From an uncultured Lachnospiraceae bacterium (GTDB lineage: Bacteria; Bacillota; Clostridia; Lachnospirales; Lachnospiraceae): 64,000 nt of DNA. Position 1 is the stretch's first letter; every line of letters starts with the position of its first letter. The translations under genes and the position numbers were made by a program. Of the stretch, positions 1 to 64,000 are shown piece by piece. Location of the stretch: the NCBI GenBank assembly GCA_947173495.1, contig CAMWFQ010000001.1, positions 186,001-250,000 on the forward strand. Reading direction: 5' to 3'. The notes beneath the pieces are model-generated. The model was given only the letters and a program-made list of their open reading frames with translations. It ran no database searches and had not been told where the DNA came from.

Positions 1-240
1 CAGCAGTGGGAGCATGAAAATGGCAGCCGCTATATTACTTTTTTCTTCAAGACTTCCTCCTTCAGCGGAGAAATTATTTCCTCAGAGGAGGGAAAAATCT
101 TCTGGATCGACAGAAAGGATCTTTCCGCACAGAAAACCGCCAGGGAATTCAGCCATATTCTGCAGATCTTTGAGCGGGATGATCTGAGCGAATTCTATTT
201 GAAGGAGCATCAGGGGATGTGGGAGAGGGTTTTCTTTTAA
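1..240 (+). CDS. Nudix hydrolase, C-terminal part (cut by window edge)
   Basis: The reading frame is open from base 1 and ends at TAA 238-240, leaving 79 residues. The stretch around FSGEIISSEEGKIFWI followed by an acidic, aromatic tail resembles the C-terminal half of MutT/8-oxo-dGTP-type Nudix hydrolases, where a residue pattern like SxEGxxFW follows the Nudix box. The Nudix box itself would lie left of the window, so catalytic competence cannot be judged. Members of this family hydrolyse nucleoside diphosphate-X compounds. The assignment rests on similarity of a short region only. Confidence 0.55.
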   Translation, partial: QQWEHENGSRYITFFFKTSSFSGEIISSEEGKIFWIDRKDLSAQKTAREFSHILQIFERDDLSEFYLKEHQGMWERVFF

Positions 241-387
241 AGTTCGAGATATCGGCCAGGGTATGACCATAGTATTAAAACAGAAGATATTATTGTATTC
301 ACAGCTATAGATTTATGATAGAATGCAATCAATATTATTTAGATAATAGCCCGTTATACAAAGAATAAATGATAGGGAAGAAATGCG

Positions 388-1920
388 ATGACCATAGAAG
401 AAGTATTGGCATTTGAAGAAATGCAGATATTTGATCGAAAGAGTATTAATATTGATCCGAAAGCGTTGGCAATACCAATTATAGCATTTGCAAATGCTGA
501 TGGTGGAACAATTGCGATTGGGATATCCGATAAAACGCGTAGAATAGAGGGTGTAGATTATGATATTGGGAAATTAAACGAGCTTCTTCGGGTACCATTT
601 GATTTTTGTATTCCGACTGTAAAGGTTGAAATAGAAAAAATACAGTGCACAGATTTTAAAGATAGAAAGAACCATGTACTTTTGATGCATATAGAGCCGA
701 GTATGGAAGTACATGCAAATCAAGCAGATGAAGTTTTTATGCGTGTGGGAGATAAATCCAAGCGACTTACATTTGAAGAACGTATGCAGCTGATGTATGA
801 CAAGGGGGAAAGATTTTTTGAGGACAAACCGGTTCCTGAAGCAGATATAGAAGACATTGACTTGGGTTTTGTAAAAAATTACATTGATCAAATTGGTTAT
901 TCCAAGACCCCTATGGAATATTTAAGAGAAAATAAAGGATTTGTAAAAGAGAAGAATGGGGAAGTACAGATCAGTTCAGCTGCGATATTATTGTTCGGGA
1001 AAAATCCGCAATTATATTTTCCCAGAGCCCGCGTACGCTTTATCCGCTATGAAGGCACAGAGGAACGTGTCGGTGCAGAGATGAATGTAATTAAGGATGT
1101 TATTTTTGAAGGAACTATATTGAAGATGATAACGGATGCTGTCGCATATTTGGATACACAGATTAAAGAGAAAACATATTTAGGGGAAGACGGACGATTT
1201 GTAAAAGAAGAGGAGTATCCGAAATTTGTCCGACAGGAAATTATTGTAAATGCTGTTACACATCGTGACTACAGTATTCGTGGAACGGATATTCAAATAA
1301 AGATGTTTGATGAAAGGATTGTTGTAGAAAGTCCCGGAAAATTGCCGGGGCTTGTGAAGACAAATAATATCCGGCATACACATTTTTCAAGAAATCCTAA
1401 AATTGCGGAATTTTTGAAAGCATATAGCTTTGTAAAAGAATATGGTGAGGGTGTTGACCGGATGTGGAAAGAACTTGAAGCGATTGGTTTGCAGGGACCG
1501 GAATATAGAATGAACGCCTTTATGCTGCAGACTATAATTAGAAATAATGCTTTATTTGAAAGCAAACCACGGTTTGAACAGGAAAACCACGGTTTGCTCG
1601 CTGAAAAACCACGGTTTGAGCAGGAAAACCACGGTTTGCCCGCTGAAAAACCACGGTTTGAATCCAAAGAATCACTGTTTCAGATTATTGACAATGCAGT
1701 ATCCAGGAAAGAATTAACTCCTGTCATTGCAGGAAATGTAAAAAAAGTGATAGAAAAATTTGATTTACATCAGATTTTTGGCAGGAAAGAAATTAAAAAG
1801 GAATTAGGATTTGGAGATTATAAAGCAGGGAAAGCGATTGAAGCAATGCAGTCATTAAACCTCATAATACCCGTAGCGGGTAAGGGTAAGGGCAAATATA
1901 TTTTAAAAGAGATGCAGTAA
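388..1920 (+). CDS. AlbA_2/Schlafen-domain ATP-binding regulator with winged helix
   Basis: This 510-residue protein begins with an AlbA_2 (Schlafen-type) domain, visible as FDRKS near residue 15 and IAFANADGGTIAIGI near residues 31-45. A GHKL-like ATP-binding module typical of COG2865 follows around residues 290-380 (IVNAVTHRDYS, EYGEGVDRM), and the C-terminal 80 residues look like a winged-helix segment. Such proteins are predicted transcriptional regulators, sometimes linked to mobile or defence DNA. The linker at residues 393-425 holds a repeated 14-residue unit. The gene is visibly richer in A/T than its neighbours, which suggests transfer. It stands alone between a Nudix gene and a convergent permease. 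ATG 388 follows GATAGGGAAG. Confidence 0.8.
   Translation: MTIEEVLAFEEMQIFDRKSINIDPKALAIPIIAFANADGGTIAIGISDKTRRIEGVDYDIGKLNELLRVPFDFCIPTVKVEIEKIQCTDFKDRKNHVLLMHIEPSMEVHANQADEVFMRVGDKSKRLTFEERMQLMYDKGERFFEDKPVPEADIEDIDLGFVKNYIDQIGYSKTPMEYLRENKGFVKEKNGEVQISSAAILLFGKNPQLYFPRARVRFIRYEGTEERVGAEMNVIKDVIFEGTILKMITDAVAYLDTQIKEKTYLGEDGRFVKEEEYPKFVRQEIIVNAVTHRDYSIRGTDIQIKMFDERIVVESPGKLPGLVKTNNIRHTHFSRNPKIAEFLKAYSFVKEYGEGVDRMWKELEAIGLQGPEYRMNAFMLQTIIRNNALFESKPRFEQENHGLLAEKPRFEQENHGLPAEKPRFESKESLFQIIDNAVSRKELTPVIAGNVKKVIEKFDLHQIFGRKEIKKELGFGDYKAGKAIEAMQSLNLIIPVAGKGKGKYILKEMQ
1564..1662 (+). repeat. In-frame repeat built from five copies of CCACGGTTTG
   Basis: The decamer CCACGGTTTG begins at 1567, 1587, 1609, 1629 and 1651. 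The spacing alternates 20, 22, 20, 22 bases, so successive copies are read in different frames: KPRF at the first, third and fifth, and NHGL at the second and fourth. Two copies make a 42-base unit encoding KPRFEQENHGL(L/P)AE. The repeat lies in the linker between the ATP-binding part and the winged helix of the surrounding gene. Confidence 0.9.
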
Positions 1921-1999
1921 ACGGCTTTTTGCCCCAACTTAGCATTCGTAAAAAAGTTTATGACACTAACCTGACACATATGTGCTCCTTTTCGGCACG

Positions 2000-2800
2000 C
2001 TACCCGGCAGCCGCCAGAAACCGGACCATATTGTATACACAGATCAGCATAATTATGACCATAAGTCCCATGAACAGCCTATTGACTCCGGCACCGTCTA
2101 TGTGTCTGTTCACCGCTCTCCCGGCAGCTCCTCCCAGAATTCCGCAGATGACCATGACCGCCAGCAGCTCTGCGCTGCATTCCGGCACCGTTCCGGATAC
2201 CAGCGTGCTGATCAGACTGGCAGCCTGGGAAAATAAGATAATATAGAGGGAATTCTGTGCCGCCTTTTTTGTATCCATGGAAAAGAAGAAGGAAAGCGCA
2301 ACCAGATTTACAGGGCCGCCCCCGATTCCCAAAAAAGAGGAGAGTATTCCCAGTCCCCCTCCCACCAGCAGACAGACCCGGATACCTGAGAAATGACGGG
2401 TTTTTATCCGGCTTTTTTTCAGTGTGTAAAGGAAGGTTCCCATGGTAATGAGCAAAAGACACAGGGCCTGCACCGCTCCCACCCGGTTCTTATTTCCTGT
2501 CAGCGAAAGAAGATACTGGAACATCATTTTCCCCGCAATTCCTCCCAGAACGGATCCCGCTGCCAGAAAGGTACCCCTCTTCCCATCCACAAGGCTGGCG
2601 CCGCTGATCCAGGCCTTCCCTACCGAATAGCAGGACATGGAAAGTACGCAGCAGCCTGACAGAAAGCTGATGGCATCCACCCCCAGGACCCCAAAGGCAT
2701 CCAGAACCGGTTTGATCAATACTCCGCCGCCGATTCCGCAGACTGCCCCTGCCACCGATGCCAGAAAACTGACCGCCGCAAAGACCATATAAATCCCCAT
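2000..2800 (-). CDS. TSUP family permease (TauE/SafE-like)
   Basis: This hydrophobic membrane protein of 266 residues has the internal repeat typical of the TauE/SafE family: a glycine-rich GxGGG motif appears near the N-terminus (VCGIGGGVLIKP) and again in the second half (LGIGGGPVNL). The family exports or imports small anions such as sulfite or sulfoacetate across the cytoplasmic membrane. I chose ATG 2800 because GGAGGAG lies a few bases upstream; a longer frame to 2986 adds a charged segment with no homology features. Sulfur-anion transport would fit the sulfatase locus a few genes away, but that link is only inferred from distance. Confidence 0.8.
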   Translation of the reverse strand: MGIYMVFAAVSFLASVAGAVCGIGGGVLIKPVLDAFGVLGVDAISFLSGCCVLSMSCYSVGKAWISGASLVDGKRGTFLAAGSVLGGIAGKMMFQYLLSLTGNKNRVGAVQALCLLLITMGTFLYTLKKSRIKTRHFSGIRVCLLVGGGLGILSSFLGIGGGPVNLVALSFFFSMDTKKAAQNSLYIILFSQAASLISTLVSGTVPECSAELLAVMVICGILGGAAGRAVNRHIDGAGVNRLFMGLMVIIMLICVYNMVRFLAAAG

Positions 2801-3082
2801 TTCTATCTCCTCCTGTTTCCCTTTGTCTGTCCGGACACCGATCTGCAATTTTGAATCTGTGCAGACCTTCCTTTCGTACTCCAGTTTAGACGAGAAACTT
2901 TTCCCTGTGAATCCACGATCTTCGGTTTGGGATCTCTGATTTTTGCATTTTTGTATGTCTTTCTCAAAAACATATACTTTTTTCATATTCCATTACTTTT
3001 TGTATATCTTGTACAGTTTTCATTGTAAAATCCCGCATCTTTTTGTATAATAGGTTTAAAATTACTGGAAAGGGTTCTTCTG

Positions 3083-4900
3083 ATGAACAAGAATAAAATT
3101 CCAATCACCTTCCGTAAACGTATGATCCTGTATAATCTTCTGATGATCGTGTGTATCGCCTGTATCATCAGCATCTATACCTATTCCTTCTACCGGAATG
3201 ATGCCATCGCCAGTGAAACGGCCGATTCTGCCGGACGGCTGCATCTGCTCTCTTCCCGGCTTGAAATCGCCTGCAATGAGCTGATCAATATCGTCCAGAA
3301 CTGTGCCGGACGCAAATCCTTGTTCCTTACCTCCATTCTCTCCGAACGCGATCAGCGATCCAGCGAGGAGGCAGGTATTTATGCCGCAAAGGTACTGAAG
3401 GATCTCTGCGCCGTTTCCGGATACAACGAATACATCCACAAAATCACGGTATATGAAAAGGACTCCCTTTTTATCCAGGCCGGGATCTCCTACGGCAGCG
3501 GAAATGATGCCGACTGCATTATGGCCGCGCCCTGGTTTGATGAGCTGCTGCATAAAAATATGCAGGAATATACCCTGACGCTGAAAGATAACCCCTTTCC
3601 CCTGAACGCCAAAACCATCCCTCATATTCTTCCGCTGCTCCGGCCGCTTCAGTATTCCAGGACAAAATCTCCCCAGGACGCATGGGTCTGTCTCATCCTG
3701 TCGCCCAAGCTGTTTCAGAACACGCTGGAGCTTCTGCCCCAGGATAAATCCGTACTGATTATGACCGGTGATTTTTCTCCTGTCAGCAGTATCAACATGG
3801 ATGCCTTTCCCACTGAAGAGGTGCAGGCTCTTCTGCGTGCCCATCCGGAGCAGACTGGAAGCCTGAAGACCCGGCTGTCAGATCTGGACTGCATTCTTAC
3901 CTGGGAGCGCCTGCCGGTCAGTGGTCTGATCCTCTGTGAGGTTCTTACTCTGAAAAGTATTTCGCCAAACTCCAGAGCCATACTGGCAACGGTGGGGCTG
4001 GTTTTTCTCTCCTGCACCGCCATCGGCTTTTTACTGTCCCTTTTGTTTACCCGTTATCTTACCCGGCCCATTTTGCGCCTGATCGATCATATGGAGGTTA
4101 TATCGTCCGGTGATTTCAGCAGAAACCCGGAGATTGAATCCAATGATGAGCTGGGAATCATCGGCAGACAGATCAATGAAATGTCATCTCATGTTTCTGT
4201 CCTCATGGAAAACCGTATCCGCGATGAGCAGGAAAAGCTGAACCTGGAGATCAAAATGCTGCAGGCCCAGATCAATCCGCATTTTCTCTACAATACATTG
4301 GATTCCATTAAGTGGATCGCCACCATGCAGCACAACACGGGGATTGTACGGGTGGTTTCGGCCCTCTCCTCTCTGCTGAAAAACATGGCCAAGGGCTTTA
4401 ATGAAAAAGTGACCGTCCGTCAGGAGCTGGACTTTCTGGATCACTATGTCACCATCGAAAAAATCCGCTATATAGAGCTGTTTGATGTGGAAATTTCCAT
4501 CGATGATGCCGCCTTATATGATGCGTGCATTATAAAGCTGACCCTGCAGCCTCTGGTGGAAAACAGTATTTTCTCCGGCATCGAGCCGAGCGGAAAACCG
4601 GGCCTGATCCAAATCCATATTTACGCGGAGGATGAGGTGCTCTATATCAGTGTCCGGGACAATGGCATAGGAATATCAGAAGAAAATATTGCCCGGATGC
4701 TGACGGATACCTCCCGTGTGTCCAAGCACTATATGAGCGGAATCGGCCTTCCCAATGTTGACCGCAGGATCAAGCTTGTATACGGTCAGCAGTATGGTCT
4801 GAAGGTCGAGAGCGAGGTAGGAGTATATACCTGTGTTACCATATCGCTTCCGCTGGAATTGAAAGAAGGAGCTGCTTATGTACCGAATAATCCTGATTGA
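3083..4900 (+). CDS. YesM-type sensor histidine kinase
   Basis: The protein has 605 residues. A first membrane helix spans about residues 14-36, a large extracellular sensor region 37-295, a second helix 298-322, and a HAMP linker about 320-372. The His_kinase segment has NPHFLYNTL with His400 as the probable phosphorylation site. The ATPase domain has its N-box at LQPLVENSI and its G1 box at DNGIG. This layout is that of the YesM/LytS group, which typically senses extracellular carbohydrate, often through a binding protein. The stop overlaps the start of the response regulator by 23 bases, so the two are coupled. The adjacent sulfatase, ABC importer and GH88 genes point to a sugar signal. 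ATG 3083 follows GAAAGGG. Confidence 0.92.
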   Translation: MNKNKIPITFRKRMILYNLLMIVCIACIISIYTYSFYRNDAIASETADSAGRLHLLSSRLEIACNELINIVQNCAGRKSLFLTSILSERDQRSSEEAGIYAAKVLKDLCAVSGYNEYIHKITVYEKDSLFIQAGISYGSGNDADCIMAAPWFDELLHKNMQEYTLTLKDNPFPLNAKTIPHILPLLRPLQYSRTKSPQDAWVCLILSPKLFQNTLELLPQDKSVLIMTGDFSPVSSINMDAFPTEEVQALLRAHPEQTGSLKTRLSDLDCILTWERLPVSGLILCEVLTLKSISPNSRAILATVGLVFLSCTAIGFLLSLLFTRYLTRPILRLIDHMEVISSGDFSRNPEIESNDELGIIGRQINEMSSHVSVLMENRIRDEQEKLNLEIKMLQAQINPHFLYNTLDSIKWIATMQHNTGIVRVVSALSSLLKNMAKGFNEKVTVRQELDFLDHYVTIEKIRYIELFDVEISIDDAALYDACIIKLTLQPLVENSIFSGIEPSGKPGLIQIHIYAEDEVLYISVRDNGIGISEENIARMLTDTSRVSKHYMSGIGLPNVDRRIKLVYGQQYGLKVESEVGVYTCVTISLPLELKEGAAYVPNNPD

Positions 4901-6497
4901 TGACGAACCTTTGATCCTGGCCGGAATTGCATCCCTGATCTGCTGGGAAGAACATGACTGCTGCATTGTGGGAAAGGCTACCAACGGCCCTGCCGCCGTT
5001 GACCTGATCCTGGAGATGAGACCCGATATCGTGATCACCGATATCCGCATGCCGGTGATGAACGGCCTGGAACTGATTCAGGCCTGCAGGGAAAAAAACT
5101 GTGAGTTTGCCTTTATTTTCCTTACAAATCTGGAGGATTTCCAGCTGGCGAAGCAGGCTGTGCATCTGGGCGCTACAGACTATCTGGTGAAACTGGATCT
5201 TCAGCCGCAGATGTTGATCCAGGCGCTGGATAAAGCCAAAGAGCACTGCTCCCGCATGGAAAGCCATCATAACAAAGAGCTGTATACGCATCTTTTAAAG
5301 GACAGCCGGCAACAGCTGGAACGGAATTATTTTTCCCAGCTGCTCCTGCATTCCTCACCGGACAATGCGTTTATTCCCGATCCGGAGATCGATGCACATT
5401 ATCAGAATGCTTATCTGATTCTGTTTCAGATGAAACCGGAACAGATTCATTTCGGCCAGACGGAAAGCTATGACTTTCAGTTTATATTCCATCAGCTTCT
5501 GGACATCGTTTCCGGCATCGGATCCCGCTATTTTTCCAGTCATACCATGCTCATGCCTCAGGAGGATATCATGCTTCTCGTGGTTTCTCCCAAACCGGAA
5601 AACGACAGCGAAAAGTCCCTCTCGGAATTCTGCACAAAGGTAAATGTTGCCCTTGATACCTATTTTGCCTTAACCGCCCTGTTCGGCATCAGCCTGAAAA
5701 AAAGGGAAGTCTCCCTTTTTCCCGACGCTTTCAAGGAGGCGCGTGCCGCTCTTGGTCACTGCTATTATGATTCGGCCCTGCGCATTGCCTTTTATAACGG
5801 TCAGGAATCCCGGTTAAGCCAGCCGGTCCCGAGGGAATTTAATATTAACTTTCTCAAAAAGTCCATGTCGGCAGCTGTTCTTGAAAATGAGAGCCAGGAT
5901 TTAAAGGAAATTTTCCATGAGCTTTCCGAATTGTTTACCCAGTACAAACCGGATAAACCCCAGGCCGTCAGCGCCTGCATCAACATTTATTCCTATCTCC
6001 ATGATCTGCTGCAAAACGAAAGCTCCGGGGAAAACGTCTTTCCCTACAGCATTGACATTGCCAAGCAACTCTCCGGACTTGCCAGCCTGGATGATATCCT
6101 GCTGTGGTTAGAGAGCTTCTGTGAAAAAATATGCGCCCTTCTCACAGAACGGAAAGAAAAACGGTCCGACAAATTCGTTTATATGGCAAAGCGCTATATC
6201 CATGAGCATTACCGTGAAAAGCTGACTCTGTCCGAGATCGCGGAGCACCTGAAAATTAGTCCCGGCTATCTCAGTTCCATATTCAGCCGTTATATGAACC
6301 GGACGGTTTCCGACTACATTGCCGAAGTAAAAATCGAACATGCGAAAGAACTGATTGATTCCGGCGAATACCTGATCTACGAGATTGCAGATCAGCTGGG
6401 GTTTGATAATGCCTACTATTTCAGCAAGGTTTTTAAAAAGGTCACCGGGATGGCTCCCAAAAACTATGAGTGCTGGCGCAAATTAAACCGGGAATAA
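4878..6497 (+). CDS. YesN-type response regulator, AraC-family output
   Basis: This 539-residue protein starts with a receiver domain (acidic pocket DDE at residues 8-10, phospho-acceptor Asp55 in ITDIRMP, conserved Lys near residue 104). A poorly conserved middle region follows, then two helix-turn-helix motifs of an AraC domain at about residues 437-535 (LTLSEIAEHLKISPGYLSS and IYEIADQLGFDNAYYFSKVF). It is the partner of the overlapping kinase. Regulators of this class usually activate nearby carbohydrate transport operons, so the sulfatase 46 bases downstream and the divergent importer operon are likely targets. The RBS GAAGGAG lies inside the end of the kinase gene. Confidence 0.93.
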   Translation: MYRIILIDDEPLILAGIASLICWEEHDCCIVGKATNGPAAVDLILEMRPDIVITDIRMPVMNGLELIQACREKNCEFAFIFLTNLEDFQLAKQAVHLGATDYLVKLDLQPQMLIQALDKAKEHCSRMESHHNKELYTHLLKDSRQQLERNYFSQLLLHSSPDNAFIPDPEIDAHYQNAYLILFQMKPEQIHFGQTESYDFQFIFHQLLDIVSGIGSRYFSSHTMLMPQEDIMLLVVSPKPENDSEKSLSEFCTKVNVALDTYFALTALFGISLKKREVSLFPDAFKEARAALGHCYYDSALRIAFYNGQESRLSQPVPREFNINFLKKSMSAAVLENESQDLKEIFHELSELFTQYKPDKPQAVSACINIYSYLHDLLQNESSGENVFPYSIDIAKQLSGLASLDDILLWLESFCEKICALLTERKEKRSDKFVYMAKRYIHEHYREKLTLSEIAEHLKISPGYLSSIFSRYMNRTVSDYIAEVKIEHAKELIDSGEYLIYEIADQLGFDNAYYFSKVFKKVTGMAPKNYECWRKLNRE

Positions 6498-6543
6498 GCA
6501 ATCTGTTTTTACATTTATTTTGAATGAAAGGAAATTTGTATCT

Positions 6544-8061
6544 ATGAGTAAAAAAGTAATTCTGATCATGACCGACACTACTCGCACCGATATGCTGGGC
6601 TGCTACGGGAATCACGATATGTACACGCCCAATCTGGACCGGCTGGCGGCAGAGGGCATCCGCTTTGACCAGGCCTACACCACACAGCCTGTGTGCCAGC
6701 CGGCCCGCTCCGCCATTTTCACCGGAAGCTATCCCCATTCCTGCGCCGGATGGTCGAACTGCATGGGGCTCTCCGATAACGTCCAGAATATCGGACGCCG
6801 TTTGACGGATCACGGTATCCACAGCGCTTATATCGGGAAATGGCATCTGGATGGCGGCGACTATTTCGGCCTTGGCCGCTGTGCAGACGGCTGGGATCCC
6901 GACTACTGGTATGATATGCGGAATTATCTGGAGGAGCTGACGCCGGAAGAACGCTTTGTCTCCCGTCAGGCAGGCAGCATGGAAAAGGATGATATCCGGG
7001 AGGAATTCACATACGGGCACCGCTGTTCCGACCGGGCAATCGATTTTCTTCAAAAGCATCGGGACTGTGCCGGAGATTATTTCCTGGTGGTCTCCTACGA
7101 TGAGCCTCATGATCCCTGCCTCTGCCCGAAAGAATTCTGGTCCAGATATGAACACACGCCGTTCCGCCGCAAACAGAATCTGTATGATACGCTGGAAAAT
7201 AAACCGGAGCATCACAGACTCTGGGCCGGGGACAATTATATGAGGGCTGCCTCTCCGGATTTCTCCATGGATTTTAAATATTTTCTTGGCTGCAACAGTT
7301 TTGCGGACTATGAGATCGGCCGTGTGTTGAAGGCAGTTGACGAATATGCCCGGGATGCCGTCGTGATCTACACCTCTGACCACGGCGATATGCTCTATTC
7401 TCATTCTCTGACCCAGAAGGGACCCGCCATGTATGAGGAAATCACCCATATTCCCTTTATTGTACGGGGCTTCGACAAACATAAGACGGATGCAAACCCC
7501 GTATCCCACATCAACCTGGCTCCCACCATCTTTGATATTTTCCAGGTTCCCATTCCAAAGGTTTTTGAGGGAAAAAGCATTTATGAGCAGCTCCGGACCG
7601 GAACAAGAACCAATGATTATATCCATATGGAATTCGGAAGATATGAAGTGGATCACGACGGGTTCGGCGGCTACCAGCCCATCCGCTGTGTTTTTGACGG
7701 ACGCTATAAGCTGGTCATCAATCTGATGACATCCGACGAGCTCTATGACCTGAAGGAAGATCCGGAAGAAATGAACAACCTTATCCTTTCCCCCGCGTTA
7801 ACGGCAGAAAAGCAGCGTCTGCATAAGGCCCTGCTGGATCATATGTATCAAACGCGGGATCCCTTCCGCGGATACTACTGGGAAAACCGCCCCTGGAACA
7901 GTTATCCCCAGGACCGGACCTGGGACAGCCGCCGTATGACCAGACAGCGGGAAAATGAGGAGTACGAGCCCAGACAGTTAGATTACGGAACCGGTCTTCC
8001 CATAACAAAAGCAGTTCGCAAAAAAGGAGAGTGCAGCTCTCAGCCGGTCAGAAACTGCTGA
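6544..8061 (+). CDS. Sulfatase, Cys-type (first of two)
   Basis: This 505-residue enzyme of the alkaline-phosphatase-like sulfatase family hydrolyses a sulfate ester. The signature CxPxR is present as CQPARSAIFTG with Cys51 as the residue to be oxidised to formylglycine. Metal-ligand motifs are seen at the N-terminus (DTTRTD) and at TSDHGD. No signal peptide is apparent, so it probably acts in the cytoplasm on imported oligosaccharide. Cys-type sulfatases in anaerobes need a radical SAM maturase, and one is encoded at 15743-16858. The start ATG 6544 is preferred to an upstream TTG because GAAAGGA precedes it. It follows the YesN-like regulator and is probably co-transcribed with it. Confidence 0.92.
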   Translation: MSKKVILIMTDTTRTDMLGCYGNHDMYTPNLDRLAAEGIRFDQAYTTQPVCQPARSAIFTGSYPHSCAGWSNCMGLSDNVQNIGRRLTDHGIHSAYIGKWHLDGGDYFGLGRCADGWDPDYWYDMRNYLEELTPEERFVSRQAGSMEKDDIREEFTYGHRCSDRAIDFLQKHRDCAGDYFLVVSYDEPHDPCLCPKEFWSRYEHTPFRRKQNLYDTLENKPEHHRLWAGDNYMRAASPDFSMDFKYFLGCNSFADYEIGRVLKAVDEYARDAVVIYTSDHGDMLYSHSLTQKGPAMYEEITHIPFIVRGFDKHKTDANPVSHINLAPTIFDIFQVPIPKVFEGKSIYEQLRTGTRTNDYIHMEFGRYEVDHDGFGGYQPIRCVFDGRYKLVINLMTSDELYDLKEDPEEMNNLILSPALTAEKQRLHKALLDHMYQTRDPFRGYYWENRPWNSYPQDRTWDSRRMTRQRENEEYEPRQLDYGTGLPITKAVRKKGECSSQPVRNC

Positions 8062-8070
8062 TCCATCGGG

Positions 8071-8224
8071 CAGGGAGAAAATTCTCCCTGTCCATGCGCA
8101 AGACGCATGCTGTGTCAGCAACACATTTCCCACGCATTTATGCGTGTACGCCCCTGCGCAGTCAAGCAGAGGAATGATTTTACCCGCACATATCGAAAGC
8201 GGAAGGTTTGCACCTTCCGCTTTC
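8071..8224. terminator. Hairpins between convergent genes
   Basis: The gap between the first sulfatase and the convergent nucleotidyltransferase holds two perfect hairpins. One is at 8071-8090 (CAGGGAGAA, 2-base loop). The other is at 8195-8224 (GAAAGCGGAAGG, 6-base loop, 12-base stem). Neither is followed by a strong T-run, so they are bidirectional terminators or transcript-end stabilisers only by position. Between them lie further small dyads around CGCATTTATGCG and a CTGCGCAG tail faintly like the two-hairpin repeats elsewhere in the window. Confidence 0.5.
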
Positions 8225-8239
8225 AATTACGTCTCCTGC

Positions 8240-9178
8240 TTATACACTTTTTTCATCCCACAAACGTTCCGGATACACACCTTCCTTTTTCAATCTGCGG
8301 ATCGCCTCCACTACTCTTTCCTTATCCTCCCGGTATGTGACGCCATACCAGTTGTCGGCAGACCGGAGCACCTTCACATCCGCACGGCCTTCTCTGATCA
8401 GCTCATCCACCACAAAGGGCAGGAAATATTCACATTTCAGCGGATTGACGCCCAGGCTGCGATCCAGAAATGCCGGGAAGCGTTCCTCCAGCTCCCTGAT
8501 CATACCGGGTGTAAATCCCCACAAATTCATGGATACCACGGTATCCTCAGAAAGCGGTATCCAGCACTCCCCCTCATCCTCCGTATATTCTGCCAGATTT
8601 CCATGCTTTTCAATCCGGGTTCTCTCTGTGATCCCGCGCAGCATTCCATGCTCATCCAGCAGGCACACGCCTCTGGCCACATGGCCGTGATCCGTCAGTG
8701 TCTTATACAGTTCATAGCCCACCATGGCATAATGACAGCGGTCGTCGTCTTCCATCCGGGAGAGCTGTTCATACATGGTCCTGAAGGCGGATTTTCCGTA
8801 ATAGTCGTCTGCATTGATCACGGCAAAGGGAGCATCCTTCAATTCCTCCGCACAGCAGAGCAGCGCATGCCCTGTCCCCCAGGGCTTTGTCCGTCCTTCC
8901 GGGCAGGTATACCCCTCCGGCAGCTTTTCCAGCTCCTGATAGACATAGACTACCTCCGCATATCTTTCCATACGCCTGCCGATATATTCCCTGAATTCTT
9001 CTTCTATGGCTTTCTTAATGATAAAGATAATCTTTTCAAAGCCCGCCGCCACTGCGTCGTAGATGGAAAAATCTATGATCAGGTTCCCGTACTCATCCAC
9101 CGGGTCAATCTGCTTTAAACCTCCATACCGGCTTCCCATGCCCGCCGCCATAATAACAAGTACCGGTTTTTTCTTCAT
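8240..9178 (-). CDS. Sugar-phosphate nucleotidyltransferase family protein
   Basis: The protein has 312 residues. The N-terminal nucleotide-binding signature reads AAGMGSRYGGLKQ, with a later NADDYYG likely to bind metal and nucleotide. These are marks of the NTP_transferase group that makes NDP-sugars from sugar-1-phosphates. The exact sugar cannot be read from the sequence. ATG 9178 is chosen because the similarity starts there and AAGGGAG lies upstream; a longer frame runs back into the sulfatase gene without support. It is the last gene of the importer/sulfatase operon, 86 bases after the sulfatase stop, and may be a rider rather than part of the catabolic pathway. Confidence 0.85.
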   Translation of the reverse strand: MKKKPVLVIMAAGMGSRYGGLKQIDPVDEYGNLIIDFSIYDAVAAGFEKIIFIIKKAIEEEFREYIGRRMERYAEVVYVYQELEKLPEGYTCPEGRTKPWGTGHALLCCAEELKDAPFAVINADDYYGKSAFRTMYEQLSRMEDDDRCHYAMVGYELYKTLTDHGHVARGVCLLDEHGMLRGITERTRIEKHGNLAEYTEDEGECWIPLSEDTVVSMNLWGFTPGMIRELEERFPAFLDRSLGVNPLKCEYFLPFVVDELIREGRADVKVLRSADNWYGVTYREDKERVVEAIRRLKKEGVYPERLWDEKSV

Positions 9179-9264
9179 CTCTTTTCTCCCTTCTATTCCC
9201 AAACTCCAAAACCCCAAAACTCTTTTCTCTATGACTTTTTTCTCCAAAACTATTTTCGCGAAAA

Positions 9265-10656
9265 CTATTTTCGTTCCTTTTCCCACAGGAACGGATCGTC
9301 CAGCATGGCCAGATATTCTTTCAGCAGCTTCCTGAATGCCAGGATGACGCTGTCCCGGCAGCTTCTTTCGATCACCCTGGGATGAAGCTGCCAGGGATCC
9401 TGCAGGTCGTCGTACAGATATTCCGCCTGCTTTTCTTCCGGCATATAGCCATTTGTGATCACATAAGTGTACTGCCGCGTCTTGATGCCTCTCCATCCAT
9501 GCGCCTTATGGGTCATCCCCAGTCCGGCAAAGGCCGATACACTTTCCGGCATACCCGGGTAAGAGCACAGAAACATATGCTCAGGCCCATGCTCTTCTTC
9601 TCCCAGTGCGGCCGCCTTATGGCTGACTCCCTGGCAGGTATCCGGCACAGGCAGATCCAGAAGCGACAGCAGGGTAGGCATATGATCCGGACTGGCGAAA
9701 ATCACCTTGCTTTTGCCGGGACTGATCCGGTTTTTCTGCCTCATAATCAGGGGAATGTGGATGGCTTCCTCATACCAGATATTTTTGCTCATCAGCCCAT
9801 GAGAGCCCAGCATTTCCCCATGATCCGCAGAAAGCACCACCAGCGTATTTTCTTCCATCCGTTTTTCCCGCAGATAATTCAGGATCCTTCCGAACTGCCG
9901 GTCGATCCCGTATACCGCCGCGAAATACTCTCTGGCTATGGTCTCCATCTCAGGCGTACGCTTATCCTCCGGCACATTGGGGCGCCACATGATCTCCAGA
10001 TCCCGGAACCTGTCATAATACTCCTCCGGCACCAGCTCATAGGGCAGATGGGGCGGGTTATAGGACACAAACAGGGCAAAGGGCTTATCCTCCTTTCCAT
10101 GTTCCTCCAGATAGTCCAGGGCCCTGTCTGTTTCATATTCCGCCGACCATTTCCCCGGGCGTATCTGTCTTGGGGAATCGGCCCAATAATGAGGATTTAA
10201 GTGATCGTCGCAGGCCCCATATGAGAGCCAGTAATCGAATCCCTGCCGTCTCTCTCCCGGAGGCGTATAGGCGTCCCAGTTCTCTGCCCCGGATATGGGA
10301 TGACCGGTAAAGTTCTGTTCCGATGCGTCCAGATGCCATTTCCCGATATAGGCAGTCTGATACCCGCTCTCCTGCAGCACGTTCCCGATGCAGGTTTCCT
10401 GGGGTTTCAACATCAGCTTCTCCTCCAGCCCCGTCTTGCAGTTGGTCCAGAGCCCTATGGAAAGGGGATATTTCCCTGTCATCAGGCTTCCGCGGTGAGG
10501 CGTGCAGAGAGGAAATGTACTGTATGCATTTTCAAAGCAAAGACTCTCCCTGGCAAACGCATCCATATTCGGGGTCAGCACCTGATCCTGCCCGACATAT
10601 CCCACCGCCTGATATCGCCACTGGTCCGCAAAGATATAAATCAGATTCGTCTTCAT
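9265..10656 (-). CDS. Sulfatase, Cys-type (second of two)
   Basis: This 463-residue sulfatase has the maturation motif CTPHRGSLMTG with Cys51 as formylglycine precursor, an N-terminal metal site FADQWRYQ and a second metal site at SADHGEMLGSHG. It lacks an obvious signal peptide, so action on imported sugars in the cytoplasm is likely. It differs clearly from the sulfatase at 6544-8061, which suggests specificity for a different sulfated position. The start ATG 10656 has GAAAGGA upstream; the GH88 gene ends 11 bases before it. The pairing of two different sulfatases with an unsaturated uronyl hydrolase fits stepwise dismantling of sulfated glycosaminoglycan disaccharides. Confidence 0.92.
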   Translation of the reverse strand: MKTNLIYIFADQWRYQAVGYVGQDQVLTPNMDAFARESLCFENAYSTFPLCTPHRGSLMTGKYPLSIGLWTNCKTGLEEKLMLKPQETCIGNVLQESGYQTAYIGKWHLDASEQNFTGHPISGAENWDAYTPPGERRQGFDYWLSYGACDDHLNPHYWADSPRQIRPGKWSAEYETDRALDYLEEHGKEDKPFALFVSYNPPHLPYELVPEEYYDRFRDLEIMWRPNVPEDKRTPEMETIAREYFAAVYGIDRQFGRILNYLREKRMEENTLVVLSADHGEMLGSHGLMSKNIWYEEAIHIPLIMRQKNRISPGKSKVIFASPDHMPTLLSLLDLPVPDTCQGVSHKAAALGEEEHGPEHMFLCSYPGMPESVSAFAGLGMTHKAHGWRGIKTRQYTYVITNGYMPEEKQAEYLYDDLQDPWQLHPRVIERSCRDSVILAFRKLLKEYLAMLDDPFLWEKERK

Positions 10657-10667
10657 CTTCGTTCCTT

Positions 10668-11846
10668 TCACCAATACATCTTCCACTCTTTCAGGTATCT
10701 GGTCAAAGCTTCCATATAAAAGTAATCGCCCCAGGTGTTACATTCGTCTACCCCTCTGTCCCTGCAGGTATTTTCGCCTGAGCTCCTGGCATAGGTTCCG
10801 TGAAGCAAAAGGCCGTTGGACTTTTGCGGATTCCTGTTCCCGCATTTCTGGATCAGCGCATACAACATTCTGCCTGCGGCGTCCCTGTATTTTCCTGCCT
10901 GCTCTCCCGGCAGATATCTGGCCATTTCAAGCATTCCGCACACGGCGATGGCCGCGGCGGAGGAATCTCTTGGTTCCCTGCTTCCGGTATCAAAGTCAAA
11001 ATCCCAGTAGGGAATCAGATCCTCCGGCAGGTGATACAGAAAGAAGTCCGTAACCCTTTCAAAAAGCCGGATATAGGATTCGTCCTTAAGATAATGATAG
11101 CTCAGCGCTATCCCGTATACCCCCCATGCCTGCCCTCTGGCCCAGGCGGAATCATTCCGGTTTCCCTGATGGGTCACGCCATAGGCCGGCTTTCCGGTTT
11201 CTCTGTCAATAAAATAGGTGTGGTAGGTAGAATCATCCTCTCTCAGGACACAATTCATTGCCGTGCGGATGTGCTGCTCCGCTATCCGGGCATAGCGTTT
11301 GTCTCCGGTTACCTCACTGGCCCAGTACAAAAGCGGAAGATTTAAAAGGCAGTCGATGATCAGTCTGTACTCCGAGGCTTCTCCCGTATTTCCCCATGCC
11401 TGAAGGAATCTTCCCTTTTCCCGGTATCGTCCGGAGAGGTGCTCCGCCGCCATGATCGCCGCCTCCATAGCCATCTCATTTCCGGTGAGTTTGTATGCCG
11501 CCACACAGGAAAGACTGTACAGAAATCCCATATCATGGTGATTTACATCAATCTTATTCTTTATCCTGTCAAAAAAGCTCTCCACCTGTACTTCCGCCGC
11601 CGCTCTCAGCCTCTCGTCCTCCGTATATTCATAGGCCAGCCAGATCGATCCTGTCCAGAAGCCCGTCGTCCACTCCACATTTTCTGTGGCTTCGTAAAAA
11701 CCGTTTCTGCTGTTGGAGGAGGGAAAGTGATCCGTAAATAGCGGCAGATCCGCCCGGATAATCTCCACCGCGTCCTCAAGGGCTTTCTCCGCCATCTTTT
11801 TGTCCGCCGCCGGATACCTCATAATCGTTTCAAACGTCTGTGCCAT
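10668..11846 (-). CDS. GH88 unsaturated glucuronyl hydrolase
   Basis: The protein has 392 residues and no signal peptide. It matches glycoside hydrolase family 88, which hydrates the 4,5-unsaturated uronic acid left by polysaccharide lyases and so releases the neighbouring sugar. The two aspartates expected in the alpha6/alpha6 barrel are recognisable in HHDMGFLYSLS and LIIDCLLNLPLLYWA, and the substrate-lining motifs RGQAWGVYG and WDFDFDTGSREPRDSSAAA are present. Its place between the importer and two sulfatases indicates unsaturated, sulfated glycosaminoglycan oligosaccharides as substrate. No polysaccharide lyase is present in the window, so the oligosaccharides may be produced elsewhere in the genome or by other bacteria. 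Confidence 0.92.
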   Translation of the reverse strand: MAQTFETIMRYPAADKKMAEKALEDAVEIIRADLPLFTDHFPSSNSRNGFYEATENVEWTTGFWTGSIWLAYEYTEDERLRAAAEVQVESFFDRIKNKIDVNHHDMGFLYSLSCVAAYKLTGNEMAMEAAIMAAEHLSGRYREKGRFLQAWGNTGEASEYRLIIDCLLNLPLLYWASEVTGDKRYARIAEQHIRTAMNCVLREDDSTYHTYFIDRETGKPAYGVTHQGNRNDSAWARGQAWGVYGIALSYHYLKDESYIRLFERVTDFFLYHLPEDLIPYWDFDFDTGSREPRDSSAAAIAVCGMLEMARYLPGEQAGKYRDAAGRMLYALIQKCGNRNPQKSNGLLLHGTYARSSGENTCRDRGVDECNTWGDYFYMEALTRYLKEWKMYW

Positions 11847-11864
11847 AAGCTTTTCCCCTTTCTT

Positions 11865-12692
11865 TTATCCTTTGATACCGCTGGCAGCCACACCTTCCAC
11901 AAAGAAGCGCTGGCAGCTTAAAAATACAATCACTATGGGAATCAGGGAGCATACGGACGCCGCCATAATCCAGGCATAATCCGCCCCATACTGGGATATA
12001 AACATGCGGATACCAAGCTGTACCGTCTTGAGCTCTTTCGTCTTCAGATAGATCAGCGGTCCCATAAAGTCATTCCACACATTTGTAAAGGTAAAAATGG
12101 TCAGCGTTGCCATAGCCGGTTTTCCCAGTGGAAACACGATCTTACAGAAAATCCCGAATTCGTTCAGACCGTCGATTCTGGCAGCCTCGCACAGTTCGTC
12201 CGGAATGCTGATATAAAACTGCCGTATCAGGAATACGCCGAAGGCTGAAAATGCCTGCATCAATATCAGTCCCAGGTGGGTATCATTGAGTCCCATTTTG
12301 GACACCAGAATAAACTGAGGGACCATGTACACCTGCCAGGGAACCGCTATGGTGGTCACATACATGAGAAAAATTACGTCTCTTCCCACAAACCTGCACT
12401 TTGTAAATCCATAGGCGGCCAGACAGCTGGTGCACAGCTGGACAATTGTGGTGATCAGCGTCAGCTTGGCCGTATTTTTAAAGAAGGTAACCAGGGGAAG
12501 CTTTTCCCAGATCACCCGGTAATTTTCCGGATGCATGGTTTCCGGCCACCACCGCATCGGTATGGAAAATACATCCTTATTCAGCTTCAGTGAAGAAATC
12601 ACCATCCAGTAGAACGGAACCAGCATGGTCACCGCCAGACAGATCAGAAGAACATACAGTACGATCTTTGTTACTTTTCTTTTTGTGCTCAT
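11865..12692 (-). CDS. Sugar ABC transporter permease, MalG type
   Basis: This 275-residue membrane protein has six predicted membrane segments and the EAA loop typical of binding-protein-dependent permeases (ELCEAARIDGLNEFGIFCKIVFPLGKP). This loop docks on the ATPase. No ATPase gene is present, as is common for CUT1 importers that share a multitask MsmK-like ATPase. The start is placed at ATG 12692, 6 bases after GGAGG; that ribosome binding site is supplied by a repeat also found before the nitroreductase gene. It is the second permease of the importer operon, separated from the first by that repeat. Confidence 0.92.
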   Translation of the reverse strand: MSTKRKVTKIVLYVLLICLAVTMLVPFYWMVISSLKLNKDVFSIPMRWWPETMHPENYRVIWEKLPLVTFFKNTAKLTLITTIVQLCTSCLAAYGFTKCRFVGRDVIFLMYVTTIAVPWQVYMVPQFILVSKMGLNDTHLGLILMQAFSAFGVFLIRQFYISIPDELCEAARIDGLNEFGIFCKIVFPLGKPAMATLTIFTFTNVWNDFMGPLIYLKTKELKTVQLGIRMFISQYGADYAWIMAASVCSLIPIVIVFLSCQRFFVEGVAASGIKG

Positions 12693-12771
12693 CATAATCC
12701 TCCATGTTGCCAACACCTGCAAATTTGGGCGTCAGCACAAATTTATCTGTGAAAAATTTATTTTTCACAGT
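12693..12771 (-). repeat. RBS-bearing leader repeat, copy 1
   Basis: Read on the minus strand this element has a 10-base inverted repeat GTGAAAAAT/ATTTTTCAC, a short spacer, then GACGCCCAAATTTGCAGG followed by TGTTGGCAACATGGAGGATTA and the start codon of the permease gene. Nearly the same sequence, with a 20-base palindromic addition, lies at 16975-17068 in front of the nitroreductase. The GGAGG inside the repeat is the ribosome binding site in both places. Confidence 0.85.
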
Positions 12772-12780
12772 ATCCTCCTT

Positions 12781-13698
12781 TTACATGTCTCTGAACCATT
12801 TTCTCTCACCGCTGAACTGGATCAGCGTAATGGCCAGGACGATAACGAACAGTACAATAGCCCCTGCACTGGCAGGACCGAACTCCCAGCTGGTGAAGGC
12901 TTTTTCATAAATATAATTCACCAGGGTTTTGGTGGCATTCCCCGGGCCGCCCCCAGTCATTACGTATACCAGATCAAACACCTTGAAGCACTGTATCGTC
13001 AGCATGATCAGGACAAAGAAGGTGGTAGGCGTCAGCATGGGCACCGTAATGTGCCAGAGCTTTTGACGGCCGTTCGCGCCGTCTATGCTCGCCGCCTCAT
13101 AGAGGGAGCTGGAAATGCCCTGCAGTGCTGCCAGATATACGATCATGTAATACCCCATATATTTCCATACACTTACAATGGCAACCGCCACCATAGCCCA
13201 GTCTTTATCCACCACCCACCTGGGCGGATCGGCAATACCGACAGCCTTCAGGATCTCATTCACCGGACCAAAATCCGGCTGGAACAGCATATTCCACACG
13301 GCACCCACCGCAACGATAGAGGCGATATAGGGAAAGTAAAAGGCAGTCCGAAATACCGCCACGCCTTTCAGCTTATTATTGAGCAGCACCGCAAGCAAAA
13401 GGGCCAGGATCAGCGTGGGGATAACGGTCATCAGCGCATAGCTTATGGTGTGCAACAGCGTTCCCCTGAAGATCCTGTCTCCGAAAATATCCGCAAAATT
13501 CTGAAGTCCCACAAACTGCATGGGTCTCTGAGAGCCGTCCCAGCTCATCACACTCAAGATAAAGGAAAAGATCACCGGTATAAATACAAACACCGTATAG
13601 CCGATCAGATTGGGAAGGACAAAGGCATATCCTGTCATATTGTTTCGTATTTTACGCTTCTGACCGGAAGTCAGAAAAGTTTTCTTCCCGTTTTTCAT
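12781..13698 (-). CDS. Sugar ABC transporter permease, MalF type
   Basis: This is a 305-residue membrane protein with six predicted helices and a cytoplasmic EAA loop (LYEAASIDGANGRQKLWHITVP). It forms the permease heterodimer with the next gene and takes substrate from the lipoprotein encoded upstream. A basic N-terminus precedes the first helix (TGYAFVLPNLIGYTVF). GGAGG stands 9 bases before ATG 13698. A 281-base gap carrying two structured repeats separates it from the binding-protein gene, an arrangement often seen where the binding protein is made in excess and read-through to the permeases is limited. Confidence 0.92.
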   Translation of the reverse strand: MKNGKKTFLTSGQKRKIRNNMTGYAFVLPNLIGYTVFVFIPVIFSFILSVMSWDGSQRPMQFVGLQNFADIFGDRIFRGTLLHTISYALMTVIPTLILALLLAVLLNNKLKGVAVFRTAFYFPYIASIVAVGAVWNMLFQPDFGPVNEILKAVGIADPPRWVVDKDWAMVAVAIVSVWKYMGYYMIVYLAALQGISSSLYEAASIDGANGRQKLWHITVPMLTPTTFFVLIMLTIQCFKVFDLVYVMTGGGPGNATKTLVNYIYEKAFTSWEFGPASAGAIVLFVIVLAITLIQFSGERKWFRDM

Positions 13699-13722
13699 AT
13701 ATGCATACCTCCATGGATTTTT

Positions 13723-13809
13723 AATCGAGCAGGGAAGGATTTTTGCCCCCTACTCGCCGCGCGGCCCGCATGCCGCTTTAGCGGCATATTCCCCTGTGCG
13801 GGCCTGCTC
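13723..13809 (+). repeat. Two-hairpin repeat, copy 1
   Basis: The element begins AATCGAGCAGGG. A first hairpin (GAGCAGGG with CCCTACTC) is followed by a CGCCGCGCG linker, then an outer stem GCCCGCA/TGCGGGC enclosing an inner perfect hairpin TGCCGC-TTTA-GCGGCA. The 3' side of the inner hairpin has an unpaired ATATTCCCCT. A second copy follows immediately. Confidence 0.85.
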
Positions 13810-13900
13810 AATCGAGCAGGGGAGGATTTTTTGTCCTCTGCTCGCCGCGCGGCCCGTGCGCCACTTCAGTGGCATACTTCCTCTGCACGGGCCTGCGCAT
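13810..13900 (+). repeat. Two-hairpin repeat, copy 2
   Basis: This copy is arranged head-to-tail with copy 1. The first hairpin is GAGCAGGGGA with TCCTCTGCTC, the outer stem GCCCGTGC/GCACGGGC, and the inner stem GCCAC-TTCA-GTGGC, with bulge ATACTTCCTCT and tail CTGCGCAT. Stem bases differ from copy 1 on both sides in compensatory fashion. With copy 1 it fills most of the gap between binding-protein gene and permease gene. Confidence 0.85.
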
Positions 13901-13979
13901 AAAAGCAATCCCCGGAAGCCCGCCGCAAAATCCGACGCTGAAAAGCTTCCGGGAATGCGTCATGTTAACGGAAGCCGGT

Positions 13980-15338
13980 TTAATTCCAGCCCTTGATTTC
14001 TCCCACTCGCTTTGTCAATTCGGCAATTCCCTCATCCACGCTGTAAGAATGGATCATGATCATCTCATGCACCTCGTTCAATACTGTACGAATCTCTTCG
14101 ATCTGCGGATCCAGCGGGCGGTCAAAGGAATAATGCGTATAGTTAAGCGCTTCCACATTGCTCTCTCCCTCCGGGAAACGTTCTGCCGCCGCGATGGTCT
14201 GAAACGCCGTTTCGGAAGGAATGCCTGTAAAGACTCCCTGCTTCGCCAGAATCTCCGCCGCCTTCTCTGAGGATGCAAATTTCACAAAATCCCATGCCAG
14301 ATCAGGCTGATCGGTAAACGCACTGATTGCAATGGGCGTAAGTGCCCCCACCGTATAACCGGCTTCGGTATCCTTGGAATGAGGGATGGTAGCAATGCCC
14401 CAGTTAAAATCAGTTTCTCCCTCCTCCTGGGACTGCATCATGGTGGCGATAAACCAGGTTCCCATAGGCATCATGGCACACTGCTGGTTCTTAAATACGG
14501 AAGAATAATGGATATTGGCCGTCTTTAATGTGGAATAGTCCTGAATATAACCGCCATCCTGCAGTGCAAGTCCCTGCTCGTACCAGGGCTTCATAAAGCT
14601 GTAATCCTTTTCCACTACCGTATGCTTCCCATCCTGCACCGCCCAGTTTGTCACCAGCGCCTGCCAGGTATGATTGTGAGAGCCATACACCTTGCTGCTT
14701 CCCTCCCCGCTTGTCATTTTGGCAGCCAGGTCATAATATTCTTCCCAGGTCATATCGTTAGAGGGGTATTCCACTTCTGCCGCATCAAAGAGATCTTTGT
14801 TGTAGTAGAGTACATACCAGTCGTTTCTGTAGGGAAGAGAATAAGATTTTCCGTTGTACATCAGCTGTTCCGCCGCTCCCTTATAGATGGACAGATCCAG
14901 ATTATCCTCTTCAATGAAATCATCAATTGGAAGGAGCTGTTCCTTGTCCGCCATCTGGAGCATGGAACCCATATCCTTGACCCAGATCACATCCGGATCC
15001 GGCTGTGCTGCAGAAAGGCTGATTCCCAGTGAATTGTTATACTCGTCCGCAGACGTGTCGATTACTTTGATTTCCACATCCGGGTTTTCCTCTTCATATG
15101 CATCGATCACAGCCTGGAACTGAGGGCTCGACTCATTGTCCCATGTGGTTACAGACAAAACCTGCTTCCCTTCCGGCGCGCCGGAATTGCTCCCGGACGT
15201 CTCTCCCGCATCAGATGTCTGCGCTGTTTCTTCTTCCCCGCCCTGCTGATCCTGTACCGTTTTGCTCTGACAGGCCGTCAGCATACCGCACACCATAATG
15301 CCTGCCATCAATGCCGCTGTTAATCGTCTTTTTCTCAT
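13980..15338 (-). CDS. Sugar ABC transporter solute-binding lipoprotein
   Basis: The protein has 452 residues. A lipoprotein signal peptide ends in the lipobox LTAC (Cys near residue 23), followed by a Ser/Gly/Glu-rich linker and a family 1 extracellular solute-binding fold (VLSVTTWDNE at the start of the mature domain, later PDVIWVKDMGS and PMGTWFIATMMQ). It is membrane-anchored outside the cell and delivers oligosaccharide to the two permeases encoded downstream. AAGGAGG lies 8 bases before ATG 15338. As the first gene of the operon with permeases, GH88 and sulfatase, its ligand is probably an unsaturated sulfated disaccharide or oligosaccharide. Confidence 0.92.
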   Translation of the reverse strand: MRKRRLTAALMAGIMVCGMLTACQSKTVQDQQGGEEETAQTSDAGETSGSNSGAPEGKQVLSVTTWDNESSPQFQAVIDAYEEENPDVEIKVIDTSADEYNNSLGISLSAAQPDPDVIWVKDMGSMLQMADKEQLLPIDDFIEEDNLDLSIYKGAAEQLMYNGKSYSLPYRNDWYVLYYNKDLFDAAEVEYPSNDMTWEEYYDLAAKMTSGEGSSKVYGSHNHTWQALVTNWAVQDGKHTVVEKDYSFMKPWYEQGLALQDGGYIQDYSTLKTANIHYSSVFKNQQCAMMPMGTWFIATMMQSQEEGETDFNWGIATIPHSKDTEAGYTVGALTPIAISAFTDQPDLAWDFVKFASSEKAAEILAKQGVFTGIPSETAFQTIAAAERFPEGESNVEALNYTHYSFDRPLDPQIEEIRTVLNEVHEMIMIHSYSVDEGIAELTKRVGEIKGWN

Positions 15339-15384
15339 GATCCATATCCTCCTTTTGCTGTTTCGTCACCGTTACGATTTATTT

Positions 15385-15390
15385 ATTATA
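15385..15390 (-). promoter_or_regulatory. Probable -10 element of the importer operon
   Basis: A perfect TATAAT on the minus strand lies 46 bases before the binding-protein start codon. No good -35 sequence is seen at 16-18 bases, which is expected for a promoter needing an activator such as the YesN/AraC-type regulator encoded nearby. The rest of the gap (15391-15742) is T-rich on the plus strand and holds a hairpin around CTGCAGG/CCTGCAG near 15565-15590, but no gene. Confidence 0.5.
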
Positions 15391-15742
15391 GGGAACGGCA
15401 AAAATTTTTGTTTTTGTCGTTTACTGTATATTCAGTCTATCAAAAACCCGGTTTCCTCTGAATCAACGATTTTCGGATTCAGATTTCCTTTTTTCAGCAT
15501 TCTTTTTCTGTCGCTGAAAAAATATGTTTTTTTTATTTTCTGTTACTTTTTTATGGCAGGTCTGCCTGCAGGGCATCCTGATGCCTGCAGTTTACACAGA
15601 CGCCTTTCGTCAGAGCAAGGTGGGCAAGTTCTTTTCTATAAGATGAAAAAGGCGAAACAGCCCCGGCTTTTCCGCCAAGGCTGAATCCGCCTTCTGCACT
15701 GCTTATCATTCAGTTTTTCTCTATTACTTTTCTTTTACTTTT

Positions 15743-16858
15743 TCATCTTCCGCGCAGACAGGCAGCAATTTCCTTCATCCTGGGCAGGCAGCTGTCAAAA
15801 AACATCCGGTAAGATTCACAAAAATAGTTCTCTCCTCTTTCCGTTCCCGGCTGTTCCCGATGCCTGCGACAGCCTCCGCGGCAGATGGCAAAATAAGGAC
15901 AACTTCTGCATTTTAGAGTATGATTTACGGAATTTTCCACGAACCTGCTTTCTTTTCTTCTCTCCTCAATGGTCCGGAAACTGTCCGCTTTTAAGTTCCC
16001 GATACAATACTGATCCAACACATAAAAATCGCAGGGATATACGCTCCCATCCGCCTCCACAATATTCTGAAAGCCGCATATACCCCGCTGCTCGCAAGAT
16101 TCCGGCTGCTGCCCCAGAAGGATCCCGATATAATTTTCAAACTGACGGATATAAGGCTGTTTTCCCTGTCTTACGTCAAAATCCCACAGCTCAAACAGCT
16201 CAATCAGAAATCTTCCGTACATCTGCGGCGTCAGAGAATATTCCTGCTGCCCCTGCTTTTCCTGGATGGGATCCAGGCACGCAATATATTGCTGCCAGGA
16301 AAATCCCAGTTTTCTGTATTTTTCATAAATTTTCCGGATTCTGGGCGCGGTTTTTGCATTTACCACGGTCAGAACATTGAACTCCACTCCTGCCTGTTCC
16401 AGTCCCCGGGCCGTCTCCAATATACGGAAATAGGTGTCCTGTCCGCCGGCATCCTTCCGGTATGCATCATGCGTTGCCCTGATGCCGTCCAGAGACAGGC
16501 CGATGAGAAAATGGTGCTCTGCAAAAAAAGAGTACCACTGTTCATCCAATGCATATCCGTTTGTCTGCAGGGAGTGGAAGACCGCAATATTTTTTGTATT
16601 ATACTTTTCCTCAAACCTCAAACACTGCCGGTAAAAATCCAGCCCTGCCAGCGTCGGCTCGCCTCCCTGAAAGGCAATCGTACACTGCTCCCCGGCAAAA
16701 CTGAAGATTTCCCGTATGACGCACTCCAATGTCTCCATGCTCATGATTCCGTATGAGGCCTGGCTTCGCTTCCCCATCTCATCTGCATAGAAACAGTACT
16801 CACACCTCATATTGCATAATCCGGAAGCCGGTTTGATCATAACATGGATTTGCCTCAT
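15743..16858 (-). CDS. Anaerobic sulfatase-maturating enzyme (radical SAM/SPASM)
   Basis: This 371-residue radical SAM enzyme oxidises the active-site cysteine of sulfatases to formylglycine without oxygen. The SAM cluster motif CNMRCEYC is at residues 15-22. The C-terminal SPASM region has the cysteines for two further clusters (CGFQN, YPCDFYVLDQYC, CRSCPYFAICRGGC, FCESY). The catalytic-base motif region around SLDG is present. ATG 16858 is preferred because GGGGGG precedes it and the family starts there; a longer frame adds a charged tail. It lies directly upstream, in the transcriptional sense, of the sulfatase/importer operon and explains how both Cys-type sulfatases become active. Confidence 0.95.
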   Translation of the reverse strand: MRQIHVMIKPASGLCNMRCEYCFYADEMGKRSQASYGIMSMETLECVIREIFSFAGEQCTIAFQGGEPTLAGLDFYRQCLRFEEKYNTKNIAVFHSLQTNGYALDEQWYSFFAEHHFLIGLSLDGIRATHDAYRKDAGGQDTYFRILETARGLEQAGVEFNVLTVVNAKTAPRIRKIYEKYRKLGFSWQQYIACLDPIQEKQGQQEYSLTPQMYGRFLIELFELWDFDVRQGKQPYIRQFENYIGILLGQQPESCEQRGICGFQNIVEADGSVYPCDFYVLDQYCIGNLKADSFRTIEERRKESRFVENSVNHTLKCRSCPYFAICRGGCRRHREQPGTERGENYFCESYRMFFDSCLPRMKEIAACLRGR

Positions 16859-16915
16859 TTTTGTACCCCCCAACTCTTTTTCTTTTGCGGCTTTTTCTTT
16901 TGTCTGCATTTCGTA

Positions 16916-16964
16916 ATTGCCCTTTTTCCCCCTGCATCGTATAATAGATCCTATACAAGATGCA
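16916..16964 (+). promoter_or_regulatory. Promoter with overlapping dyad before the nitroreductase
   Basis: A -10 hexamer TATAAT is at 16940-16945 with a possible -35 TTGCCC at 16916-16921 (18-base spacer). The -10 sits inside a dyad with outer arms TGCATC (16933-16938) and GATGCA (16959-16964) and inner partial symmetry TATA/TATA. The position suggests a repressor, or a MerR-like activator, acting on the nitroreductase. Confidence 0.5.
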
Positions 16965-16974
16965 ATGAGGTTAC

Positions 16975-17068
16975 TGTGAAAAATAAATTTTTCACAAGGT
17001 GAACAAGTTCACCTTACAAATATTGTGCCGACGCCCAAATTTGCAGGTGTTGGCAACATGGAGGATTA
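16975..17068 (+). repeat. RBS-bearing leader repeat, copy 2
   Basis: This copy has the same GTGAAAAAT/ATTTTTCAC hairpin and the same 3' part (GACGCCCAAATTTGCAGG, then TGTTGGCAACATGGAGGATTA) as the element at 12693-12771. It has in addition an extra perfect palindrome AGGTGAAC-AA-GTTCACCT inserted after the first hairpin. It ends at the start codon of the nitroreductase, whose GGAGG it supplies. Confidence 0.85.
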
Positions 17069-17071
17069 TAT

Positions 17072-17602
17072 ATGAATCAAGTGATCGATACCATCAAAAA
17101 GCGCAGCTCCACACGAGGGTATACGCCGGATCCTCTGACAGAGGAAGAATTAGAAGCTCTGATTCAGGCAGGACTGCAGGCTCCCACGGCCGCCAACAGG
17201 CAGGAAATTCACTTCACTGTCCTCAAGGGAGATCATCCTGTTCTGGCAGAGCTTGAAGAAGAGAAAAACCGGCTCCGGGATCTCTCCTCCCCTGCCCATA
17301 ATTTTTATTATGAAGCGCCCGTAGTAGTCATTTTAAGTGCGGACAAAAGCTATAAGTGGAGCGCTCTGGATGCCGGTATTGCCGTGGAGAACATGGCGCT
17401 GGCCGCAGAAGCTCTCGGTCTGGGAAATCTGATCATCGGCTGCATTGACGACGCCATCAAAGGAGAAAAGAAAGACCACTTCTCCTCCGTCTTACAGCTT
17501 CCTGAGAATTACGAGTACAAGATCGCCATTGCCTTCGGACACAAGGCTGTGAGCAAGGAGCCTCATACCTATGACGCCCAGGCGCAGGTTACCCGGCTGT
17601 AG
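17072..17602 (+). CDS. Nitroreductase family protein
   Basis: The protein has 176 residues. The N-terminal RSSTRGYTPDPLTEEELE matches the FMN-binding start of nitroreductases (arginine and serine contacts to FMN phosphate), and the C-terminal part keeps GLGNLIIGC, the second FMN-contact region. Such enzymes are FMN-dependent NAD(P)H oxidoreductases acting on nitro compounds, quinones or flavins. The physiological substrate cannot be inferred. The gene is monocistronic, preceded by a promoter with a dyad and by the leader repeat that provides GGAGG 6 bases from ATG 17072. Confidence 0.88.
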   Translation: MNQVIDTIKKRSSTRGYTPDPLTEEELEALIQAGLQAPTAANRQEIHFTVLKGDHPVLAELEEEKNRLRDLSSPAHNFYYEAPVVVILSADKSYKWSALDAGIAVENMALAAEALGLGNLIIGCIDDAIKGEKKDHFSSVLQLPENYEYKIAIAFGHKAVSKEPHTYDAQAQVTRL

Positions 17603-17893
17603 GATCAGCGACCATGCGGCCTGCGAAAGCGGCAGACTGAGCATGATGAGGGTTTACTGTGAAAGTCCCGGACAGCGGCTGAGCAGCTGGGCAAGCCTGC
17701 TTGCACAGCTGTTCAGACATTGGACGGGCAAACCGGTACGAGCAAGAAGACCAACGGGTCGGAGTGCGAATACCGGCGGCGGCAAGGGTGTGGATGCATG
17801 AATCAACCGACTTTCATCTATGGTAGAGCGACGCATGAATGTTTCGTCAGCACAAGAGCCAGCCGAAAGGTAGATAAAATTTTCAAAAACCCC
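17603..17893 (+). ncRNA. Structured non-coding segment, possible group II intron remnant
   Basis: The gap between two convergent genes has no convincing protein but has RNA-like features on the plus strand. These are CCTGCGAAAGCGG near 17618, ACTGTGAAAGTCCCGG near 17655, the stem AGCAGCTGGGCAAGC/GCTTGCACAGCTG, CGGCGGCAAGGGTGTGG near 17777, and a tail TAGAGCGACGCATGAATG ending in GCCAGCCGAAAGG. The combination of GTGAAAGTCC and GGCAAGGGTGTGG reminds me of domain I of bacterial group II introns, but no reverse transcriptase or domain V is present, so it would be a fragment. Identification is tentative. Confidence 0.3.
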
Positions 17894-19252
17894 CTATCCG
17901 AAAATTCCCTGCAGGATCAGAAAAATCAGCAGTACCGGAAGGATGCGGGCCATGTAGATACGAAGCCATCCGGGTATTTCAGGTCCCTCTCCGGTATTGG
18001 CTTCTTCACGGTACTTATCAAACCCCCAGCCCCACCGGGTCACGCAAAACAGAAGGTAACAGAGCGATCCAACAGGAAGGATCACATTGCTGACCAGGAA
18101 ATCTTCCAGATCCAGAATGGTGCTTCCCTCTCCCATTGGCTGAAAGGAAGACCACAGATTATAGCCCAGCACACAGGGCATGGAAAGCAGGATCAGCACT
18201 GCCAGGTTGATCAGGCAGGACTTCTTCCTGTTCCAGCCGAACAGATCCATTCCACAGGAAATGATATTCTCAAATACCGCAATAATCGTGGAAAATGCCG
18301 CAAACGTCATAAAGATAAAGAACAGCGTCCCCCAGATCCTTCCCCCTGTCATACCGTTAAATACGTTGGGCAATGTAACGAAAATCAGGCTGGGACCCAT
18401 GTCCGGACTGATCTGAAAGGCAAAGCAGCTGGGAAAAATAATCAGACCGGATACCAGTGCAACAAAAGTATCCAGCGCCGCAATATTCACAGCTTCTCCC
18501 AGAAGCGTCCGTTTTTTGTCAATATAGCTTCCAAAGATCGCCATGGAGCCGATCCCCAGGCTTAAAGTGAAAAAGGCCTGATTCATTGCCTCTGTGATGG
18601 TCTTTCCTATTCCTACCGCTTTCATTCTCTGAATATCAGGAAAAAGATAGAATTTCAGCCCTTCCATACCACCTTCCAGCGTCAGACTGTGGACTGCCAG
18701 AATAATGATGATCAGAAATAAAAGGCTCATCATAATCTTGCTGATCCTCTCCACTCCCTGCTGAAGCCCTGCAGAGCAAATCAAAATTCCCGAAGCCACA
18801 ATGATAATCATTGAAATCGTAAGAATACCAGGGTTGTCCAGCATCTCCTGGAACATCCCGCCTACCTGCGCCGAATCTTTGCCCATAAATTTTCCTGTAA
18901 GCATCTGATAAAAATAGTACAGCATCCATCCTGCCACTGTGGTATAAAACATCATCAAAAGATAATTTCCCGCCATTCCCAGATATCCGTGAAGATGCCA
19001 TTTCTGTCCGGGCTTTTCCAGCCTGGAAAAACTTTTGATAATGCTCTTTCTGCTGGCTCTCCCTACCGCAAATTCCATGGTCATGACCGGCACACCCATA
19101 ACGACCAGAAAAAACAGGTAAAAGAGCACAAAGGCGCTTCCACCATACATACCGGCAGTATAGGGAAATCTCCACACATTTCCAATTCCCACCGCACATC
19201 CTGCAGACAGCAGGATAAATCCCATCCGTGAACCCAGTTTCTCTCTTTCCAC
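17894..19252 (-). CDS. NSS (SNF) family sodium-dependent transporter
   Basis: This 452-residue, 11-12-helix membrane protein has the sodium/substrate-site signature GCAVGIGNVWRFPY in the first helix, typical of the neurotransmitter:sodium symporter family (bacterial relatives LeuT, TnaT, MhsT). Bacterial members import amino acids with sodium. The start is placed at GTG 19252, 6 bases after GGGAGG; an upstream TTG at 19273 has no such site. The gene stands alone. A long-stemmed hairpin lies between it and the spore gene upstream. Confidence 0.9.
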   Translation of the reverse strand: MEREKLGSRMGFILLSAGCAVGIGNVWRFPYTAGMYGGSAFVLFYLFFLVVMGVPVMTMEFAVGRASRKSIIKSFSRLEKPGQKWHLHGYLGMAGNYLLMMFYTTVAGWMLYYFYQMLTGKFMGKDSAQVGGMFQEMLDNPGILTISMIIIVASGILICSAGLQQGVERISKIMMSLLFLIIIILAVHSLTLEGGMEGLKFYLFPDIQRMKAVGIGKTITEAMNQAFFTLSLGIGSMAIFGSYIDKKRTLLGEAVNIAALDTFVALVSGLIIFPSCFAFQISPDMGPSLIFVTLPNVFNGMTGGRIWGTLFFIFMTFAAFSTIIAVFENIISCGMDLFGWNRKKSCLINLAVLILLSMPCVLGYNLWSSFQPMGEGSTILDLEDFLVSNVILPVGSLCYLLFCVTRWGWGFDKYREEANTGEGPEIPGWLRIYMARILPVLLIFLILQGIFG

Positions 19253-19374
19253 TTTTTTCCTCCCTGTATTCAAAGCAAATCTGAAAAAATATTTTCAGTG
19301 AAACGATGACTTAATCAGCGCTTCCTTAGTATATCACATTCTTAAGATATTTCCCAGCAAACAATATTTTAACC

Positions 19375-19424
19375 GCCCTGAGAAATGAACAATGACCCGG
19401 AACGCTTTCACAATTTCTCAGGGC
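19375..19424 (-). terminator. Long-stem hairpin after the spore lytic gene
   Basis: A perfect 12-base stem GCCCTGAGAAAT/ATTTCTCAGGGC encloses a 26-base loop just after the stop of the SleC-like gene. In the minus direction it is followed by GGTTAAAATATT, so it is a plausible terminator with a weak T-run. Confidence 0.5.
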
Positions 19425-19435
19425 TTGTGCGCTGA

Positions 19436-20704
19436 TCAGGTACCAGGTTCCGAGATACGGCTGACGCCCACATAAATATTGGAAATACTATACCAGGTAG
19501 GATAATCCACCACTCCGGTCGGAGGAAGGTCAAAGATTCTCTGAAATGCCCGCACTGCTTCCGCCGTAGCAGAGCCGAAAATGCCATCCGCCGCTATGGT
19601 GGGAATTGCCGGATAATTTCTTGCAATACGATTTAACTGCTGCTGCATCTGCCGCACTTTTTCTCCTGTCGAACCGATCCGTAAATCATATCCCGGCCAG
19701 GAAGAAGGTACCCCTGCAATGCTCACCGCGGTATTGATATACATATCACTTCCGTAATAATAGCGAATAATGTCAATGGCAGAATATCCTTCCTCCCCCA
19801 GATACTTGGACCCCCACTGGCTTAACCCATCACAGGTAACTCTCCTGCCATCACAATAGGACGTAAAAATCGGCTGCCTCACTCCGGGACGTGATAAATA
19901 ATTGGCAAACACACTGTCCACAATTCTGCTGATATTTTCGTAATAATTCCGTCCCGGCATCCATTTCTGGTCATAAGCGGTAGATGACGTGATAGTAAAA
20001 TTATAGCCCTTGTTGCGATACCATTCCGTATAAACTCTGTTCAGGGTAAAAGACATAATCACAAGGGTATTGGCATATATGGCGTTTTCCGGCCATGTGG
20101 CATATATTTCAGAGGAAACAACATTTTTGATATAGTCTCTGTATCTGACATAATAATTGGAAGCAGTAAAATCATCAGGAGGACCATCGTGAACAACAAT
20201 ATATTCCGGTATCACTACCCTGCTCAATACAATCTCCCCGCTCTCATCCATGGGCTTGATCTCGTCTTCCGGTATCTTTGGCGGGTATTCGCCATACAGG
20301 GTATGATCCGGTATCACAATCACACTGTCCGGCTGTTCGGCTGTCTCCAGCGGGGTGAGCTGTATGGGCTGTACGGCCGTAACATCCGGAAGTACTTCCG
20401 TTCCTGAAATCATAGTCGGCTCATATCCCGGCGCTTCCACCTGTATGTTATACTCGGAATAGGGCTGCTGTTCCACAGGAGTCAGGCTGTATTCCGGGGG
20501 CGGGGCTGGCAGATCGATCAGCTGTGTCTGGCCTGAGGAATCTGTATTTAACCTCTCCATCGTCACGTCCGGCATACCGGTATAGGAAATTGTCACCGTT
20601 GCATCCTGTATGGGAATCAGTCCCAGCGAGGAGGTCACATTGATCTGCAATTTCCCGGAATAAGTACTGTCCTGCTGAGCACTGTGCAAAATATTCTGGG
20701 GCAT
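19436..20704 (-). CDS. sleC: SleC-type spore cortex-lytic enzyme
   Basis: The 422-residue protein has a beta-rich N-terminal region (about residues 12-110, with TVTISYTG), a linker, a SpoIID/LytB-type lytic transglycosylase domain (about 175-330: YIKNVVSSEIYATWP with the candidate catalytic Glu, later GLSQWGSKYLGEEGYSAIDIIRYYYG), and a C-terminal peptidoglycan-binding domain (DGIFGSATAEAVRAFQ). This is the domain order of clostridial SleC, which degrades cortex muramic-lactam peptidoglycan at germination. No signal peptide is seen at ATG 20704 (AGAGGT upstream), consistent with loading into the forespore coat region from the mother cell. No Csp proteases that would activate a proenzyme lie nearby. 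Confidence 0.8.
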   Translation of the reverse strand: MPQNILHSAQQDSTYSGKLQINVTSSLGLIPIQDATVTISYTGMPDVTMERLNTDSSGQTQLIDLPAPPPEYSLTPVEQQPYSEYNIQVEAPGYEPTMISGTEVLPDVTAVQPIQLTPLETAEQPDSVIVIPDHTLYGEYPPKIPEDEIKPMDESGEIVLSRVVIPEYIVVHDGPPDDFTASNYYVRYRDYIKNVVSSEIYATWPENAIYANTLVIMSFTLNRVYTEWYRNKGYNFTITSSTAYDQKWMPGRNYYENISRIVDSVFANYLSRPGVRQPIFTSYCDGRRVTCDGLSQWGSKYLGEEGYSAIDIIRYYYGSDMYINTAVSIAGVPSSWPGYDLRIGSTGEKVRQMQQQLNRIARNYPAIPTIAADGIFGSATAEAVRAFQRIFDLPPTGVVDYPTWYSISNIYVGVSRISEPGT

Positions 20705-20819
20705 AAAAATACCTCTGCATCTATACTTATCATATCTTATGCAGAGGTATTTCATTTTGTCACTTTACGCTGCTTTCCTGCTGCCGGGAAGCTTCGCTTT
20801 TAAAATGATTACTTCGAAA

Positions 20820-20894
20820 GTTCAGCGCTCCGGCGCTGAACTGTGCGAAAATGGGGTCACGAAGTGACATCTTCCTCTCCCATTTTCTGCGCAT
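20820..20894 (+). repeat. Two-hairpin repeat, copy 4 (divergent stems)
   Basis: The first hairpin is GTTCAGCGC-TCCG-GCGCTGAAC. It is followed by linker TGTGCG, outer stem AAAATGGG/CCCATTTT, inner stem GTCAC-GAA-GTGAC, 3' bulge ATCTTCCTCT and tail CTGCGCAT. Stem sequences are unrelated to the other copies but the layout, bulge and tail are the same. Confidence 0.75.
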
Positions 20895-20911
20895 CCGCCG
20901 GAGGCCCAAAG

Positions 20912-20961
20912 TAAACCCCTTTCATTCATGGTGGCATCTGCAATGCCAATATGGGGGTTTA
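20912..20961 (-). terminator. Hairpin at the end of htpG
   Basis: An outer stem TAAACCCC/GGGGTTTA and an inner stem GGCAT/ATGCC overlap the htpG stop codon. In the minus direction the structure is followed by CTTTGGG only, so termination is plausible but unproven. Confidence 0.45.
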
Positions 20962-23166
20962 TTTTGTTAGCAGCATCATAATATCGTTGCTTCTTGTCAC
21001 AAATTTACTCATCGCCTCAGGTTCAAGGGGCGCATGCTGCAAAAGAGCCAGGTCATAGAGCTGCTCGCAGATCATATTCACATTTTTGCCCTCTGTGTGC
21101 TCCATAACATACTGCACCAGAGGATGATTGGCATTTAAGATCAGCGTCTCTCCTTCCTTTCCCATGCCTCCCATATCCATACCGGGCATTGCATACATCT
21201 TCATCATATCCTGCATTCTCCTGCTCTCCTCAGAAAGCGTGATCATAGAGGAAATCTTTTTGTTCTTCAGCTTTTCGACCTTGATGGTAATCTTATCCTT
21301 CTTGAGGGCCTTCTTCATTACCTTTCCTACAGCCTCTGCAGCCTCCTCCAGCTCCTTCTCTGTCTTCTTACTTGTCTTTGCGCGGAAGGTGTCTGTCAGA
21401 TCAGCATCGATCCTCTGGAACTTGATCCCCTCATTCTTTGACTCCAGCTGAGAAATAAAGGGCTGGTCAATATTATGGGTCAGAATCACGGCATCCATTT
21501 TGGCAGCTCTGAACATACGGATATACTGCCCCTGCTGCTTCTCATCGGTCACATAATAGATAACCTTTTCTTTCTTCTCCTCTTCCTCTTCTTCCTCATC
21601 CTCGCCGGATGCGTCTCCATCTTCATCCACGATCTCGCCCTCGGCTCTCTCTGCGGTGATCACATTGCCGTCCGCATCCACCACCTCGGCTTCTGATGTT
21701 TCTTCCTCTGCTGTCCGGATGTCCGCAGTCTCTCCTCCATCAGCCTCCGCCCCGGCAGCGTCTGCTTCGACGGAATCTGCACCGGCTTCCTGTGTCTTTC
21801 CTTCTGTTTCGGCTTCCGCCTCTTCTTCCTTATCCGTCTTATTGACTTCCAGACATTCAGGCAGGGTCAGGTACTTGCCATCCAGGTTCTTAAAAAGGAT
21901 ATAGTCTGTCATCTTCTCGCAGAATTTGTCATCCTTCAGACAGCCAAATTTGATAAAGGGGCTGATATCATCCCAGTACTTATCATATTCTTCTTTTTCT
22001 GTCTTGCACATACCGGAAAGCTTGTCCGCAACCTTCTTACTGATATAATCAGAAATCTTCTTGACAAATCCATCATTCTGCAAAGCGCTTCTGGACACAT
22101 TAAGCGGCAGATCAGGGCAGTCGATCACACCCTTTAACAGCATCAGGAACTCCGGAATCACTTCCTTGATATTGTCGGCAATGAATACCTGATTGTTGTA
22201 CAGCTTAATAACGCCCTCTATGGACTCGTATTCCATATTGATCTTGGGGAAGTACAAAATCCCTTTCAGATTAAAAGGATAGTCCATGTTCAGATGAATC
22301 CAGAACAACGGTTCCTTATAATCCTGGAAAACCTTACGGTAGAACTCCAGATATTCGTCTCTGGTACACTCATTCGGATGCTTTGCCCAAAGAGGATTCG
22401 TCTCATTTAACAGCTCAGGACGTCTTAAAATCTTATATCTTAATTTGTCTTCTTCCTTCTCCGGTTTGATCTCCTCAACCACTGTATCCGTATCCAGCTT
22501 TTCGTCCGCATCAATGGTCTGGGTATCCTTGCTGTTTTCCTTAGAAAGGTAGATCTCCATAGGCATGAAGGAACAGTACTTTTTGATGACCTCTCTTGCC
22601 TTGTATTCATTACAGAATTCCAGCACATCCTCATTGATGAAAAGGGTGACAGTAGTACCTACCTCTGTCCTCTCTCCTTCCTTCATATCAAATTCCGTAC
22701 CGCCATCGCACTCCCAGTGAACAGCCTTTGCATCCTTCTGCCAGGAAAGCGTATCTATATGCACTTCATCCGCCACCATAAATGCGGAATAAAAGCCCAG
22801 TCCAAAGTGGCCGATGATCTGATCCTCATTGGTCTTGTCCTTATATTTCGCAATAAAGTCTGTCGCTCCGGAAAAGGCGATCTGATTGATGTACTCCTCC
22901 ACTTCGTCCGCCGTCATCCCCACTCCGTTGTCGATAAACTTCAGGGTCTTCTCCTCCGGATTCACCATAACCTGAATCTTCCCCTTATAATCTGCGGGTA
23001 AAGAATATTCACCCATCATATCCAGCTTTTTCAGCTTGGTAATGGCATCACAGCCATTGGAAATCAATTCCCTGAAAAAAATGTCATGATCCGAATACAG
23101 CCATTTCTTAATAATCGGGAATATGTTTTCACTGTTAATAGATAAATTTCCGTGTTTCTCTGCCAC
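20959..23166 (-). CDS. htpG: Hsp90 chaperone HtpG with acidic insertion
   Basis: This 735-residue chaperone has a GHKL ATPase domain (catalytic Glu in FFRELISNGCDA, DNGVGM, GHFGLGFYSAFM), a middle domain (the catalytic-loop region PLNVSRSALQ) and a C-terminal dimerisation domain. Bacterial HtpG is usually about 610-650 residues. The excess is a very acidic, low-complexity segment at about residues 441-534 inserted near the end of the middle domain, just before IYYVTDEKQQGQYI. The N-terminal motif reads NGCDA where most Hsp90s have NASDA. The start is GTG 23166 with AAGGAG upstream. A perfect CIRCE operator precedes the gene, indicating HrcA control. Confidence 0.95.
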   Translation of the reverse strand: MAEKHGNLSINSENIFPIIKKWLYSDHDIFFRELISNGCDAITKLKKLDMMGEYSLPADYKGKIQVMVNPEEKTLKFIDNGVGMTADEVEEYINQIAFSGATDFIAKYKDKTNEDQIIGHFGLGFYSAFMVADEVHIDTLSWQKDAKAVHWECDGGTEFDMKEGERTEVGTTVTLFINEDVLEFCNEYKAREVIKKYCSFMPMEIYLSKENSKDTQTIDADEKLDTDTVVEEIKPEKEEDKLRYKILRRPELLNETNPLWAKHPNECTRDEYLEFYRKVFQDYKEPLFWIHLNMDYPFNLKGILYFPKINMEYESIEGVIKLYNNQVFIADNIKEVIPEFLMLLKGVIDCPDLPLNVSRSALQNDGFVKKISDYISKKVADKLSGMCKTEKEEYDKYWDDISPFIKFGCLKDDKFCEKMTDYILFKNLDGKYLTLPECLEVNKTDKEEEAEAETEGKTQEAGADSVEADAAGAEADGGETADIRTAEEETSEAEVVDADGNVITAERAEGEIVDEDGDASGEDEEEEEEEKKEKVIYYVTDEKQQGQYIRMFRAAKMDAVILTHNIDQPFISQLESKNEGIKFQRIDADLTDTFRAKTSKKTEKELEEAAEAVGKVMKKALKKDKITIKVEKLKNKKISSMITLSEESRRMQDMMKMYAMPGMDMGGMGKEGETLILNANHPLVQYVMEHTEGKNVNMICEQLYDLALLQHAPLEPEAMSKFVTRSNDIMMLLTK

Positions 23167-23276
23167 GCTCTCTCACTCCTTTTTCATTTCTGTTTCCGCC
23201 GGATCTTTTCCGTTACGGCCCGTTATCTTATTACTGACGCCATGAACTTTTCCATATGACGTTTACTATAGAAACA

Positions 23277-23305
23277 AGTGTAATTCCCTTTTTTTCAAAA
23301 GTCAA
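23277..23305 (-). promoter_or_regulatory. htpG sigma-A promoter
   Basis: On the minus strand TTGACT (23300-23305) and TACACT (23277-23282) are separated by 17 bases. The start codon of htpG lies about 110 bases downstream. Confidence 0.65.
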
Positions 23306-23312
23306 GGCAAAA

Positions 23313-23339
23313 TTAGCACTCATTTGATATGAGTGCTAA
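23313..23339 (-). promoter_or_regulatory. CIRCE operator (HrcA binding site)
   Basis: TTAGCACTC, nine bases, GAGTGCTAA: a perfect match to the CIRCE inverted repeat bound by the heat-shock repressor HrcA. It lies just upstream of the predicted -35 of htpG, and the only other neighbouring gene ends here, so htpG is the target. Confidence 0.95.
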
Positions 23340-23393
23340 TAATTTCGTGAAAATCCTTTATTTTCAGGCTTTTCCCCAATTCTAAAATTTTTA

Positions 23394-24443
23394 TTAACTG
23401 AAATACTGATTATAGACATCAAAGAATTCTTTGGTATTCACTTCTTCATTTTCCACAAAAGTCACACTGTTCCAGAGCTCCTCGTTCAGCGTCCTGTTGA
23501 GAGAATCCACAAAAGCATTATACTCCTGTCCGAATACCTCTTCTCTTCGCTTCTCCACAATTTTCACCTTATTGGCGTCCGTTTCCTCCCGGTTAAAAGT
23601 ACTGATACATTTGATCACATGATAGCCATCCTTTGTCTCCACAATACCGCTGATCTCTCCTGTCTCAAGATTAAACGCCGCATCCTCAAAAGCCTGCTCC
23701 ATGTCTCCTTTTCCAAAGGAATACGTGGTCTTTTCTCCCTCGCTGTACTGAAGAACCAGTTTTTCGAAATCACTGTCCTCCTGTCCCGCAAGATTTGCAA
23801 TCTCCTCGATTCTTTTGCGCGCATCCTTCCTGTCGTTCTCATTATATTCGATTCTTTTTCCTGTTCCATCCAACGTGCAGGTTTTGATCAAAACATCCTG
23901 TACCGTGATGGTTCTGGCTTCATCGTCACTGATCTCGGGGTTAATATCCTTTATGATATACTCATATACCTTGTTCGCCAGGGCAAATTCCGCATAAAGA
24001 TTCTCAATAATCTCCTCTGTCACCTGCATGGCCTCCCGCTCGGCTTCGCTTAAGGAATCATAATATGCCTTCGCCGCTTCTCCGGCTGTTGCCAGCTCGG
24101 ATTCGTTCAGAAAAACCCCCTGCTGCTGCGCCAGAAGGTTCATGGTCTTCACCTTGGCAAGCTGGGCAAGCACTGTTTCCTTCACACTGTCCTCCAGCGT
24201 CACTCCATCCAGGTTCGTCTGCCATATTTCTTCTCCGTATACACTCTCATACTGATTCTGCGTGTTCGTCAGATACACCATAATCTCCGGCATCATGCAG
24301 GACATGGTCTCAATACGGAAAATCTCATCCCTGCGAAATCCTGTCGTGAGCACCAGTCTTGTATCCTTTTCTTTTTCCTGGCAGCCGGGGAGCAGAAGCA
24401 TCATACTCAAAAACAGAAAGAGTAATTTTTTTCCTCTTTTCAT
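23394..24443 (-). CDS. PrsA/parvulin-type peptidyl-prolyl isomerase lipoprotein
   Basis: The protein has 349 residues. A lipoprotein signal peptide ends with LLLPGC. A SurA/PrsA-like helical N-terminal part follows, then a rotamase (PpiC) domain at about residues 200-300, with FEKLVLQYSEGEKT, GDMEQAFEDAAFNLETGEISG and DGYHVIKC. Such proteins sit on the outer face of the membrane and help exported proteins fold. The start codon overlaps the stop of the upstream oxidoreductase (ATGA), so the two are translationally coupled, although their functions look unrelated. Confidence 0.88.
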   Translation of the reverse strand: MKRGKKLLFLFLSMMLLLPGCQEKEKDTRLVLTTGFRRDEIFRIETMSCMMPEIMVYLTNTQNQYESVYGEEIWQTNLDGVTLEDSVKETVLAQLAKVKTMNLLAQQQGVFLNESELATAGEAAKAYYDSLSEAEREAMQVTEEIIENLYAEFALANKVYEYIIKDINPEISDDEARTITVQDVLIKTCTLDGTGKRIEYNENDRKDARKRIEEIANLAGQEDSDFEKLVLQYSEGEKTTYSFGKGDMEQAFEDAAFNLETGEISGIVETKDGYHVIKCISTFNREETDANKVKIVEKRREEVFGQEYNAFVDSLNRTLNEELWNSVTFVENEEVNTKEFFDVYNQYFS

Positions 24444-25849
24444 ATTTTTTGTATCCCCAAAATACTTCTGGCCACACTGATTCCATTGGCAGAGGCCTGC
24501 TGGAGCCCCCGGGTCACTCCGGCTCCATCTCCAATCGCACGCAGCCCCTTAATACTGGTTTCAAATTCTCTGTTCACCACCACTTTATTGGAATAAAACT
24601 TTACTTCCACTCCATACAGAAGCGTCTCGTCCGCCGCAATGCCAGGGGTAATCTTATCCAGTGCAATCAGCATTTCTTCAATATCCACCATGATCCTGTG
24701 CGGAAACACCAGGGACAGATCTCCGGGCACCGCATCCTTTAAAGTCGGAATCAGATTATTCCGGCAAAGCCGCTCCTCCGTGGTTCTCCTTCCCCGTTTA
24801 AAATCTCCGAAGGTCTGCACCAGAATTCTTCCTCCGCAGAGCATGTTGGACAGCTGCGCAATATATTTTCCATATTCAATCGGAGTCTTAAAGGGCTTGG
24901 TAAAATTTTTACTCACAAGAATTGCAAAATTCGTATTATTGGTCTTGTAATCCTGAGCCTTGTATGCGTGTCCATTGACTACAGCAAGACCTCCCTCATA
25001 ATATTCCGCGGCCACCTCTCCCGAAGGATTGGTACAGAAAGTCCTGACCTTATCGTCAAAAGTCGGCGTATGATAAATCAGCTTTGCCTCATAGAGGTTT
25101 TCATTCAGGAACTCCATTACTTCATCCCGGACTTCCACTCTCACTCCGATATCTACCGTTCCCGGTGTGGTTTCGATTCCAATCTCCTCACACTTATCCT
25201 TAAACCAGTCGGCCCCCTCGCGGCCCACAGCAGAGACAATCTCACGGGCATAAAAGACCTCACCCTTATCTGTCCTGATTCCTGCCGCCTCTCCGTTCTC
25301 TACAAGAATTTCCTCAACCATTGTGTTGAAAATAAGTCTCACGCCTTCTTTTTCCAGATGACGTTGAAGCTTCTCGTATATTTTATATCCTTCTTCTGTT
25401 CCCAGATGACGAATAGGACATTCCACCAGCTTTAAATTGGCATTGATCGCCTTTTTCCGGATCTCTCTGATCTGAGCCTGCTTATCCGCACCGTAAACCC
25501 TGGTGTCAGCTCCAAATTTCAGATAGATATCGTCAGATTCCCGGATCAGCTCCCGGGTTTTTTCGTATCCCAGAATCTCCGGCAGATTTCCTCCCACATC
25601 CGGAGAAAGAGAAAGCTTTCCATCTGAGAACGCACCCGCGCCTGCAAATCCCGTAGTGATGGAGCAGGGCTTGCAACCCACACACTGCTTCGTCACCCGC
25701 TTGGGACACTGCCGCTTTTCAATGGAGCGTCCCTTTTCCACCATAAGAATCCTTAAGTCCTTCTTTTTATCCATTAATTCATAAGCGCAGAAAATACCTC
25801 CCGGGCCTGCGCCAATGATGATTACATCAAATTGATCGTCCATAACCAT
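24440..25849 (-). CDS. FAD-dependent oxidoreductase (BaiN/HI0933-like or geranylgeranyl-reductase-like fold)
   Basis: The protein has 469 residues. The N-terminal dinucleotide-binding motif is IIIGAGPGGIFCAYEL. A CVGCKPC cysteine pattern near residue 60 and a late AIGDGAGVTRGLQQASANGI flavin-binding motif place it among FAD-dependent proteins often annotated NAD(P)/FAD-dependent oxidoreductase in Clostridia. The substrate is unknown. ATG 25849 follows AAAGGAG closely; an alternative ATG lies two codons later. A longer frame to 25921 lacks a ribosome binding site. It is coupled to the PrsA-like gene by a four-base overlap. Confidence 0.8.
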   Translation of the reverse strand: MVMDDQFDVIIIGAGPGGIFCAYELMDKKKDLRILMVEKGRSIEKRQCPKRVTKQCVGCKPCSITTGFAGAGAFSDGKLSLSPDVGGNLPEILGYEKTRELIRESDDIYLKFGADTRVYGADKQAQIREIRKKAINANLKLVECPIRHLGTEEGYKIYEKLQRHLEKEGVRLIFNTMVEEILVENGEAAGIRTDKGEVFYAREIVSAVGREGADWFKDKCEEIGIETTPGTVDIGVRVEVRDEVMEFLNENLYEAKLIYHTPTFDDKVRTFCTNPSGEVAAEYYEGGLAVVNGHAYKAQDYKTNNTNFAILVSKNFTKPFKTPIEYGKYIAQLSNMLCGGRILVQTFGDFKRGRRTTEERLCRNNLIPTLKDAVPGDLSLVFPHRIMVDIEEMLIALDKITPGIAADETLLYGVEVKFYSNKVVVNREFETSIKGLRAIGDGAGVTRGLQQASANGISVARSILGIQKI

Positions 25850-25979
25850 GCCTCTCCTTTCCGGTATATGCCAACGTACCATACTACTAAAATAGCATAA
25901 GAGACAGCCTTCTTCCAGCATTTATTCCCAGTTTATGATTTCTTTATCGTTACCATTTAAATTCCATCCTGTGGTATGC

Positions 25980-26726
25980 CTATAGTATACCTCCCTCTTT
26001 ATCATACCATACCTCCCCATCCGTCAGGATATAGTCCTCTCCTCCCAGCACAGCCCGGCAGAAATCTTCTATGGAGTCAAGCCGTCTCTTAAAGGCCATT
26101 CCCCCTCCGTAAAGCCGCTTCGTATGGATATCGGAACCAGCTGTTACCGGAAAGCCATGCTTCCTTGCATACACAAAGGCCCGGCTGTTAAATTCCGGAT
26201 ATCTGTGGCTCATACTTAAGGGAGAGGAATGCGCCCCATTGACAGCCTCCACGCCATCCACATCCTTCGGAAACAGACGCAGCTCCGGAATGTAATCCGC
26301 CTCTCTGAATGGATGGGCATGGATCACCATTCCCCCCGCTGCATGAATCAGCCGGTACTGCTCGCTGACCGAGGCATCCTTAATCTGAGGATGCGCTTTC
26401 AGCCAGGGTTTGTCCACACCATAGATCAAAAACTCTGTCCCTCTATAGCCGGATTCATAGCCAAAAAACACATCAAGTCCAATCTTTTCTCCCTGGTCTC
26501 TGGCATTCTCATATCCTTTACAGAACTGTTCAATCCAGCTTTCCCAGCCGAGTCCGGAATCAATACAGTTATTGCCGTACCAGTTGTGATCTGTGATGAT
26601 GATTCCCGTATATCCTGCGTCTTTAGCCGCCTGCGCCATCTCTCTTCCCGTACTGACCGCGCATGCACTGCTCTCACAGGTATGCATATGTGTCTCATAT
26701 AAATAAGGATAATCTTCTCTTATCAT
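25980..26726 (-). CDS. PHP-domain phosphoesterase
   Basis: The protein has 248 residues. Metal-binding motifs of the PHP superfamily are visible: YETHMHTCESS at the N-terminus, IIITDHNWYG, GYESGYRGTE, HAHPFRE and GSDIHTK near the end. Family members are phosphoesterases such as histidinol phosphatase, or act on nucleotides. The specific substrate is not evident. The gene is transcribed away from the HAD phosphatase gene and is monocistronic. Confidence 0.85.
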   Translation of the reverse strand: MIREDYPYLYETHMHTCESSACAVSTGREMAQAAKDAGYTGIIITDHNWYGNNCIDSGLGWESWIEQFCKGYENARDQGEKIGLDVFFGYESGYRGTEFLIYGVDKPWLKAHPQIKDASVSEQYRLIHAAGGMVIHAHPFREADYIPELRLFPKDVDGVEAVNGAHSSPLSMSHRYPEFNSRAFVYARKHGFPVTAGSDIHTKRLYGGGMAFKRRLDSIEDFCRAVLGGEDYILTDGEVWYDKEGGIL

Positions 26727-26877
26727 TCATCAATCCTCTTTCTATTGCTGCATTTCAGACTGCTTCTCATTTTGCTCCGCCGTTTCGCCACATCGTTCAT
26801 TTTACCCGTCTGCGTTCTTTCCGTCAATCTTCTTTCGTAACTGTTCGGCCTTCGGCTTCACATTACTGATCTGCCCG

Positions 26878-26906
26878 GTGACAAATCCCGCCGTATGCAG
26901 TATAAT
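26878..26906 (+). promoter_or_regulatory. Promoter of the HAD phosphatase gene
   Basis: GTGACA (26878-26883) and a perfect TATAAT (26901-26906) are separated by 17 bases, about 52 bases before ATG 26959. The rest of the 232-base divergent gap shows no other feature. Confidence 0.65.
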
Positions 26907-26958
26907 AAGCTGCATGAAACAATCCAAAGCAGAACACAGTATAATCGGAGGTCAGATC

Positions 26959-27606
26959 ATGATACGGAATATTGTTTTTGATATGGACGGCGTTCTCATC
27001 GACTCAGAATCCCTGATCCTGGATGCCTGGAAGGAGGTTGCCGCATCCACCGGAATTGCAGATATTGAACACACCCTGATGCAGTGCATCGGAATCACTG
27101 CACCGGAAACGGAAGCTTTGTTTTACCGAACTTATGGTTCTGATTTTCCCTATCACACCTACAGAGCCATGGCCTCCGATATTTTCCAGGCCCGCATTCA
27201 AAAAGAGGGACTTCCCGTCAAAACCGGTGTCTATGAACTCTTTGAGTTTCTGCGCGCAAATAATTTCCGGATCGGACTGGCTTCTTCCACCAGAGAGGAA
27301 GTTGTCCGCCGGGAAATGGAAAGTATCGGCCTTCTGGATTTCTTTCACATTATAGTATGCGGAGACATGGTATCCCACAGCAAGCCCCACCCGGAAATCT
27401 ATCTGAAAGCCTGCGAGCTCCTGAACGTCTCTCCCTCCGAATGCTACGCGGTGGAAGATTCTCCCAACGGGATTCGTTCCGCCAGTCAGGCGGGGATGAA
27501 GCCTCTCATGGTTCCGGACCTGGTGGCTCCTGCAGCAGATCTGTTGCCCATGATCTACAAAAAGTTTGACGATTTGCTAAAGGTGCGGGACTTTTTAAAG
27601 AATTAA
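26959..27606 (+). CDS. HAD-family hydrolase, beta-phosphoglucomutase-like
   Basis: The protein has 215 residues. HAD motif I is FDMDGVLIDSE, motif II lies in GLASSTR, motif III is the lysine of HSKPHPEIYL, and motif IV is VEDSPNGIRSA. A helical cap between motifs I and II fits subclass I enzymes such as beta-phosphoglucomutase or 2-deoxyglucose-6-phosphatase-like phosphatases. The substrate is unknown. ATG 26959 is favoured by CGGAGG 8 bases upstream. Its stop overlaps the stop of the convergent downstream gene by four bases. Confidence 0.88.
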   Translation: MIRNIVFDMDGVLIDSESLILDAWKEVAASTGIADIEHTLMQCIGITAPETEALFYRTYGSDFPYHTYRAMASDIFQARIQKEGLPVKTGVYELFEFLRANNFRIGLASSTREEVVRREMESIGLLDFFHIIVCGDMVSHSKPHPEIYLKACELLNVSPSECYAVEDSPNGIRSASQAGMKPLMVPDLVAPAADLLPMIYKKFDDLLKVRDFLKN

Positions 27607-28208
27607 ACCCGCTTTTTTCCCCGGGAAGGCTTCTGCAGTATTTCTGCAGCCAGACTGTAATCCCTCTCAAACAGCTCCTCGCACAGCTGAAGCTGGAGAA
27701 GCTCCCGCGGGATCTTTTCCAACAGTTTTTTCTGCACAAATTTCTTACTCTTCTCTCTATATCCGGGTAAATGATTCAGCTCCTGAATGTGTGCCAGCTC
27801 CGGCCTCCATAAAATTCCGATCTTCCGCTCCCAGTCCACCTTCGGGTTGAGCGCAGCCTTTCGCAGTATGTAAAAATCGGTTTCTCCCTCTGTCCGTTCC
27901 ACAGTGATGATCCCCCACCAGGGAGGAAGATGCTCTGCAATATGCATTCCATGCCTTGTACCCACCACTGCATAATTATAATCATAATACAGATCATAGT
28001 CCTTAACCTGCCGCTCCAGCCTTGCATAGGTATCCGCATCGCTTTTGATCTCGATTCCATACAATGCCTCCGGTGTTATCATGACAGCATCCGCCCTTGA
28101 TTTCCCCATGGTTTTCTCTTCCAGAATCCTGGTTTTCCCAAAGGTCTCCTCCAAAAAATCAAACAGCGGCTCTCTGATATCCTTATCTTTCAGTATTTTC
28201 TTTTCCAT
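27603..28208 (-). CDS. PD-(D/E)XK-like protein (sce7726-type)
   Basis: The protein has 201 residues. The central part reads KSRADAVMITPEALYGIEIKSD followed by a helix with YARLERQVKDYD and a strand YNYAVVGT. This is the D-x(n)-ExK pattern of the PD-(D/E)XK nuclease fold, as in the sce7726 family. No partner nuclease or phage gene is adjacent, so a role in DNA metabolism is only suggested by the fold. ATG 28208 has AAGGA upstream; the longer frame to 28601 runs through non-coding-looking sequence. Confidence 0.6.
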   Translation of the reverse strand: MEKKILKDKDIREPLFDFLEETFGKTRILEEKTMGKSRADAVMITPEALYGIEIKSDADTYARLERQVKDYDLYYDYNYAVVGTRHGMHIAEHLPPWWGIITVERTEGETDFYILRKAALNPKVDWERKIGILWRPELAHIQELNHLPGYREKSKKFVQKKLLEKIPRELLQLQLCEELFERDYSLAAEILQKPSRGKKRV

Positions 28209-28292
28209 TTTGCATTCCTTTCCCGTCTTCCTCCTTATACTGATACCGCAAACCCGACAGTCTGTAAAGTCCGATTCCTTAATTTCTCCATA

Positions 28293-28333
28293 TTTGATGC
28301 AAAAATGATACAACTTTGATGCTTCTTTGATGC
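28293..28333 (+). promoter_or_regulatory. Three direct repeats TTTGATGC before the VIT/VWA-exosortase operon
   Basis: TTTGATGC starts at 28293, 28315 and 28326, that is 22 and 11 bases apart, placing all copies on the same face of the helix. The gap is divergent, so either the sce7726-type gene or the VIT/VWA gene could be regulated. Confidence 0.45.
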
Positions 28334-28442
28334 AGAGGGCGTGTAAATTAAATGCATAAGAACATTTAAGATAAAAATCTGCAAAACAGCACATTCCACA
28401 AAAGATCCGAAAGGATTTCCGAATGCGCGGAAATGAGGAAAA

Positions 28443-30470
28443 ATGAAAACAAAAAAAATCTTTCTGACAATTATTCTTATGCTGATGGTCTTTCTTGCAA
28501 GCACTTCCTCTGTCAACGCTATGGAAGAAAATGCCGAAGATGAGGACAAGGTGTGCTCTCCTTATATCCTCATTCTGAATCCGGATTCCACCCTTGATCA
28601 CTTTCCTCTGAAAGAGACGAAAGTGACCACCAATATTGACGGTGTTATCGCGGAAACCTTTGTGGTGCAGTCCTATTCAAATGAAGGAGAAAATCCCATC
28701 AATGCCCGCTATGTTTTTCCCGCTTCCGCCAATGTGACGATTCATGGGATGCAGATGGTCGTGGGGAATAACGTTGTCACCGCCCGGATCAAAGAAAAAG
28801 AAGAAGCAAAGGAAGAATTTGAAACTGCCAAAAAAGAAGGGAAAAGCGCCTCTCTCCTTGAACAGCAGCGCCCCAATGTCTTTACCATGGATGTTGCAAA
28901 CATTATGCCGGGAGATGACGTGCGCATAGAACTGCATTACACGGAGCTGATCGAACCGGTGGAGGATACTTATCAGTTTGTCTTCCCTACAGTGACCGGT
29001 CCCCGCTATGTCAGTCCCTCCAAAAATGAAGAAACCGGAGAGGAAAGCTGGGTGGAAACGCCCTATCTGCCGGAGGGACAGGTCCCCGAAGGGAAATATA
29101 ATATTACCGTCAATTTATCCACGGGAGTGCCCATTGCCGATCTGTCCTGCAAATCTCACGATATTCATGTGAGCAAAAACGGAGACTCCAAAGCAGTCGT
29201 TACGCTCTCCGATCTTAAGGATTATGCCGGAAACCGGGATTTCATTCTGGAATACAAATTAAACGGTCAGGATGTGAACTGCGGTCTCATGGTGAATAAA
29301 GGCGAAGAAGAAAACTATTTTCTGCTTATGGTTCAGCCCCCGGAGCGCTGCGAGCTTGAGGATATCCCTCCCCGCGAATATATGTTTGTGCTGGACGTAT
29401 CCGGTTCCATGCAGGGCTTTCCGCTTTCCACCGCCAAGGGCCTGATCCGTAATCTGGTGTCTAACCTGCGGGAATGTGATTCTTTCAACTTGATGTTGTT
29501 TTCCGATGAGATCACACTGATGTCGCCCCAGTCTATGGCCGCCAATGAAAAAAATATAAAAAATGCCCTGGATCTGATCAGCGAACAGGAAGGCGGCGGC
29601 GGAACAGAGCTTGCGCCGGCGCTGGAAAACGCCATTGCTTTTCTTGGCAAAAAGCCGGCTCAGAGTATTGTGCTCATCACGGATGGCTATATCTTTGACG
29701 AAACGGAAATTTTCGACATCATAGATAATCATATGGATCAGGTCAGCTTCTTCCCCTTCGGAATCGGTTCCTCTGTCAATCGTTACCTCATTGACGGAAT
29801 CGCCAAGGCGGGACAGGGAGAATCCTTCATTGTCACAGACTCCTCGGAAGCGGAGGATATGGCCGCGCGCTTCCGCACCTATATCGAATCCCCTGTCCTG
29901 ACAGACATTCAGGTTACCTGCGACGGCTTTGACACTTATGATATTGAGCCTCAGAGGCTCCCTACACTTTTTGCCCAAAGACCCCTTGTGATGTATGGGA
30001 AATGGCGGGGCGAACTGACCGGGACCATAAAAGTCACTGGTAAAACAGGAAACAAAGATTATGTACAGGAAATTCCGGTAGATCAGATCACCCCTCTGAC
30101 GGGCAATCATGAGGCCATCAAATACCTCTGGGCGCGAAAAAAAATCGAACGGCTTACCGATTATGGAATCAGCCAGAACGATCCCGGCATCAAAGAAGAA
30201 GTGACTCAGCTCGGCCTTGCCTACAGTATGATGACGCCCTATACCTCCTTTGTGGCCGTGGTGGATACCATTCAGAACCCTTCCAAAAAGAGCACTGATG
30301 TGGATCAGCCTCTCCCTCTGCCTCTCCGGGTTTCCGATCTTGCCGCCGGCGGATACAGACTTGCTTCCGAGCCTGGCGATATCATACTGGCCCTGGCGGC
30401 TATACTGGCGGCACTCATTTTCTTCCTTTGCCGCGCACATAAGCACCGATACGAAAGAAGCAGGATATGA
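28443..30470 (+). CDS. Secreted VIT/VWA-domain protein with C-terminal sorting-like tail
   Basis: The protein has 675 residues. A signal peptide (residues 1-26, ending SVNA) is followed by a VIT domain (about 45-175) and a von Willebrand A domain (about 312-480) with an intact MIDAS start DVSGSMQG. The C-terminus has a short SEPGD sequence near residue 643, one membrane helix and a basic tail (RAHKHRYERSR). This three-part end resembles sorting signals cleaved by exosortases or sortases. The next gene, one base downstream, is an exosortase homologue, so this protein is its likely substrate or partner. VIT/VWA proteins often bind metal-dependent ligands at the cell surface. There is no clear RBS before ATG 28443 beyond AATGAGGAA. 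Confidence 0.85.
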   Translation: MKTKKIFLTIILMLMVFLASTSSVNAMEENAEDEDKVCSPYILILNPDSTLDHFPLKETKVTTNIDGVIAETFVVQSYSNEGENPINARYVFPASANVTIHGMQMVVGNNVVTARIKEKEEAKEEFETAKKEGKSASLLEQQRPNVFTMDVANIMPGDDVRIELHYTELIEPVEDTYQFVFPTVTGPRYVSPSKNEETGEESWVETPYLPEGQVPEGKYNITVNLSTGVPIADLSCKSHDIHVSKNGDSKAVVTLSDLKDYAGNRDFILEYKLNGQDVNCGLMVNKGEEENYFLLMVQPPERCELEDIPPREYMFVLDVSGSMQGFPLSTAKGLIRNLVSNLRECDSFNLMLFSDEITLMSPQSMAANEKNIKNALDLISEQEGGGGTELAPALENAIAFLGKKPAQSIVLITDGYIFDETEIFDIIDNHMDQVSFFPFGIGSSVNRYLIDGIAKAGQGESFIVTDSSEAEDMAARFRTYIESPVLTDIQVTCDGFDTYDIEPQRLPTLFAQRPLVMYGKWRGELTGTIKVTGKTGNKDYVQEIPVDQITPLTGNHEAIKYLWARKKIERLTDYGISQNDPGIKEEVTQLGLAYSMMTPYTSFVAVVDTIQNPSKKSTDVDQPLPLPLRVSDLAAGGYRLASEPGDIILALAAILAALIFFLCRAHKHRYERSRI

Positions 30471-30471
30471 A

Positions 30472-31446
30472 ATGAATCTTCGAAAAATGAAATTCTTTAT
30501 AAAACAATACTGGAGTTTGTATCTCACCGGTTTTTTCCTTGTATTCGTCCTCAAGCTCTTTTACAGCAAAGCAGGAACGGAACATCTTACATGGATTCTG
30601 GCCCCCACTGCATGGTGGGTCAGAATCCTCAGCGGCGTCTATTTCGAGCCGGTTCCCGGCATGGGCTATATCAATCATGATCTGCAGTTCATTATTGCCA
30701 GATCATGCAGCGGCGTTCAGTTTATGATCATTGCCGTGGCCGCGCTGATCTTCTCCTTTGTGCATCGCGCATCATCCGGAGAAGAATCCTTTCCACCACA
30801 GAAAAAACCGAGTCTGAAAAAAGGGGTTCTGTGGATCCTGCTGAGTCTGCTCCTGTCCTATCTCTTTACTATATTTGTCAATGGCCTCAGAATACTTTTA
30901 TCCATGGATCTTCCGCCGCTTCTGGAAAGCCTCTTTTCTTCCGGAAGCGCTGTTTTCCCGGGCGCAGCCGGTATCTGCAGCGGCCGGATGACGCCCGGAA
31001 AACTTCACACACTGATCGGGACCGTTGTTTATTTTTCCTCCCTGTTCGTCATCTTTCACCTTGCGGATATTCTCTCTCTGAAATTATTCTGCCCTGCAAA
31101 AAAAACTTTGCAGACAGGATCCGCCGGATTCCGGAAAATCCTTTGCCGGCTGCTTCCGCCCGTTTTCTGGTATCTTTTTATTGTACTGGGAATTCCGCTT
31201 CTGAACAGAGCCTGTCAAAAGGACAGCGGAAATTTCACAGGCTACGCCTCGCTGATCCTGCCCGTGTGTATCAGCATTCTGATCCTGCTTGTCCTTCTTT
31301 CGGCATTGCGGGAACACAGATGTATGCGGGCATATAGACGCATGCGGGCATGCGGGTGCACGTGGGCATGCAAATACATGCGGAAATACCGCAGGAAAAA
31401 ACAGCAAAAATCTGTTTCCAGTACGGAGTACCAGGTAATCGAGTAG
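30472..31446 (+). CDS. Exosortase-family membrane protein
   Basis: The protein has 324 residues and about eight hydrophobic segments. The three residues expected of the exosortase/archaeosortase active site are all present in the right surroundings: Cys79 in ARSCSGVQF, Arg140 in FVNGLRILLSM and His179 in KLHTLIGTVVY. Exosortases cleave C-terminal sorting signals in the membrane and hand the protein on to the cell surface. They are typical of Gram-negatives with extracellular polysaccharide and uncommon in Clostridia. ATG 30472 follows AGGA by 8 bases and lies one base after the VIT/VWA stop, so the pair is coupled. The C-terminal tail is odd, rich in Cys, Met and Arg, and its stop codon lies inside a two-hairpin repeat. 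Confidence 0.82.
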   Translation: MNLRKMKFFIKQYWSLYLTGFFLVFVLKLFYSKAGTEHLTWILAPTAWWVRILSGVYFEPVPGMGYINHDLQFIIARSCSGVQFMIIAVAALIFSFVHRASSGEESFPPQKKPSLKKGVLWILLSLLLSYLFTIFVNGLRILLSMDLPPLLESLFSSGSAVFPGAAGICSGRMTPGKLHTLIGTVVYFSSLFVIFHLADILSLKLFCPAKKTLQTGSAGFRKILCRLLPPVFWYLFIVLGIPLLNRACQKDSGNFTGYASLILPVCISILILLVLLSALREHRCMRAYRRMRACGCTWACKYMRKYRRKKQQKSVSSTEYQVIE

Positions 31447-31526
31447 GGAAGAGCTATCTTCCCCTACTCGCTGCGCGCCCCATGCGCCGCTTTAGCGGCA
31501 TACTTCCTCTGCATGGGGCTGCGCAT
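31437..31526 (+). repeat. Two-hairpin repeat, copy 3
   Basis: The first hairpin is GAGTAGGGAAGA-GCTA-TCTTCCCCTACTC. The linker is GCTGCGC, the outer stem GCCCCATGC/GCATGGGGC, the inner stem GCCGC-TTTA-GCGGC, the bulge ATACTTCCTCT and the tail TGCGCAT. The TAG in its first stem serves as the stop codon of the exosortase gene. Confidence 0.85.
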
Positions 31527-31585
31527 AGCAAATGCCATGACCGGCCCCTGAACCCCTGGCCTGCCATGGCATATTCCGCTTTTTA

Positions 31586-32494
31586 TTACAGAACGCTTTC
31601 TCTGAATTTACCGATCTCTTCAAGATATTTTTGTCCAAGAGGGCTGATTGCCGTTCCTTTCCGTTTCAGATAACCTATGGTCATAACCTCATCCGACTTC
31701 AGCCTCACAGCACAATAATCAGAACCGTTCAGGCTCTCACAGATGATCCCCGAACACAGGGTGTATCCGTTCAGCCCTACCATGAGATTTAACAGTGTTG
31801 CCCTGTCGTTGGCTTTGATCAGCCGTTTATAGGCATAAGTGCTGAGAACCTCCTCCGCAAAATAGAAGGAATTGTTGGTTCCCTGTTCAAAGGAAAGGCA
31901 GGGGTATTCATCCAGCTCCTCCAGGGTGATTTCCTCCTTGCCTGCAAGCGGATGCCCCTTCCACATATACACATAAATCCCACACTTCAGAATCTCATGA
32001 AACTCCAGCTCTGACTCCTGGAAAAGCTTGGTCAGCACCGCATGATTAAAATCATTGATGTAAAGAATGCCGATCTCACTCCGAAAGCTCTTCACATCTT
32101 CGATCACCTCATAGGTCTTGGTCTCGTGTACGGCAAATTCATATTCATCCATGCCGAACTGCTTCACCATTTCAACAAATGCCTTGACCGCAAAGGTATA
32201 ATGCTGCATGGAAACGCTGAATTTCTTCTTACTGCCCCGCTTCTCAATGTAGCGGTCCTCCACCAGACGGTATTGCTCCACCACCTGCCTGGCATATCCT
32301 AAAAATTCCTTGCCGTCCGGCGTGATCCGCACCCCTCTGTTGTTTCTGTTAAAAAGCGTGATGCCGATCTCCGCTTCCAGCTCTCTCACTGCCTGAGAAA
32401 GACTGGGCTGCGCGATAAACAGCGTTCTCGCAGCCTCATTCATGGAATGGGTATCGGCAATCGCGATCACATATCTTAACTGCGTAAGCGTCAT
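31586..32494 (-). CDS. LysR-family transcriptional regulator
   Basis: The protein has 302 residues. The N-terminal winged helix-turn-helix (residues 1-60: LTQLRYVIAIAD, MNEAARTLFIAQPSLSQAVRELE) and a periplasmic-binding-like effector domain are typical of LysR regulators. It lies 53 bases downstream of the metQ-like gene in the same direction. Many LysR proteins control sulfur amino acid genes, and an ATA-N9-TAT dyad precedes the metQ-like promoter, so this gene is the natural candidate regulator. The effector is unknown. Confidence 0.9.
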   Translation of the reverse strand: MTLTQLRYVIAIADTHSMNEAARTLFIAQPSLSQAVRELEAEIGITLFNRNNRGVRITPDGKEFLGYARQVVEQYRLVEDRYIEKRGSKKKFSVSMQHYTFAVKAFVEMVKQFGMDEYEFAVHETKTYEVIEDVKSFRSEIGILYINDFNHAVLTKLFQESELEFHEILKCGIYVYMWKGHPLAGKEEITLEELDEYPCLSFEQGTNNSFYFAEEVLSTYAYKRLIKANDRATLLNLMVGLNGYTLCSGIICESLNGSDYCAVRLKSDEVMTIGYLKRKGTAISPLGQKYLEEIGKFRESVL

Positions 32495-32547
32495 TTTTAC
32501 TCATTTCTGCTGTACATTTCCAAGCGTGCAGCAAGTAAGCTTATTAT

Positions 32548-33360
32548 TTATGCGAAAGGAATCACAGCTCCGTCATAGGTATCGTTTATGTAGGTCTTGA
32601 TGGCATCCGATTTCAACGTATCGACCAGTGCCTTGATTTTTTCTGCTCCTTCGTTTCCTTCCTTCACTGCAATCACATTCACATAGGTTTTCGCCGCCTC
32701 TGAATCGGCACTCTCATAAGCAAGCGCATCCCTGGCCACTGAGTAACCTGCTTCCAGCGCATAATTACCGTTTAATACCACAAAGGCAACCTCTTCCACT
32801 ACTCTGGGAACCTGCGCCGCCTCAAGCTCCACAATCTCAAGATTGTGAGGATTGTCAACGATATCATTCACTGTAGCGGAAAGCCCTGCGCCATCCTTTA
32901 ATGTGATCAGACCATTATCCTGCAGCAGAAGAAGCGCTCTGGCCTCGTTGGTAGTATCGTTGGGAACTGCCACACTGTCGCCATCCGCCACATCTGCAAG
33001 GGCGCTCTTGGTTCCCGGATAAATTCCGAAAGGCTCATAATGAATTCCGCCGGCATTTACCAGATGAGTGCCCTTCTCCTCATTAAAGCTGTCCAGATAC
33101 GGAATGTGCTGGAAGTAGTTGGCATCAAAATCACCGCTTTCCACCACCTCATTGGGCTGTACATAATCGTCAAACACTGTAACCTGCAGATCATAACCCT
33201 GCTCTGCAAGGATAGGCTTTGCCTGCTCCAAAAGCTCCGCATGAGGTGTGGCGGATGCTGCAACCTTGATCACCTTATCATCCCCACCCTTGCCTCCGCA
33301 GCCGCCAAGTACGCTCACTGCCAGAGTGCCTGTCAGCAATAATGCAATAAATTTTTTCAT
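32548..33360 (-). CDS. metQ: NlpA/MetQ-type methionine-binding lipoprotein
   Basis: The protein has 270 residues. The signal peptide ends in SVLGGC, then comes the NlpA/MetQ fold with ASATPHAELLEQAKPIL, DYVQPN, YFQHIPYLDSFNEEKG and a late NGNYA. The family captures methionine or related compounds for the MetNI importer. Here no metN or metI gene accompanies it within the window, so it is an orphan binding protein or serves a distant transporter. The neighbouring LysR gene may regulate it. No S-box is seen in its leader. AGGAGG precedes ATG 33360. Confidence 0.9.
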   Translation of the reverse strand: MKKFIALLLTGTLAVSVLGGCGGKGGDDKVIKVAASATPHAELLEQAKPILAEQGYDLQVTVFDDYVQPNEVVESGDFDANYFQHIPYLDSFNEEKGTHLVNAGGIHYEPFGIYPGTKSALADVADGDSVAVPNDTTNEARALLLLQDNGLITLKDGAGLSATVNDIVDNPHNLEIVELEAAQVPRVVEEVAFVVLNGNYALEAGYSVARDALAYESADSEAAKTYVNVIAVKEGNEGAEKIKALVDTLKSDAIKTYINDTYDGAVIPFA

Positions 33361-33401
33361 GATACTTTCCTCCTCGTTTGTTTATCTTTGTTTCCTGACA
33401 G

Positions 33402-33468
33402 AGTATAGCACCATTTTTTGTATTTGTACAATATTTAAAAAATTTTACTGGTTATAGGTTATTCCTAT
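33402..33468 (-). promoter_or_regulatory. metQ promoter with upstream ATA-N9-TAT dyad
   Basis: On the minus strand TTGTAC (33426-33431) and TATACT (33402-33407) are 18 bases apart. Upstream, at 33454-33468, ATAGG-N5-CCTAT gives the ATA-N9-TAT pattern of LysR-type sites, at a distance usual for an activator. The adjacent lysR gene is the likely source of the protein that binds it. Confidence 0.6.
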
Positions 33469-33535
33469 TGCAAGCAATGGGATTTATGACTTATAAGGGT
33501 TCATTTATCATGAGCAGGCGCTTTGGCGAACAGCC

Positions 33536-34471
33536 TCAACGGTCTCCGCCTTCTCCAATTCTGGCGCGCAGTGCCGCCAGCTCGGCCTGCAGAGCTTCCT
33601 TTTCGGCCAACAACACTTCTCTCTCAGACTTCAATTCCCTGTTTTCGGAAGTCAATGTATCCAACATATCCTGTATGCCTTTCTGCGTGCGGTAATAATC
33701 CTCCCGCGCCTCGCACTGCTGGCGGATTTTCTCCTCCTGGCTGAGATGATAGACGGTTTCCGCCGCTTCTCTGATATATTCATTATTCTGTGCCAGCATT
33801 CTTAGTTCCTCCCATGTGACTGCTTTGAAAAGAGACGCCCAATAATTGATCTGATAGCGCCGGTCCTCCTCTGTCGCAAGATCGATATGAGTTAAGTCTA
33901 ACACAGACACTCGCAGTTTGTCACTATATAAAGTGTATGTTTTTACATTTAACAATTTATAAGTTGCATAAAATTCTGGGTGCTCCGGAAACAGAGTAAA
34001 GTTCAGGATGCCGATCTGCACCGCCGGACGGACGTCCTGGTATCTCTCTCCTGATCTCAGATTGTCGAAATTACGGCAGAGATAGCTGAGGGAGCGGTCA
34101 GTCCAGTTCTGTTTATTCAACACCTGCATTTCAAGATTTATGAGAGTGTAGTTATTCAGCGATACCTTGATATCCAGAATGAATGTTTTGTCATCGATAG
34201 CAGTTCCCAGCTCAATGGGATTGGTAATAACTACGGTAACAACATTTTCCGGGGGAAGATGTAAAAGAGAGCAAATCAGTCCTTTCAAAACCTTATTATT
34301 TTTCTGAAGAAGCGCACGGAACATGTAATCGTTGGTCATCGGGACCATGAGCGGGCCTGTGGCTGTTATCCATCGATCACAGTGATCAGGTACAGATGAA
34401 GGATGGGATAAATGCAACGGCTGACTGCCTGAGCTGGAAGGAGAACCTTCAGATGATTTGATCCTTTTCAT
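33536..34471 (-). CDS. Rpn/PD-(D/E)XK family transposase-like nuclease
   Basis: The 311-residue protein begins with a Ser-rich stretch, then MTNDYMFRALLQKNNKVLKGL and TFILDIKVSLNNYTLINLEMQV, the catalytic pattern of the Rpn (recombination-promoting nuclease, YhgA-like) family. It ends in a long coiled-coil (about residues 235-305). Such genes are frequent in Lachnospiraceae, often in many copies, and are linked to DNA breakage and recombination. ATG 34471 follows AAAGGA. The gene lies alone between metQ and the adhesin terminator. No flanking terminal repeats were found. Confidence 0.85.
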   Translation of the reverse strand: MKRIKSSEGSPSSSGSQPLHLSHPSSVPDHCDRWITATGPLMVPMTNDYMFRALLQKNNKVLKGLICSLLHLPPENVVTVVITNPIELGTAIDDKTFILDIKVSLNNYTLINLEMQVLNKQNWTDRSLSYLCRNFDNLRSGERYQDVRPAVQIGILNFTLFPEHPEFYATYKLLNVKTYTLYSDKLRVSVLDLTHIDLATEEDRRYQINYWASLFKAVTWEELRMLAQNNEYIREAAETVYHLSQEEKIRQQCEAREDYYRTQKGIQDMLDTLTSENRELKSEREVLLAEKEALQAELAALRARIGEGGDR

Positions 34472-34851
34472 AGATTTGTCCTTTCTTTGGAATAGATTGT
34501 GTTGGAGATAGAGGGTTGAATCAATCCGAAAAACGAAGATGAAACAGATGAGATAATAATGATAGGGAAACGGAAATTTGTAAAACATTACTTGAATTTA
34601 TAAAATGTATATCACAGACTGAGTCAGAATGCAATCCAGAATTTTACTTTTTATCATTTTTTAATATTTAGCCGTTGGGATTTCTAATCCGGTTTGCCTG
34701 TAATCAGCCTTGCCTTCTGTAGCGTTTTGCCGGCAGGGGAATGAGATGTACTGAAAAATGCCAATTAAACAACGGATGCCTGGCTCCGTCGGCCACTTTT
34801 AAGTCAAACAATAATTCACGCTTCGCGAAAGTTCTATTGTCATGAACAAAA
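34472..34851. other. Intergenic stretch without a recognised gene
   Basis: The A/T-rich part near 34620-34670 probably holds the promoter of the Rpn-type gene. The remainder shows a small dyad CTTCGCGAAAG near 34821 but no gene, riboswitch or repeat that I can name. Confidence 0.5.
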
Positions 34852-34876
34852 CCGGAACCCGATAAACGGGCTCCGG
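34852..34876 (-). terminator. Terminator of the adhesin gene
   Basis: Stem CCGGAACCCG/CGGGCTCCGG (one mismatch) with loop ATAAA. On the minus strand it is followed by GGTTTTGTT and lies 43 bases after the adhesin stop. The plus side is also T-rich, so it may work both ways. Confidence 0.75.
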
Positions 34877-34919
34877 CTTTGTGTTTTGTTTCCTTTTTTA
34901 CAAGCGCTTTGATTCTGTT

Positions 34920-37900
34920 TTAATTCTGTAAAGATTCCCTGCGTTTTTTCGCATCGGCAATCGTCATCAGTAACAGACAACTGCCAGCCAGGAAAATTAA
35001 CATATACCACACCACTGAGATATCTCCTGTGGCGGGGACGTCTGCCAAAGGCACATCCTCGTCCAAAAGCTCCGTCAGTTCAGGTGCTCCTGCAAGAGGT
35101 ACTTCATCGTCCAGAAGGACGGTGAGAGGTACGATCTCGTCAGGGAGCTCCGTTAAAGGTACTTCTTCATCAGGAAGCTCTGCAAGCTCTACCGTTACAG
35201 GCGTTTCTGCAAGCGGTGTCGGCTCGTCGGGAATTTCCACACCGGGATCATCACTTAACGGAACCGGTTCATCCGGGATTACCGGATCTTCGGGATCAGT
35301 CGGAGGATCTTCGGGGTCTGTAGGAGGATCTTCTGGATCTGTCGGCGGGTCTTCGGGATCCGTGGGTGGATCTTCAGGGTCGGTAGGCGGGTCTTCAGGA
35401 TCTGTATACGTAACCTCGCTTCTTCTGTCCCAGGACCATGTTGTATTAGTTACCGTATTTGTAGCTGTTACGGTCTCAATCGTCGCGGTGGCTTCTGTTA
35501 CATTAAAACTCAGTTCAAAACTCAGATCCACTTCAGCATCACTGGTTTCCGCAGTAATAAATGTCTGAGCATCACTGAAACCACCTTTGGCCTGGATAAG
35601 ATATGCCTTCCCCACTGTCTGGCTGCCTGAAAGTCTTAAAGTTATTTTTGTTCCTTCTTCTAACCGTACATCCCTGATAATATAATTACCATTACCGTCA
35701 GGGGTAATCAGACCATACCCTTTTCCTTCTGTCTCCTCAGCCTCTTTCTCCGTCATCGTACCTGCCAGTCGTCTGGTAGCGATAACATTATTATTTGCAT
35801 CAATTATCTCCACAATTAAGTCATCATTTACTTTACTGGGGGTCACATTGAGAACAAATCCAACATCTGTCCTGTAAGCTTTTTTCTGCTCAGCATTACC
35901 ATCATTTCCAGAACTCTGATCATTCAATTTATTTAGTGCTGCAACTGCATCCTTCGTATCCTTATACTCTTCTCTGACAGTAATGCTTACACCTGTAATA
36001 CTGTCAGCTTCGATTCTGTTGCTTTTTATAACCTGCTCTGGATGATCTATCAAGAAACGATAAATCTTATTTGTCAGTTCTGCTTTCTTCGGATCCATAT
36101 TATCTGGATTTGTACTATTTCCATTTAAGTAATAGTGAACAAAAGGATTGGTATTTATCTCTTCTCCGTTTTCCACTTTCTTATCAGCCACATGAAGTGA
36201 ACCACTGCTGCCATAGTACCAGATAGCTGCCTGAGTAATTGACATTGCCATCCCCTCAGTTATGCCATCAAGATCATCACCATCCTGATATCCCATGATT
36301 GCCAGCCATTCTCTGAATGCACTCAAGCTTCCCGACTTCGAATCAGTTCCCCAATAGCCCTTTGCAGCAATTGCATTAATCTGCTTTGCCTGATCACTGC
36401 TTAAGTAGAAATCCTTCTGTTTACTGGCATCTTCCAGATCCAGTTTACCATAAGAATTACCTATCTGAGGAGCCACCGACAGATCAGCACAATATGCATA
36501 ATGCTCCTTACCATCGCTATCACGGACAATAAACTGGTGGACATTATAATAATGTTGGTCACTCTCTCCATCGTTATAATTAACCCCTACTGCACTTGCT
36601 AAACCATATTTTCCTTCATAAAGGTATCCGTCTGTATATTTTGTAACATACGTAGAACGAACCCAACCTTCATAAGGTTTTCCGGCTTCATCTGTCCGCA
36701 TTGTCACGACTTTAATCCATTTGCCATCTGCTGATTTTGTTCCTGTAGAATAGAAACATTCGCCCTCATTCAGCATAAGGATTTTATTATCCTTTTGAGA
36801 ACTACTCGGAACACCAGGCTCTTTACGGAGTGCTAAGCCGGGCTCATCATCGTCAAGGGTGTTGTATACTTCATACTTGGTTCCTGTCTGTATATACGAT
36901 TTACTTACCCAACCTTCAATTACTTTTCCTGTTTTACTATCAGTCTGCATTGTCACGACCTTAACCCATTGGCCGTTTTCTGATTCTTTCCCTGTATAGT
37001 AAAACAGTTCTCCGTTTTTCAATACAGTCTTAACAGTACTACCAGTGCTAGCATCACTCCTTACATTTAACCCTGAAGCTGTCACCTCATATATATTCGG
37101 TATAGGCTTATCTACGAATCCATATAAATCAGTATTTGTGTCAGTGTGCTTATCCGCTTCCTTTTCCTTGTCAGGTGCTAATTCTGTCGAATCACTTATA
37201 TCACCATGCCCTTCACCCTCGGTAACCTTACCTGCGGATACCTCAACCTTGCCATCAGTAGTTTTAACCTGCTCTGTGGTGGTCGACGTTGTGGTTGTAG
37301 TAATGAACTTATCGCTGTAAGTCACGGTTTCAACTGTCGTTTTGGTACGCCCATCAGGAAGTATTTCTTCTGTAGTGACAATATAACCATTTCCTTCGGC
37401 AATATCTGTTACAGTAACTTTTTTGCCGTCGGCATCTGACGCTTCCGGCTTTTCAGGGTATCCATCTGCTGGAACGGACTGATATGTGACTGTCGTTTCC
37501 TCGATCTCATAACCGATTACAGTCTCACCTTCTTTTATCTCTTTCCATCTGTACGTCACAGCATTTTCAACCTTCTTAACCACAGTAGTAGTCGTATTGT
37601 CGACAGTATTCACTGTCATGACGGTAATGAATTTTCCTTCTGCATTAGTCTCGACTGTTGTAACTTTATAACCGTTTTCAGTCTCGTCTGTTACAGTCAC
37701 TTCCTTAATCACATTACCCTTATCATCGTACTCCTTACTGCTTTCCGGTTTTGAGTCAGGTATGGTGTCCACTTCATTAGTTGTCAGGGTCTTGGTAGTA
37801 GTGACTACATAGCCCTTGTAACCATTTTCTTCCGTAAGGTTTTCCCATGCTGAAACGCTATTATCGGAATTCACCTTCTCCAGTTGATCTGCTTCAAATC

Positions 37901-38678
37901 CTTCCGGTATTTCGTTGGGCTTTGTCAGTTCTTCTGCAATGACGCCTTTATTGACTTCGATTTTTTCTTCACTATTCTTGGCTTTATAAAAACCGATAAT
38001 AGCTCCAGTGTCAGGATCTGTTACTTCTCTGACTTGCAGGTAGCTGACATTTCCATCCTTATCCGTTAGCTTATACAGACGATCAGTCCCGTTAAAGCTT
38101 TCCATAACGGCTTCATAGCCCTCTGGCAATTTCGGTTTTACGTCCTGCGTTGCAGGATCTAATTCTGCCTCCAGCCTTTCAAAGTCGCCTCCCAGATCTA
38201 CCGTTACTTCAACCGGATCAGAGATCACCTCATCACCCTTCTTATCTCCAGGATTAACTTCAATAGCTGGATCCGGATCATTCTTCGGTTCGCCTGGATT
38301 TACAGTCGTTTCTTCAACCGTAACTTTCTCTCCAGCGACCTCAACCTCTTTGGGTTCCTCAGTCGTACCTGTGCCTTCATATGTGGTAGTCGTCGTCGTT
38401 GTTTCCGTAACATCAGTTCCGTCCACTTCTTCTTCCGTTTTCCACGTACCTTCCAGCTCAACACCATCCTCGGTAGTGGCATTCCATTCACCTGTCTCCG
38501 AACCATTTCCTTCGGGTTCACTTGCAGGTTCTGTAGGAGCTGCTTCCTCCACCACCGGCGGAGTCCCTTCCTCCTGTAAATCGCCTGCCAGAACAGTGAG
38601 CTGAGGCATACTTACACACATCATGACTGCAAGGAATAGAGCAAATTTGCGCTTATATAAAGTTTTCAAGGTTCGCAT
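34920..38678 (-). CDS. Sortase-anchored thioester adhesin with SH3 domains
   Basis: The protein has 1252 residues. A signal peptide (1-32) is followed by a Thr/Glu-rich stalk of repeated strands (about 50-500), two bacterial SH3 modules (about 528-598 and 602-682), and a thioester domain with Cys730 in YAYCADLSV and Gln816 in SITQAAIWYYG. These two residues form the internal Cys-Gln thioester that couples such adhesins covalently to host amines. Downstream are a beta-rich region, a seven-unit PTDPEDP spacer, a Pro/Asp-rich wall segment, and VPATGD with a membrane helix and basic tail (AKKRRESLQN), a sortase signal variant. ATG 38678 follows GGAAGG. The long leader has three cyclic-di-GMP-I type aptamers. 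Confidence 0.88.
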   Translation of the reverse strand: MRTLKTLYKRKFALFLAVMMCVSMPQLTVLAGDLQEEGTPPVVEEAAPTEPASEPEGNGSETGEWNATTEDGVELEGTWKTEEEVDGTDVTETTTTTTTYEGTGTTEEPKEVEVAGEKVTVEETTVNPGEPKNDPDPAIEVNPGDKKGDEVISDPVEVTVDLGGDFERLEAELDPATQDVKPKLPEGYEAVMESFNGTDRLYKLTDKDGNVSYLQVREVTDPDTGAIIGFYKAKNSEEKIEVNKGVIAEELTKPNEIPEGFEADQLEKVNSDNSVSAWENLTEENGYKGYVVTTTKTLTTNEVDTIPDSKPESSKEYDDKGNVIKEVTVTDETENGYKVTTVETNAEGKFITVMTVNTVDNTTTTVVKKVENAVTYRWKEIKEGETVIGYEIEETTVTYQSVPADGYPEKPEASDADGKKVTVTDIAEGNGYIVTTEEILPDGRTKTTVETVTYSDKFITTTTTSTTTEQVKTTDGKVEVSAGKVTEGEGHGDISDSTELAPDKEKEADKHTDTNTDLYGFVDKPIPNIYEVTASGLNVRSDASTGSTVKTVLKNGELFYYTGKESENGQWVKVVTMQTDSKTGKVIEGWVSKSYIQTGTKYEVYNTLDDDEPGLALRKEPGVPSSSQKDNKILMLNEGECFYSTGTKSADGKWIKVVTMRTDEAGKPYEGWVRSTYVTKYTDGYLYEGKYGLASAVGVNYNDGESDQHYYNVHQFIVRDSDGKEHYAYCADLSVAPQIGNSYGKLDLEDASKQKDFYLSSDQAKQINAIAAKGYWGTDSKSGSLSAFREWLAIMGYQDGDDLDGITEGMAMSITQAAIWYYGSSGSLHVADKKVENGEEINTNPFVHYYLNGNSTNPDNMDPKKAELTNKIYRFLIDHPEQVIKSNRIEADSITGVSITVREEYKDTKDAVAALNKLNDQSSGNDGNAEQKKAYRTDVGFVLNVTPSKVNDDLIVEIIDANNNVIATRRLAGTMTEKEAEETEGKGYGLITPDGNGNYIIRDVRLEEGTKITLRLSGSQTVGKAYLIQAKGGFSDAQTFITAETSDAEVDLSFELSFNVTEATATIETVTATNTVTNTTWSWDRRSEVTYTDPEDPPTDPEDPPTDPEDPPTDPEDPPTDPEDPPTDPEDPVIPDEPVPLSDDPGVEIPDEPTPLAETPVTVELAELPDEEVPLTELPDEIVPLTVLLDDEVPLAGAPELTELLDEDVPLADVPATGDISVVWYMLIFLAGSCLLLMTIADAKKRRESLQN
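35284..35406 (-). repeat. 21-base tandem repeat encoding PTDPEDP
   Basis: About six units of 21 bases with third-position differences encode the proline-rich wall spacer of the adhesin. The unit length is a multiple of three, so changes in copy number would alter length without breaking the frame. Confidence 0.85.
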
Positions 38679-38720
38679 ATTTCCTTCCTTTCTTTGCAAA
38701 ACATACGGATGCAAAGTTTC

Positions 38721-38796
38721 CGGCGGCCGGGCTGACTTAGTACCGAAGCACCTTAGCCCCCATAGCTTTGCGTCCCGTCGTTTCCAACGGTTTGCT
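38721..38796 (-). promoter_or_regulatory. Cyclic-di-GMP-I (GEMM-I) type riboswitch, third aptamer
   Basis: On the minus strand: GCAAACC, hairpin GTTGGAAACGAC, GGGACGCAAAGC, TATGGGGGCTAA, second hairpin around GTGCTTCGGTAC, then AAGTCAGCCCGGCC. These are the conserved blocks of GEMM-I: the GAAA tetraloop, the GACGCAAAGC receptor strand and the GNCAGCC 3' strand. It is nearest the adhesin start; a stem CTTTGC/GCAAAG lies between it and the Shine-Dalgarno sequence. Confidence 0.85.
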
Positions 38797-38803
38797 AAAT
38801 AAT

Positions 38804-38880
38804 CAGCAGTCGGGCTGACAATAGCGGTTCAATGCGTTAGTCCCCATAACTTTGCGTCCCGCCGTTTCCGACGGTTTGCT
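38804..38880 (-). promoter_or_regulatory. Cyclic-di-GMP-I (GEMM-I) type riboswitch, second aptamer
   Basis: On the minus strand: AGCAAACC, hairpin GTCGGAAACGGC, GGGACGCAAAGTTATGGGG, ACTAA, a second arm, then GTCAGCCCGACTGCT. The core is the same as in the other two copies; AAAGT replaces AAAGC in the core strand, and the closing stem AGCA/TGCT is short. Confidence 0.82.
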
Positions 38881-38890
38881 TTTATTAATT

Positions 38891-38970
38891 AGCGGCCAGG
38901 CTGACTTAGCGTACAAAACCGCCTTAGTCCCTATGGCTTTGCGTCCCGTCGTTTCCAACGGTTTGCCGTT
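38891..38970 (-). promoter_or_regulatory. Cyclic-di-GMP-I (GEMM-I) type riboswitch, first aptamer
   Basis: On the minus strand: CGGCAAACC, hairpin GTTGGAAACGAC, GGGACGCAAAGCCATAGGG, ACTAA, arm GGCGGTTTTGTACGC, then AAGTCAGCCTGGCCGC. The closing stem CGGC/GCCG is better than in the other two copies. It is transcribed first. Confidence 0.87.
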
Positions 38971-39271
38971 GTTTCCGCACACATACTTCTGCGGACCATC
39001 CTGCTTCTCTGCTATGCAAGCATATTATGCTGCCCTGTCAGTGATGGCACCTGACCCGGCCGGGAGTCCCGGCAATCTCGGTTCTGCACAGCTCCCATGC
39101 ATACGGGCTCCACCTCCTTCTCTATCTCTGCCACTTTCCCGGGCGGTCTTTCCTGTAAGTAACCTGACGCCGCCTGCTGTGCAGGGGCCGGCTGTTTTTT
39201 CTCCGCCGCCCATAAGCTGTACTGCGGCCATCGGTAAGATTTATCTGGCCGGTCAGCATGGTTTCGTTTCC
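38971..39271 (-). other. Long 5' leader of the adhesin upstream of the riboswitches
   Basis: About 300 transcribed bases precede the first aptamer. Several GC-rich dyads are visible (for example CCGGGACTCCCGG). An AAGGAGGTGG motif precedes an ATG on the minus strand near 39099 that would encode a 24-residue peptide ending near 39025. No known RNA family was recognised. Confidence 0.4.
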
Positions 39272-39277
39272 ATTTCT

Positions 39278-39307
39278 ATCATAGCATAGCCCCCATAACG
39301 ATTACAA
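39278..39307 (-). promoter_or_regulatory. Probable adhesin promoter
   Basis: On the minus strand TTGTAA (39302-39307) and TATGAT (39278-39283) are 18 bases apart. A start near 39271 would give a leader of about 590 bases containing all three aptamers. Confidence 0.55.
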
Positions 39308-39630
39308 TACCATATTATGGAAATTATGTTCCTTCTATGTCATTCGAGGTAAGTCTACTCGACCACAACAGGATTGAAATATAATTTGAAAAAGTAGTTC
39401 CCTCTTTATAAACCGCCGCCATATGTTTATACGAAATCAGGCTGGCATCCGCCAACCTAATCGGATAGTGTTTCAGACTGGTTATTTAATTTCTTTCACA
39501 GGAGATTTCCCTGCTCTTAAGACTGCCATCATCTTTTTGGATGGAATGGCAGGGATCATTCCGAAAGTCGGATTTATTTCCAGAAACGATTGATTGCAAC
39601 ATAAAAAAACACTACAATGGAGGTATGCCT
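39308..39630. other. Intergenic stretch at the left edge of the reversed-skew block
   Basis: No gene is recognised. A hairpin CTGCCAT/ATGGCAG is present at 39523-39552. The sequence changes character near 39600, where purine-rich plus-strand coding begins. Confidence 0.4.
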
Positions 39631-39852
39631 ATGGCAAAAAGAAAAAAGAGGCAATGGTTTAAGCGGGGTGTCTAGTGGAATAAGATCCGGCAAAACCGCG
39701 GACACAACAGAGAGCTCGTGGACAAATGCCGCAGGCTGTAGAAGTATTCGGAGTTTCTGTCGGAGATCGAGTCGAACATAATGAAGGGGATGGAGCGTGA
39801 TGTACAGGATAGGAATTTGCGACGACGGGGAAAACGTCTGTACCTCCATTGA
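39631..39852 (+). pseudogene. Small basic reading frame interrupted by two amber stops
   Basis: ATG 39631 has GGAGG 7 bases upstream and encodes 14 residues (MAKRKKRQWFKRGV) before TAG 39673. The same frame continues with a similar basic, helical character to a second TAG at 39739 and then to TGA 39850, overlapping the response regulator. It looks like a decayed gene of about 70 codons directly before the LytTR system. Alternatively the 14-residue peptide alone is made. No function is assigned. Confidence 0.4.
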
Positions 39853-40504
39853 AAGTATGCTCTTGAAATGCGCCGGGGAAAAGATGATCCGGATCGATAC
39901 GAATGTGTGGTATACAGGAGAGGGACTTAAGGGCTATCTGGAAGCAGGAAATCAGTTGGATCTTCTGTTTTTGGATATCGAATTGTTTAAGATGACGGGG
40001 ATTGAGGTGGGCAATTACATCAGGAACCAACTGGATGACATGGGGATGCAGATCGTATACATTTCAGGCAAATCCTCCTATGCGCAGCAGTTGTTTCAGA
40101 CCCAGCCGCTGGACTTTCTGGTCAAGCCGATTTCCCGGGAAAGGATCAGCGATGTGCTGGACATGGCATTGCGGATCATAAAAAAGAAAAAGGAAAGGTT
40201 CGCGTTCCGGCAGGGGAAGGATTACTATTATGTTCCGATGGGGGATATTGTTTATTTTGCAAGCAAAGGCAGAAAGGTAAAAATCGTCACCCTGAAAGCA
40301 TCCTTTGAATTTTACGGTAAGCTGCGGGAGGCGGCAGGGAGGCTCCCGGAGGACTTTATCGTCATACACAAATCCTATATCGTGAACCAGGAATATATTT
40401 TCCGATATACCTATGAAACGGTGGAATTGGTAAACGGCGTCACTCTGACGATCAGCCCGGCGAACCGCAAACAGGTCAGGGAAAGGATTTTGAGGGAAGG
40501 GTAA
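39800..40504 (+). CDS. LytTR-family response regulator
   Basis: The protein has 234 residues. The receiver domain (ICDDGENV at residues 6-13, phospho-acceptor in LLFLDIEL, conserved Lys in FLVKPIS) is joined to a LytTR DNA-binding domain (about 135-232: YYVPMGDIVYFASKGRKV, FIVIHKSYIVN). This is the AgrA/VirR type that binds paired 9-base direct repeats. ATG 39800 follows GGAG by 5 bases. The kinase gene begins two bases after its stop. A pair of direct repeats 22 bases apart in front of the downstream lipoprotein gene is a likely target. Its G-rich codon use differs from genes outside the 39.6-44.4 kb block. Confidence 0.92.
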   Translation: MYRIGICDDGENVCTSIESMLLKCAGEKMIRIDTNVWYTGEGLKGYLEAGNQLDLLFLDIELFKMTGIEVGNYIRNQLDDMGMQIVYISGKSSYAQQLFQTQPLDFLVKPISRERISDVLDMALRIIKKKKERFAFRQGKDYYYVPMGDIVYFASKGRKVKIVTLKASFEFYGKLREAAGRLPEDFIVIHKSYIVNQEYIFRYTYETVELVNGVTLTISPANRKQVRERILREG

Positions 40505-40506
40505 CT

Positions 40507-41763
40507 ATGATTGATTTTGCAATTTGCGCGTCAACAAATCTTTGCCGGATCCTGCTGATCGACAGGTTTGTATCCCTCTTTTTGGGGAAAGAGGAGGATA
40601 AGAAAAAAGGGAAAATAGCGGTCTGCGCCTGTTTTTTTATCATAAACACGGCATTATACTGGGAATTCCACACTGCATGGATCAATATTTTCAGCAATCT
40701 GGCGGGGATTGGCGCGATCGTGCGTCTGCATACCAGATCGGTCAGGACAAATTTATTCGTGTCCGGCTTTATTTATCTGATCAACTGCGGATGCGATGTG
40801 GCGGTATACTCGCTGTTTGCCGATTATCAGGACGGGAAGGCCTACGATCAGGCCTATGCGGTGATTGTGCTGCTTCTGATCCTGATCTGTGAGCTTTTTG
40901 CGGAAAAAATCATCACGATCCGCAACAACATGAAAACCGCCCATAATTTTCCCTTGATCCTGGTGCCTCTGTGTAGCATAGGGGTGATCTGGTTTCTGAT
41001 CTATTCCGGCATCGGCACCGGCAGAGAGACCGCGATCGTGAGCATTGGGCTGCTGGTCATCAATTTTATCATGCTGTATTTATATAATTTGCTGCTCCAT
41101 TCCATTTCGCAGAAGTATGAGACGGAAATGCTCAGGCAGAGGGCGCAGATATATGCGAACCAGCTTGCTGTGATCTTGGAGGGTGAGGAAAAAATAAAAG
41201 CCCTCCGCCACGATATGAAGCATCATATGAACGAGCTAAAGCTTCTGGCGGACCGGCACGCTGGGGCGGAGATACAGGAATATATCGACCGGATGGAGAC
41301 TTATATTCAGAATCCCAATGAGATCGTCGCCTCCGGGAATATGGAAATCGACAGTGTGCTGAATTATATGCTACAAAAAGCCAGGGAAGAGTTAGGGAGC
41401 GTGGACGTAAAGGTGATGCTGCCGGAAAAGGTGAAGCATACCTTTGACCTCAATGTGGTGCTGGGGAACCTTCTCGAAAATGCCATTGAGGCCGCCAGGC
41501 AGACAGAGCAAAAGTATCTGAGCGTCAATATCGCGCTGAAAAGGGGGGTACTCAAAATCAGGGTTGAAAACAGCTTTTTGCCCTCCGGGCTTTTGGAGGG
41601 GGAAGAGGGTGGGCTTAAGAGCCTTCTTACCACCAAAAAGGAAAAGGGAGAGCATGGCATCGGCCTCAAAAGCGTGAGGGGGATTGTGGAAGCGCATAAC
41701 GGAACCATGGAGGTCACGCGGCGGGATGGGGTGTTCTGCGTGAATTTGATTCTCTATATGTGA
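40507..41763 (+). CDS. GHKL sensor histidine kinase (AgrC-like)
   Basis: The 418-residue protein has about six N-terminal membrane helices (residues 30-205). A coiled linker, an H-box ALRHDMKHHMNELK with the probable phospho-His, and a GHKL ATPase (N-box VLGNLLENAIEAARQ, later GEHGIGLKSVRGI) follow. This is the AgrC/ComD architecture that usually senses peptides through the membrane region. It lies two bases behind its response regulator. No recognisable pheromone or AgrB gene accompanies it. The decayed small basic gene just upstream is the only peptide candidate. Confidence 0.92.
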   Translation: MIDFAICASTNLCRILLIDRFVSLFLGKEEDKKKGKIAVCACFFIINTALYWEFHTAWINIFSNLAGIGAIVRLHTRSVRTNLFVSGFIYLINCGCDVAVYSLFADYQDGKAYDQAYAVIVLLLILICELFAEKIITIRNNMKTAHNFPLILVPLCSIGVIWFLIYSGIGTGRETAIVSIGLLVINFIMLYLYNLLLHSISQKYETEMLRQRAQIYANQLAVILEGEEKIKALRHDMKHHMNELKLLADRHAGAEIQEYIDRMETYIQNPNEIVASGNMEIDSVLNYMLQKAREELGSVDVKVMLPEKVKHTFDLNVVLGNLLENAIEAARQTEQKYLSVNIALKRGVLKIRVENSFLPSGLLEGEEGGLKSLLTTKKEKGEHGIGLKSVRGIVEAHNGTMEVTRRDGVFCVNLILYM

Positions 41764-41785
41764 ACGGCCCATAAAGGAAAATTGC

Positions 41786-41818
41786 GAGTTTTGACAAAAA
41801 TATATATGAGTTTTGACA
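41786..41818 (+). promoter_or_regulatory. Direct repeats, candidate LytTR operator
   Basis: GAGTTTTGACA occurs at 41786-41796 and again at 41808-41818, with a 22-base period. LytTR regulators bind two 9-base repeats separated by about 12-13 bases, so spacing and location between the LytTR kinase and the lipoprotein gene both fit. The sequence is not a textbook LytTR consensus. Confidence 0.55.
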
Positions 41819-41980
41819 GGAACCGGCATAACGCGTCCTTTTGTGGTAGAGTCAGGGTCTATAGCAGCGGCAGGCTCTACGGCAAGGCAAAGTCTGTATA
41901 GCAAGACCAGATCCTATGGCAAGGCAATGGCTCTATGTCAGCGGCAGGCCCTGCAAAAACAAAAGGAAAAGAGGCTTTTC

Positions 41981-44386
41981 ATGATGAAAAAAATGTGTAT
42001 GACGGTGTGTATGGCAATGTGCCTGGCTTTGCCTTTGGCAGCATGCGGCAGGGGCGGCGGGGCCGGTGAGGGCAAAATGCCGGGGGGAGGTGATGCGGAT
42101 TCTTCTTCCAGTCAGGAACGCAGACAGGATCGGGAGTGGGTCTATGTGCCGGAAGTGGTCACGGTGGGAGACGAGTACACGGATTACGAGGGGATGCAGT
42201 TGGTAAAGGATACCTTCTGCTATGTGTCGCAGGGGGGAGATATGGAAAACAGCGAAAAAACCATTTGCCGCTACTGTCTCACCGACCGGGAGCTGACCAG
42301 CGTTCCCCTTTTCTGGCCCCAGGGCGGGGAAAACTGGGATGTGGGCATGCGGGTTTTTGACGGGGATTGCAATGTGTATCTGACTGCGAATGTCTACCCG
42401 GCGGATTACAGCTCTATGAAGCGATTTTTGTGCAAGTTTGACCCGGAAGGCAACTGTCTGTTTTCCAGGGACATTACGGAGCAGACGGAAAGGGACGCTT
42501 CGCCTGAGAGGATGACTGCGGACGCTTCGGGCAGGCTTTATCTTTTTACCGATAACGGAGAGATCCTGCTCTATACAGGCGACGGGGATTATCACGGCAC
42601 TGTCAGCTGCGCCCCTTCGGACAGCCTGTCCCCCATCCAGATCAGGGGAACCTGCGACGGCGCGGACGGTAAATATTATGTCTGCATCAGCAAGGGGGGC
42701 GTGGATATGGAAGGAAGTAATTCCGGAGCAAAGCAAGGGAGTCTGCGCACCTGCCTGATGGAGATCGACTTTGAGGGCGTTGGGATACAGGAAGCGGTGG
42801 GGGAGCTTCCTGACATGAAAGGGATCTGTACGGGCATACGGCAGGAAAGTGACTCTGCCGGAAAGGGAAGCGGCCTGGCCGGGCAGGGCGGAAATGCATC
42901 TGGAGAGGACGACGAGTCAGGCAATCAGTATGACCTTCTGCTCTATGACAACAAAGCCGTCTATGGGTATGACTTTGACGCGCAGAAGAAAAATCCCGGT
43001 TCAGCCGGAGAGGAGCTGTTTCGCTGGATGGACAGTGATGTCAACGGATATTGCGTCAGAAGCCTGTACGAGCTTAAAGATGGCGGGCTCTGTGCCACGG
43101 TGGAAGACTGGCGCAATGATGACAGGGCCATCGTGCTTCTGAAAAGAACCAAAGCCGAGCAGGCCCCTATACGGGAGGAGCTGTCGCTTGCCACTGTGGG
43201 CGGGGGGTGCGATCTGGCGGCAATGGCTGTGAAGTTCAACAGGGGCAACAGCCAATACCATCTCACGGTGAAAAATTATGCGTCCCTGACAGAGCTTTAT
43301 CAGGCAGTGCTGACAAACCAGCCCATGGATCTGGTGGATCTGTCCGGCATTCACGCACAGCAGTTGGCGGCCCAGGGGTTTTTTGAGGATTTGTCCCCTT
43401 ATGTGGAAAAATCCACGCGCTTTGGGCGTTCCGATTTCGTGGAGGGGATACTGGATGTGTACACCTTCGGCGACACGTTGGCGGGCATTCCGGCAGGCTT
43501 TACCTTAAAAACCGTGATAGGAAACGGGGCGGGGCGGGAAAATGGGACGGGGCTGACGCTGCAGGAGCTTTTGGAGGACGCGCAGAACCCTTCGAAAGCT
43601 GCGGCCTTTGACGAGGTGACCAGGGAAGAGATGCTACAGTATCTCATGATGTTCAATGAGGATACTTTTATCGACCGGGAGTCCTGCGTCTGCCATTTTG
43701 ATTCAGAAAGCTTCCGGGAAGTGCTTGAGTACGTGAATCTGTTCCCGGAGTCCCTTAAAGGCAGCGAGGAGATTTCCCTGCCCGCCAGGATTCGCAACGG
43801 TGAGGTTCGGTTTGCCATAGCGGAGCTGAATGCCTTAAGGGCCTTTCAGGAATATGAAGGAATGTTCGGGGAAGGGGCGGCCTGTATCGGCTTTCCCACT
43901 GCGGACGGCAGGGGAGGGCATCTTCTGTTTACCGGCGATGCTTACGCGATCGCCGCCGCCTCGGAGCATAAAGAGGGAGCGTGGAGCTTCATCGAAGGAT
44001 TTCTGGCGCAGGAGAAGGGGGAGGATTACTATGCGAACCCGGACAACGGTTTATGCGTCAGCTTTCCCACCCTGAAAAAGGTACTGGATGAGAGGGTGGA
44101 GAAGGCCATTGAGAAGGATGGCCAGTACGAGAGCGACAAGTTTCCGGAACAGATCTACAGCGACGGGACAACGTTTCAGTACCACGCCCTGACCTGGAAT
44201 GAGGTCAATGTCATGCTAAAGCTGGTTCCGGACGCAAAACCTTATTTTGACGCGCAGGAGGATGCGGTCATTCAGATCATCAGCGAGGAGGCGTCAGCCT
44301 ATTTCAGCGGGCAGAAGGGCATAGAGGATGTGACGGGCGTGATACAGAACCGTGTTCAGCTTTATTTGAATGAGAACGGCAGCTAA
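41981..44386 (+). CDS. Large extracellular solute-binding lipoprotein
   Basis: The protein has 801 residues. The lipoprotein signal ends ALPLAAC near residue 23. Residues 45-420 look beta-rich with repeated D-G motifs, like a propeller. The C-terminal half, from about 430, resembles family 1 solute-binding proteins (AAMAVKFNRGNSQYHLTV, YQAVLTNQPMDLVDLSG, GDAYAIAAAS, WSFIEGFL). It is about twice the usual length for a binding protein and has no permease gene next to it. ATG 41981 has AAGAGG 7 bases upstream, and a second ATG follows directly. It probably belongs to the regulon of the LytTR pair; ligand unknown. Confidence 0.8.
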   Translation: MMKKMCMTVCMAMCLALPLAACGRGGGAGEGKMPGGGDADSSSSQERRQDREWVYVPEVVTVGDEYTDYEGMQLVKDTFCYVSQGGDMENSEKTICRYCLTDRELTSVPLFWPQGGENWDVGMRVFDGDCNVYLTANVYPADYSSMKRFLCKFDPEGNCLFSRDITEQTERDASPERMTADASGRLYLFTDNGEILLYTGDGDYHGTVSCAPSDSLSPIQIRGTCDGADGKYYVCISKGGVDMEGSNSGAKQGSLRTCLMEIDFEGVGIQEAVGELPDMKGICTGIRQESDSAGKGSGLAGQGGNASGEDDESGNQYDLLLYDNKAVYGYDFDAQKKNPGSAGEELFRWMDSDVNGYCVRSLYELKDGGLCATVEDWRNDDRAIVLLKRTKAEQAPIREELSLATVGGGCDLAAMAVKFNRGNSQYHLTVKNYASLTELYQAVLTNQPMDLVDLSGIHAQQLAAQGFFEDLSPYVEKSTRFGRSDFVEGILDVYTFGDTLAGIPAGFTLKTVIGNGAGRENGTGLTLQELLEDAQNPSKAAAFDEVTREEMLQYLMMFNEDTFIDRESCVCHFDSESFREVLEYVNLFPESLKGSEEISLPARIRNGEVRFAIAELNALRAFQEYEGMFGEGAACIGFPTADGRGGHLLFTGDAYAIAAASEHKEGAWSFIEGFLAQEKGEDYYANPDNGLCVSFPTLKKVLDERVEKAIEKDGQYESDKFPEQIYSDGTTFQYHALTWNEVNVMLKLVPDAKPYFDAQEDAVIQIISEEASAYFSGQKGIEDVTGVIQNRVQLYLNENGS

Positions 44387-44429
44387 TCACGGATCAGGGA
44401 ATGCAGTGAATATAAGTTACTTTTCACGG

Positions 44430-44560
44430 GGCAGGAATGCGCTGAATTGCGCATTCCGTGAGAACATGATTCAGGGGTGAGGGGCGGCTTTTGCGTAGCA
44501 AAACTTCAAATGACGCCCCGAATCGTTGCTATGAGCGGCCCCCGGGCCGTGAATAGTAAC
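44430..44560 (+). other. Hairpin cluster at the right edge of the reversed-skew block
   Basis: Three stem structures follow the lipoprotein gene. They are GGAATGCGC-TGAATT-GCGCATTCC, a GGGGCG/CGCCCC stem enclosing TTTTGC-GTA-GCAAAA with a 3' bulge, and a dyad GTTGCTATGAGCGGCCC paired with GGGCCGTGAATAGTAAC. There is no T-run. The second structure is similar in layout to the two-hairpin repeats but lacks their conserved bulge and tail. Confidence 0.45.
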
Positions 44561-44674
44561 GAATATAATCTGAAAATGGCCGGTGTGCAAACAAGTGGTG
44601 GACGAATGTCCCGAAATCATCTATAATTGGCATGGTAACCAGTCAGCTGTTTTCACATCGAATGGAGTTGCTTT

Positions 44675-46189
44675 ATGAACAGTACCGTTAAAATTATTGG
44701 ATATACGGAAAATCCTGACAGAATCGCCTCCTGCGGCGCCCGCATCTCAACCACTGCCGGAGATTCCCTGTTTATTTTTGAAAAATCCACAGATACAGAT
44801 AAGAATCAGAAACTGATCCGCAAGGTCCTTTCCTCCGGGCACAGGACGGTAATAGAACATATTTATTTTAATCTTGCTTTTGTAAATGTTTCCGCCTGCG
44901 TAGAGCAGTTTATGATTGAATTCCGGCTCGCTTCCTTTACTGTGAAATCACGGCGCTATGTGGATTTCAGCAGCATGGGCTTCGTGGTTCCTTCCTTTAT
45001 AGACCAGGAAGGAATGTCTCTGGAGGATGCGGAGGAATTAGAAACGCTTTACAGCCGACATATGTCATTTCTATTTGAGAAATACGGGGAATTGACAGCG
45101 GCAGGTGTTCCGAAAGAGGATGCAAGGTTTTTGCTGCCCTATGCTTATAGAAGCAACTTTTACTGTACCGTCAATGCACGGGAATTGTATTATATTCTCT
45201 CTTCCATGCTTTATGAAAGAGGAAGTAAGCTCTCCGAGATCCGCAGTCTGGGCCGGGAGCTTTTAAATCAGGCCTGTGAGATATGCCCTTTTATTTTTGA
45301 AGACCTGTCTGCCGGCATACCGGGAAATGCTACAGAGCAATGCGCCGCCGATCCACACCATGGGGAGGACCTCTGCAGTCAGCTTGCCCGGATTCTTGAG
45401 TCTGCCGGTATGGAAAATGATCTGCCCGAAGAGCTTTCGCACAAGCAGGCATCCCCCGATCCATGCTCCGCTTCCTCTCCGTGTGGTCCTTCCGTAGAAT
45501 TAACCTCCTATACGGAAAATCCCGAAAAAGCAGTTGCAAAAGCGGCTCTGATCACATACGCCAATCTCCCTGCCGGCAAAATCGATGTTCTGCTGCAGGA
45601 TCAGGACCGGGTGGAGGAGATCATCAAAATGGTATTATCCGGCAACCGTCCCCGGGAGCTGGAGCAGGTCAATTTTACCTTTCGGATTAACGGCATCACT
45701 CTGGCGGCCATTACGCATCTTACCAGACACAGAATTCAGTCCATTATGATCCCGTCCTTTTGGAATGTATGCAGATGCGAACGGTATATGATCCCGGATA
45801 CTGTGAAGGCCGATGAAAAGCTTCTGGAAAAATACAGGCTTGCTTTTTCCCGTACAAAGGAAGTCTTTGAGATTCTCCGCGCAAAGGGGATGAACCCTCA
45901 CGAGCTTTCCTATCTTTTCATGAGCGGCAATGTGATCGATATTACCACCACCATGAACGGCCGGGAGCTGCTGACCTTCTTTGCTCTTCGCTGCTGTAAC
46001 CGCGCCCAGTGGGAGACGCGTGCCATCGCCATCAAAATGCTGAATTTACTGCGGGAGGTTTCTCCTCTGCTATTCCGGCATTTCGGTCCCAGCTGCTATG
46101 TGGCAGGCCGATGCCCGGAAGGAAAAATGACCTGCGGAAAATATGCGGAGGTACAGGAGCGTTTCCGTCATTCGCCCGTCATCATATGA
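44675..46189 (+). CDS. Fused two-domain ThyX-like protein
   Basis: This 504-residue protein contains two copies of the flavin-dependent thymidylate synthase fold. Domain 1 (about 1-215) has SSGHRTVIEH and then EFRLASFTVKSRRY, where the canonical motif is RHRxxSxNExSxRY. Domain 2 (about 268-500) has TRHRIQSIMIPSFW. Domain 1 keeps the SxRY half and loses RHR; domain 2 keeps RHRxxS and loses the SxRY half. Normal ThyX is about 220-260 residues and works as a tetramer with active sites shared between subunits, so the fused protein may build composite sites or have lost synthase activity. It is monocistronic, followed by a strong terminator. Confidence 0.8.
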   Translation: MNSTVKIIGYTENPDRIASCGARISTTAGDSLFIFEKSTDTDKNQKLIRKVLSSGHRTVIEHIYFNLAFVNVSACVEQFMIEFRLASFTVKSRRYVDFSSMGFVVPSFIDQEGMSLEDAEELETLYSRHMSFLFEKYGELTAAGVPKEDARFLLPYAYRSNFYCTVNARELYYILSSMLYERGSKLSEIRSLGRELLNQACEICPFIFEDLSAGIPGNATEQCAADPHHGEDLCSQLARILESAGMENDLPEELSHKQASPDPCSASSPCGPSVELTSYTENPEKAVAKAALITYANLPAGKIDVLLQDQDRVEEIIKMVLSGNRPRELEQVNFTFRINGITLAAITHLTRHRIQSIMIPSFWNVCRCERYMIPDTVKADEKLLEKYRLAFSRTKEVFEILRAKGMNPHELSYLFMSGNVIDITTTMNGRELLTFFALRCCNRAQWETRAIAIKMLNLLREVSPLLFRHFGPSCYVAGRCPEGKMTCGKYAEVQERFRHSPVII

Positions 46190-46207
46190 CATCCGCGGAA
46201 AATTTTT

Positions 46208-46239
46208 GTCCCCATGCTGCTCTCCCGCCGCATGGGGAC
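46208..46239 (+). terminator. Rho-independent terminator of the ThyX-like gene
   Basis: A perfect 10-base stem GTCCCCATGC/GCATGGGGAC is followed on the plus strand by TTTTTACTTTTTT. It lies 19 bases after the stop codon. Confidence 0.85.
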
Positions 46240-46249
46240 CTGTTACTTT

Positions 46250-47191
46250 TTACTTTTTTCCAATATTTTCTTCCGTCATCTTCTGAAAAGGAATTTCCAC
46301 CTTTTTGGACTCCCCGATAACGGAGCCGCGCCATTTCTGATATTCTTCCAGATCGATCAGTCTCTCCTCTTCTCCTGCTGTAATCTTATATACAACCCCA
46401 TCGCCGTCGGCATCAAGATCATCCGGAAATTCTCTGCCCTGACCGTCTTTTTCATAGAACGCTTTGTTCCAGGCATCCACCACCCCGGCCACAACATAGG
46501 TATCTGTGTTTTTGTCATACTGGTAAAGGGTGTAAGGCCAGAAATCCATATCTCCCGCCAGTCCATGATTGTGAGACATTCCTGCCTCCATAACCCCGTT
46601 ATCATAAAAGGTCAGCATGGGATATACCCGGAGTTCTTCCCTTAATGTACCGGAGGCACTGTCAAAATCATAGATCATTTCCGACATACCCGCTGTATAG
46701 GTCGTTGTCCATATCACAATCAACTCCTCTTTTCCATCCTGATCGATATCATATATGGCAAACTGATTTTCCGAGAGATCTGAAATTTCATCGTAGCCCA
46801 GATCCGTTCCGTCTGGAAGCGTATGGGTCCTGTAAAGCTTTTCCACCACTGCAAAATATGCCTCCTCTGCCGGTTTCCTTTTCGTTCCGCTGTCTTTCTG
46901 TTCTGTTTTTTCCGCTGAGCCGTCTGTATCCTGCATCGCCGACGTACGATTTTTCGTCTCTTTTTCTTCTGCAGATTTCTTCCCTGCAGATTGGTCTGCT
47001 GTGGCTTGATCTGCTGTGGATCCATTCTCCGCAGGATCGTCTGATACCTGCTCGTCTTCTGCCGGTTCATCTGTGATCGGTTCAAGTACTATGGGCTGTA
47101 TGGGGCCGGAATCCTCCTGAACATGTTCCGCACATCCTGCCAGCACCACTGCCAGCAAGGCCAGCACTCCTGTTATCAAACCTCTTTTCAC
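46250..47191 (-). CDS. Lipoprotein of the BlaI/M56 operon
   Basis: The 313-residue protein has a lipobox VVLAGC, a charged low-complexity linker rich in Glu, Asp, Gln and Ser (about 25-105), and a C-terminal globular domain (about 110-313) with YDIDQDGKEELIVIW. This last is an EF-hand-like D-x-D-x-D loop seen in Ca-binding or VCBS-like proteins. The function is unknown. It is the third gene after BlaI and the M56 peptidase, 33 bases behind the latter. The C-terminal half of the M56 protein has a similar phrase (LDLNFDGRDDLCF), so the two may share an extracellular domain type. Confidence 0.75.
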   Translation of the reverse strand: MKRGLITGVLALLAVVLAGCAEHVQEDSGPIQPIVLEPITDEPAEDEQVSDDPAENGSTADQATADQSAGKKSAEEKETKNRTSAMQDTDGSAEKTEQKDSGTKRKPAEEAYFAVVEKLYRTHTLPDGTDLGYDEISDLSENQFAIYDIDQDGKEELIVIWTTTYTAGMSEMIYDFDSASGTLREELRVYPMLTFYDNGVMEAGMSHNHGLAGDMDFWPYTLYQYDKNTDTYVVAGVVDAWNKAFYEKDGQGREFPDDLDADGDGVVYKITAGEEERLIDLEEYQKWRGSVIGESKKVEIPFQKMTEENIGKK

Positions 47192-47224
47192 CGTTCTACC
47201 TCCTGTTGTTGGATTGCTTCGGCA

Positions 47225-49417
47225 TCAATGTACCGGTTTATCCGGATATGGGCCGATTACACCGCCGACTTCCTTAAGCTCCGTATCATAAATCACCTCA
47301 AACCAGACTCCGGACTCTGTTTCCAGCGTCCACATATCTGTATAACGCTTTTCCACACTCTTTACTCGGCAGTTCTTTATCAAAGGCGTGCGTTCCAGAT
47401 ACCAGATGATGATTTCCTCATCTGTCATCCTGTCTATTCCCTCCGGAAACACTCTCCAGAGCACCGGCGAATACCAGACGCTTCTTCCTGACGCAACATA
47501 CATAGAAGAAATACTTTTTTCGTAATTACTCAGATTGTATACCGTATCTGCTCCGAAGTCTCTGTTGAAAAAGATTCTGGAATGCTCCATATCCTCCGGC
47601 GTCACGCTGAAATAAACACTCCCCATATTCGTCACCTGAAAACAGGCGGTATCGATCTTTTCTCCCGTCCAGAGAGACAGTTCGGTAAGAGCCTGCTTTG
47701 CCATGGTAAGCAGCGTGCGGTCAAAGTCCGTCCCATCTACAACTGCCGCAAGCGTATACATATCATCCTTCTCCACATAAGTCAGATCCAGCCGGTCCTT
47801 CTCCCCAGTCGATGACTCGTTTTCTTCCACATATCTCAACATATGAAGCCGGTTATCCTCATCATAGCGGTAATAAGTGGTGGAATATCTCCCATTTTCC
47901 TCTTTCCTTCTGCTGGTAATCCATCTGTTTTCTCTGTCGGTCTCCACATTGTAAAGCATCACGCTCTTTACGTACTGGTGCTTCTCCTCATCCCAGATCA
48001 TACAATAGTAAGGCACATTTTCACCGCCGTTATACTGCCCCGGAAAGCAAAGATCATCCCGTCCATCAAAATTCAAGTCAAGGCGCAAAACACCGCTTCC
48101 TGCCGACAGGCTTACATCCTGCATCTCCTCTGTCCAAAAATCTTCCTGCCCGGCAGAGCGCCCTCCGTCAACCCCTTCTTCCTTTTTTCGCAGCGCTTCC
48201 GCCTCTTCTTCCTGAAATGCCTTTTCCTGCTGGAATGCCTTTTCTTCCTGAAATACCTCTTCCTGGAATGCCTTCTCCTGCTGGAATGCCCCCTCTTCCT
48301 GTGTCTGCTCTCTTACTTCGTCCTGTGCCGCGGCAAGGCTTCTTCCTGTAAAGGTAACGATCAGAACCGGCACCATGAGTATCAGCAGCAGAACTCTGTT
48401 TTCCACCGACTTTTGAGGCATATTCAGAATCATTTGCAGCCGTTCCTTCATCCGCCGCTTACTGTTTCCCATAGCAGTAGAACTCAGCCAGCCGCTTATA
48501 CCGGAAGTCTTTGTCGTGCCAAGCGCTAACAGCGTCCTGCCGTAATCCACCCGGGCCTCTCTGCCCAGTATTGCCACCACTTTTTCATCACAGGCAAGCT
48601 CCCCATCCTGTCTGGAAAGACTGGCTGCCAGCCATACCAGAGGATTGTACCAGTGCAGGCAAAGACACAGATTCCGTACGAATACCCACCAGTTATCATG
48701 GTGCCTGTAGTGAACATTTTCATGACGCAGCACAAATGCCATCGTATCTTCATCTCCGGCAATCTCTTCTGTCACATAAACAGATGGACAAAAAAAGCCA
48801 AACAGACAGGGCGTCTGTATCATTTCCGCCGTATATACCGGTATTTCCAGATATGCCGGCAGTTTCTCTCTGTCCATTCGTTTCCTGCTCCGACCAAGCC
48901 GCCTGCTGTAATCCAGATTCACTGCCAGAAACAACAGGGCGAAAAATCCCGTCCCGGCCAGCCGGATCACCTTTCTTTCCGGTCCTGACAGCAGGCTTTG
49001 CGCCGGCTCTGTGCTGTATGTCCCTTTTCCTTTCTCTGCCTTTCCCGGCAAATTTATGCTGCTTCTTCTGTCCTGCCTGCGGTTCCTGTCCTGTTCTTCT
49101 CCCTCAGACCCGCCTGCAGCCTCCATGGCCTGCATCTGACCTTCTCCCTGTATTTCTCTGATAAGATTCCCGGGTTGTGTCTTCTGCAGGCGGTTTTCTC
49201 CCTGTCCATTTTCCCGGTCTGTTTCTGACTCTGTCTGCTTTGGCACAAAATTCAATACACTGACAGCCGTTGAAAAAAAGGAAAAAGGAAGGAGAAGCCT
49301 GAGCGCCACTGCCAGCCAGAGAGCATAACGAATACAGGGCTGCATCTTTTTCCGGAATATAAATCTGATCAGTATCACCAGAAGAATCATCACACAGGAC
49401 GATATGACCCATTCCAT
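47225..49417 (-). CDS. M56-family membrane metallopeptidase with extracellular domain
   Basis: The protein has 730 residues. N-terminal membrane helices surround a zinc-protease motif HENVHYRHHDNWW with the distal ligand region LACDEKVV, as in BlaR1/MecR1 antirepressors. A Gln/Glu-rich repeat (FQQEKAFQEE units, about residues 370-415) links to an outer C-terminal domain with LDLNFDGRDDL. No penicillin-binding SxxK, SxN and KTG set is seen, so it is not a classical beta-lactam sensor. By analogy it should sense an outside signal and cleave the BlaI-type repressor encoded two bases upstream. Confidence 0.85.
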   Translation of the reverse strand: MEWVISSCVMILLVILIRFIFRKKMQPCIRYALWLAVALRLLLPFSFFSTAVSVLNFVPKQTESETDRENGQGENRLQKTQPGNLIREIQGEGQMQAMEAAGGSEGEEQDRNRRQDRRSSINLPGKAEKGKGTYSTEPAQSLLSGPERKVIRLAGTGFFALLFLAVNLDYSRRLGRSRKRMDREKLPAYLEIPVYTAEMIQTPCLFGFFCPSVYVTEEIAGDEDTMAFVLRHENVHYRHHDNWWVFVRNLCLCLHWYNPLVWLAASLSRQDGELACDEKVVAILGREARVDYGRTLLALGTTKTSGISGWLSSTAMGNSKRRMKERLQMILNMPQKSVENRVLLLILMVPVLIVTFTGRSLAAAQDEVREQTQEEGAFQQEKAFQEEVFQEEKAFQQEKAFQEEEAEALRKKEEGVDGGRSAGQEDFWTEEMQDVSLSAGSGVLRLDLNFDGRDDLCFPGQYNGGENVPYYCMIWDEEKHQYVKSVMLYNVETDRENRWITSRRKEENGRYSTTYYRYDEDNRLHMLRYVEENESSTGEKDRLDLTYVEKDDMYTLAAVVDGTDFDRTLLTMAKQALTELSLWTGEKIDTACFQVTNMGSVYFSVTPEDMEHSRIFFNRDFGADTVYNLSNYEKSISSMYVASGRSVWYSPVLWRVFPEGIDRMTDEEIIIWYLERTPLIKNCRVKSVEKRYTDMWTLETESGVWFEVIYDTELKEVGGVIGPYPDKPVH

Positions 49418-49419
49418 TT

Positions 49420-49788
49420 TTACTTTTCCTCCGCATGATCCAGAATCTGCCTGAGCTCTTCGATCTCCTGCGGTGTCAGCTTTTGTTTCTGCACAAACCC
49501 GTTCAACAGCATGCTGACGCTTCCGTGATAAACCCGGTTAAGGAAGCTTTCCGTTTCTTTTTTCACCGCTTCTTCCCTGCCGACCAGAGGCATATAGGAT
49601 TTCATCTTTCCGCTGTTATCGCACGAAATCAGATTCTTTTCCGTCATACGTCGGAGCATGGTGAGGGTGGTACTCCTGCTCCATCCCCTCCGTTCCTCCA
49701 TATCTGCCGCGATCTGGCTTCCCACCTTGGGTGAATTCGCCCAGAGACTCTCCAGCACATGCCACTCCGCCCCGCTCAATTCCTTCAT
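49420..49788 (-). CDS. BlaI/MecI-family repressor
   Basis: The protein has 122 residues. It has a winged helix with SGAEWHVLESLWANSP and WSRSTTLTMLRRMTEKNLI, and a C-terminal dimerisation region, standard length for BlaI, MecI and CopY-type repressors. It is cleaved or released when its partner M56 peptidase is activated. Two TGTNTACA-type operators lie over its own promoter, so the operon is autoregulated. GAAAGGG lies upstream of ATG 49788. The M56 gene starts two bases after its stop. Confidence 0.92.
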   Translation of the reverse strand: MKELSGAEWHVLESLWANSPKVGSQIAADMEERRGWSRSTTLTMLRRMTEKNLISCDNSGKMKSYMPLVGREEAVKKETESFLNRVYHGSVSMLLNGFVQKQKLTPQEIEELRQILDHAEEK

Positions 49789-49828
49789 AATGATAACTTT
49801 CCCTTTCCATCCCGTATGTAACGCCGTC

Positions 49829-49845
49829 TGTCTACAATGTAAACA
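49829..49845 (-). promoter_or_regulatory. BlaI-type operator, promoter-proximal downstream site
   Basis: TGTCTACA-A-TGTAAACA, a 17-base dyad with one mismatch, lies just after the predicted transcription start of the BlaI operon. Its centre is 45 bases from the second operator. Confidence 0.8.
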
Positions 49846-49859
49846 TCTATGTGATTTTT

Positions 49860-49890
49860 ATTTTAACACTTATTGTTTACATTGTAAACA
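49860..49890 (-). promoter_or_regulatory. BlaI operon promoter with overlapping operator
   Basis: The perfect dyad TGTTTACA-T-TGTAAACA is at 49874-49890. On the minus strand its TTTACA (49883-49888) is the -35 box, followed 17 bases later by TAAAAT (49860-49865). Binding of the repressor would cover the -35. The remaining gap to 50048 holds no gene that I can support. Confidence 0.85.
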
Positions 49891-50048
49891 TTTCGTTTCG
49901 TTCTTCACCCTATAGATACAGTTTCGTGCAAAATCTGAATTTTGTACTTTTAACAAACTATACAAACATAAAAATTTTGGATATAATATGATAAAAAAAG
50001 GACATGGCGTTATGAGTTCCAGAGAATTTGCGCGCGAGAATAAAAAAT

Positions 50049-50088
50049 GCCGCCTCAGGCTGTGATCATTATCACACCCTTGAGCGGC
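50049..50088 (-). terminator. Rho-independent terminator of hisB
   Basis: On the minus strand a long stem starts GCCGCTCA, has an inner TGTGAT-AATG-ATCACA and ends GGCGGC, followed by ATTTTTTATT. It lies 39 bases after the hisB stop. Confidence 0.88.
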
Positions 50089-50126
50089 AGTCTTATGTAT
50101 CATCAGCAGCGCTCTAAAAAGCTCTT

Positions 50127-50720
50127 CTACAGCACACCCTTGGTCGACCATACAGAACCGTTTAACCGTTCTTCATACATGGTTGCCATATCCAGCGCCT
50201 TTCCGAATGCCTTAAAGCTGCTCTCTGCAATATGGTGATTGTTGGTACCTGAAATCTGTTTGATATGCAGATTCATAGACGCTGTGTAGGACACCGCATA
50301 GAAAAAGTCATGAATCATCTCTGTCTGCATGTTTCCCAGAAGCGGCACGGTATACTGGGCATTATACGAAAAATATGGTCTTCCGGATAAGTCAATCGCA
50401 CACAGCACAAGAGCCTCATCCATGGGCAGCATGGCGCTTCCGTATCTCTTGATCGCCTTCTTTTCTCCTACCGCCTGCTTCAGGGCTTCTCCCAGGACGA
50501 TTCCACAGTCCTCCACCGTATGGTGGGAATCCACTTCCAGATCCCCCTTACAGATCAATTCCAGGTCAAACAGACCATGACGGGCAAATCCGTTCAGCAT
50601 ATGGTCAAAGAATCCTATCCCTGTGTTGAGATTGCATTTTCCGCTCCCATCCAGGTTCAGGGTCAGTGTGATCTCCGTTTCCTTTGTGATTCTGTTTATT
50701 GTTGCGGTTCTCTCTTCCAT
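50127..50720 (-). CDS. hisB: Imidazoleglycerol-phosphate dehydratase HisB
   Basis: The protein has 197 residues, the normal length for monofunctional HisB. Metal-binding motifs DSHHTVEDCGIVLGEAL and GTNNHHIAESSFKAF and the conserved FFDHML are all present. It catalyses the sixth step of histidine synthesis. ATG 50720 follows AAGGAG; a longer frame overlaps the regulator gene. No other his gene is nearby. It is 13 bases behind a GntR/UTRA regulator and probably in one transcript with it, which is unusual. Confidence 0.95.
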   Translation of the reverse strand: MEERTATINRITKETEITLTLNLDGSGKCNLNTGIGFFDHMLNGFARHGLFDLELICKGDLEVDSHHTVEDCGIVLGEALKQAVGEKKAIKRYGSAMLPMDEALVLCAIDLSGRPYFSYNAQYTVPLLGNMQTEMIHDFFYAVSYTASMNLHIKQISGTNNHHIAESSFKAFGKALDMATMYEERLNGSVWSTKGVL

Positions 50721-50733
50721 AAACGCTTTCTCC

Positions 50734-51459
50734 TTATTTTCTTGGTAGTATGGTGGAAAAATAATATTTTGCGCCAATATAATAGCATTCAACATAGTAG
50801 AGCGGAGTTTCATCTTCCAGCAGGGTTGTACATTCCATCCGCAGAACCGGAGAATCATGAGAGATCCCCAGGCTTTTCTGAATTTCAACAGCGGGCATTT
50901 CAGCCTCCAGCTTTATTTTGCTCTCTCCAATCCTGTGATGGTAGACTTCCTCATAAATCTGATATAAGGAGCTGGTGTCATCCAGATGCTTCTGCAGGTT
51001 CGGACATACCTTCTGAGGAATATGAGCAATCTCATATGCCATTGGATTCTCATCTCCCTTGCGTATTCTTGTAATCCGGTAGCATTTCTCCTTTTCATCC
51101 AGCGAAAGTTCCCTGATAACCTGCCTGCTCTGAATCGTGATCAATTCAATGGAAACGAACTCTGATGAAGGACTGATCCCTCTGCGTTTCATCTGCTCTG
51201 TAAAACTCTCCATTTTGGAAAGCCTGTAATCGGATTTCTTATACTTGACAAAAGTTCCCAGCGCCGGTCTTTTCACAATATAATCTTCATACTCCAGATT
51301 CGCCAGAGCCTTACGGATGGTGTCGCGGCTTACTCCATATTCCTCCTGAAGTTCTTTCTCCGTCTTAAGCTTGTTCCCCTGCTTATATTCTCCGTTCTCA
51401 ATCTTATCCTTCAGCTGCTTATAAATTGTCTGATATCGGGCTTCTCTTGCTTTTTCCAT
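50734..51459 (-). CDS. GntR-family regulator with UTRA domain
   Basis: The protein has 241 residues. It has an N-terminal winged helix (residues 8-75: YKQLKDKIENGEYKQGNKL, YGVSRDTIRKALANLE) and a C-terminal UTRA ligand-binding domain of the HutC group, which usually binds a sugar phosphate or small acid. It lies between the transporter/TIM-barrel operon and hisB. A palindrome at 54062-54078 in front of the transporter may be its operator. GGAGAT lies upstream of ATG 51459. Confidence 0.9.
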   Translation of the reverse strand: MEKAREARYQTIYKQLKDKIENGEYKQGNKLKTEKELQEEYGVSRDTIRKALANLEYEDYIVKRPALGTFVKYKKSDYRLSKMESFTEQMKRRGISPSSEFVSIELITIQSRQVIRELSLDEKEKCYRITRIRKGDENPMAYEIAHIPQKVCPNLQKHLDDTSSLYQIYEEVYHHRIGESKIKLEAEMPAVEIQKSLGISHDSPVLRMECTTLLEDETPLYYVECYYIGAKYYFSTILPRK

Positions 51460-51545
51460 ATTATCTCCACAGTTCTATCCTGTTTCCTCTTCTATTTTAA
51501 ACCAGGAACCGCAACTTTTCCATCTTTTTTTGTATTAACGCAACA

Positions 51546-51577
51546 AGGCTTTGCCTGAAGGAATTCAGGCAAAGCCT
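51546..51577 (-). terminator. Hairpin after the TIM-barrel gene
   Basis: A perfect 13-base stem AGGCTTTGCCTGA/TCAGGCAAAGCCT with a 6-base loop. On the minus strand it is followed by TGTTGCGTT, so the T-run is weak. It separates the TIM-barrel gene from the GntR gene. Confidence 0.65.
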
Positions 51578-51597
51578 CATCAATGTCTCCTGACAGG

Positions 51598-52437
51598 TCA
51601 GATATTCAAAAATTCCCTGGCAGCCGCTGCAACCGCCTTTCCGGCCATTCCATCAATGGCTGTTCCTATCACAAGGATATTGACGCCTGTGTCCTTAAAT
51701 GCGCGGAAGTTATCAATGTTGATTCCTCCCTCTGCCAGTGTGGGAACCTTCACTGCCTCCACCATTGCGCAGAGCCTTTCCTTGAGCACCTGTGGGATCT
51801 GTCCCGCCTCGATCCCTTCATAGCTCATCCCGGTCATGAGGCCGATCATATCCGTCCCGGCTTCCTCCATTTGTCTGGCCAGCTGCGCTACCTCCTCGGG
51901 CTTTTCTGCGGAAATTCCAAAGGTATGAAGATCTGTGGGAAGTCCGATATAAGCATCGACGCAGAGGCCATATTTATGTGCCTTTTTCACCAGCTTCTCC
52001 AAATCATGCAGCGAGGATTTGTGGGTATGCAGTCCATCCGCGCCGGCTCTGGCCATCATGAGAAAGTCCTCGTCCTCAAGCGGCATGGGCAGAATTTCTG
52101 TAAATCCTCCTGGAATACCTGTTGTAATATAAATATCTTTTCCTACCACATTCCTTACTCCCTGGGTCACTTCCGCCATTTGAGCCACCGTAATCCCATA
52201 GCGCACCTGCTCCGCTTCATGCATGGTAGTGACCCCCTTATATCCTCTTGCCAGCGCCACGGCAGGATGATTGGGTTCAAGCATCTTAATCCCTGCATCC
52301 ACTACCGCCTTTGCCATACGCGCATCATCCCCTGTAATGCCTGTACTGAGAATCGTATGTCCATTCCCTGCCTCGATTGCTTTCTTTACTTTCTCCATAG
52401 CGGCACTCATTTTACGTGCCATATCGTTCGTATACAT
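51598..52437 (-). CDS. TIM-barrel protein of unknown substrate
   Basis: The protein has 279 residues. Alternating strands and helices, DAGIKMLEPNHPAVALARG, AGADGLHTHKSS and a late phosphate-binding loop LAEGGINIDNFRAF...VIGTAI indicate a phosphate-binding beta/alpha barrel, distantly like HisA/HisF, NanE or KDGP-aldolase-type enzymes. I do not recognise the exact family. It lies 27 bases behind the EIIC-like transporter gene, which suggests it acts on the imported, possibly phosphorylated compound. AGGATT lies upstream of ATG 52437. Confidence 0.6.
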   Translation of the reverse strand: MYTNDMARKMSAAMEKVKKAIEAGNGHTILSTGITGDDARMAKAVVDAGIKMLEPNHPAVALARGYKGVTTMHEAEQVRYGITVAQMAEVTQGVRNVVGKDIYITTGIPGGFTEILPMPLEDEDFLMMARAGADGLHTHKSSLHDLEKLVKKAHKYGLCVDAYIGLPTDLHTFGISAEKPEEVAQLARQMEEAGTDMIGLMTGMSYEGIEAGQIPQVLKERLCAMVEAVKVPTLAEGGINIDNFRAFKDTGVNILVIGTAIDGMAGKAVAAAAREFLNI

Positions 52438-52464
52438 AATAATCCTCCATATTTTTTATCCGTA

Positions 52465-54024
52465 TCAGGCTTCTTTTTTCCTGTCGGAAAGATTACATAT
52501 TACTGTAAGAACCGCCTGCATTGCCACTGCCACTACCATACATACCACTGCCAGCACTGCCTTGTCATTGGACATAAAAGGAGCTAAGAAGCATGGTACA
52601 TATGCCGTACATTTTACATCAAACATGCCGATCAGAAGGCCTGTCACAGTAGCGGAAGCAATCACAGACGCAAAGATCTTTTTGCTTGCAAACATGAAGG
52701 GATAAGCTGCCTCCACAAAGGTTCCAAATCCCAGGTTAATGATAATATTGGGAATACTTGTCACACGGTCGCCATCCTTTTTGGGTGCAATGATATTCCC
52801 AAGCTGAAGTCCTGCGCAGACCATAACCATGGAACAAAGGTCAATACATCCCAGGAAACTGAAGCCTGTGGATTCCATTTCCAGAAGGATAATGGGAAGG
52901 ATTGCCGCATGGTAGACACCGCCCATAATCGCAAACCAGATAGCAAAGCCTGCAATGGCGCCTGCCAGAATCGGATTGAATGCCAGAGACCAGTCGATGG
53001 CTGCCTTAATCATATTACCTACCCAGAGCGCCACAGGTGCAATCAGGAACATTCCGATAAATCCGGCTGCAAGTCCTGCAATTCCTCCTGCCGCAATGTT
53101 GGCTGTGGTTCCGGGCACCTTGTATTTAAAGCACAGAGAAATGATATAGTAAGCAAAAATACCTGCAATAATACCTGTACAGAGCCCTCCGATGATACCT
53201 CCGTCAATGGAAAGAGCGCCTGCTACAATTCCCGCTACGATTCCCACTTCATCCAGCCCTGATACCTGCTTGGCCGCAATGGCTGCCAGAATAATGGGAA
53301 GATAGCCCACCAGTGTATTGAAAACCTCTTCCAGAACGCCAAGGCCCGGAATCTTGCTCAGTGCCAGACAAAGAGCCATGGCGATAAAGCCGGGCATGGA
53401 AGCCATCATGATTCCTCTGAAGTTGATCCTCTTCCACACACTTCCCTCCTGAATCTGTCCGCCGCCGGCAGAACCAATGATCGGAGAATACTTCAGCTTC
53501 CATTCCTTGGACAATGCTGACACCGCTGAAATTGCTCTTGTTCTGTTGGTGGTTCCGGTGGTTCCTGACGCTGCAATCACACGGCATCCCATAGCCTGCG
53601 TATTTGCCATAGAGGTACCGCCGGTACCGGCACAGGGAATCTTTTTCTCTGCTGCGGCCGTCAGGGCTTTATTGTTAACGCCCTTGGGATCACAACTCAG
53701 CAGCATGATCCCATCCACTTCGCCCTTCCTGATCAGATCCGCCAGCTCTTCATCATTTTTCTCCGCCATCTGATTGATCTCTTTTAAGGTCTTCTCCTCG
53801 CTGCATCCAACGCTGTTCTTCCCGGAAAGCGTCCATAGTCTTGCTTTGGCATCCATGGAAATATTATCCATAGAAGTGCTTGTTCCGATAAACTGAATAT
53901 ATGACACTTCGATTCCGGCAGATTCCGCCTGCACAAACACTTCACGCATCATTTTTTCAGGATCTGCTCCGCCCTGATTATACAGGTTTCCTCCGCTGCT
54001 GCCAATAATCGCTAAATGTTTCAT
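52465..54024 (-). CDS. Fructose-EIIC-like transporter fused to an N-terminal Rossmann-like domain
   Basis: The protein has 519 residues. The first about 195 form a soluble alpha/beta domain (HLAIIGSSGGNLYNQGGADPE, DGIMLLSCDPKGVN, CAGTGGTSMANTQAMGC, ASGTTGTTNRTR). The rest (about 200-510) is a membrane region with around ten helices similar to fructose-type PTS EIIC (GIVAGALSIDGGIIGGLCTG, GGVYHAAILPIILLE, GTFVEAAYPFMF). No typical EIIB phosphocysteine motif or EIIA histidine domain is present, so it may be a PTS relative that works without standard phosphotransfer. It is the first gene of an operon with the TIM-barrel protein. AAGGAGG precedes ATG 54024. Confidence 0.7.
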   Translation of the reverse strand: MKHLAIIGSSGGNLYNQGGADPEKMMREVFVQAESAGIEVSYIQFIGTSTSMDNISMDAKARLWTLSGKNSVGCSEEKTLKEINQMAEKNDEELADLIRKGEVDGIMLLSCDPKGVNNKALTAAAEKKIPCAGTGGTSMANTQAMGCRVIAASGTTGTTNRTRAISAVSALSKEWKLKYSPIIGSAGGGQIQEGSVWKRINFRGIMMASMPGFIAMALCLALSKIPGLGVLEEVFNTLVGYLPIILAAIAAKQVSGLDEVGIVAGIVAGALSIDGGIIGGLCTGIIAGIFAYYIISLCFKYKVPGTTANIAAGGIAGLAAGFIGMFLIAPVALWVGNMIKAAIDWSLAFNPILAGAIAGFAIWFAIMGGVYHAAILPIILLEMESTGFSFLGCIDLCSMVMVCAGLQLGNIIAPKKDGDRVTSIPNIIINLGFGTFVEAAYPFMFASKKIFASVIASATVTGLLIGMFDVKCTAYVPCFLAPFMSNDKAVLAVVCMVVAVAMQAVLTVICNLSDRKKEA

Positions 54025-54061
54025 ACGCTCTCGCCCCTCCTTATGTATTTTGGTTTTGGCT

Positions 54062-54078
54062 GTTAGTAAACTATTAAC
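54062..54078 (-). promoter_or_regulatory. Palindrome before the EIIC-like transporter, possible GntR site
   Basis: GTTAGTAAACTATTAAC, a 17-base imperfect palindrome, lies 38 bases upstream of the transporter start. The GntR/UTRA regulator encoded downstream is a candidate to bind it. Confidence 0.4.
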
Positions 54079-54278
54079 ACGATATCATAAGATACGTACA
54101 TTTGTAAATCGGACGAATAGCCAATAATAAAGTTCAAATTTGTGCAATTTATACAATAAATCATCTATTTGTTTGTTCAAAATATACATTGTGCTTATTA
54201 TGAATGCATTCATTCTCCTGCAAATGTATGTTTTTCATTCATATTGTCGACATCCTGTATTTTTCTCACAGCAAAAAT

Positions 54279-54316
54279 CCTCCGCCCCTTCATTCCTGCG
54301 AATAAAAGGGCGGAGG
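54279..54316 (-). terminator. Terminator of the antiporter gene
   Basis: Stem CCTCCGCCCCTT with AAGGGCGGAGG (one bulge), followed on the minus strand by ATTTTTGC. It is 35 bases past the antiporter stop. A short direct repeat AGTGACATATTT (two copies) lies between. Confidence 0.75.
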
Positions 54317-54350
54317 ATTCCAGTGACATATTTATTTCAGTGACATATTT

Positions 54351-55541
54351 TCAGGCGGATACCATTTCTTTTTTATCCTCTTTGGAATAGAGCAGCTTCA
54401 AAGCGATAGGCGTCAATATTGACGATACTAGAATCAGAAGAATAACCGCCGTAAAATAGTCTGCTGTCAAAAGTCCCACAGCCAGTCCTTTTTGCGCTAC
54501 AATCAGGGCAACTTCCCCTCTGGTCATCATTCCCACGCCGATTTTAAGCGAATCCGCACCAGAATATCTGCATATTTTGCTGACAAGGCCGCATCCGAGA
54601 ATCTTTGCAAAAAGCGCCACGATCACAAAACAGATGCAGAAGGCAAACAGTCTGCCATCCATACTCTCGAAGGACGTCTTCAGACCAATACTGGCGAAGA
54701 AAACCGGACCGAAAAACATGTAAGAGTTGACCTCCACTTTACTTTGTATGTATTCATTATCGCTTAAATTACACAAAACAACTCCCGCCACATAGGCGCC
54801 GGTGATATCCGCAATGCCAAAATACCGTTCTGCAATATAAGATAAGGCAAAACAGAACGCCACGCCTACAATGGGTATCCGGCGGGTGTGCGGATAGCGT
54901 TTATCCAGCGTAAGAAACATTTTGTATACAAAATAGCCTCCCACAATTGCCACAGCAAAAAAGGCGATGGTTTTGAGTACTACCATTCCGGGATTCGAGT
55001 CCGGATTCTTGAATCCGATCACAAAGGTCAGAACAATGATACCGATAATATCATCAATAATCGCCGCGCTGACAATAGTGGTGCCTACCCTGCTCTTGAT
55101 CTTGCCCAGCTCCTGCAGAGAAGCAACCGTAATACTCACACTGGTGGCCGTCATAATAGTCCCCATAAAAACCGCCTTATAGAAATTTTCGCTTCCCCAC
55201 GGCGCTACGCCATAAAAGCCCATATATAAGAGGGCGCCGCACACCAGCGGAACCAGTACGCCCGCGCAGGCGATCAGAAAGGCGACAGGCCCGGTCTTGA
55301 TCAGCTCCTTTAAATCTGATTCAAGTCCCACGGAAAACATCAGAATGATTACACCGACTTCCGCCATCTCCGTGATGAATTCTGTCTGTGTGATCCAACC
55401 CAGTACACACGGTCCAACCAGCAGTCCCGCAATAATCTGCCCCACTACCTGAGGCGCTTTGAATTTTCTGGCAAGAATGCCCAGACATTTTGCAAAAAGC
55501 AGTATGATGGCAAGATCTCTTAATACTTCATATGATTCCAT
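54351..55541 (-). CDS. Cation:proton antiporter (CPA2 family)
   Basis: This 396-residue membrane protein has about 12 helices. Motifs LARKFKAPQVVGQIIAGLLVGPCVLGWI, SVGLESDLKEL, SAAIIDDIIGIIVLTFVIGF (paired acidic residues of the ion site) and GVGMMTRGEVALIVAQKG are typical of Kef/NapA-type monovalent cation/proton exchangers. No C-terminal TrkA-N (RCK) domain is attached. The start ATG 55541 is 5 bases after GGAGG; an earlier ATG at 55559 lacks a good site. It is monocistronic. Confidence 0.92.
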   Translation of the reverse strand: MESYEVLRDLAIILLFAKCLGILARKFKAPQVVGQIIAGLLVGPCVLGWITQTEFITEMAEVGVIILMFSVGLESDLKELIKTGPVAFLIACAGVLVPLVCGALLYMGFYGVAPWGSENFYKAVFMGTIMTATSVSITVASLQELGKIKSRVGTTIVSAAIIDDIIGIIVLTFVIGFKNPDSNPGMVVLKTIAFFAVAIVGGYFVYKMFLTLDKRYPHTRRIPIVGVAFCFALSYIAERYFGIADITGAYVAGVVLCNLSDNEYIQSKVEVNSYMFFGPVFFASIGLKTSFESMDGRLFAFCICFVIVALFAKILGCGLVSKICRYSGADSLKIGVGMMTRGEVALIVAQKGLAVGLLTADYFTAVILLILVSSILTPIALKLLYSKEDKKEMVSA

Positions 55542-55779
55542 AATCTCCTCCATAAACACCGTTTATTTTAGAATATGATTGGAATGCCCGGGAATTTCCG
55601 GACAGTTCCTTCTCCCTATTCCATAACTAGTTATAGACTCAAAATGGAGGGATGTCAATATTTTATAGCTGAAAATCCCGGTTGCTCTTTCTCCTTCCTT
55701 TGCTTATACTATGGATAGAAACACACCGACTCAGACGCGGCGCAGATCTTTGCCCGCTCTTACAGGAAGGATACCGATT

Positions 55780-56310
55780 ATGATTCAATACAGAACTTTA
55801 TGTGCAGACGAAATAGGTCCGGATTTGTTTCAGCACTTTATCCGGCATCAGACAGTCACCAAATGCTGGCGCAGAGAAAAGGACAAATGGCTTATTAAAG
55901 ATGCGCCTTTTATCGACGACTGGACACAGGAGGATTATCAGGTATTGATTTCCTGTTTGAAGAACACGGTTCTCACCGGCGGTCTGGTTTATGCCATGTT
56001 CTGTGACGGCGCTCTTAAGGGATTTGTATCGGTAGAGTCGGAATGGTTCGGCGGCCAGGGCGAATATCTTGACCTGTCCAGTATTCATGTATCAGAGGAT
56101 ATGCGGGGCAGAGGGATTGGAAAAACCCTTTTCCTGGCCGCCAAAAAGTGGGCCTCAGAAAAGGGCGCAAAAAAACTGTATATATCCGCTCACTCCGCCG
56201 TGGAAAGCCAGGCATTTTACCGCTCCATGGGCTGCTGCGAGGCAGAGCTGTACAATCAAAAGCATGTGGAGGCAGAGCCTTATGACTGCCAGCTGGAATG
56301 CAGGCTTTAG
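55780..56310 (+). CDS. GNAT-family acetyltransferase
   Basis: The protein has 176 residues. The acetyl-CoA loop is VSEDMRGRGIGKTLFLAAKKWA, followed by AKKLYISAHSAVESQAFYRSMGC, standard GNAT motifs A and B. The substrate is unknown; the N-terminal part (RHQTVTKCWRREKDKW) recalls acetyltransferases common in Clostridia next to small-molecule resistance genes. ATG 55780 has AGGAAGG 9 bases upstream. It converges on the SGNH hydrolase gene. Confidence 0.9.
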   Translation: MIQYRTLCADEIGPDLFQHFIRHQTVTKCWRREKDKWLIKDAPFIDDWTQEDYQVLISCLKNTVLTGGLVYAMFCDGALKGFVSVESEWFGGQGEYLDLSSIHVSEDMRGRGIGKTLFLAAKKWASEKGAKKLYISAHSAVESQAFYRSMGCCEAELYNQKHVEAEPYDCQLECRL

Positions 56311-56336
56311 GAAGCCGGTGCCCTCCTGTACAATTG

Positions 56337-56888
56337 TTATCGCCTGCCGCCTGTAAGATAAACCTCCGCAATCGTGGATGCCGCCAGTCTGGACCCGATT
56401 TCCGACGCATGCTCCCCATCGTCCGCATACATCTCCTCCCCTGGATGCGCCCTGTGATACTTCCACCAGTTTTCACCCACCGGGGCCAGCTCACATCCTG
56501 TTTCTCTCTGAAGCTTCCTGTAGGCGTTGCTCATGGTTTCCTGGGCAGCTTCTCCATCCGCCTTTGTGGTCCACGTCATATACAGGATCGGCCGCGCATT
56601 CGCCTGCCTTACCCATTCGATCAGTTTTCTGCCGCACTGATTCATCACCTCCGGATCTCCCATGGGGTGCGCTGTGTGTTGAAGAACGACTGCATGATAT
56701 CCTCCGTAAAGAATGTTGAACCTCACCTCCGGCTCCTCCACATGGAAATCCCAACCCTTTCCTCCATGGGAGAGCATGACCACATCGATTTCTCTTTGGT
56801 GTTCACGGCATATCTCCGCAAACAAATGCGGCATGTCATTATAATAGGTATGACTGTTTCCGATAAACAAGACTTTTTCCTTTTTCAT
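56337..56888 (-). CDS. SGNH/GDSL-type hydrolase
   Basis: The protein has 183 residues. Block I FIGNSHTYYNDMP, with its serine as nucleophile, and the C-terminal DGEHASEIGS (Asp-x-x-His pair) are the marks of SGNH esterases or deacetylases. No signal peptide is present. The start ATG 56888 overlaps the stop of the upstream metallo-beta-lactamase gene (ATGA), so both are translationally coupled. The substrate is unknown. Confidence 0.85.
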   Translation of the reverse strand: MKKEKVLFIGNSHTYYNDMPHLFAEICREHQREIDVVMLSHGGKGWDFHVEEPEVRFNILYGGYHAVVLQHTAHPMGDPEVMNQCGRKLIEWVRQANARPILYMTWTTKADGEAAQETMSNAYRKLQRETGCELAPVGENWWKYHRAHPGEEMYADDGEHASEIGSRLAASTIAEVYLTGGRR

Positions 56889-57778
56889 TCCTGTGTCACC
56901 CAAATTTCTTTCTCATCGCACAGACACGTGACTGCGCCATTTTGTGTAAAATAAATTTCCGTCTGCATTTCCTCCAGTACCCGGCAGATCTCCTCATCCG
57001 CCGGCTTTTCTTCGGAACTGGTGATCACTGCCGCAGCAGGCATAACCGCTTTTAAAAATTCCTCAGAATTTTTTTCCTTCCGTCCATGATGGGGAACCTT
57101 CAGCACATCATGACGCAGTGAAAACTCATCCTGCGCTAAAAGTTCCTTAAGCCGCTCCTTCTCGCAGTCCCCTGCAAAGAGGAACCGCCGCTCCCCGCAG
57201 GTCATGCTGACCACCAGCGAAAAATCATTGTCCTCTTCTTTATATTCCTCCTGCTGGGGAGGATAGATCAGGAAGTCTGCTCCGCCCATGGACAGCTCCA
57301 TAGTCTCCGTAACCGAAACCGGCGCTATTCCGCTCTCCGCCATCGCTTCCTCATACTCCTGATACTGGCCGCTGTCGGATTCATAGTCGGGCTGGAACAC
57401 CGTCTCTGTCTCCACCTTCCTTAAGATTCGGTCGGCTCCGCCCACATGATCCTTGTCAAAATGGGTGATCAGCAGATAATCCAGATAGTCAATGCTCTGC
57501 TCTTTCATATAATCCAGAAGAATTCCGGCGGTATCATCGTACCCGGAATCAATGAGCATCGCATGACCGACGGTTTCGATCAGAATCGCATCTCCTTTCC
57601 CCACATCAAAGAAGGTTACCTTCACCTGACCGCTTTCTGCCGGAAGTCCCATTTCTTCCGCCGCCCCGCCTGCCGCTGCATTCTCCTTTGGCGTACACCC
57701 GGGCAGGAGAAGCAAGACGGCTGCGGATATGCACAGCAGTACCGCTTTTATGCTTTGTAAAAATCTATTCCTGACCAT
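56885..57778 (-). CDS. ComEC-like metallo-beta-lactamase-fold lipoprotein
   Basis: The protein has 297 residues. A lipoprotein signal ending LLLPGC is followed by an MBL domain: FDVGKGDAILIE, MLIDSGYDDT, LLITHFDKDHVGGAD (HxDxDH-type zinc site), FAGDCEKERL and VPHHGRKEKN. This matches the C-terminal domain of ComEC and free-standing relatives that cut DNA or nucleotides outside the cell. ATG 57778 is chosen with AGGAAGG upstream; earlier ATGs at 57784 and 57829 are possible. It is coupled to the SGNH hydrolase gene. Confidence 0.85.
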   Translation of the reverse strand: MVRNRFLQSIKAVLLCISAAVLLLLPGCTPKENAAAGGAAEEMGLPAESGQVKVTFFDVGKGDAILIETVGHAMLIDSGYDDTAGILLDYMKEQSIDYLDYLLITHFDKDHVGGADRILRKVETETVFQPDYESDSGQYQEYEEAMAESGIAPVSVTETMELSMGGADFLIYPPQQEEYKEEDNDFSLVVSMTCGERRFLFAGDCEKERLKELLAQDEFSLRHDVLKVPHHGRKEKNSEEFLKAVMPAAAVITSSEEKPADEEICRVLEEMQTEIYFTQNGAVTCLCDEKEIWVTQE

Positions 57779-57922
57779 GTCCATATCCTTCCTGCAGACG
57801 CACTTTCTCCCCGCCTGCCCCTTGCTCATGTCCCCCTTTTCCGGTTGTCTCTGCCGCAGCCTGCCAGCTGTATCGCCGGTGCCAGAGTCAAAAGAAATAC
57901 AAATTTTCCTTTCCGATATCTC

Positions 57923-58990
57923 TTACAGTATAATCAGCTCCCGTGGACTTTTGGTCAGATTTTCAAATCCATTCTCCCGGATCACCACCATATCCTCTAT
58001 CCGTACGCCGAATCTCCCTTTCAGGTAGATTCCCGGTTCTACCGTTATCACGGTTCCGGTCCGCAGTCTGTCGGTACTGCCTTCGCGAAAGCGGGGGTTT
58101 TCATGGATCTCTACCCCCAGGCTGTGGCCCAGTCCATGAGAGAAGCACCCTTTATATCCCTTACTGTAAATGTAGTCTCTGGCCGCCGCGTCTACATCGC
58201 CACACACTGCTCCCGGACGGATGCAGGCAAAGGCTCTCTCCTGGGCTTCCTTCACGGTCTCATAGACCGCTCTCTTCTCCGGCGCCACACTGCCCACCGC
58301 CACGGTTCTTGTCATATCCGCCATGTAACCGCCGTATACTGCTCCAAAATCCATAGTAACCAGATCGCCCTTTTCGATCACCCTTTTTGTGGCAACCCCA
58401 TGGGGCAGCGCGCTGTTCGGTCCGGAGGCCACTATAAAATTGAAGTGTTTATCTTCAGAGCCCAGAGCCGCCATTGTCACTCCGATCTCCCTTGCCACAT
58501 CGGTCTCCGTCAGTCCCGGCCTGATATAGCCGCATATATGATCAAATGCCTGGTCTGTGATCCTCTGTGCCTGTCTGTGGCAGTCAATTTCATCCTCATC
58601 CTTCTGGCTTCGAAGAGCCCCCATTACGTCGGAAAGCGCTCCGCTGCCATCAAGAGTAATGCCCGCAAGTGCCTCCTCCATCCTTCTATATTCCCCCAGA
58701 CTTACCACTTCGTTATGGATGGAGAGTCCCTTGATTCCTTCCTCCGCAAGCAGCTCTCTGATCTGTTCAAACCGGTTCTTCTCTTCCACTACCCTGCAGT
58801 CTTTTACTTGTTTTTCCGCAGCCTCTATGTAACGGAAATCAATGATCAGCCACGCGCTCTTCTTTGTCACCAGCACTGCTCCCGCAGAGGACTTCATTCC
58901 GGTCAGGTAAAATCTGTTTGCTCCGTCACACAGCAGTGCGGCTTCCATGGCAGGCGGCATTGCCTGCTGCAGTTTTGTTATTTTGTTCAT
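57923..58990 (-). CDS. M24-family Xaa-Pro peptidase
   Basis: The protein has 355 residues. It has an N-terminal creatinase-like domain (about 1-125), then the pita-bread metallopeptidase with metal ligands in LVTMDFGAVYGGYMADMTRT, GLGHSLGVEIHENP and TVITVEPGIYL. It removes N-terminal residues before proline from peptides in the cytoplasm. ATG 58990 has AAAGGAG upstream with a rather long spacer; ATG 59011 has none. It is divergent from the ABC-F gene. Confidence 0.93.
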   Translation of the reverse strand: MNKITKLQQAMPPAMEAALLCDGANRFYLTGMKSSAGAVLVTKKSAWLIIDFRYIEAAEKQVKDCRVVEEKNRFEQIRELLAEEGIKGLSIHNEVVSLGEYRRMEEALAGITLDGSGALSDVMGALRSQKDEDEIDCHRQAQRITDQAFDHICGYIRPGLTETDVAREIGVTMAALGSEDKHFNFIVASGPNSALPHGVATKRVIEKGDLVTMDFGAVYGGYMADMTRTVAVGSVAPEKRAVYETVKEAQERAFACIRPGAVCGDVDAAARDYIYSKGYKGCFSHGLGHSLGVEIHENPRFREGSTDRLRTGTVITVEPGIYLKGRFGVRIEDMVVIRENGFENLTKSPRELIIL

Positions 58991-59198
58991 TTTATGTCTT
59001 TCTCCTTTCATTTCAATTTCATAAACAGGTATCGATCAATAGCTCTTTCACTCCTGCTCCTTACACTAAAAGCTCTCCTGCATTTTTTCGGCTATCACGG
59101 CTATCAGCGAAAGATCCGCCGGAAGCCACTGTACATCGTAATCTATTGTACCAATTATACCACATTTCTTTCCCCGCGTATATTTCCCGTTTTCTCTT

Positions 59199-59227
59199 TT
59201 GACATTCTCTGAGCTTGCCTATATAAT
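59199..59227 (+). promoter_or_regulatory. Consensus sigma-A promoter of the ABC-F gene
   Basis: TTGACA (59199-59204), 17-base spacer, TATAAT (59222-59227): a full consensus match, 48 bases before the start codon. Confidence 0.9.
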
Positions 59228-59274
59228 AATTTCTGATTAAATCCCGTCCCGATACGGTAACAGCAGGAGCGCTT

Positions 59275-60828
59275 ATGAGTATTTTAAACGTAGAACATTT
59301 AACCCACGGCTTTGGCGACCGCGCCATCTTTCATGATGTATCTTTCCGTCTCTTAAAAGGAGAGCATATCGGACTGGTCGGCGCCAACGGTGAAGGGAAA
59401 TCCACTTTTATGAATATTATCACGGGAAAGCTGATACCGGATGAAGGAAAGATTGAGTGGGCCAAAAATATCCGCGTCGGCTATCTGGACCAGCACACAT
59501 CTCTTGATGCGGGAATGAGTATCAGAGAGGTACTCTCTTCCGCTTTTGATTTTCTTTACGAAATGGAAAAACAGATGAACGATATCTGCGATCAGATGGG
59601 AACGGCTTCCGGAGCCGCGCTGGAGGCTTATATGGAAGAACTGAGTGTCATACAGGATCTTCTTACCATGCATGATTTTTATCTGATTGATTCAAAAGTG
59701 GAGGAAGTTGCAAAGGCCATAGGTCTTGCAGACCTGGGCCTTGACAGAGACGTGACTGACTTAAGCGGCGGTCAGCGCACCAAAGTACTTCTCGGTAAGC
59801 TTCTCCTGGAAAAGCCCGATATATTACTGTTGGATGAACCTACCAATTACCTGGATGCAGAGCATATTGAATGGCTGAAACGTTATTTAAACGATTACGA
59901 AAATGCCTTTATTTTGATTTCTCACGATATTCCTTTTCTGAACAGTGTGATCAATCTGATTTACCATATGGATAACCAGGAGCTGAACCGCTATCCGGGA
60001 GATTATGACAAATTTCAGGAAGTTTATGCTATGAAGCAGTCACAGCTTAAGGCAGCTTACCAGAAGCAGCAGAAAGAAATTGCCGAACTGAAAGACTTTG
60101 TTGCCCGGAATAAAGCCAGAGTTGCCACCCGCAACATGGCAATGTCCCGCCAGAAAAAACTGGACAAAATGGATCCGATTACGCTTACCGGTGAAAGACC
60201 AAAGCCTGAATTCCACTTCAGGAATGCCAGAACGCCCGGACGCTATATTTTCCAGACCCACGATCTGGTGATCGGTTACGACGAACCTCTTTCTTCCCCC
60301 TTAAATCTGGAAATGGAGAGGGGCGAAAAAATAGTTCTCACCGGGGCAAATGGAATCGGAAAGACGACCCTTTTAAAAAGTATCCTCGGCCTTCTTCCCC
60401 CCATAAACGGCACAGTTGAACTGGGTGATTATCTCAGTATCGGCTATTTTGAACAGGAAATGGATCAAAATATCGCCACCACATGCATTGAAGAAATCTG
60501 GAAAGAGTTTCCCGGATTTTCCCAGTATGAGGCGCGTTCTGCCCTTGCCAAATGCGGTCTTACCACCAGACATATCGAAAGCAAGGTGAAGGTCTTAAGC
60601 GGCGGTGAACAGGCAAAGGTGAGGCTCTGCAAGCTGATCAACCGCGAAACCAATATCCTGCTTCTGGATGAGCCAACCAATCATTTGGATACAGATGCCA
60701 AATCTGAACTAAAGCGTGCCCTTGCAGAATATCGGGGAAGTATTCTCATGGTGTACCATGAACCGGAGTTTTATGAAAATCTGGCTACGGATGTATGGGA
60801 TTGCACGAAGTGGACAACGAAGCTCTGA
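59275..60828 (+). CDS. ABC-F family ATPase
   Basis: The protein has 517 residues. It has two ATP-binding cassettes without membrane segments: Walker A GANGEGKST and GANGIGKTT, signature LSGGQ and LSGGE, Walker B LLLDEPTN twice, and a charged linker between them (about 230-310). ABC-F proteins act on the ribosome, as translation factors or in antibiotic protection; the short linker does not mark a known resistance subgroup. AGGAG is 5 bases before ATG 59275. A consensus promoter drives it. Confidence 0.93.
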   Translation: MSILNVEHLTHGFGDRAIFHDVSFRLLKGEHIGLVGANGEGKSTFMNIITGKLIPDEGKIEWAKNIRVGYLDQHTSLDAGMSIREVLSSAFDFLYEMEKQMNDICDQMGTASGAALEAYMEELSVIQDLLTMHDFYLIDSKVEEVAKAIGLADLGLDRDVTDLSGGQRTKVLLGKLLLEKPDILLLDEPTNYLDAEHIEWLKRYLNDYENAFILISHDIPFLNSVINLIYHMDNQELNRYPGDYDKFQEVYAMKQSQLKAAYQKQQKEIAELKDFVARNKARVATRNMAMSRQKKLDKMDPITLTGERPKPEFHFRNARTPGRYIFQTHDLVIGYDEPLSSPLNLEMERGEKIVLTGANGIGKTTLLKSILGLLPPINGTVELGDYLSIGYFEQEMDQNIATTCIEEIWKEFPGFSQYEARSALAKCGLTTRHIESKVKVLSGGEQAKVRLCKLINRETNILLLDEPTNHLDTDAKSELKRALAEYRGSILMVYHEPEFYENLATDVWDCTKWTTKL

Positions 60829-60861
60829 CCGAAAAGGGGGACACACATACTTTCCTCCGGA

Positions 60862-61503
60862 TCAGTATGCGCTTTCACCGGAAAGAACCTCCTTCTTCCA
60901 TGTCTCAATTTCCGAAAACAGTTTCTCCCTATCAATCCTGGAAAAATCCGTCGTATCGACTTTTATCTGCCTGCTGCCTGTCATGCCGCAGGCGGAGAAA
61001 TCCTCAAATCCCCTGTGTTCTATTCCATATACATAATCTTCATAAGAAATGGATACCGCTTTCTGCCCCTCTGTTCTTTGATCTTTCTTTTCCGGGTAGC
61101 AGTCATTCACCACATGTCCCCGGTGCCTGTCAGGACTTGTTTCCCGTTCCAGGAAACGCCGGTAAATCACTTTATGGTCCCCTGTTAATGTGATAGTCAG
61201 CGCAAAATAACGGTAGTTTGTCAGGAGCTCCTTTATGCCTTGTTCCGAAGCGTATTCAAAATTATTCTCCAGAATAAACGGCTGCCCGGCTCTCATCATC
61301 TGTCCGGCAGCATAATACATAATTTCCATACTGGCTGTTCCGAGATTTACCTTTTCGGCTCTTGAACGAAAGCCCACATGATCGAACAGCAGCTCTTTGA
61401 TGACATCCTTTGAAATAACAGGAAGCCTGAGCTTTTCCGCTATCATCTCCGCCATAGTGCTTTTCCCTGCCGCAGGAATCCCGGTCACTAAAATACAATA
61501 CAT
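60862..61503 (-). CDS. P-loop kinase-like ATPase
   Basis: The protein has 213 residues. The N-terminal Walker A is GIPAAGKST, followed by VISKDVIKELLFD and a lid-like region RRFLERETSPDRHRGH, the pattern of small-molecule kinases (AAA_33 group). The substrate is unknown. It lies four bases behind a DeoR-type regulator, so it may phosphorylate the sugar or nucleoside that the regulator senses. Confidence 0.8.
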   Translation of the reverse strand: MYCILVTGIPAAGKSTMAEMIAEKLRLPVISKDVIKELLFDHVGFRSRAEKVNLGTASMEIMYYAAGQMMRAGQPFILENNFEYASEQGIKELLTNYRYFALTITLTGDHKVIYRRFLERETSPDRHRGHVVNDCYPEKKDQRTEGQKAVSISYEDYVYGIEHRGFEDFSACGMTGSRQIKVDTTDFSRIDREKLFSEIETWKKEVLSGESAY

Positions 61504-61507
61504 TCGT

Positions 61508-62290
61508 TCATGCTCCTTTCACATCCACTGCTTCTATCTCCACGCCCATCTCCTTTACCTGCAGCATAAAATCCTCCGATACATTGTTATCTGTAATTAA
61601 AATATCATAATCAGTTATCCGGCAAACAGAATGAACAGAATTTTTCCCCGTCTTTTTCGATGGATACAGCCCGATATTTACAGAGCTGTTCTCCATGACC
61701 GCTTTTCCAAATGCCACACCGGCGCTGTCATGAAGGGATGCGCCAAAATCCGGGGATAATGCGGTATGGGATAAAAACGCCTTGTTTATCCGGATATTTT
61801 TTACCATTTGTATGGTATAAAAGTCATGGCAGTGACCGCGGTGTGACATTTCTCCTCCCAGCAGAATAACGGATATATTCATTTTCTTCCGTAATACCTC
61901 TGCGATGGTAACAGAATTGGTCAATACAGTCACAGGAATATCCTCCGGTAGATTTTCAGCCATGTAATACCCCACCAGAGAAGTAGTTATGTAAATGACA
62001 TCCTCACTTTCAATATATGCAACTGCTCTTTTGGCGACGGCCAGATAATCGGTTCTGATCTCTTTCAGATCGATAGGGTTATAGGTTGCGGGGGGATAGT
62101 TTTGCCCGGAAGTAACGGCAATAGCACCTCCATGGGTTCTCTGCAGCAATCCCCTGCTTTCCAATACCCTCAAATCCCGCCGGGCACAGTCTGCAGAGAC
62201 CTGATAGAATTCCTGAATCTCCGTTACCAGGATCCGCCCTGTCTCATTGATTTTTCTGACAATATCCTTTTGTCTTTCTTCCATGAACAT
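61508..62290 (-). CDS. DeoR-family transcriptional regulator
   Basis: The protein has 260 residues. It has an N-terminal helix-turn-helix (residues 1-55: RQKDIVRKINETGRILVTEI, SADCARRDLRVLESRGLLQRTHGGA) and a C-terminal sensor domain of the sugar-phosphate-isomerase fold (VAKRAVAYIESEDVIYI). Members repress sugar genes and respond to a sugar phosphate. GGAGG precedes ATG 62290. The A/T-rich upstream stretch 62320-62375 repeats TTGTTT and TTTATT, as in DeoR operators, so autoregulation is plausible. It is co-transcribed with the kinase-like gene. Confidence 0.9.
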   Translation of the reverse strand: MFMEERQKDIVRKINETGRILVTEIQEFYQVSADCARRDLRVLESRGLLQRTHGGAIAVTSGQNYPPATYNPIDLKEIRTDYLAVAKRAVAYIESEDVIYITTSLVGYYMAENLPEDIPVTVLTNSVTIAEVLRKKMNISVILLGGEMSHRGHCHDFYTIQMVKNIRINKAFLSHTALSPDFGASLHDSAGVAFGKAVMENSSVNIGLYPSKKTGKNSVHSVCRITDYDILITDNNVSEDFMLQVKEMGVEIEAVDVKGA

Positions 62291-62544
62291 CTGATAGCTA
62301 CCTCCGTTTCGCGTTTTTATTTGTTTCTACTTGTTTATATTTATTTATATTTTATTATAATTGTTTATTCTTAATTATGCAAGTCTTTTTTAGTCAGGTA
62401 TTGCGGAACCAATTCTTTTCACAGGAAAGAATTCCCGGGAATGAATTTCCGTTACCCCCTTGTCAAAAACACGCCGGAAGCAGTATATTTTTAAATAAGT
62501 CAACGCACAGTTTCTCAAACACTCAAAAACAGGAGGAAATCAAA

Positions 62545-62997
62545 ATGCTGGAAATCGGTACAAAAGCCCCTTCCTTTTCCTTACCCGACCAGAACGGAAC
62601 TATTCACACGCTGGAGGAATACAGGGGAAAGAAGGTCATTTTATATTTTTATCCAAAGGACAATACACCGGGCTGTACCAGGCAGGCGTGTAATTTCGGT
62701 GAGCTGTACCCACAGTTTCAGGAAAAGGGCGCCGTCATACTGGGCGTCAGCAAGGACTCCGCAGCATCCCACAAAAAATTCAAGGAGAAGTATTCCCTGC
62801 CCTTTACACTGCTTTCCGATCCGGAGCTTTCCTGCATCCAGGCCTATGACGTATGGAAGGAAAAGAAAAATTACGGCAGGGTGAGTATGGGTGTAGTAAG
62901 AACTACCTATCTCATTGACGAGGAAGGCATCATTCTGAAAGCCTTCGGTCAGGTGAAGGCGGCGGAAAATCCGGCGCAGATGCTTGCATGCCTCTGA
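62545..62997 (+). CDS. bcp: Bcp/PrxQ-type peroxiredoxin
   Basis: The protein has 150 residues. The peroxidatic motif is YPKDNTPGCTRQACNF with Cys near residue 46 and, as resolving-cysteine candidate, Cys51. The flanking LGVSKDSAASHKKF and GVVRTTYLIDEEG match the Bcp/PrxQ group, which reduces peroxides with thioredoxin. ATG 62545 follows AGGAGG. The YaaA gene starts 16 bases after its stop, giving a two-gene peroxide-defence operon. Confidence 0.93.
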   Translation: MLEIGTKAPSFSLPDQNGTIHTLEEYRGKKVILYFYPKDNTPGCTRQACNFGELYPQFQEKGAVILGVSKDSAASHKKFKEKYSLPFTLLSDPELSCIQAYDVWKEKKNYGRVSMGVVRTTYLIDEEGIILKAFGQVKAAENPAQMLACL

Positions 62998-63013
62998 TGT
63001 AAGGAAGCCGCAT

Positions 63014-63766
63014 ATGAAAATCATCATTTCCCCGGCAAAGAAAATGAATACCGATTCAGATACCTATGCTGCCGCCGGGATGCCGGAATTCATTGAGGAT
63101 ACCAAAATTCTCATGAACAGAATCCGGTCCCTGAGTTATCAGGAGGCAAAGGCTCTGTGGAAATGTAACGATACCATTGCCCGGCAAAACTATCAGCGTT
63201 TTCAGGATATGGACCTGGAACGGGCACTGACGCCGGCAGTCCTTGCGTATGAAGGGCTGCAGTATCAGCACATGGCGCCGAACGTTTTTACCGACGACGC
63301 GCTTTCTTATATAGGAGAGCATCTCCGCATTCTTTCCGGCTTTTACGGCATTCTTGCGCCCTTTGACAAAGTGGTCCCCTACCGGCTGGAGATGCAGGCC
63401 AGATTATCTGTGGGCCAAAGCCGGGATCTGTATGACTTCTGGGGAGACCGTTTATACAAAAGCCTGACAAGCAAAGATCATGTAATTGTCAATCTGGCCT
63501 CGGAAGAGTATTCCCGGTGCATTGCAGGCCATATCACACCGAGGGATCGGTTTATTACCGCTGTATTCGGAGAGCTTGTCGACGGAACCATAAAGCAAAA
63601 GGGCACTCTTGCCAAAATGGCCCGGGGAGAAATGGTCCGCTTTCTGGCGGAAAAACGGATTGAAGCGCCGGAAGGCATCCGGGAATTTCATGAACTGGAT
63701 TTTTTCTACTCTGAGGAGCATTCCTGCAAGGATAGCTATGTCTTCATAAGAAAAAAATCCAAATGA
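63014..63766 (+). CDS. yaaA: Peroxide stress protein YaaA
   Basis: The protein has 250 residues. The family start MKIIISPAKKM and the motifs ALWKCND, YRLEMQARL and VNLASEEYSR are those of YaaA, which lowers intracellular free iron and limits DNA damage during peroxide stress. AAGGA lies 9 bases before ATG 63014. The pairing with a peroxiredoxin supports the role. Confidence 0.92.
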   Translation: MKIIISPAKKMNTDSDTYAAAGMPEFIEDTKILMNRIRSLSYQEAKALWKCNDTIARQNYQRFQDMDLERALTPAVLAYEGLQYQHMAPNVFTDDALSYIGEHLRILSGFYGILAPFDKVVPYRLEMQARLSVGQSRDLYDFWGDRLYKSLTSKDHVIVNLASEEYSRCIAGHITPRDRFITAVFGELVDGTIKQKGTLAKMARGEMVRFLAEKRIEAPEGIREFHELDFFYSEEHSCKDSYVFIRKKSK

Positions 63767-63849
63767 CAGCGAACTGTCAACAATATAATTTCCGCACGTT
63801 TGACAAAAGGGGCAGACTGCTGCTCAAAAGGAGCTGCATAAACAGAAAC

Positions 63850-64000
63850 ATGATTTATATTGTAACGGCAATATACGCCGAAGCGCACCCGCTTATTATT
63901 CGCTTTCAATTGAAAAAAGAGCCCTCCCACACCCGCTTTCAGGTATTCCTGAATGAGGAAGCATCTATCTGCCTTATCATAAGCGGAACCGGCATGATTC
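63850..64000 (+). CDS. N-terminus of a nucleoside-phosphorylase-like protein (cut by window edge)
   Basis: The frame opens at ATG 63850 and runs off the right edge after 50 residues. MIYIVTAIYAEAHPLI and LIISGTGMI resemble the first and second strands of the purine-nucleoside phosphorylase/MTA-SAH nucleosidase fold. AAGGAG lies unusually far (16 bases) before this ATG, so the true start is not certain. Confidence 0.5.
   Translation, partial: MIYIVTAIYAEAHPLIIRFQLKKEPSHTRFQVFLNEEASICLIISGTGMI

Follow-up and report, generated by a model that had tools for sequence, protein, structure and literature searches.

In the accessible sections of the literature surveyed, tandem GEMM riboswitches are treated as chains of independent switches. 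The three copies of Bc3-5 in Bacillus thuringiensis lie ~160 nt apart (G11, G171, G331), and each is predicted to have its own terminator and to act as an independent transcriptional ON switch (Zhou et al. 2016, PMC4759541). A review counts 347 doublets and 12 triplets of c-di-GMP-I, some of which may be of the compact form described below; its Table 1, as its flattened text reads, names only glycine and guanidine-II as dual aptamers with a single platform and has c-di-GMP-I in the multiple-platform group (PMC9481103). In the available text of a 2025 survey, aptamers separated by gaps of < 20 nt are taken to share a platform, and the c-di-GMP family is enriched as separate tandem riboswitches (PMC12452182). 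A compact shared-platform GEMM-I array was not found in the open-access literature. For C. difficile, the accessible part of one study describes class I (GEMM) riboswitches that functioned as OFF switches, one of them ahead of a putative adhesin and with one class I exception in the initial transcript data, and two sortase-dependent surface proteins under class II ON riboswitches (PMC6200980). The original prediction had likened the present locus to those sortase-anchored adhesins; this analogy is not transferable, because the sortase proteins there use class II ON switches, while class I is OFF.

We analysed a stretch of 64,000 nucleotides from an uncultured Lachnospiraceae bacterium, called the window throughout, in which a coordinate equals the position on contig 1 minus 186000. 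Its minus strand carries three GEMM-I aptamers (Rfam c-di-GMP-I, RF01051) head to tail, upstream of a surface-protein gene:

38888..38977, minus strand: GEMM-I aptamer copy 1, 68.1 bits; base 20 is G at 38967; core GGACGCAAAG at 38946-38937
38802..38890, minus strand: GEMM-I aptamer copy 2, 61.7 bits (whole-genome search); base 20 is A at 38880; core GGACGCAAAG at 38859-38850
38719..38806, minus strand: GEMM-I aptamer copy 3, 60.1 bits (cmscan of the window) or 66.2 bits (whole-genome search); base 20 is A at 38796; core GGACGCAAAG at 38775-38766
34920..38678, minus strand: regulated gene for a 1252-aa surface protein with SH3_3 (535-597), a TED thioester domain PF08341 (727-839) and a C-terminal VPATGD followed by a hydrophobic segment

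The claim of three GEMM-I aptamers, originally made from the letters of the DNA alone, was borne out when the Rfam covariance model was run over the whole genome: the copies reach 68.1, 61.7 and 66.2 bits, all above the gathering score of 35 bits, and the outcome in which two of the three would fall below threshold did not occur. The predicted aptamer coordinates were correct to ~10 bases, and the 43 bases from 38721 to the adhesin start were confirmed, with the ATG at 38678. When cmscan was applied to the window, copies 1 (38977-38888) and 3 (38801-38719) were listed and copy 2 was absent, probably through overlap filtering, because its model match shares 3 and 5 bases with those of its two neighbours. 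Chance repeats are ruled out by the E-values of 5e-13 to 2e-11 in the one-genome search and by the lack of any RF01051 match in 14 control genomes.

The aptamers recur with a period of 84-87 nt. With neighbouring model matches that share 3 and 5 bases, the gaps are < 20 nt, within the range used for shared-platform aptamers in the available text of the 2025 survey (PMC12452182), and there is no separate platform between copies; a platform follows the last copy only. The layout thus differs from the known triple tandem: a platform after each aptamer, as in Bc3-5, was not found, with matches that overlap and a terminator scan that gave no terminator-like site on the minus strand in 38560-39600. 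The same scan rules out an intrinsic terminator as the platform of the window array. Inspection by eye revealed no consistent pairing for a conventional P1 of copies 2 and 3. As far as sequence can show, three aptamers are thus packed without room for intervening platforms, with one conserved platform after the last. By model score the array is a GEMM-I member, and its architecture is a new variant, the working of which we infer.

The target had been predicted to be a surface protein, which agrees with the TED (PF08341) and SH3 domains, both over the Pfam cut-offs, and with the C-terminal VPATGD and hydrophobic segment. The assembly (4.58 Mb, 52 contigs, completeness 97.41) contains nine RF01051 matches, all nine over the cut-off and all nine sitting in three triplets (the window; contig 11:81984-82242; contig 25:23660-23950). 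In the contig 25 array, copy 3 is drawn out to 120 nt, with a score of 37.4 bits. The three 5' leaders can be aligned from the first aptamer through the Shine-Dalgarno sequence, and each is followed by a gene for a different protein with a signal-peptide-like start. VPxTGD and a hydrophobic segment close all three proteins, and no Pfam family was over the cut-off for the proteins behind the contig 11 and contig 25 arrays. The window also holds a Clostridiales-1 RNA (RF01699) on the plus strand at 17660-17816, with 70 bits.

RF01051 matches occur in 10 of the 37 genomes of the genus (E up to 0.001), our own counted, and in 140 of the 396 genomes of the family. Judged from where the matches lie, three close pairs occur in one sister (G001) and a close triplet plus a close pair in another (G002); the remaining seven genus members have a single match each. 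The exact compact-pair pattern was seen in two of 397 family genomes, our own genome counted, and a near-identical pattern in 75 stretches of a named collection. These stretches derive from Lachnospiraceae, Oscillospiraceae, other Clostridia, Bipolaricaulota and Fermentibacterota-type bacteria, plus one each titled Neomarinimicrobiota and Syntrophaceae. A stricter core definition gave 136 distinct chains (51 single, 63 double, 20 triple and 2 quadruple) and yielded a chain of at least two from 71 of the 75 named loci; the four missed (L063, L098, L108, L126) were lost either to too strict a core definition or to merging, since their first 60 bases repeat. From these genome and chain counts, the packed GEMM-I form is rare yet recurrent. 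Arrays were grouped by record title where the title names a group. Those with vague titles ('uncultured bacterium', e.g. L061, L072, L080, L089, L100, L119, L121 and L133; L124 is 'uncultured Eubacterium') were assigned from the appearance of their arrays and are not independent evidence, and two arrays outside the four groups (L077, L087) were counted apart as 'other'. In Bipolaricaulota-type loci (L062, L065, L086, L100 and others), compact GEMM-I pairs have a spacing of 59-79 nt, tighter than in most Clostridia, and lack the Clostridia platform.

That platform, which stands once after the last copy, has the order CGGA-n-CUUUGC-n-UCCG-n-GCAAAG-AAAGGA-n-AUG and comprises the following parts in the window:

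38706..38722, minus strand: stem S1, CGGA (38722-38719) with UCCG (38709-38706), starting one base after C92 of copy 3
38711..38716, minus strand: anti-core CUUUGC, complementary to GCAAAG both in each aptamer core and next to the Shine-Dalgarno sequence
38686..38697, minus strand: GCAAAGAAAGGA, the S2 partner GCAAAG (38697-38692) fused to the Shine-Dalgarno sequence AGAAAGGA (38693-38686)

S1 is located where P1 would be, directly after C92 of the last aptamer. S1 and S2 (CUUUGC:GCAAAG) follow each other in H-type pseudoknot order, and S2 overlaps by two bases the extended Shine-Dalgarno sequence AGAAAGGA, which we defined by what we take to be the 16S 3' end. The platform is thus readable as an H-type pseudoknot overlapping the Shine-Dalgarno sequence. 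At the same time, CUUUGC(A/G)UCC is the complement of the aptamer core GGACGCAAAG, except for one base when A is present.

In our own genome the platform pattern has three sites, exactly behind the three arrays. It is absent from the other 390 of the 391 genomes of a class sample, in which a reversed-pattern control had no match; since few close relatives were sampled, this result speaks for specificity, not distribution. Among compact arrays of Clostridia, the platform (by either of two patterns) stands behind 38 of 44, of which 18 are Lachnospiraceae-type and 26 other. The six misses comprise two loci whose sequence stops 54 and 112 bases past the start of the last core (L061, L069), two with a further copy downstream that carries the anti-core and a longer loop (L109, L132), one that has the anti-core without a nearby Shine-Dalgarno side (L134) and one without the anti-core (L024). 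In L109 and L132 a long insertion precedes the third copy, and the anti-core lies farther from its Shine-Dalgarno-side partner. None of the 39 Bipolaricaulota and Fermentibacterota arrays has the platform (one, L133, ends after 33 bases). Of 38 genus and family singles, three (L012, L013, L023) have hairpin and Shine-Dalgarno sequence, and L020, a weak single below the cut-off with T at base 20, has a partial platform; among 37 further, lower-scoring family singles it occurs in none.

Aligning the platform gave 39 rows, selected for S2 and excluding L020 (three of four S1 pairs). The four S1 pairs are kept in all 39, as CGGA:UCCG in 37 and with a G-C to A-U exchange in two near-identical sister loci (L012, L013), one of which also has a G-U in S1. 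The fifth S1 position is U-A in 18 rows, C-G in 4, U-G in 3, unpaired in 12 and gapped in 2. Over the platform as a whole, the covariation score of 0.049 was matched by 5 of 500 shuffles, and the 6 cells changed on both sides by 8 of 500. Another of the five covariation measures, 'further pair types', gives no support, because 472 of 500 shuffles reach its value of 4. S2 is invariant in all 39 rows, and covariation is silent on it because it never varies and the rows were chosen with S2. A frozen CUUUGC beside a drifting S1 would fit a need of CUUUGC to match the invariant core too, a reading weakened by the row selection.

Every readable gene behind the platform has a signal-peptide-like start as judged by eye, many of them of the form KRGLALFLALVMC, and several have a sortase-like motif at the end; for L064, L112, L124 and L020 the script found no ORF in the allowed window. 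This start or a similar one is shared by otherwise different platform-linked proteins (e.g. L115:7439-7999, L128:6784-7998 and L101:556-2883), and the common start suggests a shared export or regulon signature.

We tentatively propose that the window array may well be a translational OFF switch, in which three abutting aptamers with one shared platform form a stack of decoys, and of which we infer the direction, ligand and steepness. Without ligand, the platform CUUUGC(A/G)UCC would pair with an unbound core GGACGCAAAG, leaving the Shine-Dalgarno sequence free and the gene ON. Binding of c-di-GMP would lock the core of the bound aptamer. Once no free core is left, CUUUGC would pair with GCAAAG beside the Shine-Dalgarno sequence, and S2 together with S1 (CGGA:UCCG, directly below the ligand site) would form an H-type pseudoknot that partly covers the Shine-Dalgarno sequence and turns the gene OFF. 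In the window array all three cores would be able to act as decoys, so full shut-off would need all three bound.

To follow this competition, we constrained chosen aptamers to their bound fold and calculated the partition function of each leader, in a model that omits pseudoknots, tertiary contacts and co-transcriptional order. In the modelled window leader without ligand, core 3 (0.67) and, to a small extent, core 2 (0.09) capture CUUUGC. Binding of copy 3 shifts capture to core 2 (0.96), and binding of copies 2 and 3 shifts it to core 1 (0.72); when all are bound, the Shine-Dalgarno-side hairpin reaches 0.55, from 0.00 before. Other leaders behave differently in the model. In L112 and L105 cores 3 and 2 capture CUUUGC and core 1 does not, and ligand-free capture of at least 0.5 occurs in 13 of 35 distinct arrays (L003, L064, L066, L070, L073, L076, L078, L082, L083, L105, L106, L107, L112). 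Such strong capture is lacking in the other 22 of the 35 arrays modelled, including the two sister arrays, with values of 0.02 (L001) and 0.24 (L002); in L002 the hairpin even drops on saturation, from 0.64 to 0.56. In L074, L075 (one of two arrays), L080, L104, L128 and L131 the hairpin is at least 0.92 with or without forced aptamers.

The original prediction had also suggested a steep switch. A steeper response is plausible, but the effective slope in the folding model is only 1.32 for the window (and likewise for L112), against 1.0 for one aptamer. The slopes are 1.06 for L066, 0.95 for L083, 1.0 for L105 and 0.76 for L002, and undefined for L001; leaders with the last copy only give 0.98 to 1.0.

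The predicted accessibility of the window Shine-Dalgarno sequence shifts little, from 0.80 to 0.64. Because it hardly differs between states, the OFF direction rests on mutual exclusion and on precedent. In preQ1 riboswitches, pseudoknots over only the first Shine-Dalgarno bases repress, according to the accessible text of one report (PMC11625349).

Many adhesin-linked c-di-GMP riboswitches are expected to be ON. A ligand that frees or presents the Shine-Dalgarno sequence, so that c-di-GMP raises adhesin translation, is the first alternative to be weighed. S2 leaves out the six core Shine-Dalgarno bases AAAGGA and could therefore expose the site instead of hiding it, and the nearly equal modelled accessibility of the two states would suit this direction as well. 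There are precedents in Bc3-5, which is ON (PMC4759541, in part), and in the class II riboswitches ahead of C. difficile surface proteins, which are ON in the accessible text of that study (PMC6200980). However, the C. difficile class I switches are described in the same text as OFF, the bound state in the window model releases CUUUGC to pair beside the Shine-Dalgarno sequence, and by eye we saw no other anti-Shine-Dalgarno sequence that a ligand could displace. An ON switch is somewhat unlikely.

It is also unlikely that the array is simply redundant, with the last aptamer alone controlling the platform and copies 1 and 2 serving as duplicated passengers or co-transcriptional folding aids. 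Tandem duplication would be an easy origin, and the folding model offers two arguments for it: capture of CUUUGC is confined to the last core in L066 and L083, and when the window leader is cut to its last aptamer the hairpin goes from 0.00 to 0.96, a wider swing than in the triplet (0.00 to 0.55). Against redundancy, all three window copies are intact (61.7-68.1 bits) and all three cores compete in the window folding model; this genome has retained triplets at three loci, and other genera repeatedly show arrays of 2-4.

The decoy model of the OFF switch treats the cores as alike. A view of the copies as three equal sensors is probably wrong, with A instead of G at base 20 of copies 2 and 3. 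G20, A47 and C92 (Vc2 numbering) are presumably the ligand-contact bases; A47 and C92 are retained in all three window copies, and base 20, read as the base preceding GCAAAC, is G in copy 1. Only copies 2 and 3 of the window have the A found at this position in GEMM-Ib (3',3'-cGAMP). In the accessible text of the review, the ligand-contacting nucleotide is G in c-di-GMP binders and A in c-AMP-GMP binders, and one natural A aptamer binds c-AMP-GMP markedly better and still binds c-di-GMP, perhaps slightly more weakly (PMC9481103). A binding-site G to A change in each Bc aptamer reduced its response, as described in the available part of that study (PMC4759541).

We therefore counted base 20 across the arrays. 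In the Lachnospiraceae type, it is G in 18 of 18 first copies, A in 10 of 10 middle copies, and A in 16 and G in 2 of 18 last copies. The 26 other Clostridia arrays have G 24 and A 2 in first copies, G 11, A 2 and C 1 in middle copies, and A 11, C 8 and G 7 in last copies. Fermentibacterota arrays show G 11, C 4, A 2 and T 2 first, and C 9, T 7, G 2 and A 1 last. There is no such shift in Bipolaricaulota (first G 15, A 5; last G 19, C 1), and the two other arrays have G 1 and C 1 first, G 1 and T 1 last. For comparison, 75 genus and family singles have G 64, A 10 and T 1; one of them, L023 (G at base 20), is really a member of a close pair, and 13 singles from outside genus and family were omitted from these counts. 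Since the first family singles were the 30 best-scoring loci and lean towards the consensus, 40 lower-scoring loci were added, of which 37 were readable (missed: L157, L158, L176), with 32 G and 5 A. Fisher tests, uncorrected for relatedness, gave 4e-9 and 8e-8 for last copies against singles and no difference (0.11, 0.51) for first copies against singles. The change at base 20 of the last copy suggests a second ligand or a second threshold. In compact GEMM-I pairs of L067, L087, L091, L111, L113 and Fermentibacterota-type loci, one copy or both carry C or T at base 20 (CT, GC, TT); these pairs possibly have an altered ligand specificity, and the linker ACCGTTTGACTCAATGC recurs unchanged in several of them.

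Applied to the OFF switch of the window, copies 2 and 3 would probably bind c-di-GMP more weakly, or also cGAMP, because of their A at base 20, and would add a second threshold. The boldest form of this reading is an 'all-bound' RNA gate, in which identical cores are interchangeable decoys for one anti-core, translation would stop only with every aptamer occupied, and the platform-proximal copies, re-tuned at base 20 (G to A or C), would make two ligand levels or two dinucleotides necessary; we consider it quite unlikely.

Very unlikely is a gate for two signals, in which copy 1 (G20) would sense c-di-GMP, the A20 copies 2 and 3 would sense 3',3'-cGAMP or both, and the platform would integrate them. 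It draws on the A at the contact base, typical of c-AMP-GMP binders in the accessible text of the review (PMC9481103), and on the contrast of G in the first and A in 16 of 18 last Lachnospiraceae-type copies with G in 64 of 75 singles. However, no cGAMP maker was found in the genome by a SMODS search and GGDEF motifs: SMODS had no match, and the genome has 5 GGDEF domains, of which the 4 with a readable motif have Asp, not Ser (Hypr type), at what we take to be the specificity position. An EAL domain also had no match in the genome. Moreover, C in eight last copies is not explained by cGAMP, and A20 in Lachnospiraceae may serve a linker hairpin instead. With no Ser-type Hypr in the 4 GGDEF domains read and no SMODS in the genome, we favour a lower-affinity c-di-GMP sensor over a cGAMP sensor for the A20 copies of the window.

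The linkers between the window copies are as follows:

38878..38893, minus strand: linker between copies 1 and 2, GCTAATTAATAAAAGC, with 3 bp if paired end to end
38794..38807, minus strand: linker between copies 2 and 3, GCTGATTATTTAGC, a 5-bp hairpin in which copy 2 C92 and copy 3 G21 would form a pair

Because only 3 bp pair end to end, linker 1-2 has no good hairpin. Many linkers of the Lachnospiraceae type are palindromes (GCUAAUUUAAUUAGC), through which C92 and the base after it would pair with G21 and A20 of the following copy. As a general cause of A20 we rejected the linker hairpin: last copies of other Clostridia have A20 or C20 without a pairing linker. True cooperativity through such inter-copy hairpins, which would pair C92 with the next G21/A20 so that one binding frees the neighbour, is very unlikely and has the standing of a secondary hypothesis: 18 distinct Lachnospiraceae-type linkers do average 3.39 end-to-end bp against 2.23 (sd 0.24) when shuffled (0 of 2000 as high), and L130 has G-C where most of them have A-U, but the excess is absent over 35 distinct linkers of other Clostridia (2.23 against 2.27 shuffled) and in 4 of the 6 linkers of our own genome, window 1-2 included, and palindromes arise easily in AT-rich linkers.

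Farther upstream, ~100-150 nt from copy 1, a stretch of 50 bases is 82% identical between the window array (39119-39071, minus strand) and the contig 25 array (L011 7513-7562); it includes a Shine-Dalgarno-like site, and a short ORF starts within it:

39025..39102, minus strand: short ORF of 25 aa, MHGSCAEPRLPG..., upstream of the array and beginning inside the 50-base stretch common with the contig 25 array

Ten loci of relatives have a conserved stretch at a similar place with weakly covarying stems: 6 of 15 predicted pairs change on both sides, and the covariation term is only -0.19. Rfam had no match over the window stretch at E up to 1, and at gathering score only c-di-GMP-I was matched in L064, L066, L069, L078, L083, L117, L109, L132, L124 and L112. 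A conserved leader peptide was rejected: the short ORF resembles that of contig 25, but its frame is broken in L083 and shifted in L109 and L132. The stretch may be an undescribed leader element, structured or coding.

A compact multi-aptamer form with one conserved translational platform, present at three loci of one genome and again ahead of exported proteins in other Clostridia, would be a separate route to a steep c-di-GMP response. Compact arrays are natural sets of one to four aptamers per platform for studying how an RNA counts occupied sensors, and the asymmetry at base 20 makes it directly testable whether one RNA integrates c-di-GMP with another dinucleotide. The platform itself can serve to trace a surface-protein regulon across Lachnospiraceae and further Clostridia.

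Compared with known systems, the window array has points of likeness with several and departs from each. The A at base 20 of copies 2 and 3 recalls the GEMM-Ib or c-AMP-GMP riboswitches, but no cGAMP synthase was found in the genome by the SMODS search or among the GGDEF motifs read. Paraclostridium has tandem c-di-GMP-II riboswitches ahead of surface anchor genes (COG4932), which likewise combine repeated c-di-GMP sensors with surface-anchor targets; they belong to another aptamer class and are predicted in the available text to be pseudo-cooperative (PMC9481103). The tandem glycine riboswitch also places like aptamers ahead of one expression platform, with another ligand and fold and commonly two aptamers, whereas the window has three of GEMM-I. 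The preQ1-I pseudoknot of T. tengcongensis, as described in the accessible text (PMC11625349), is likewise an H-type pseudoknot overlapping the first Shine-Dalgarno bases; there it is the aptamer itself, and in the window it would be a separate platform under a GEMM aptamer. Like Bc3-5, the window carries three GEMM-I aptamers in one 5' leader, but in place of ~160 nt spacing, a terminator for each copy and ON switching, it has 84-87 nt spacing and one translational platform, which is predicted to be OFF.
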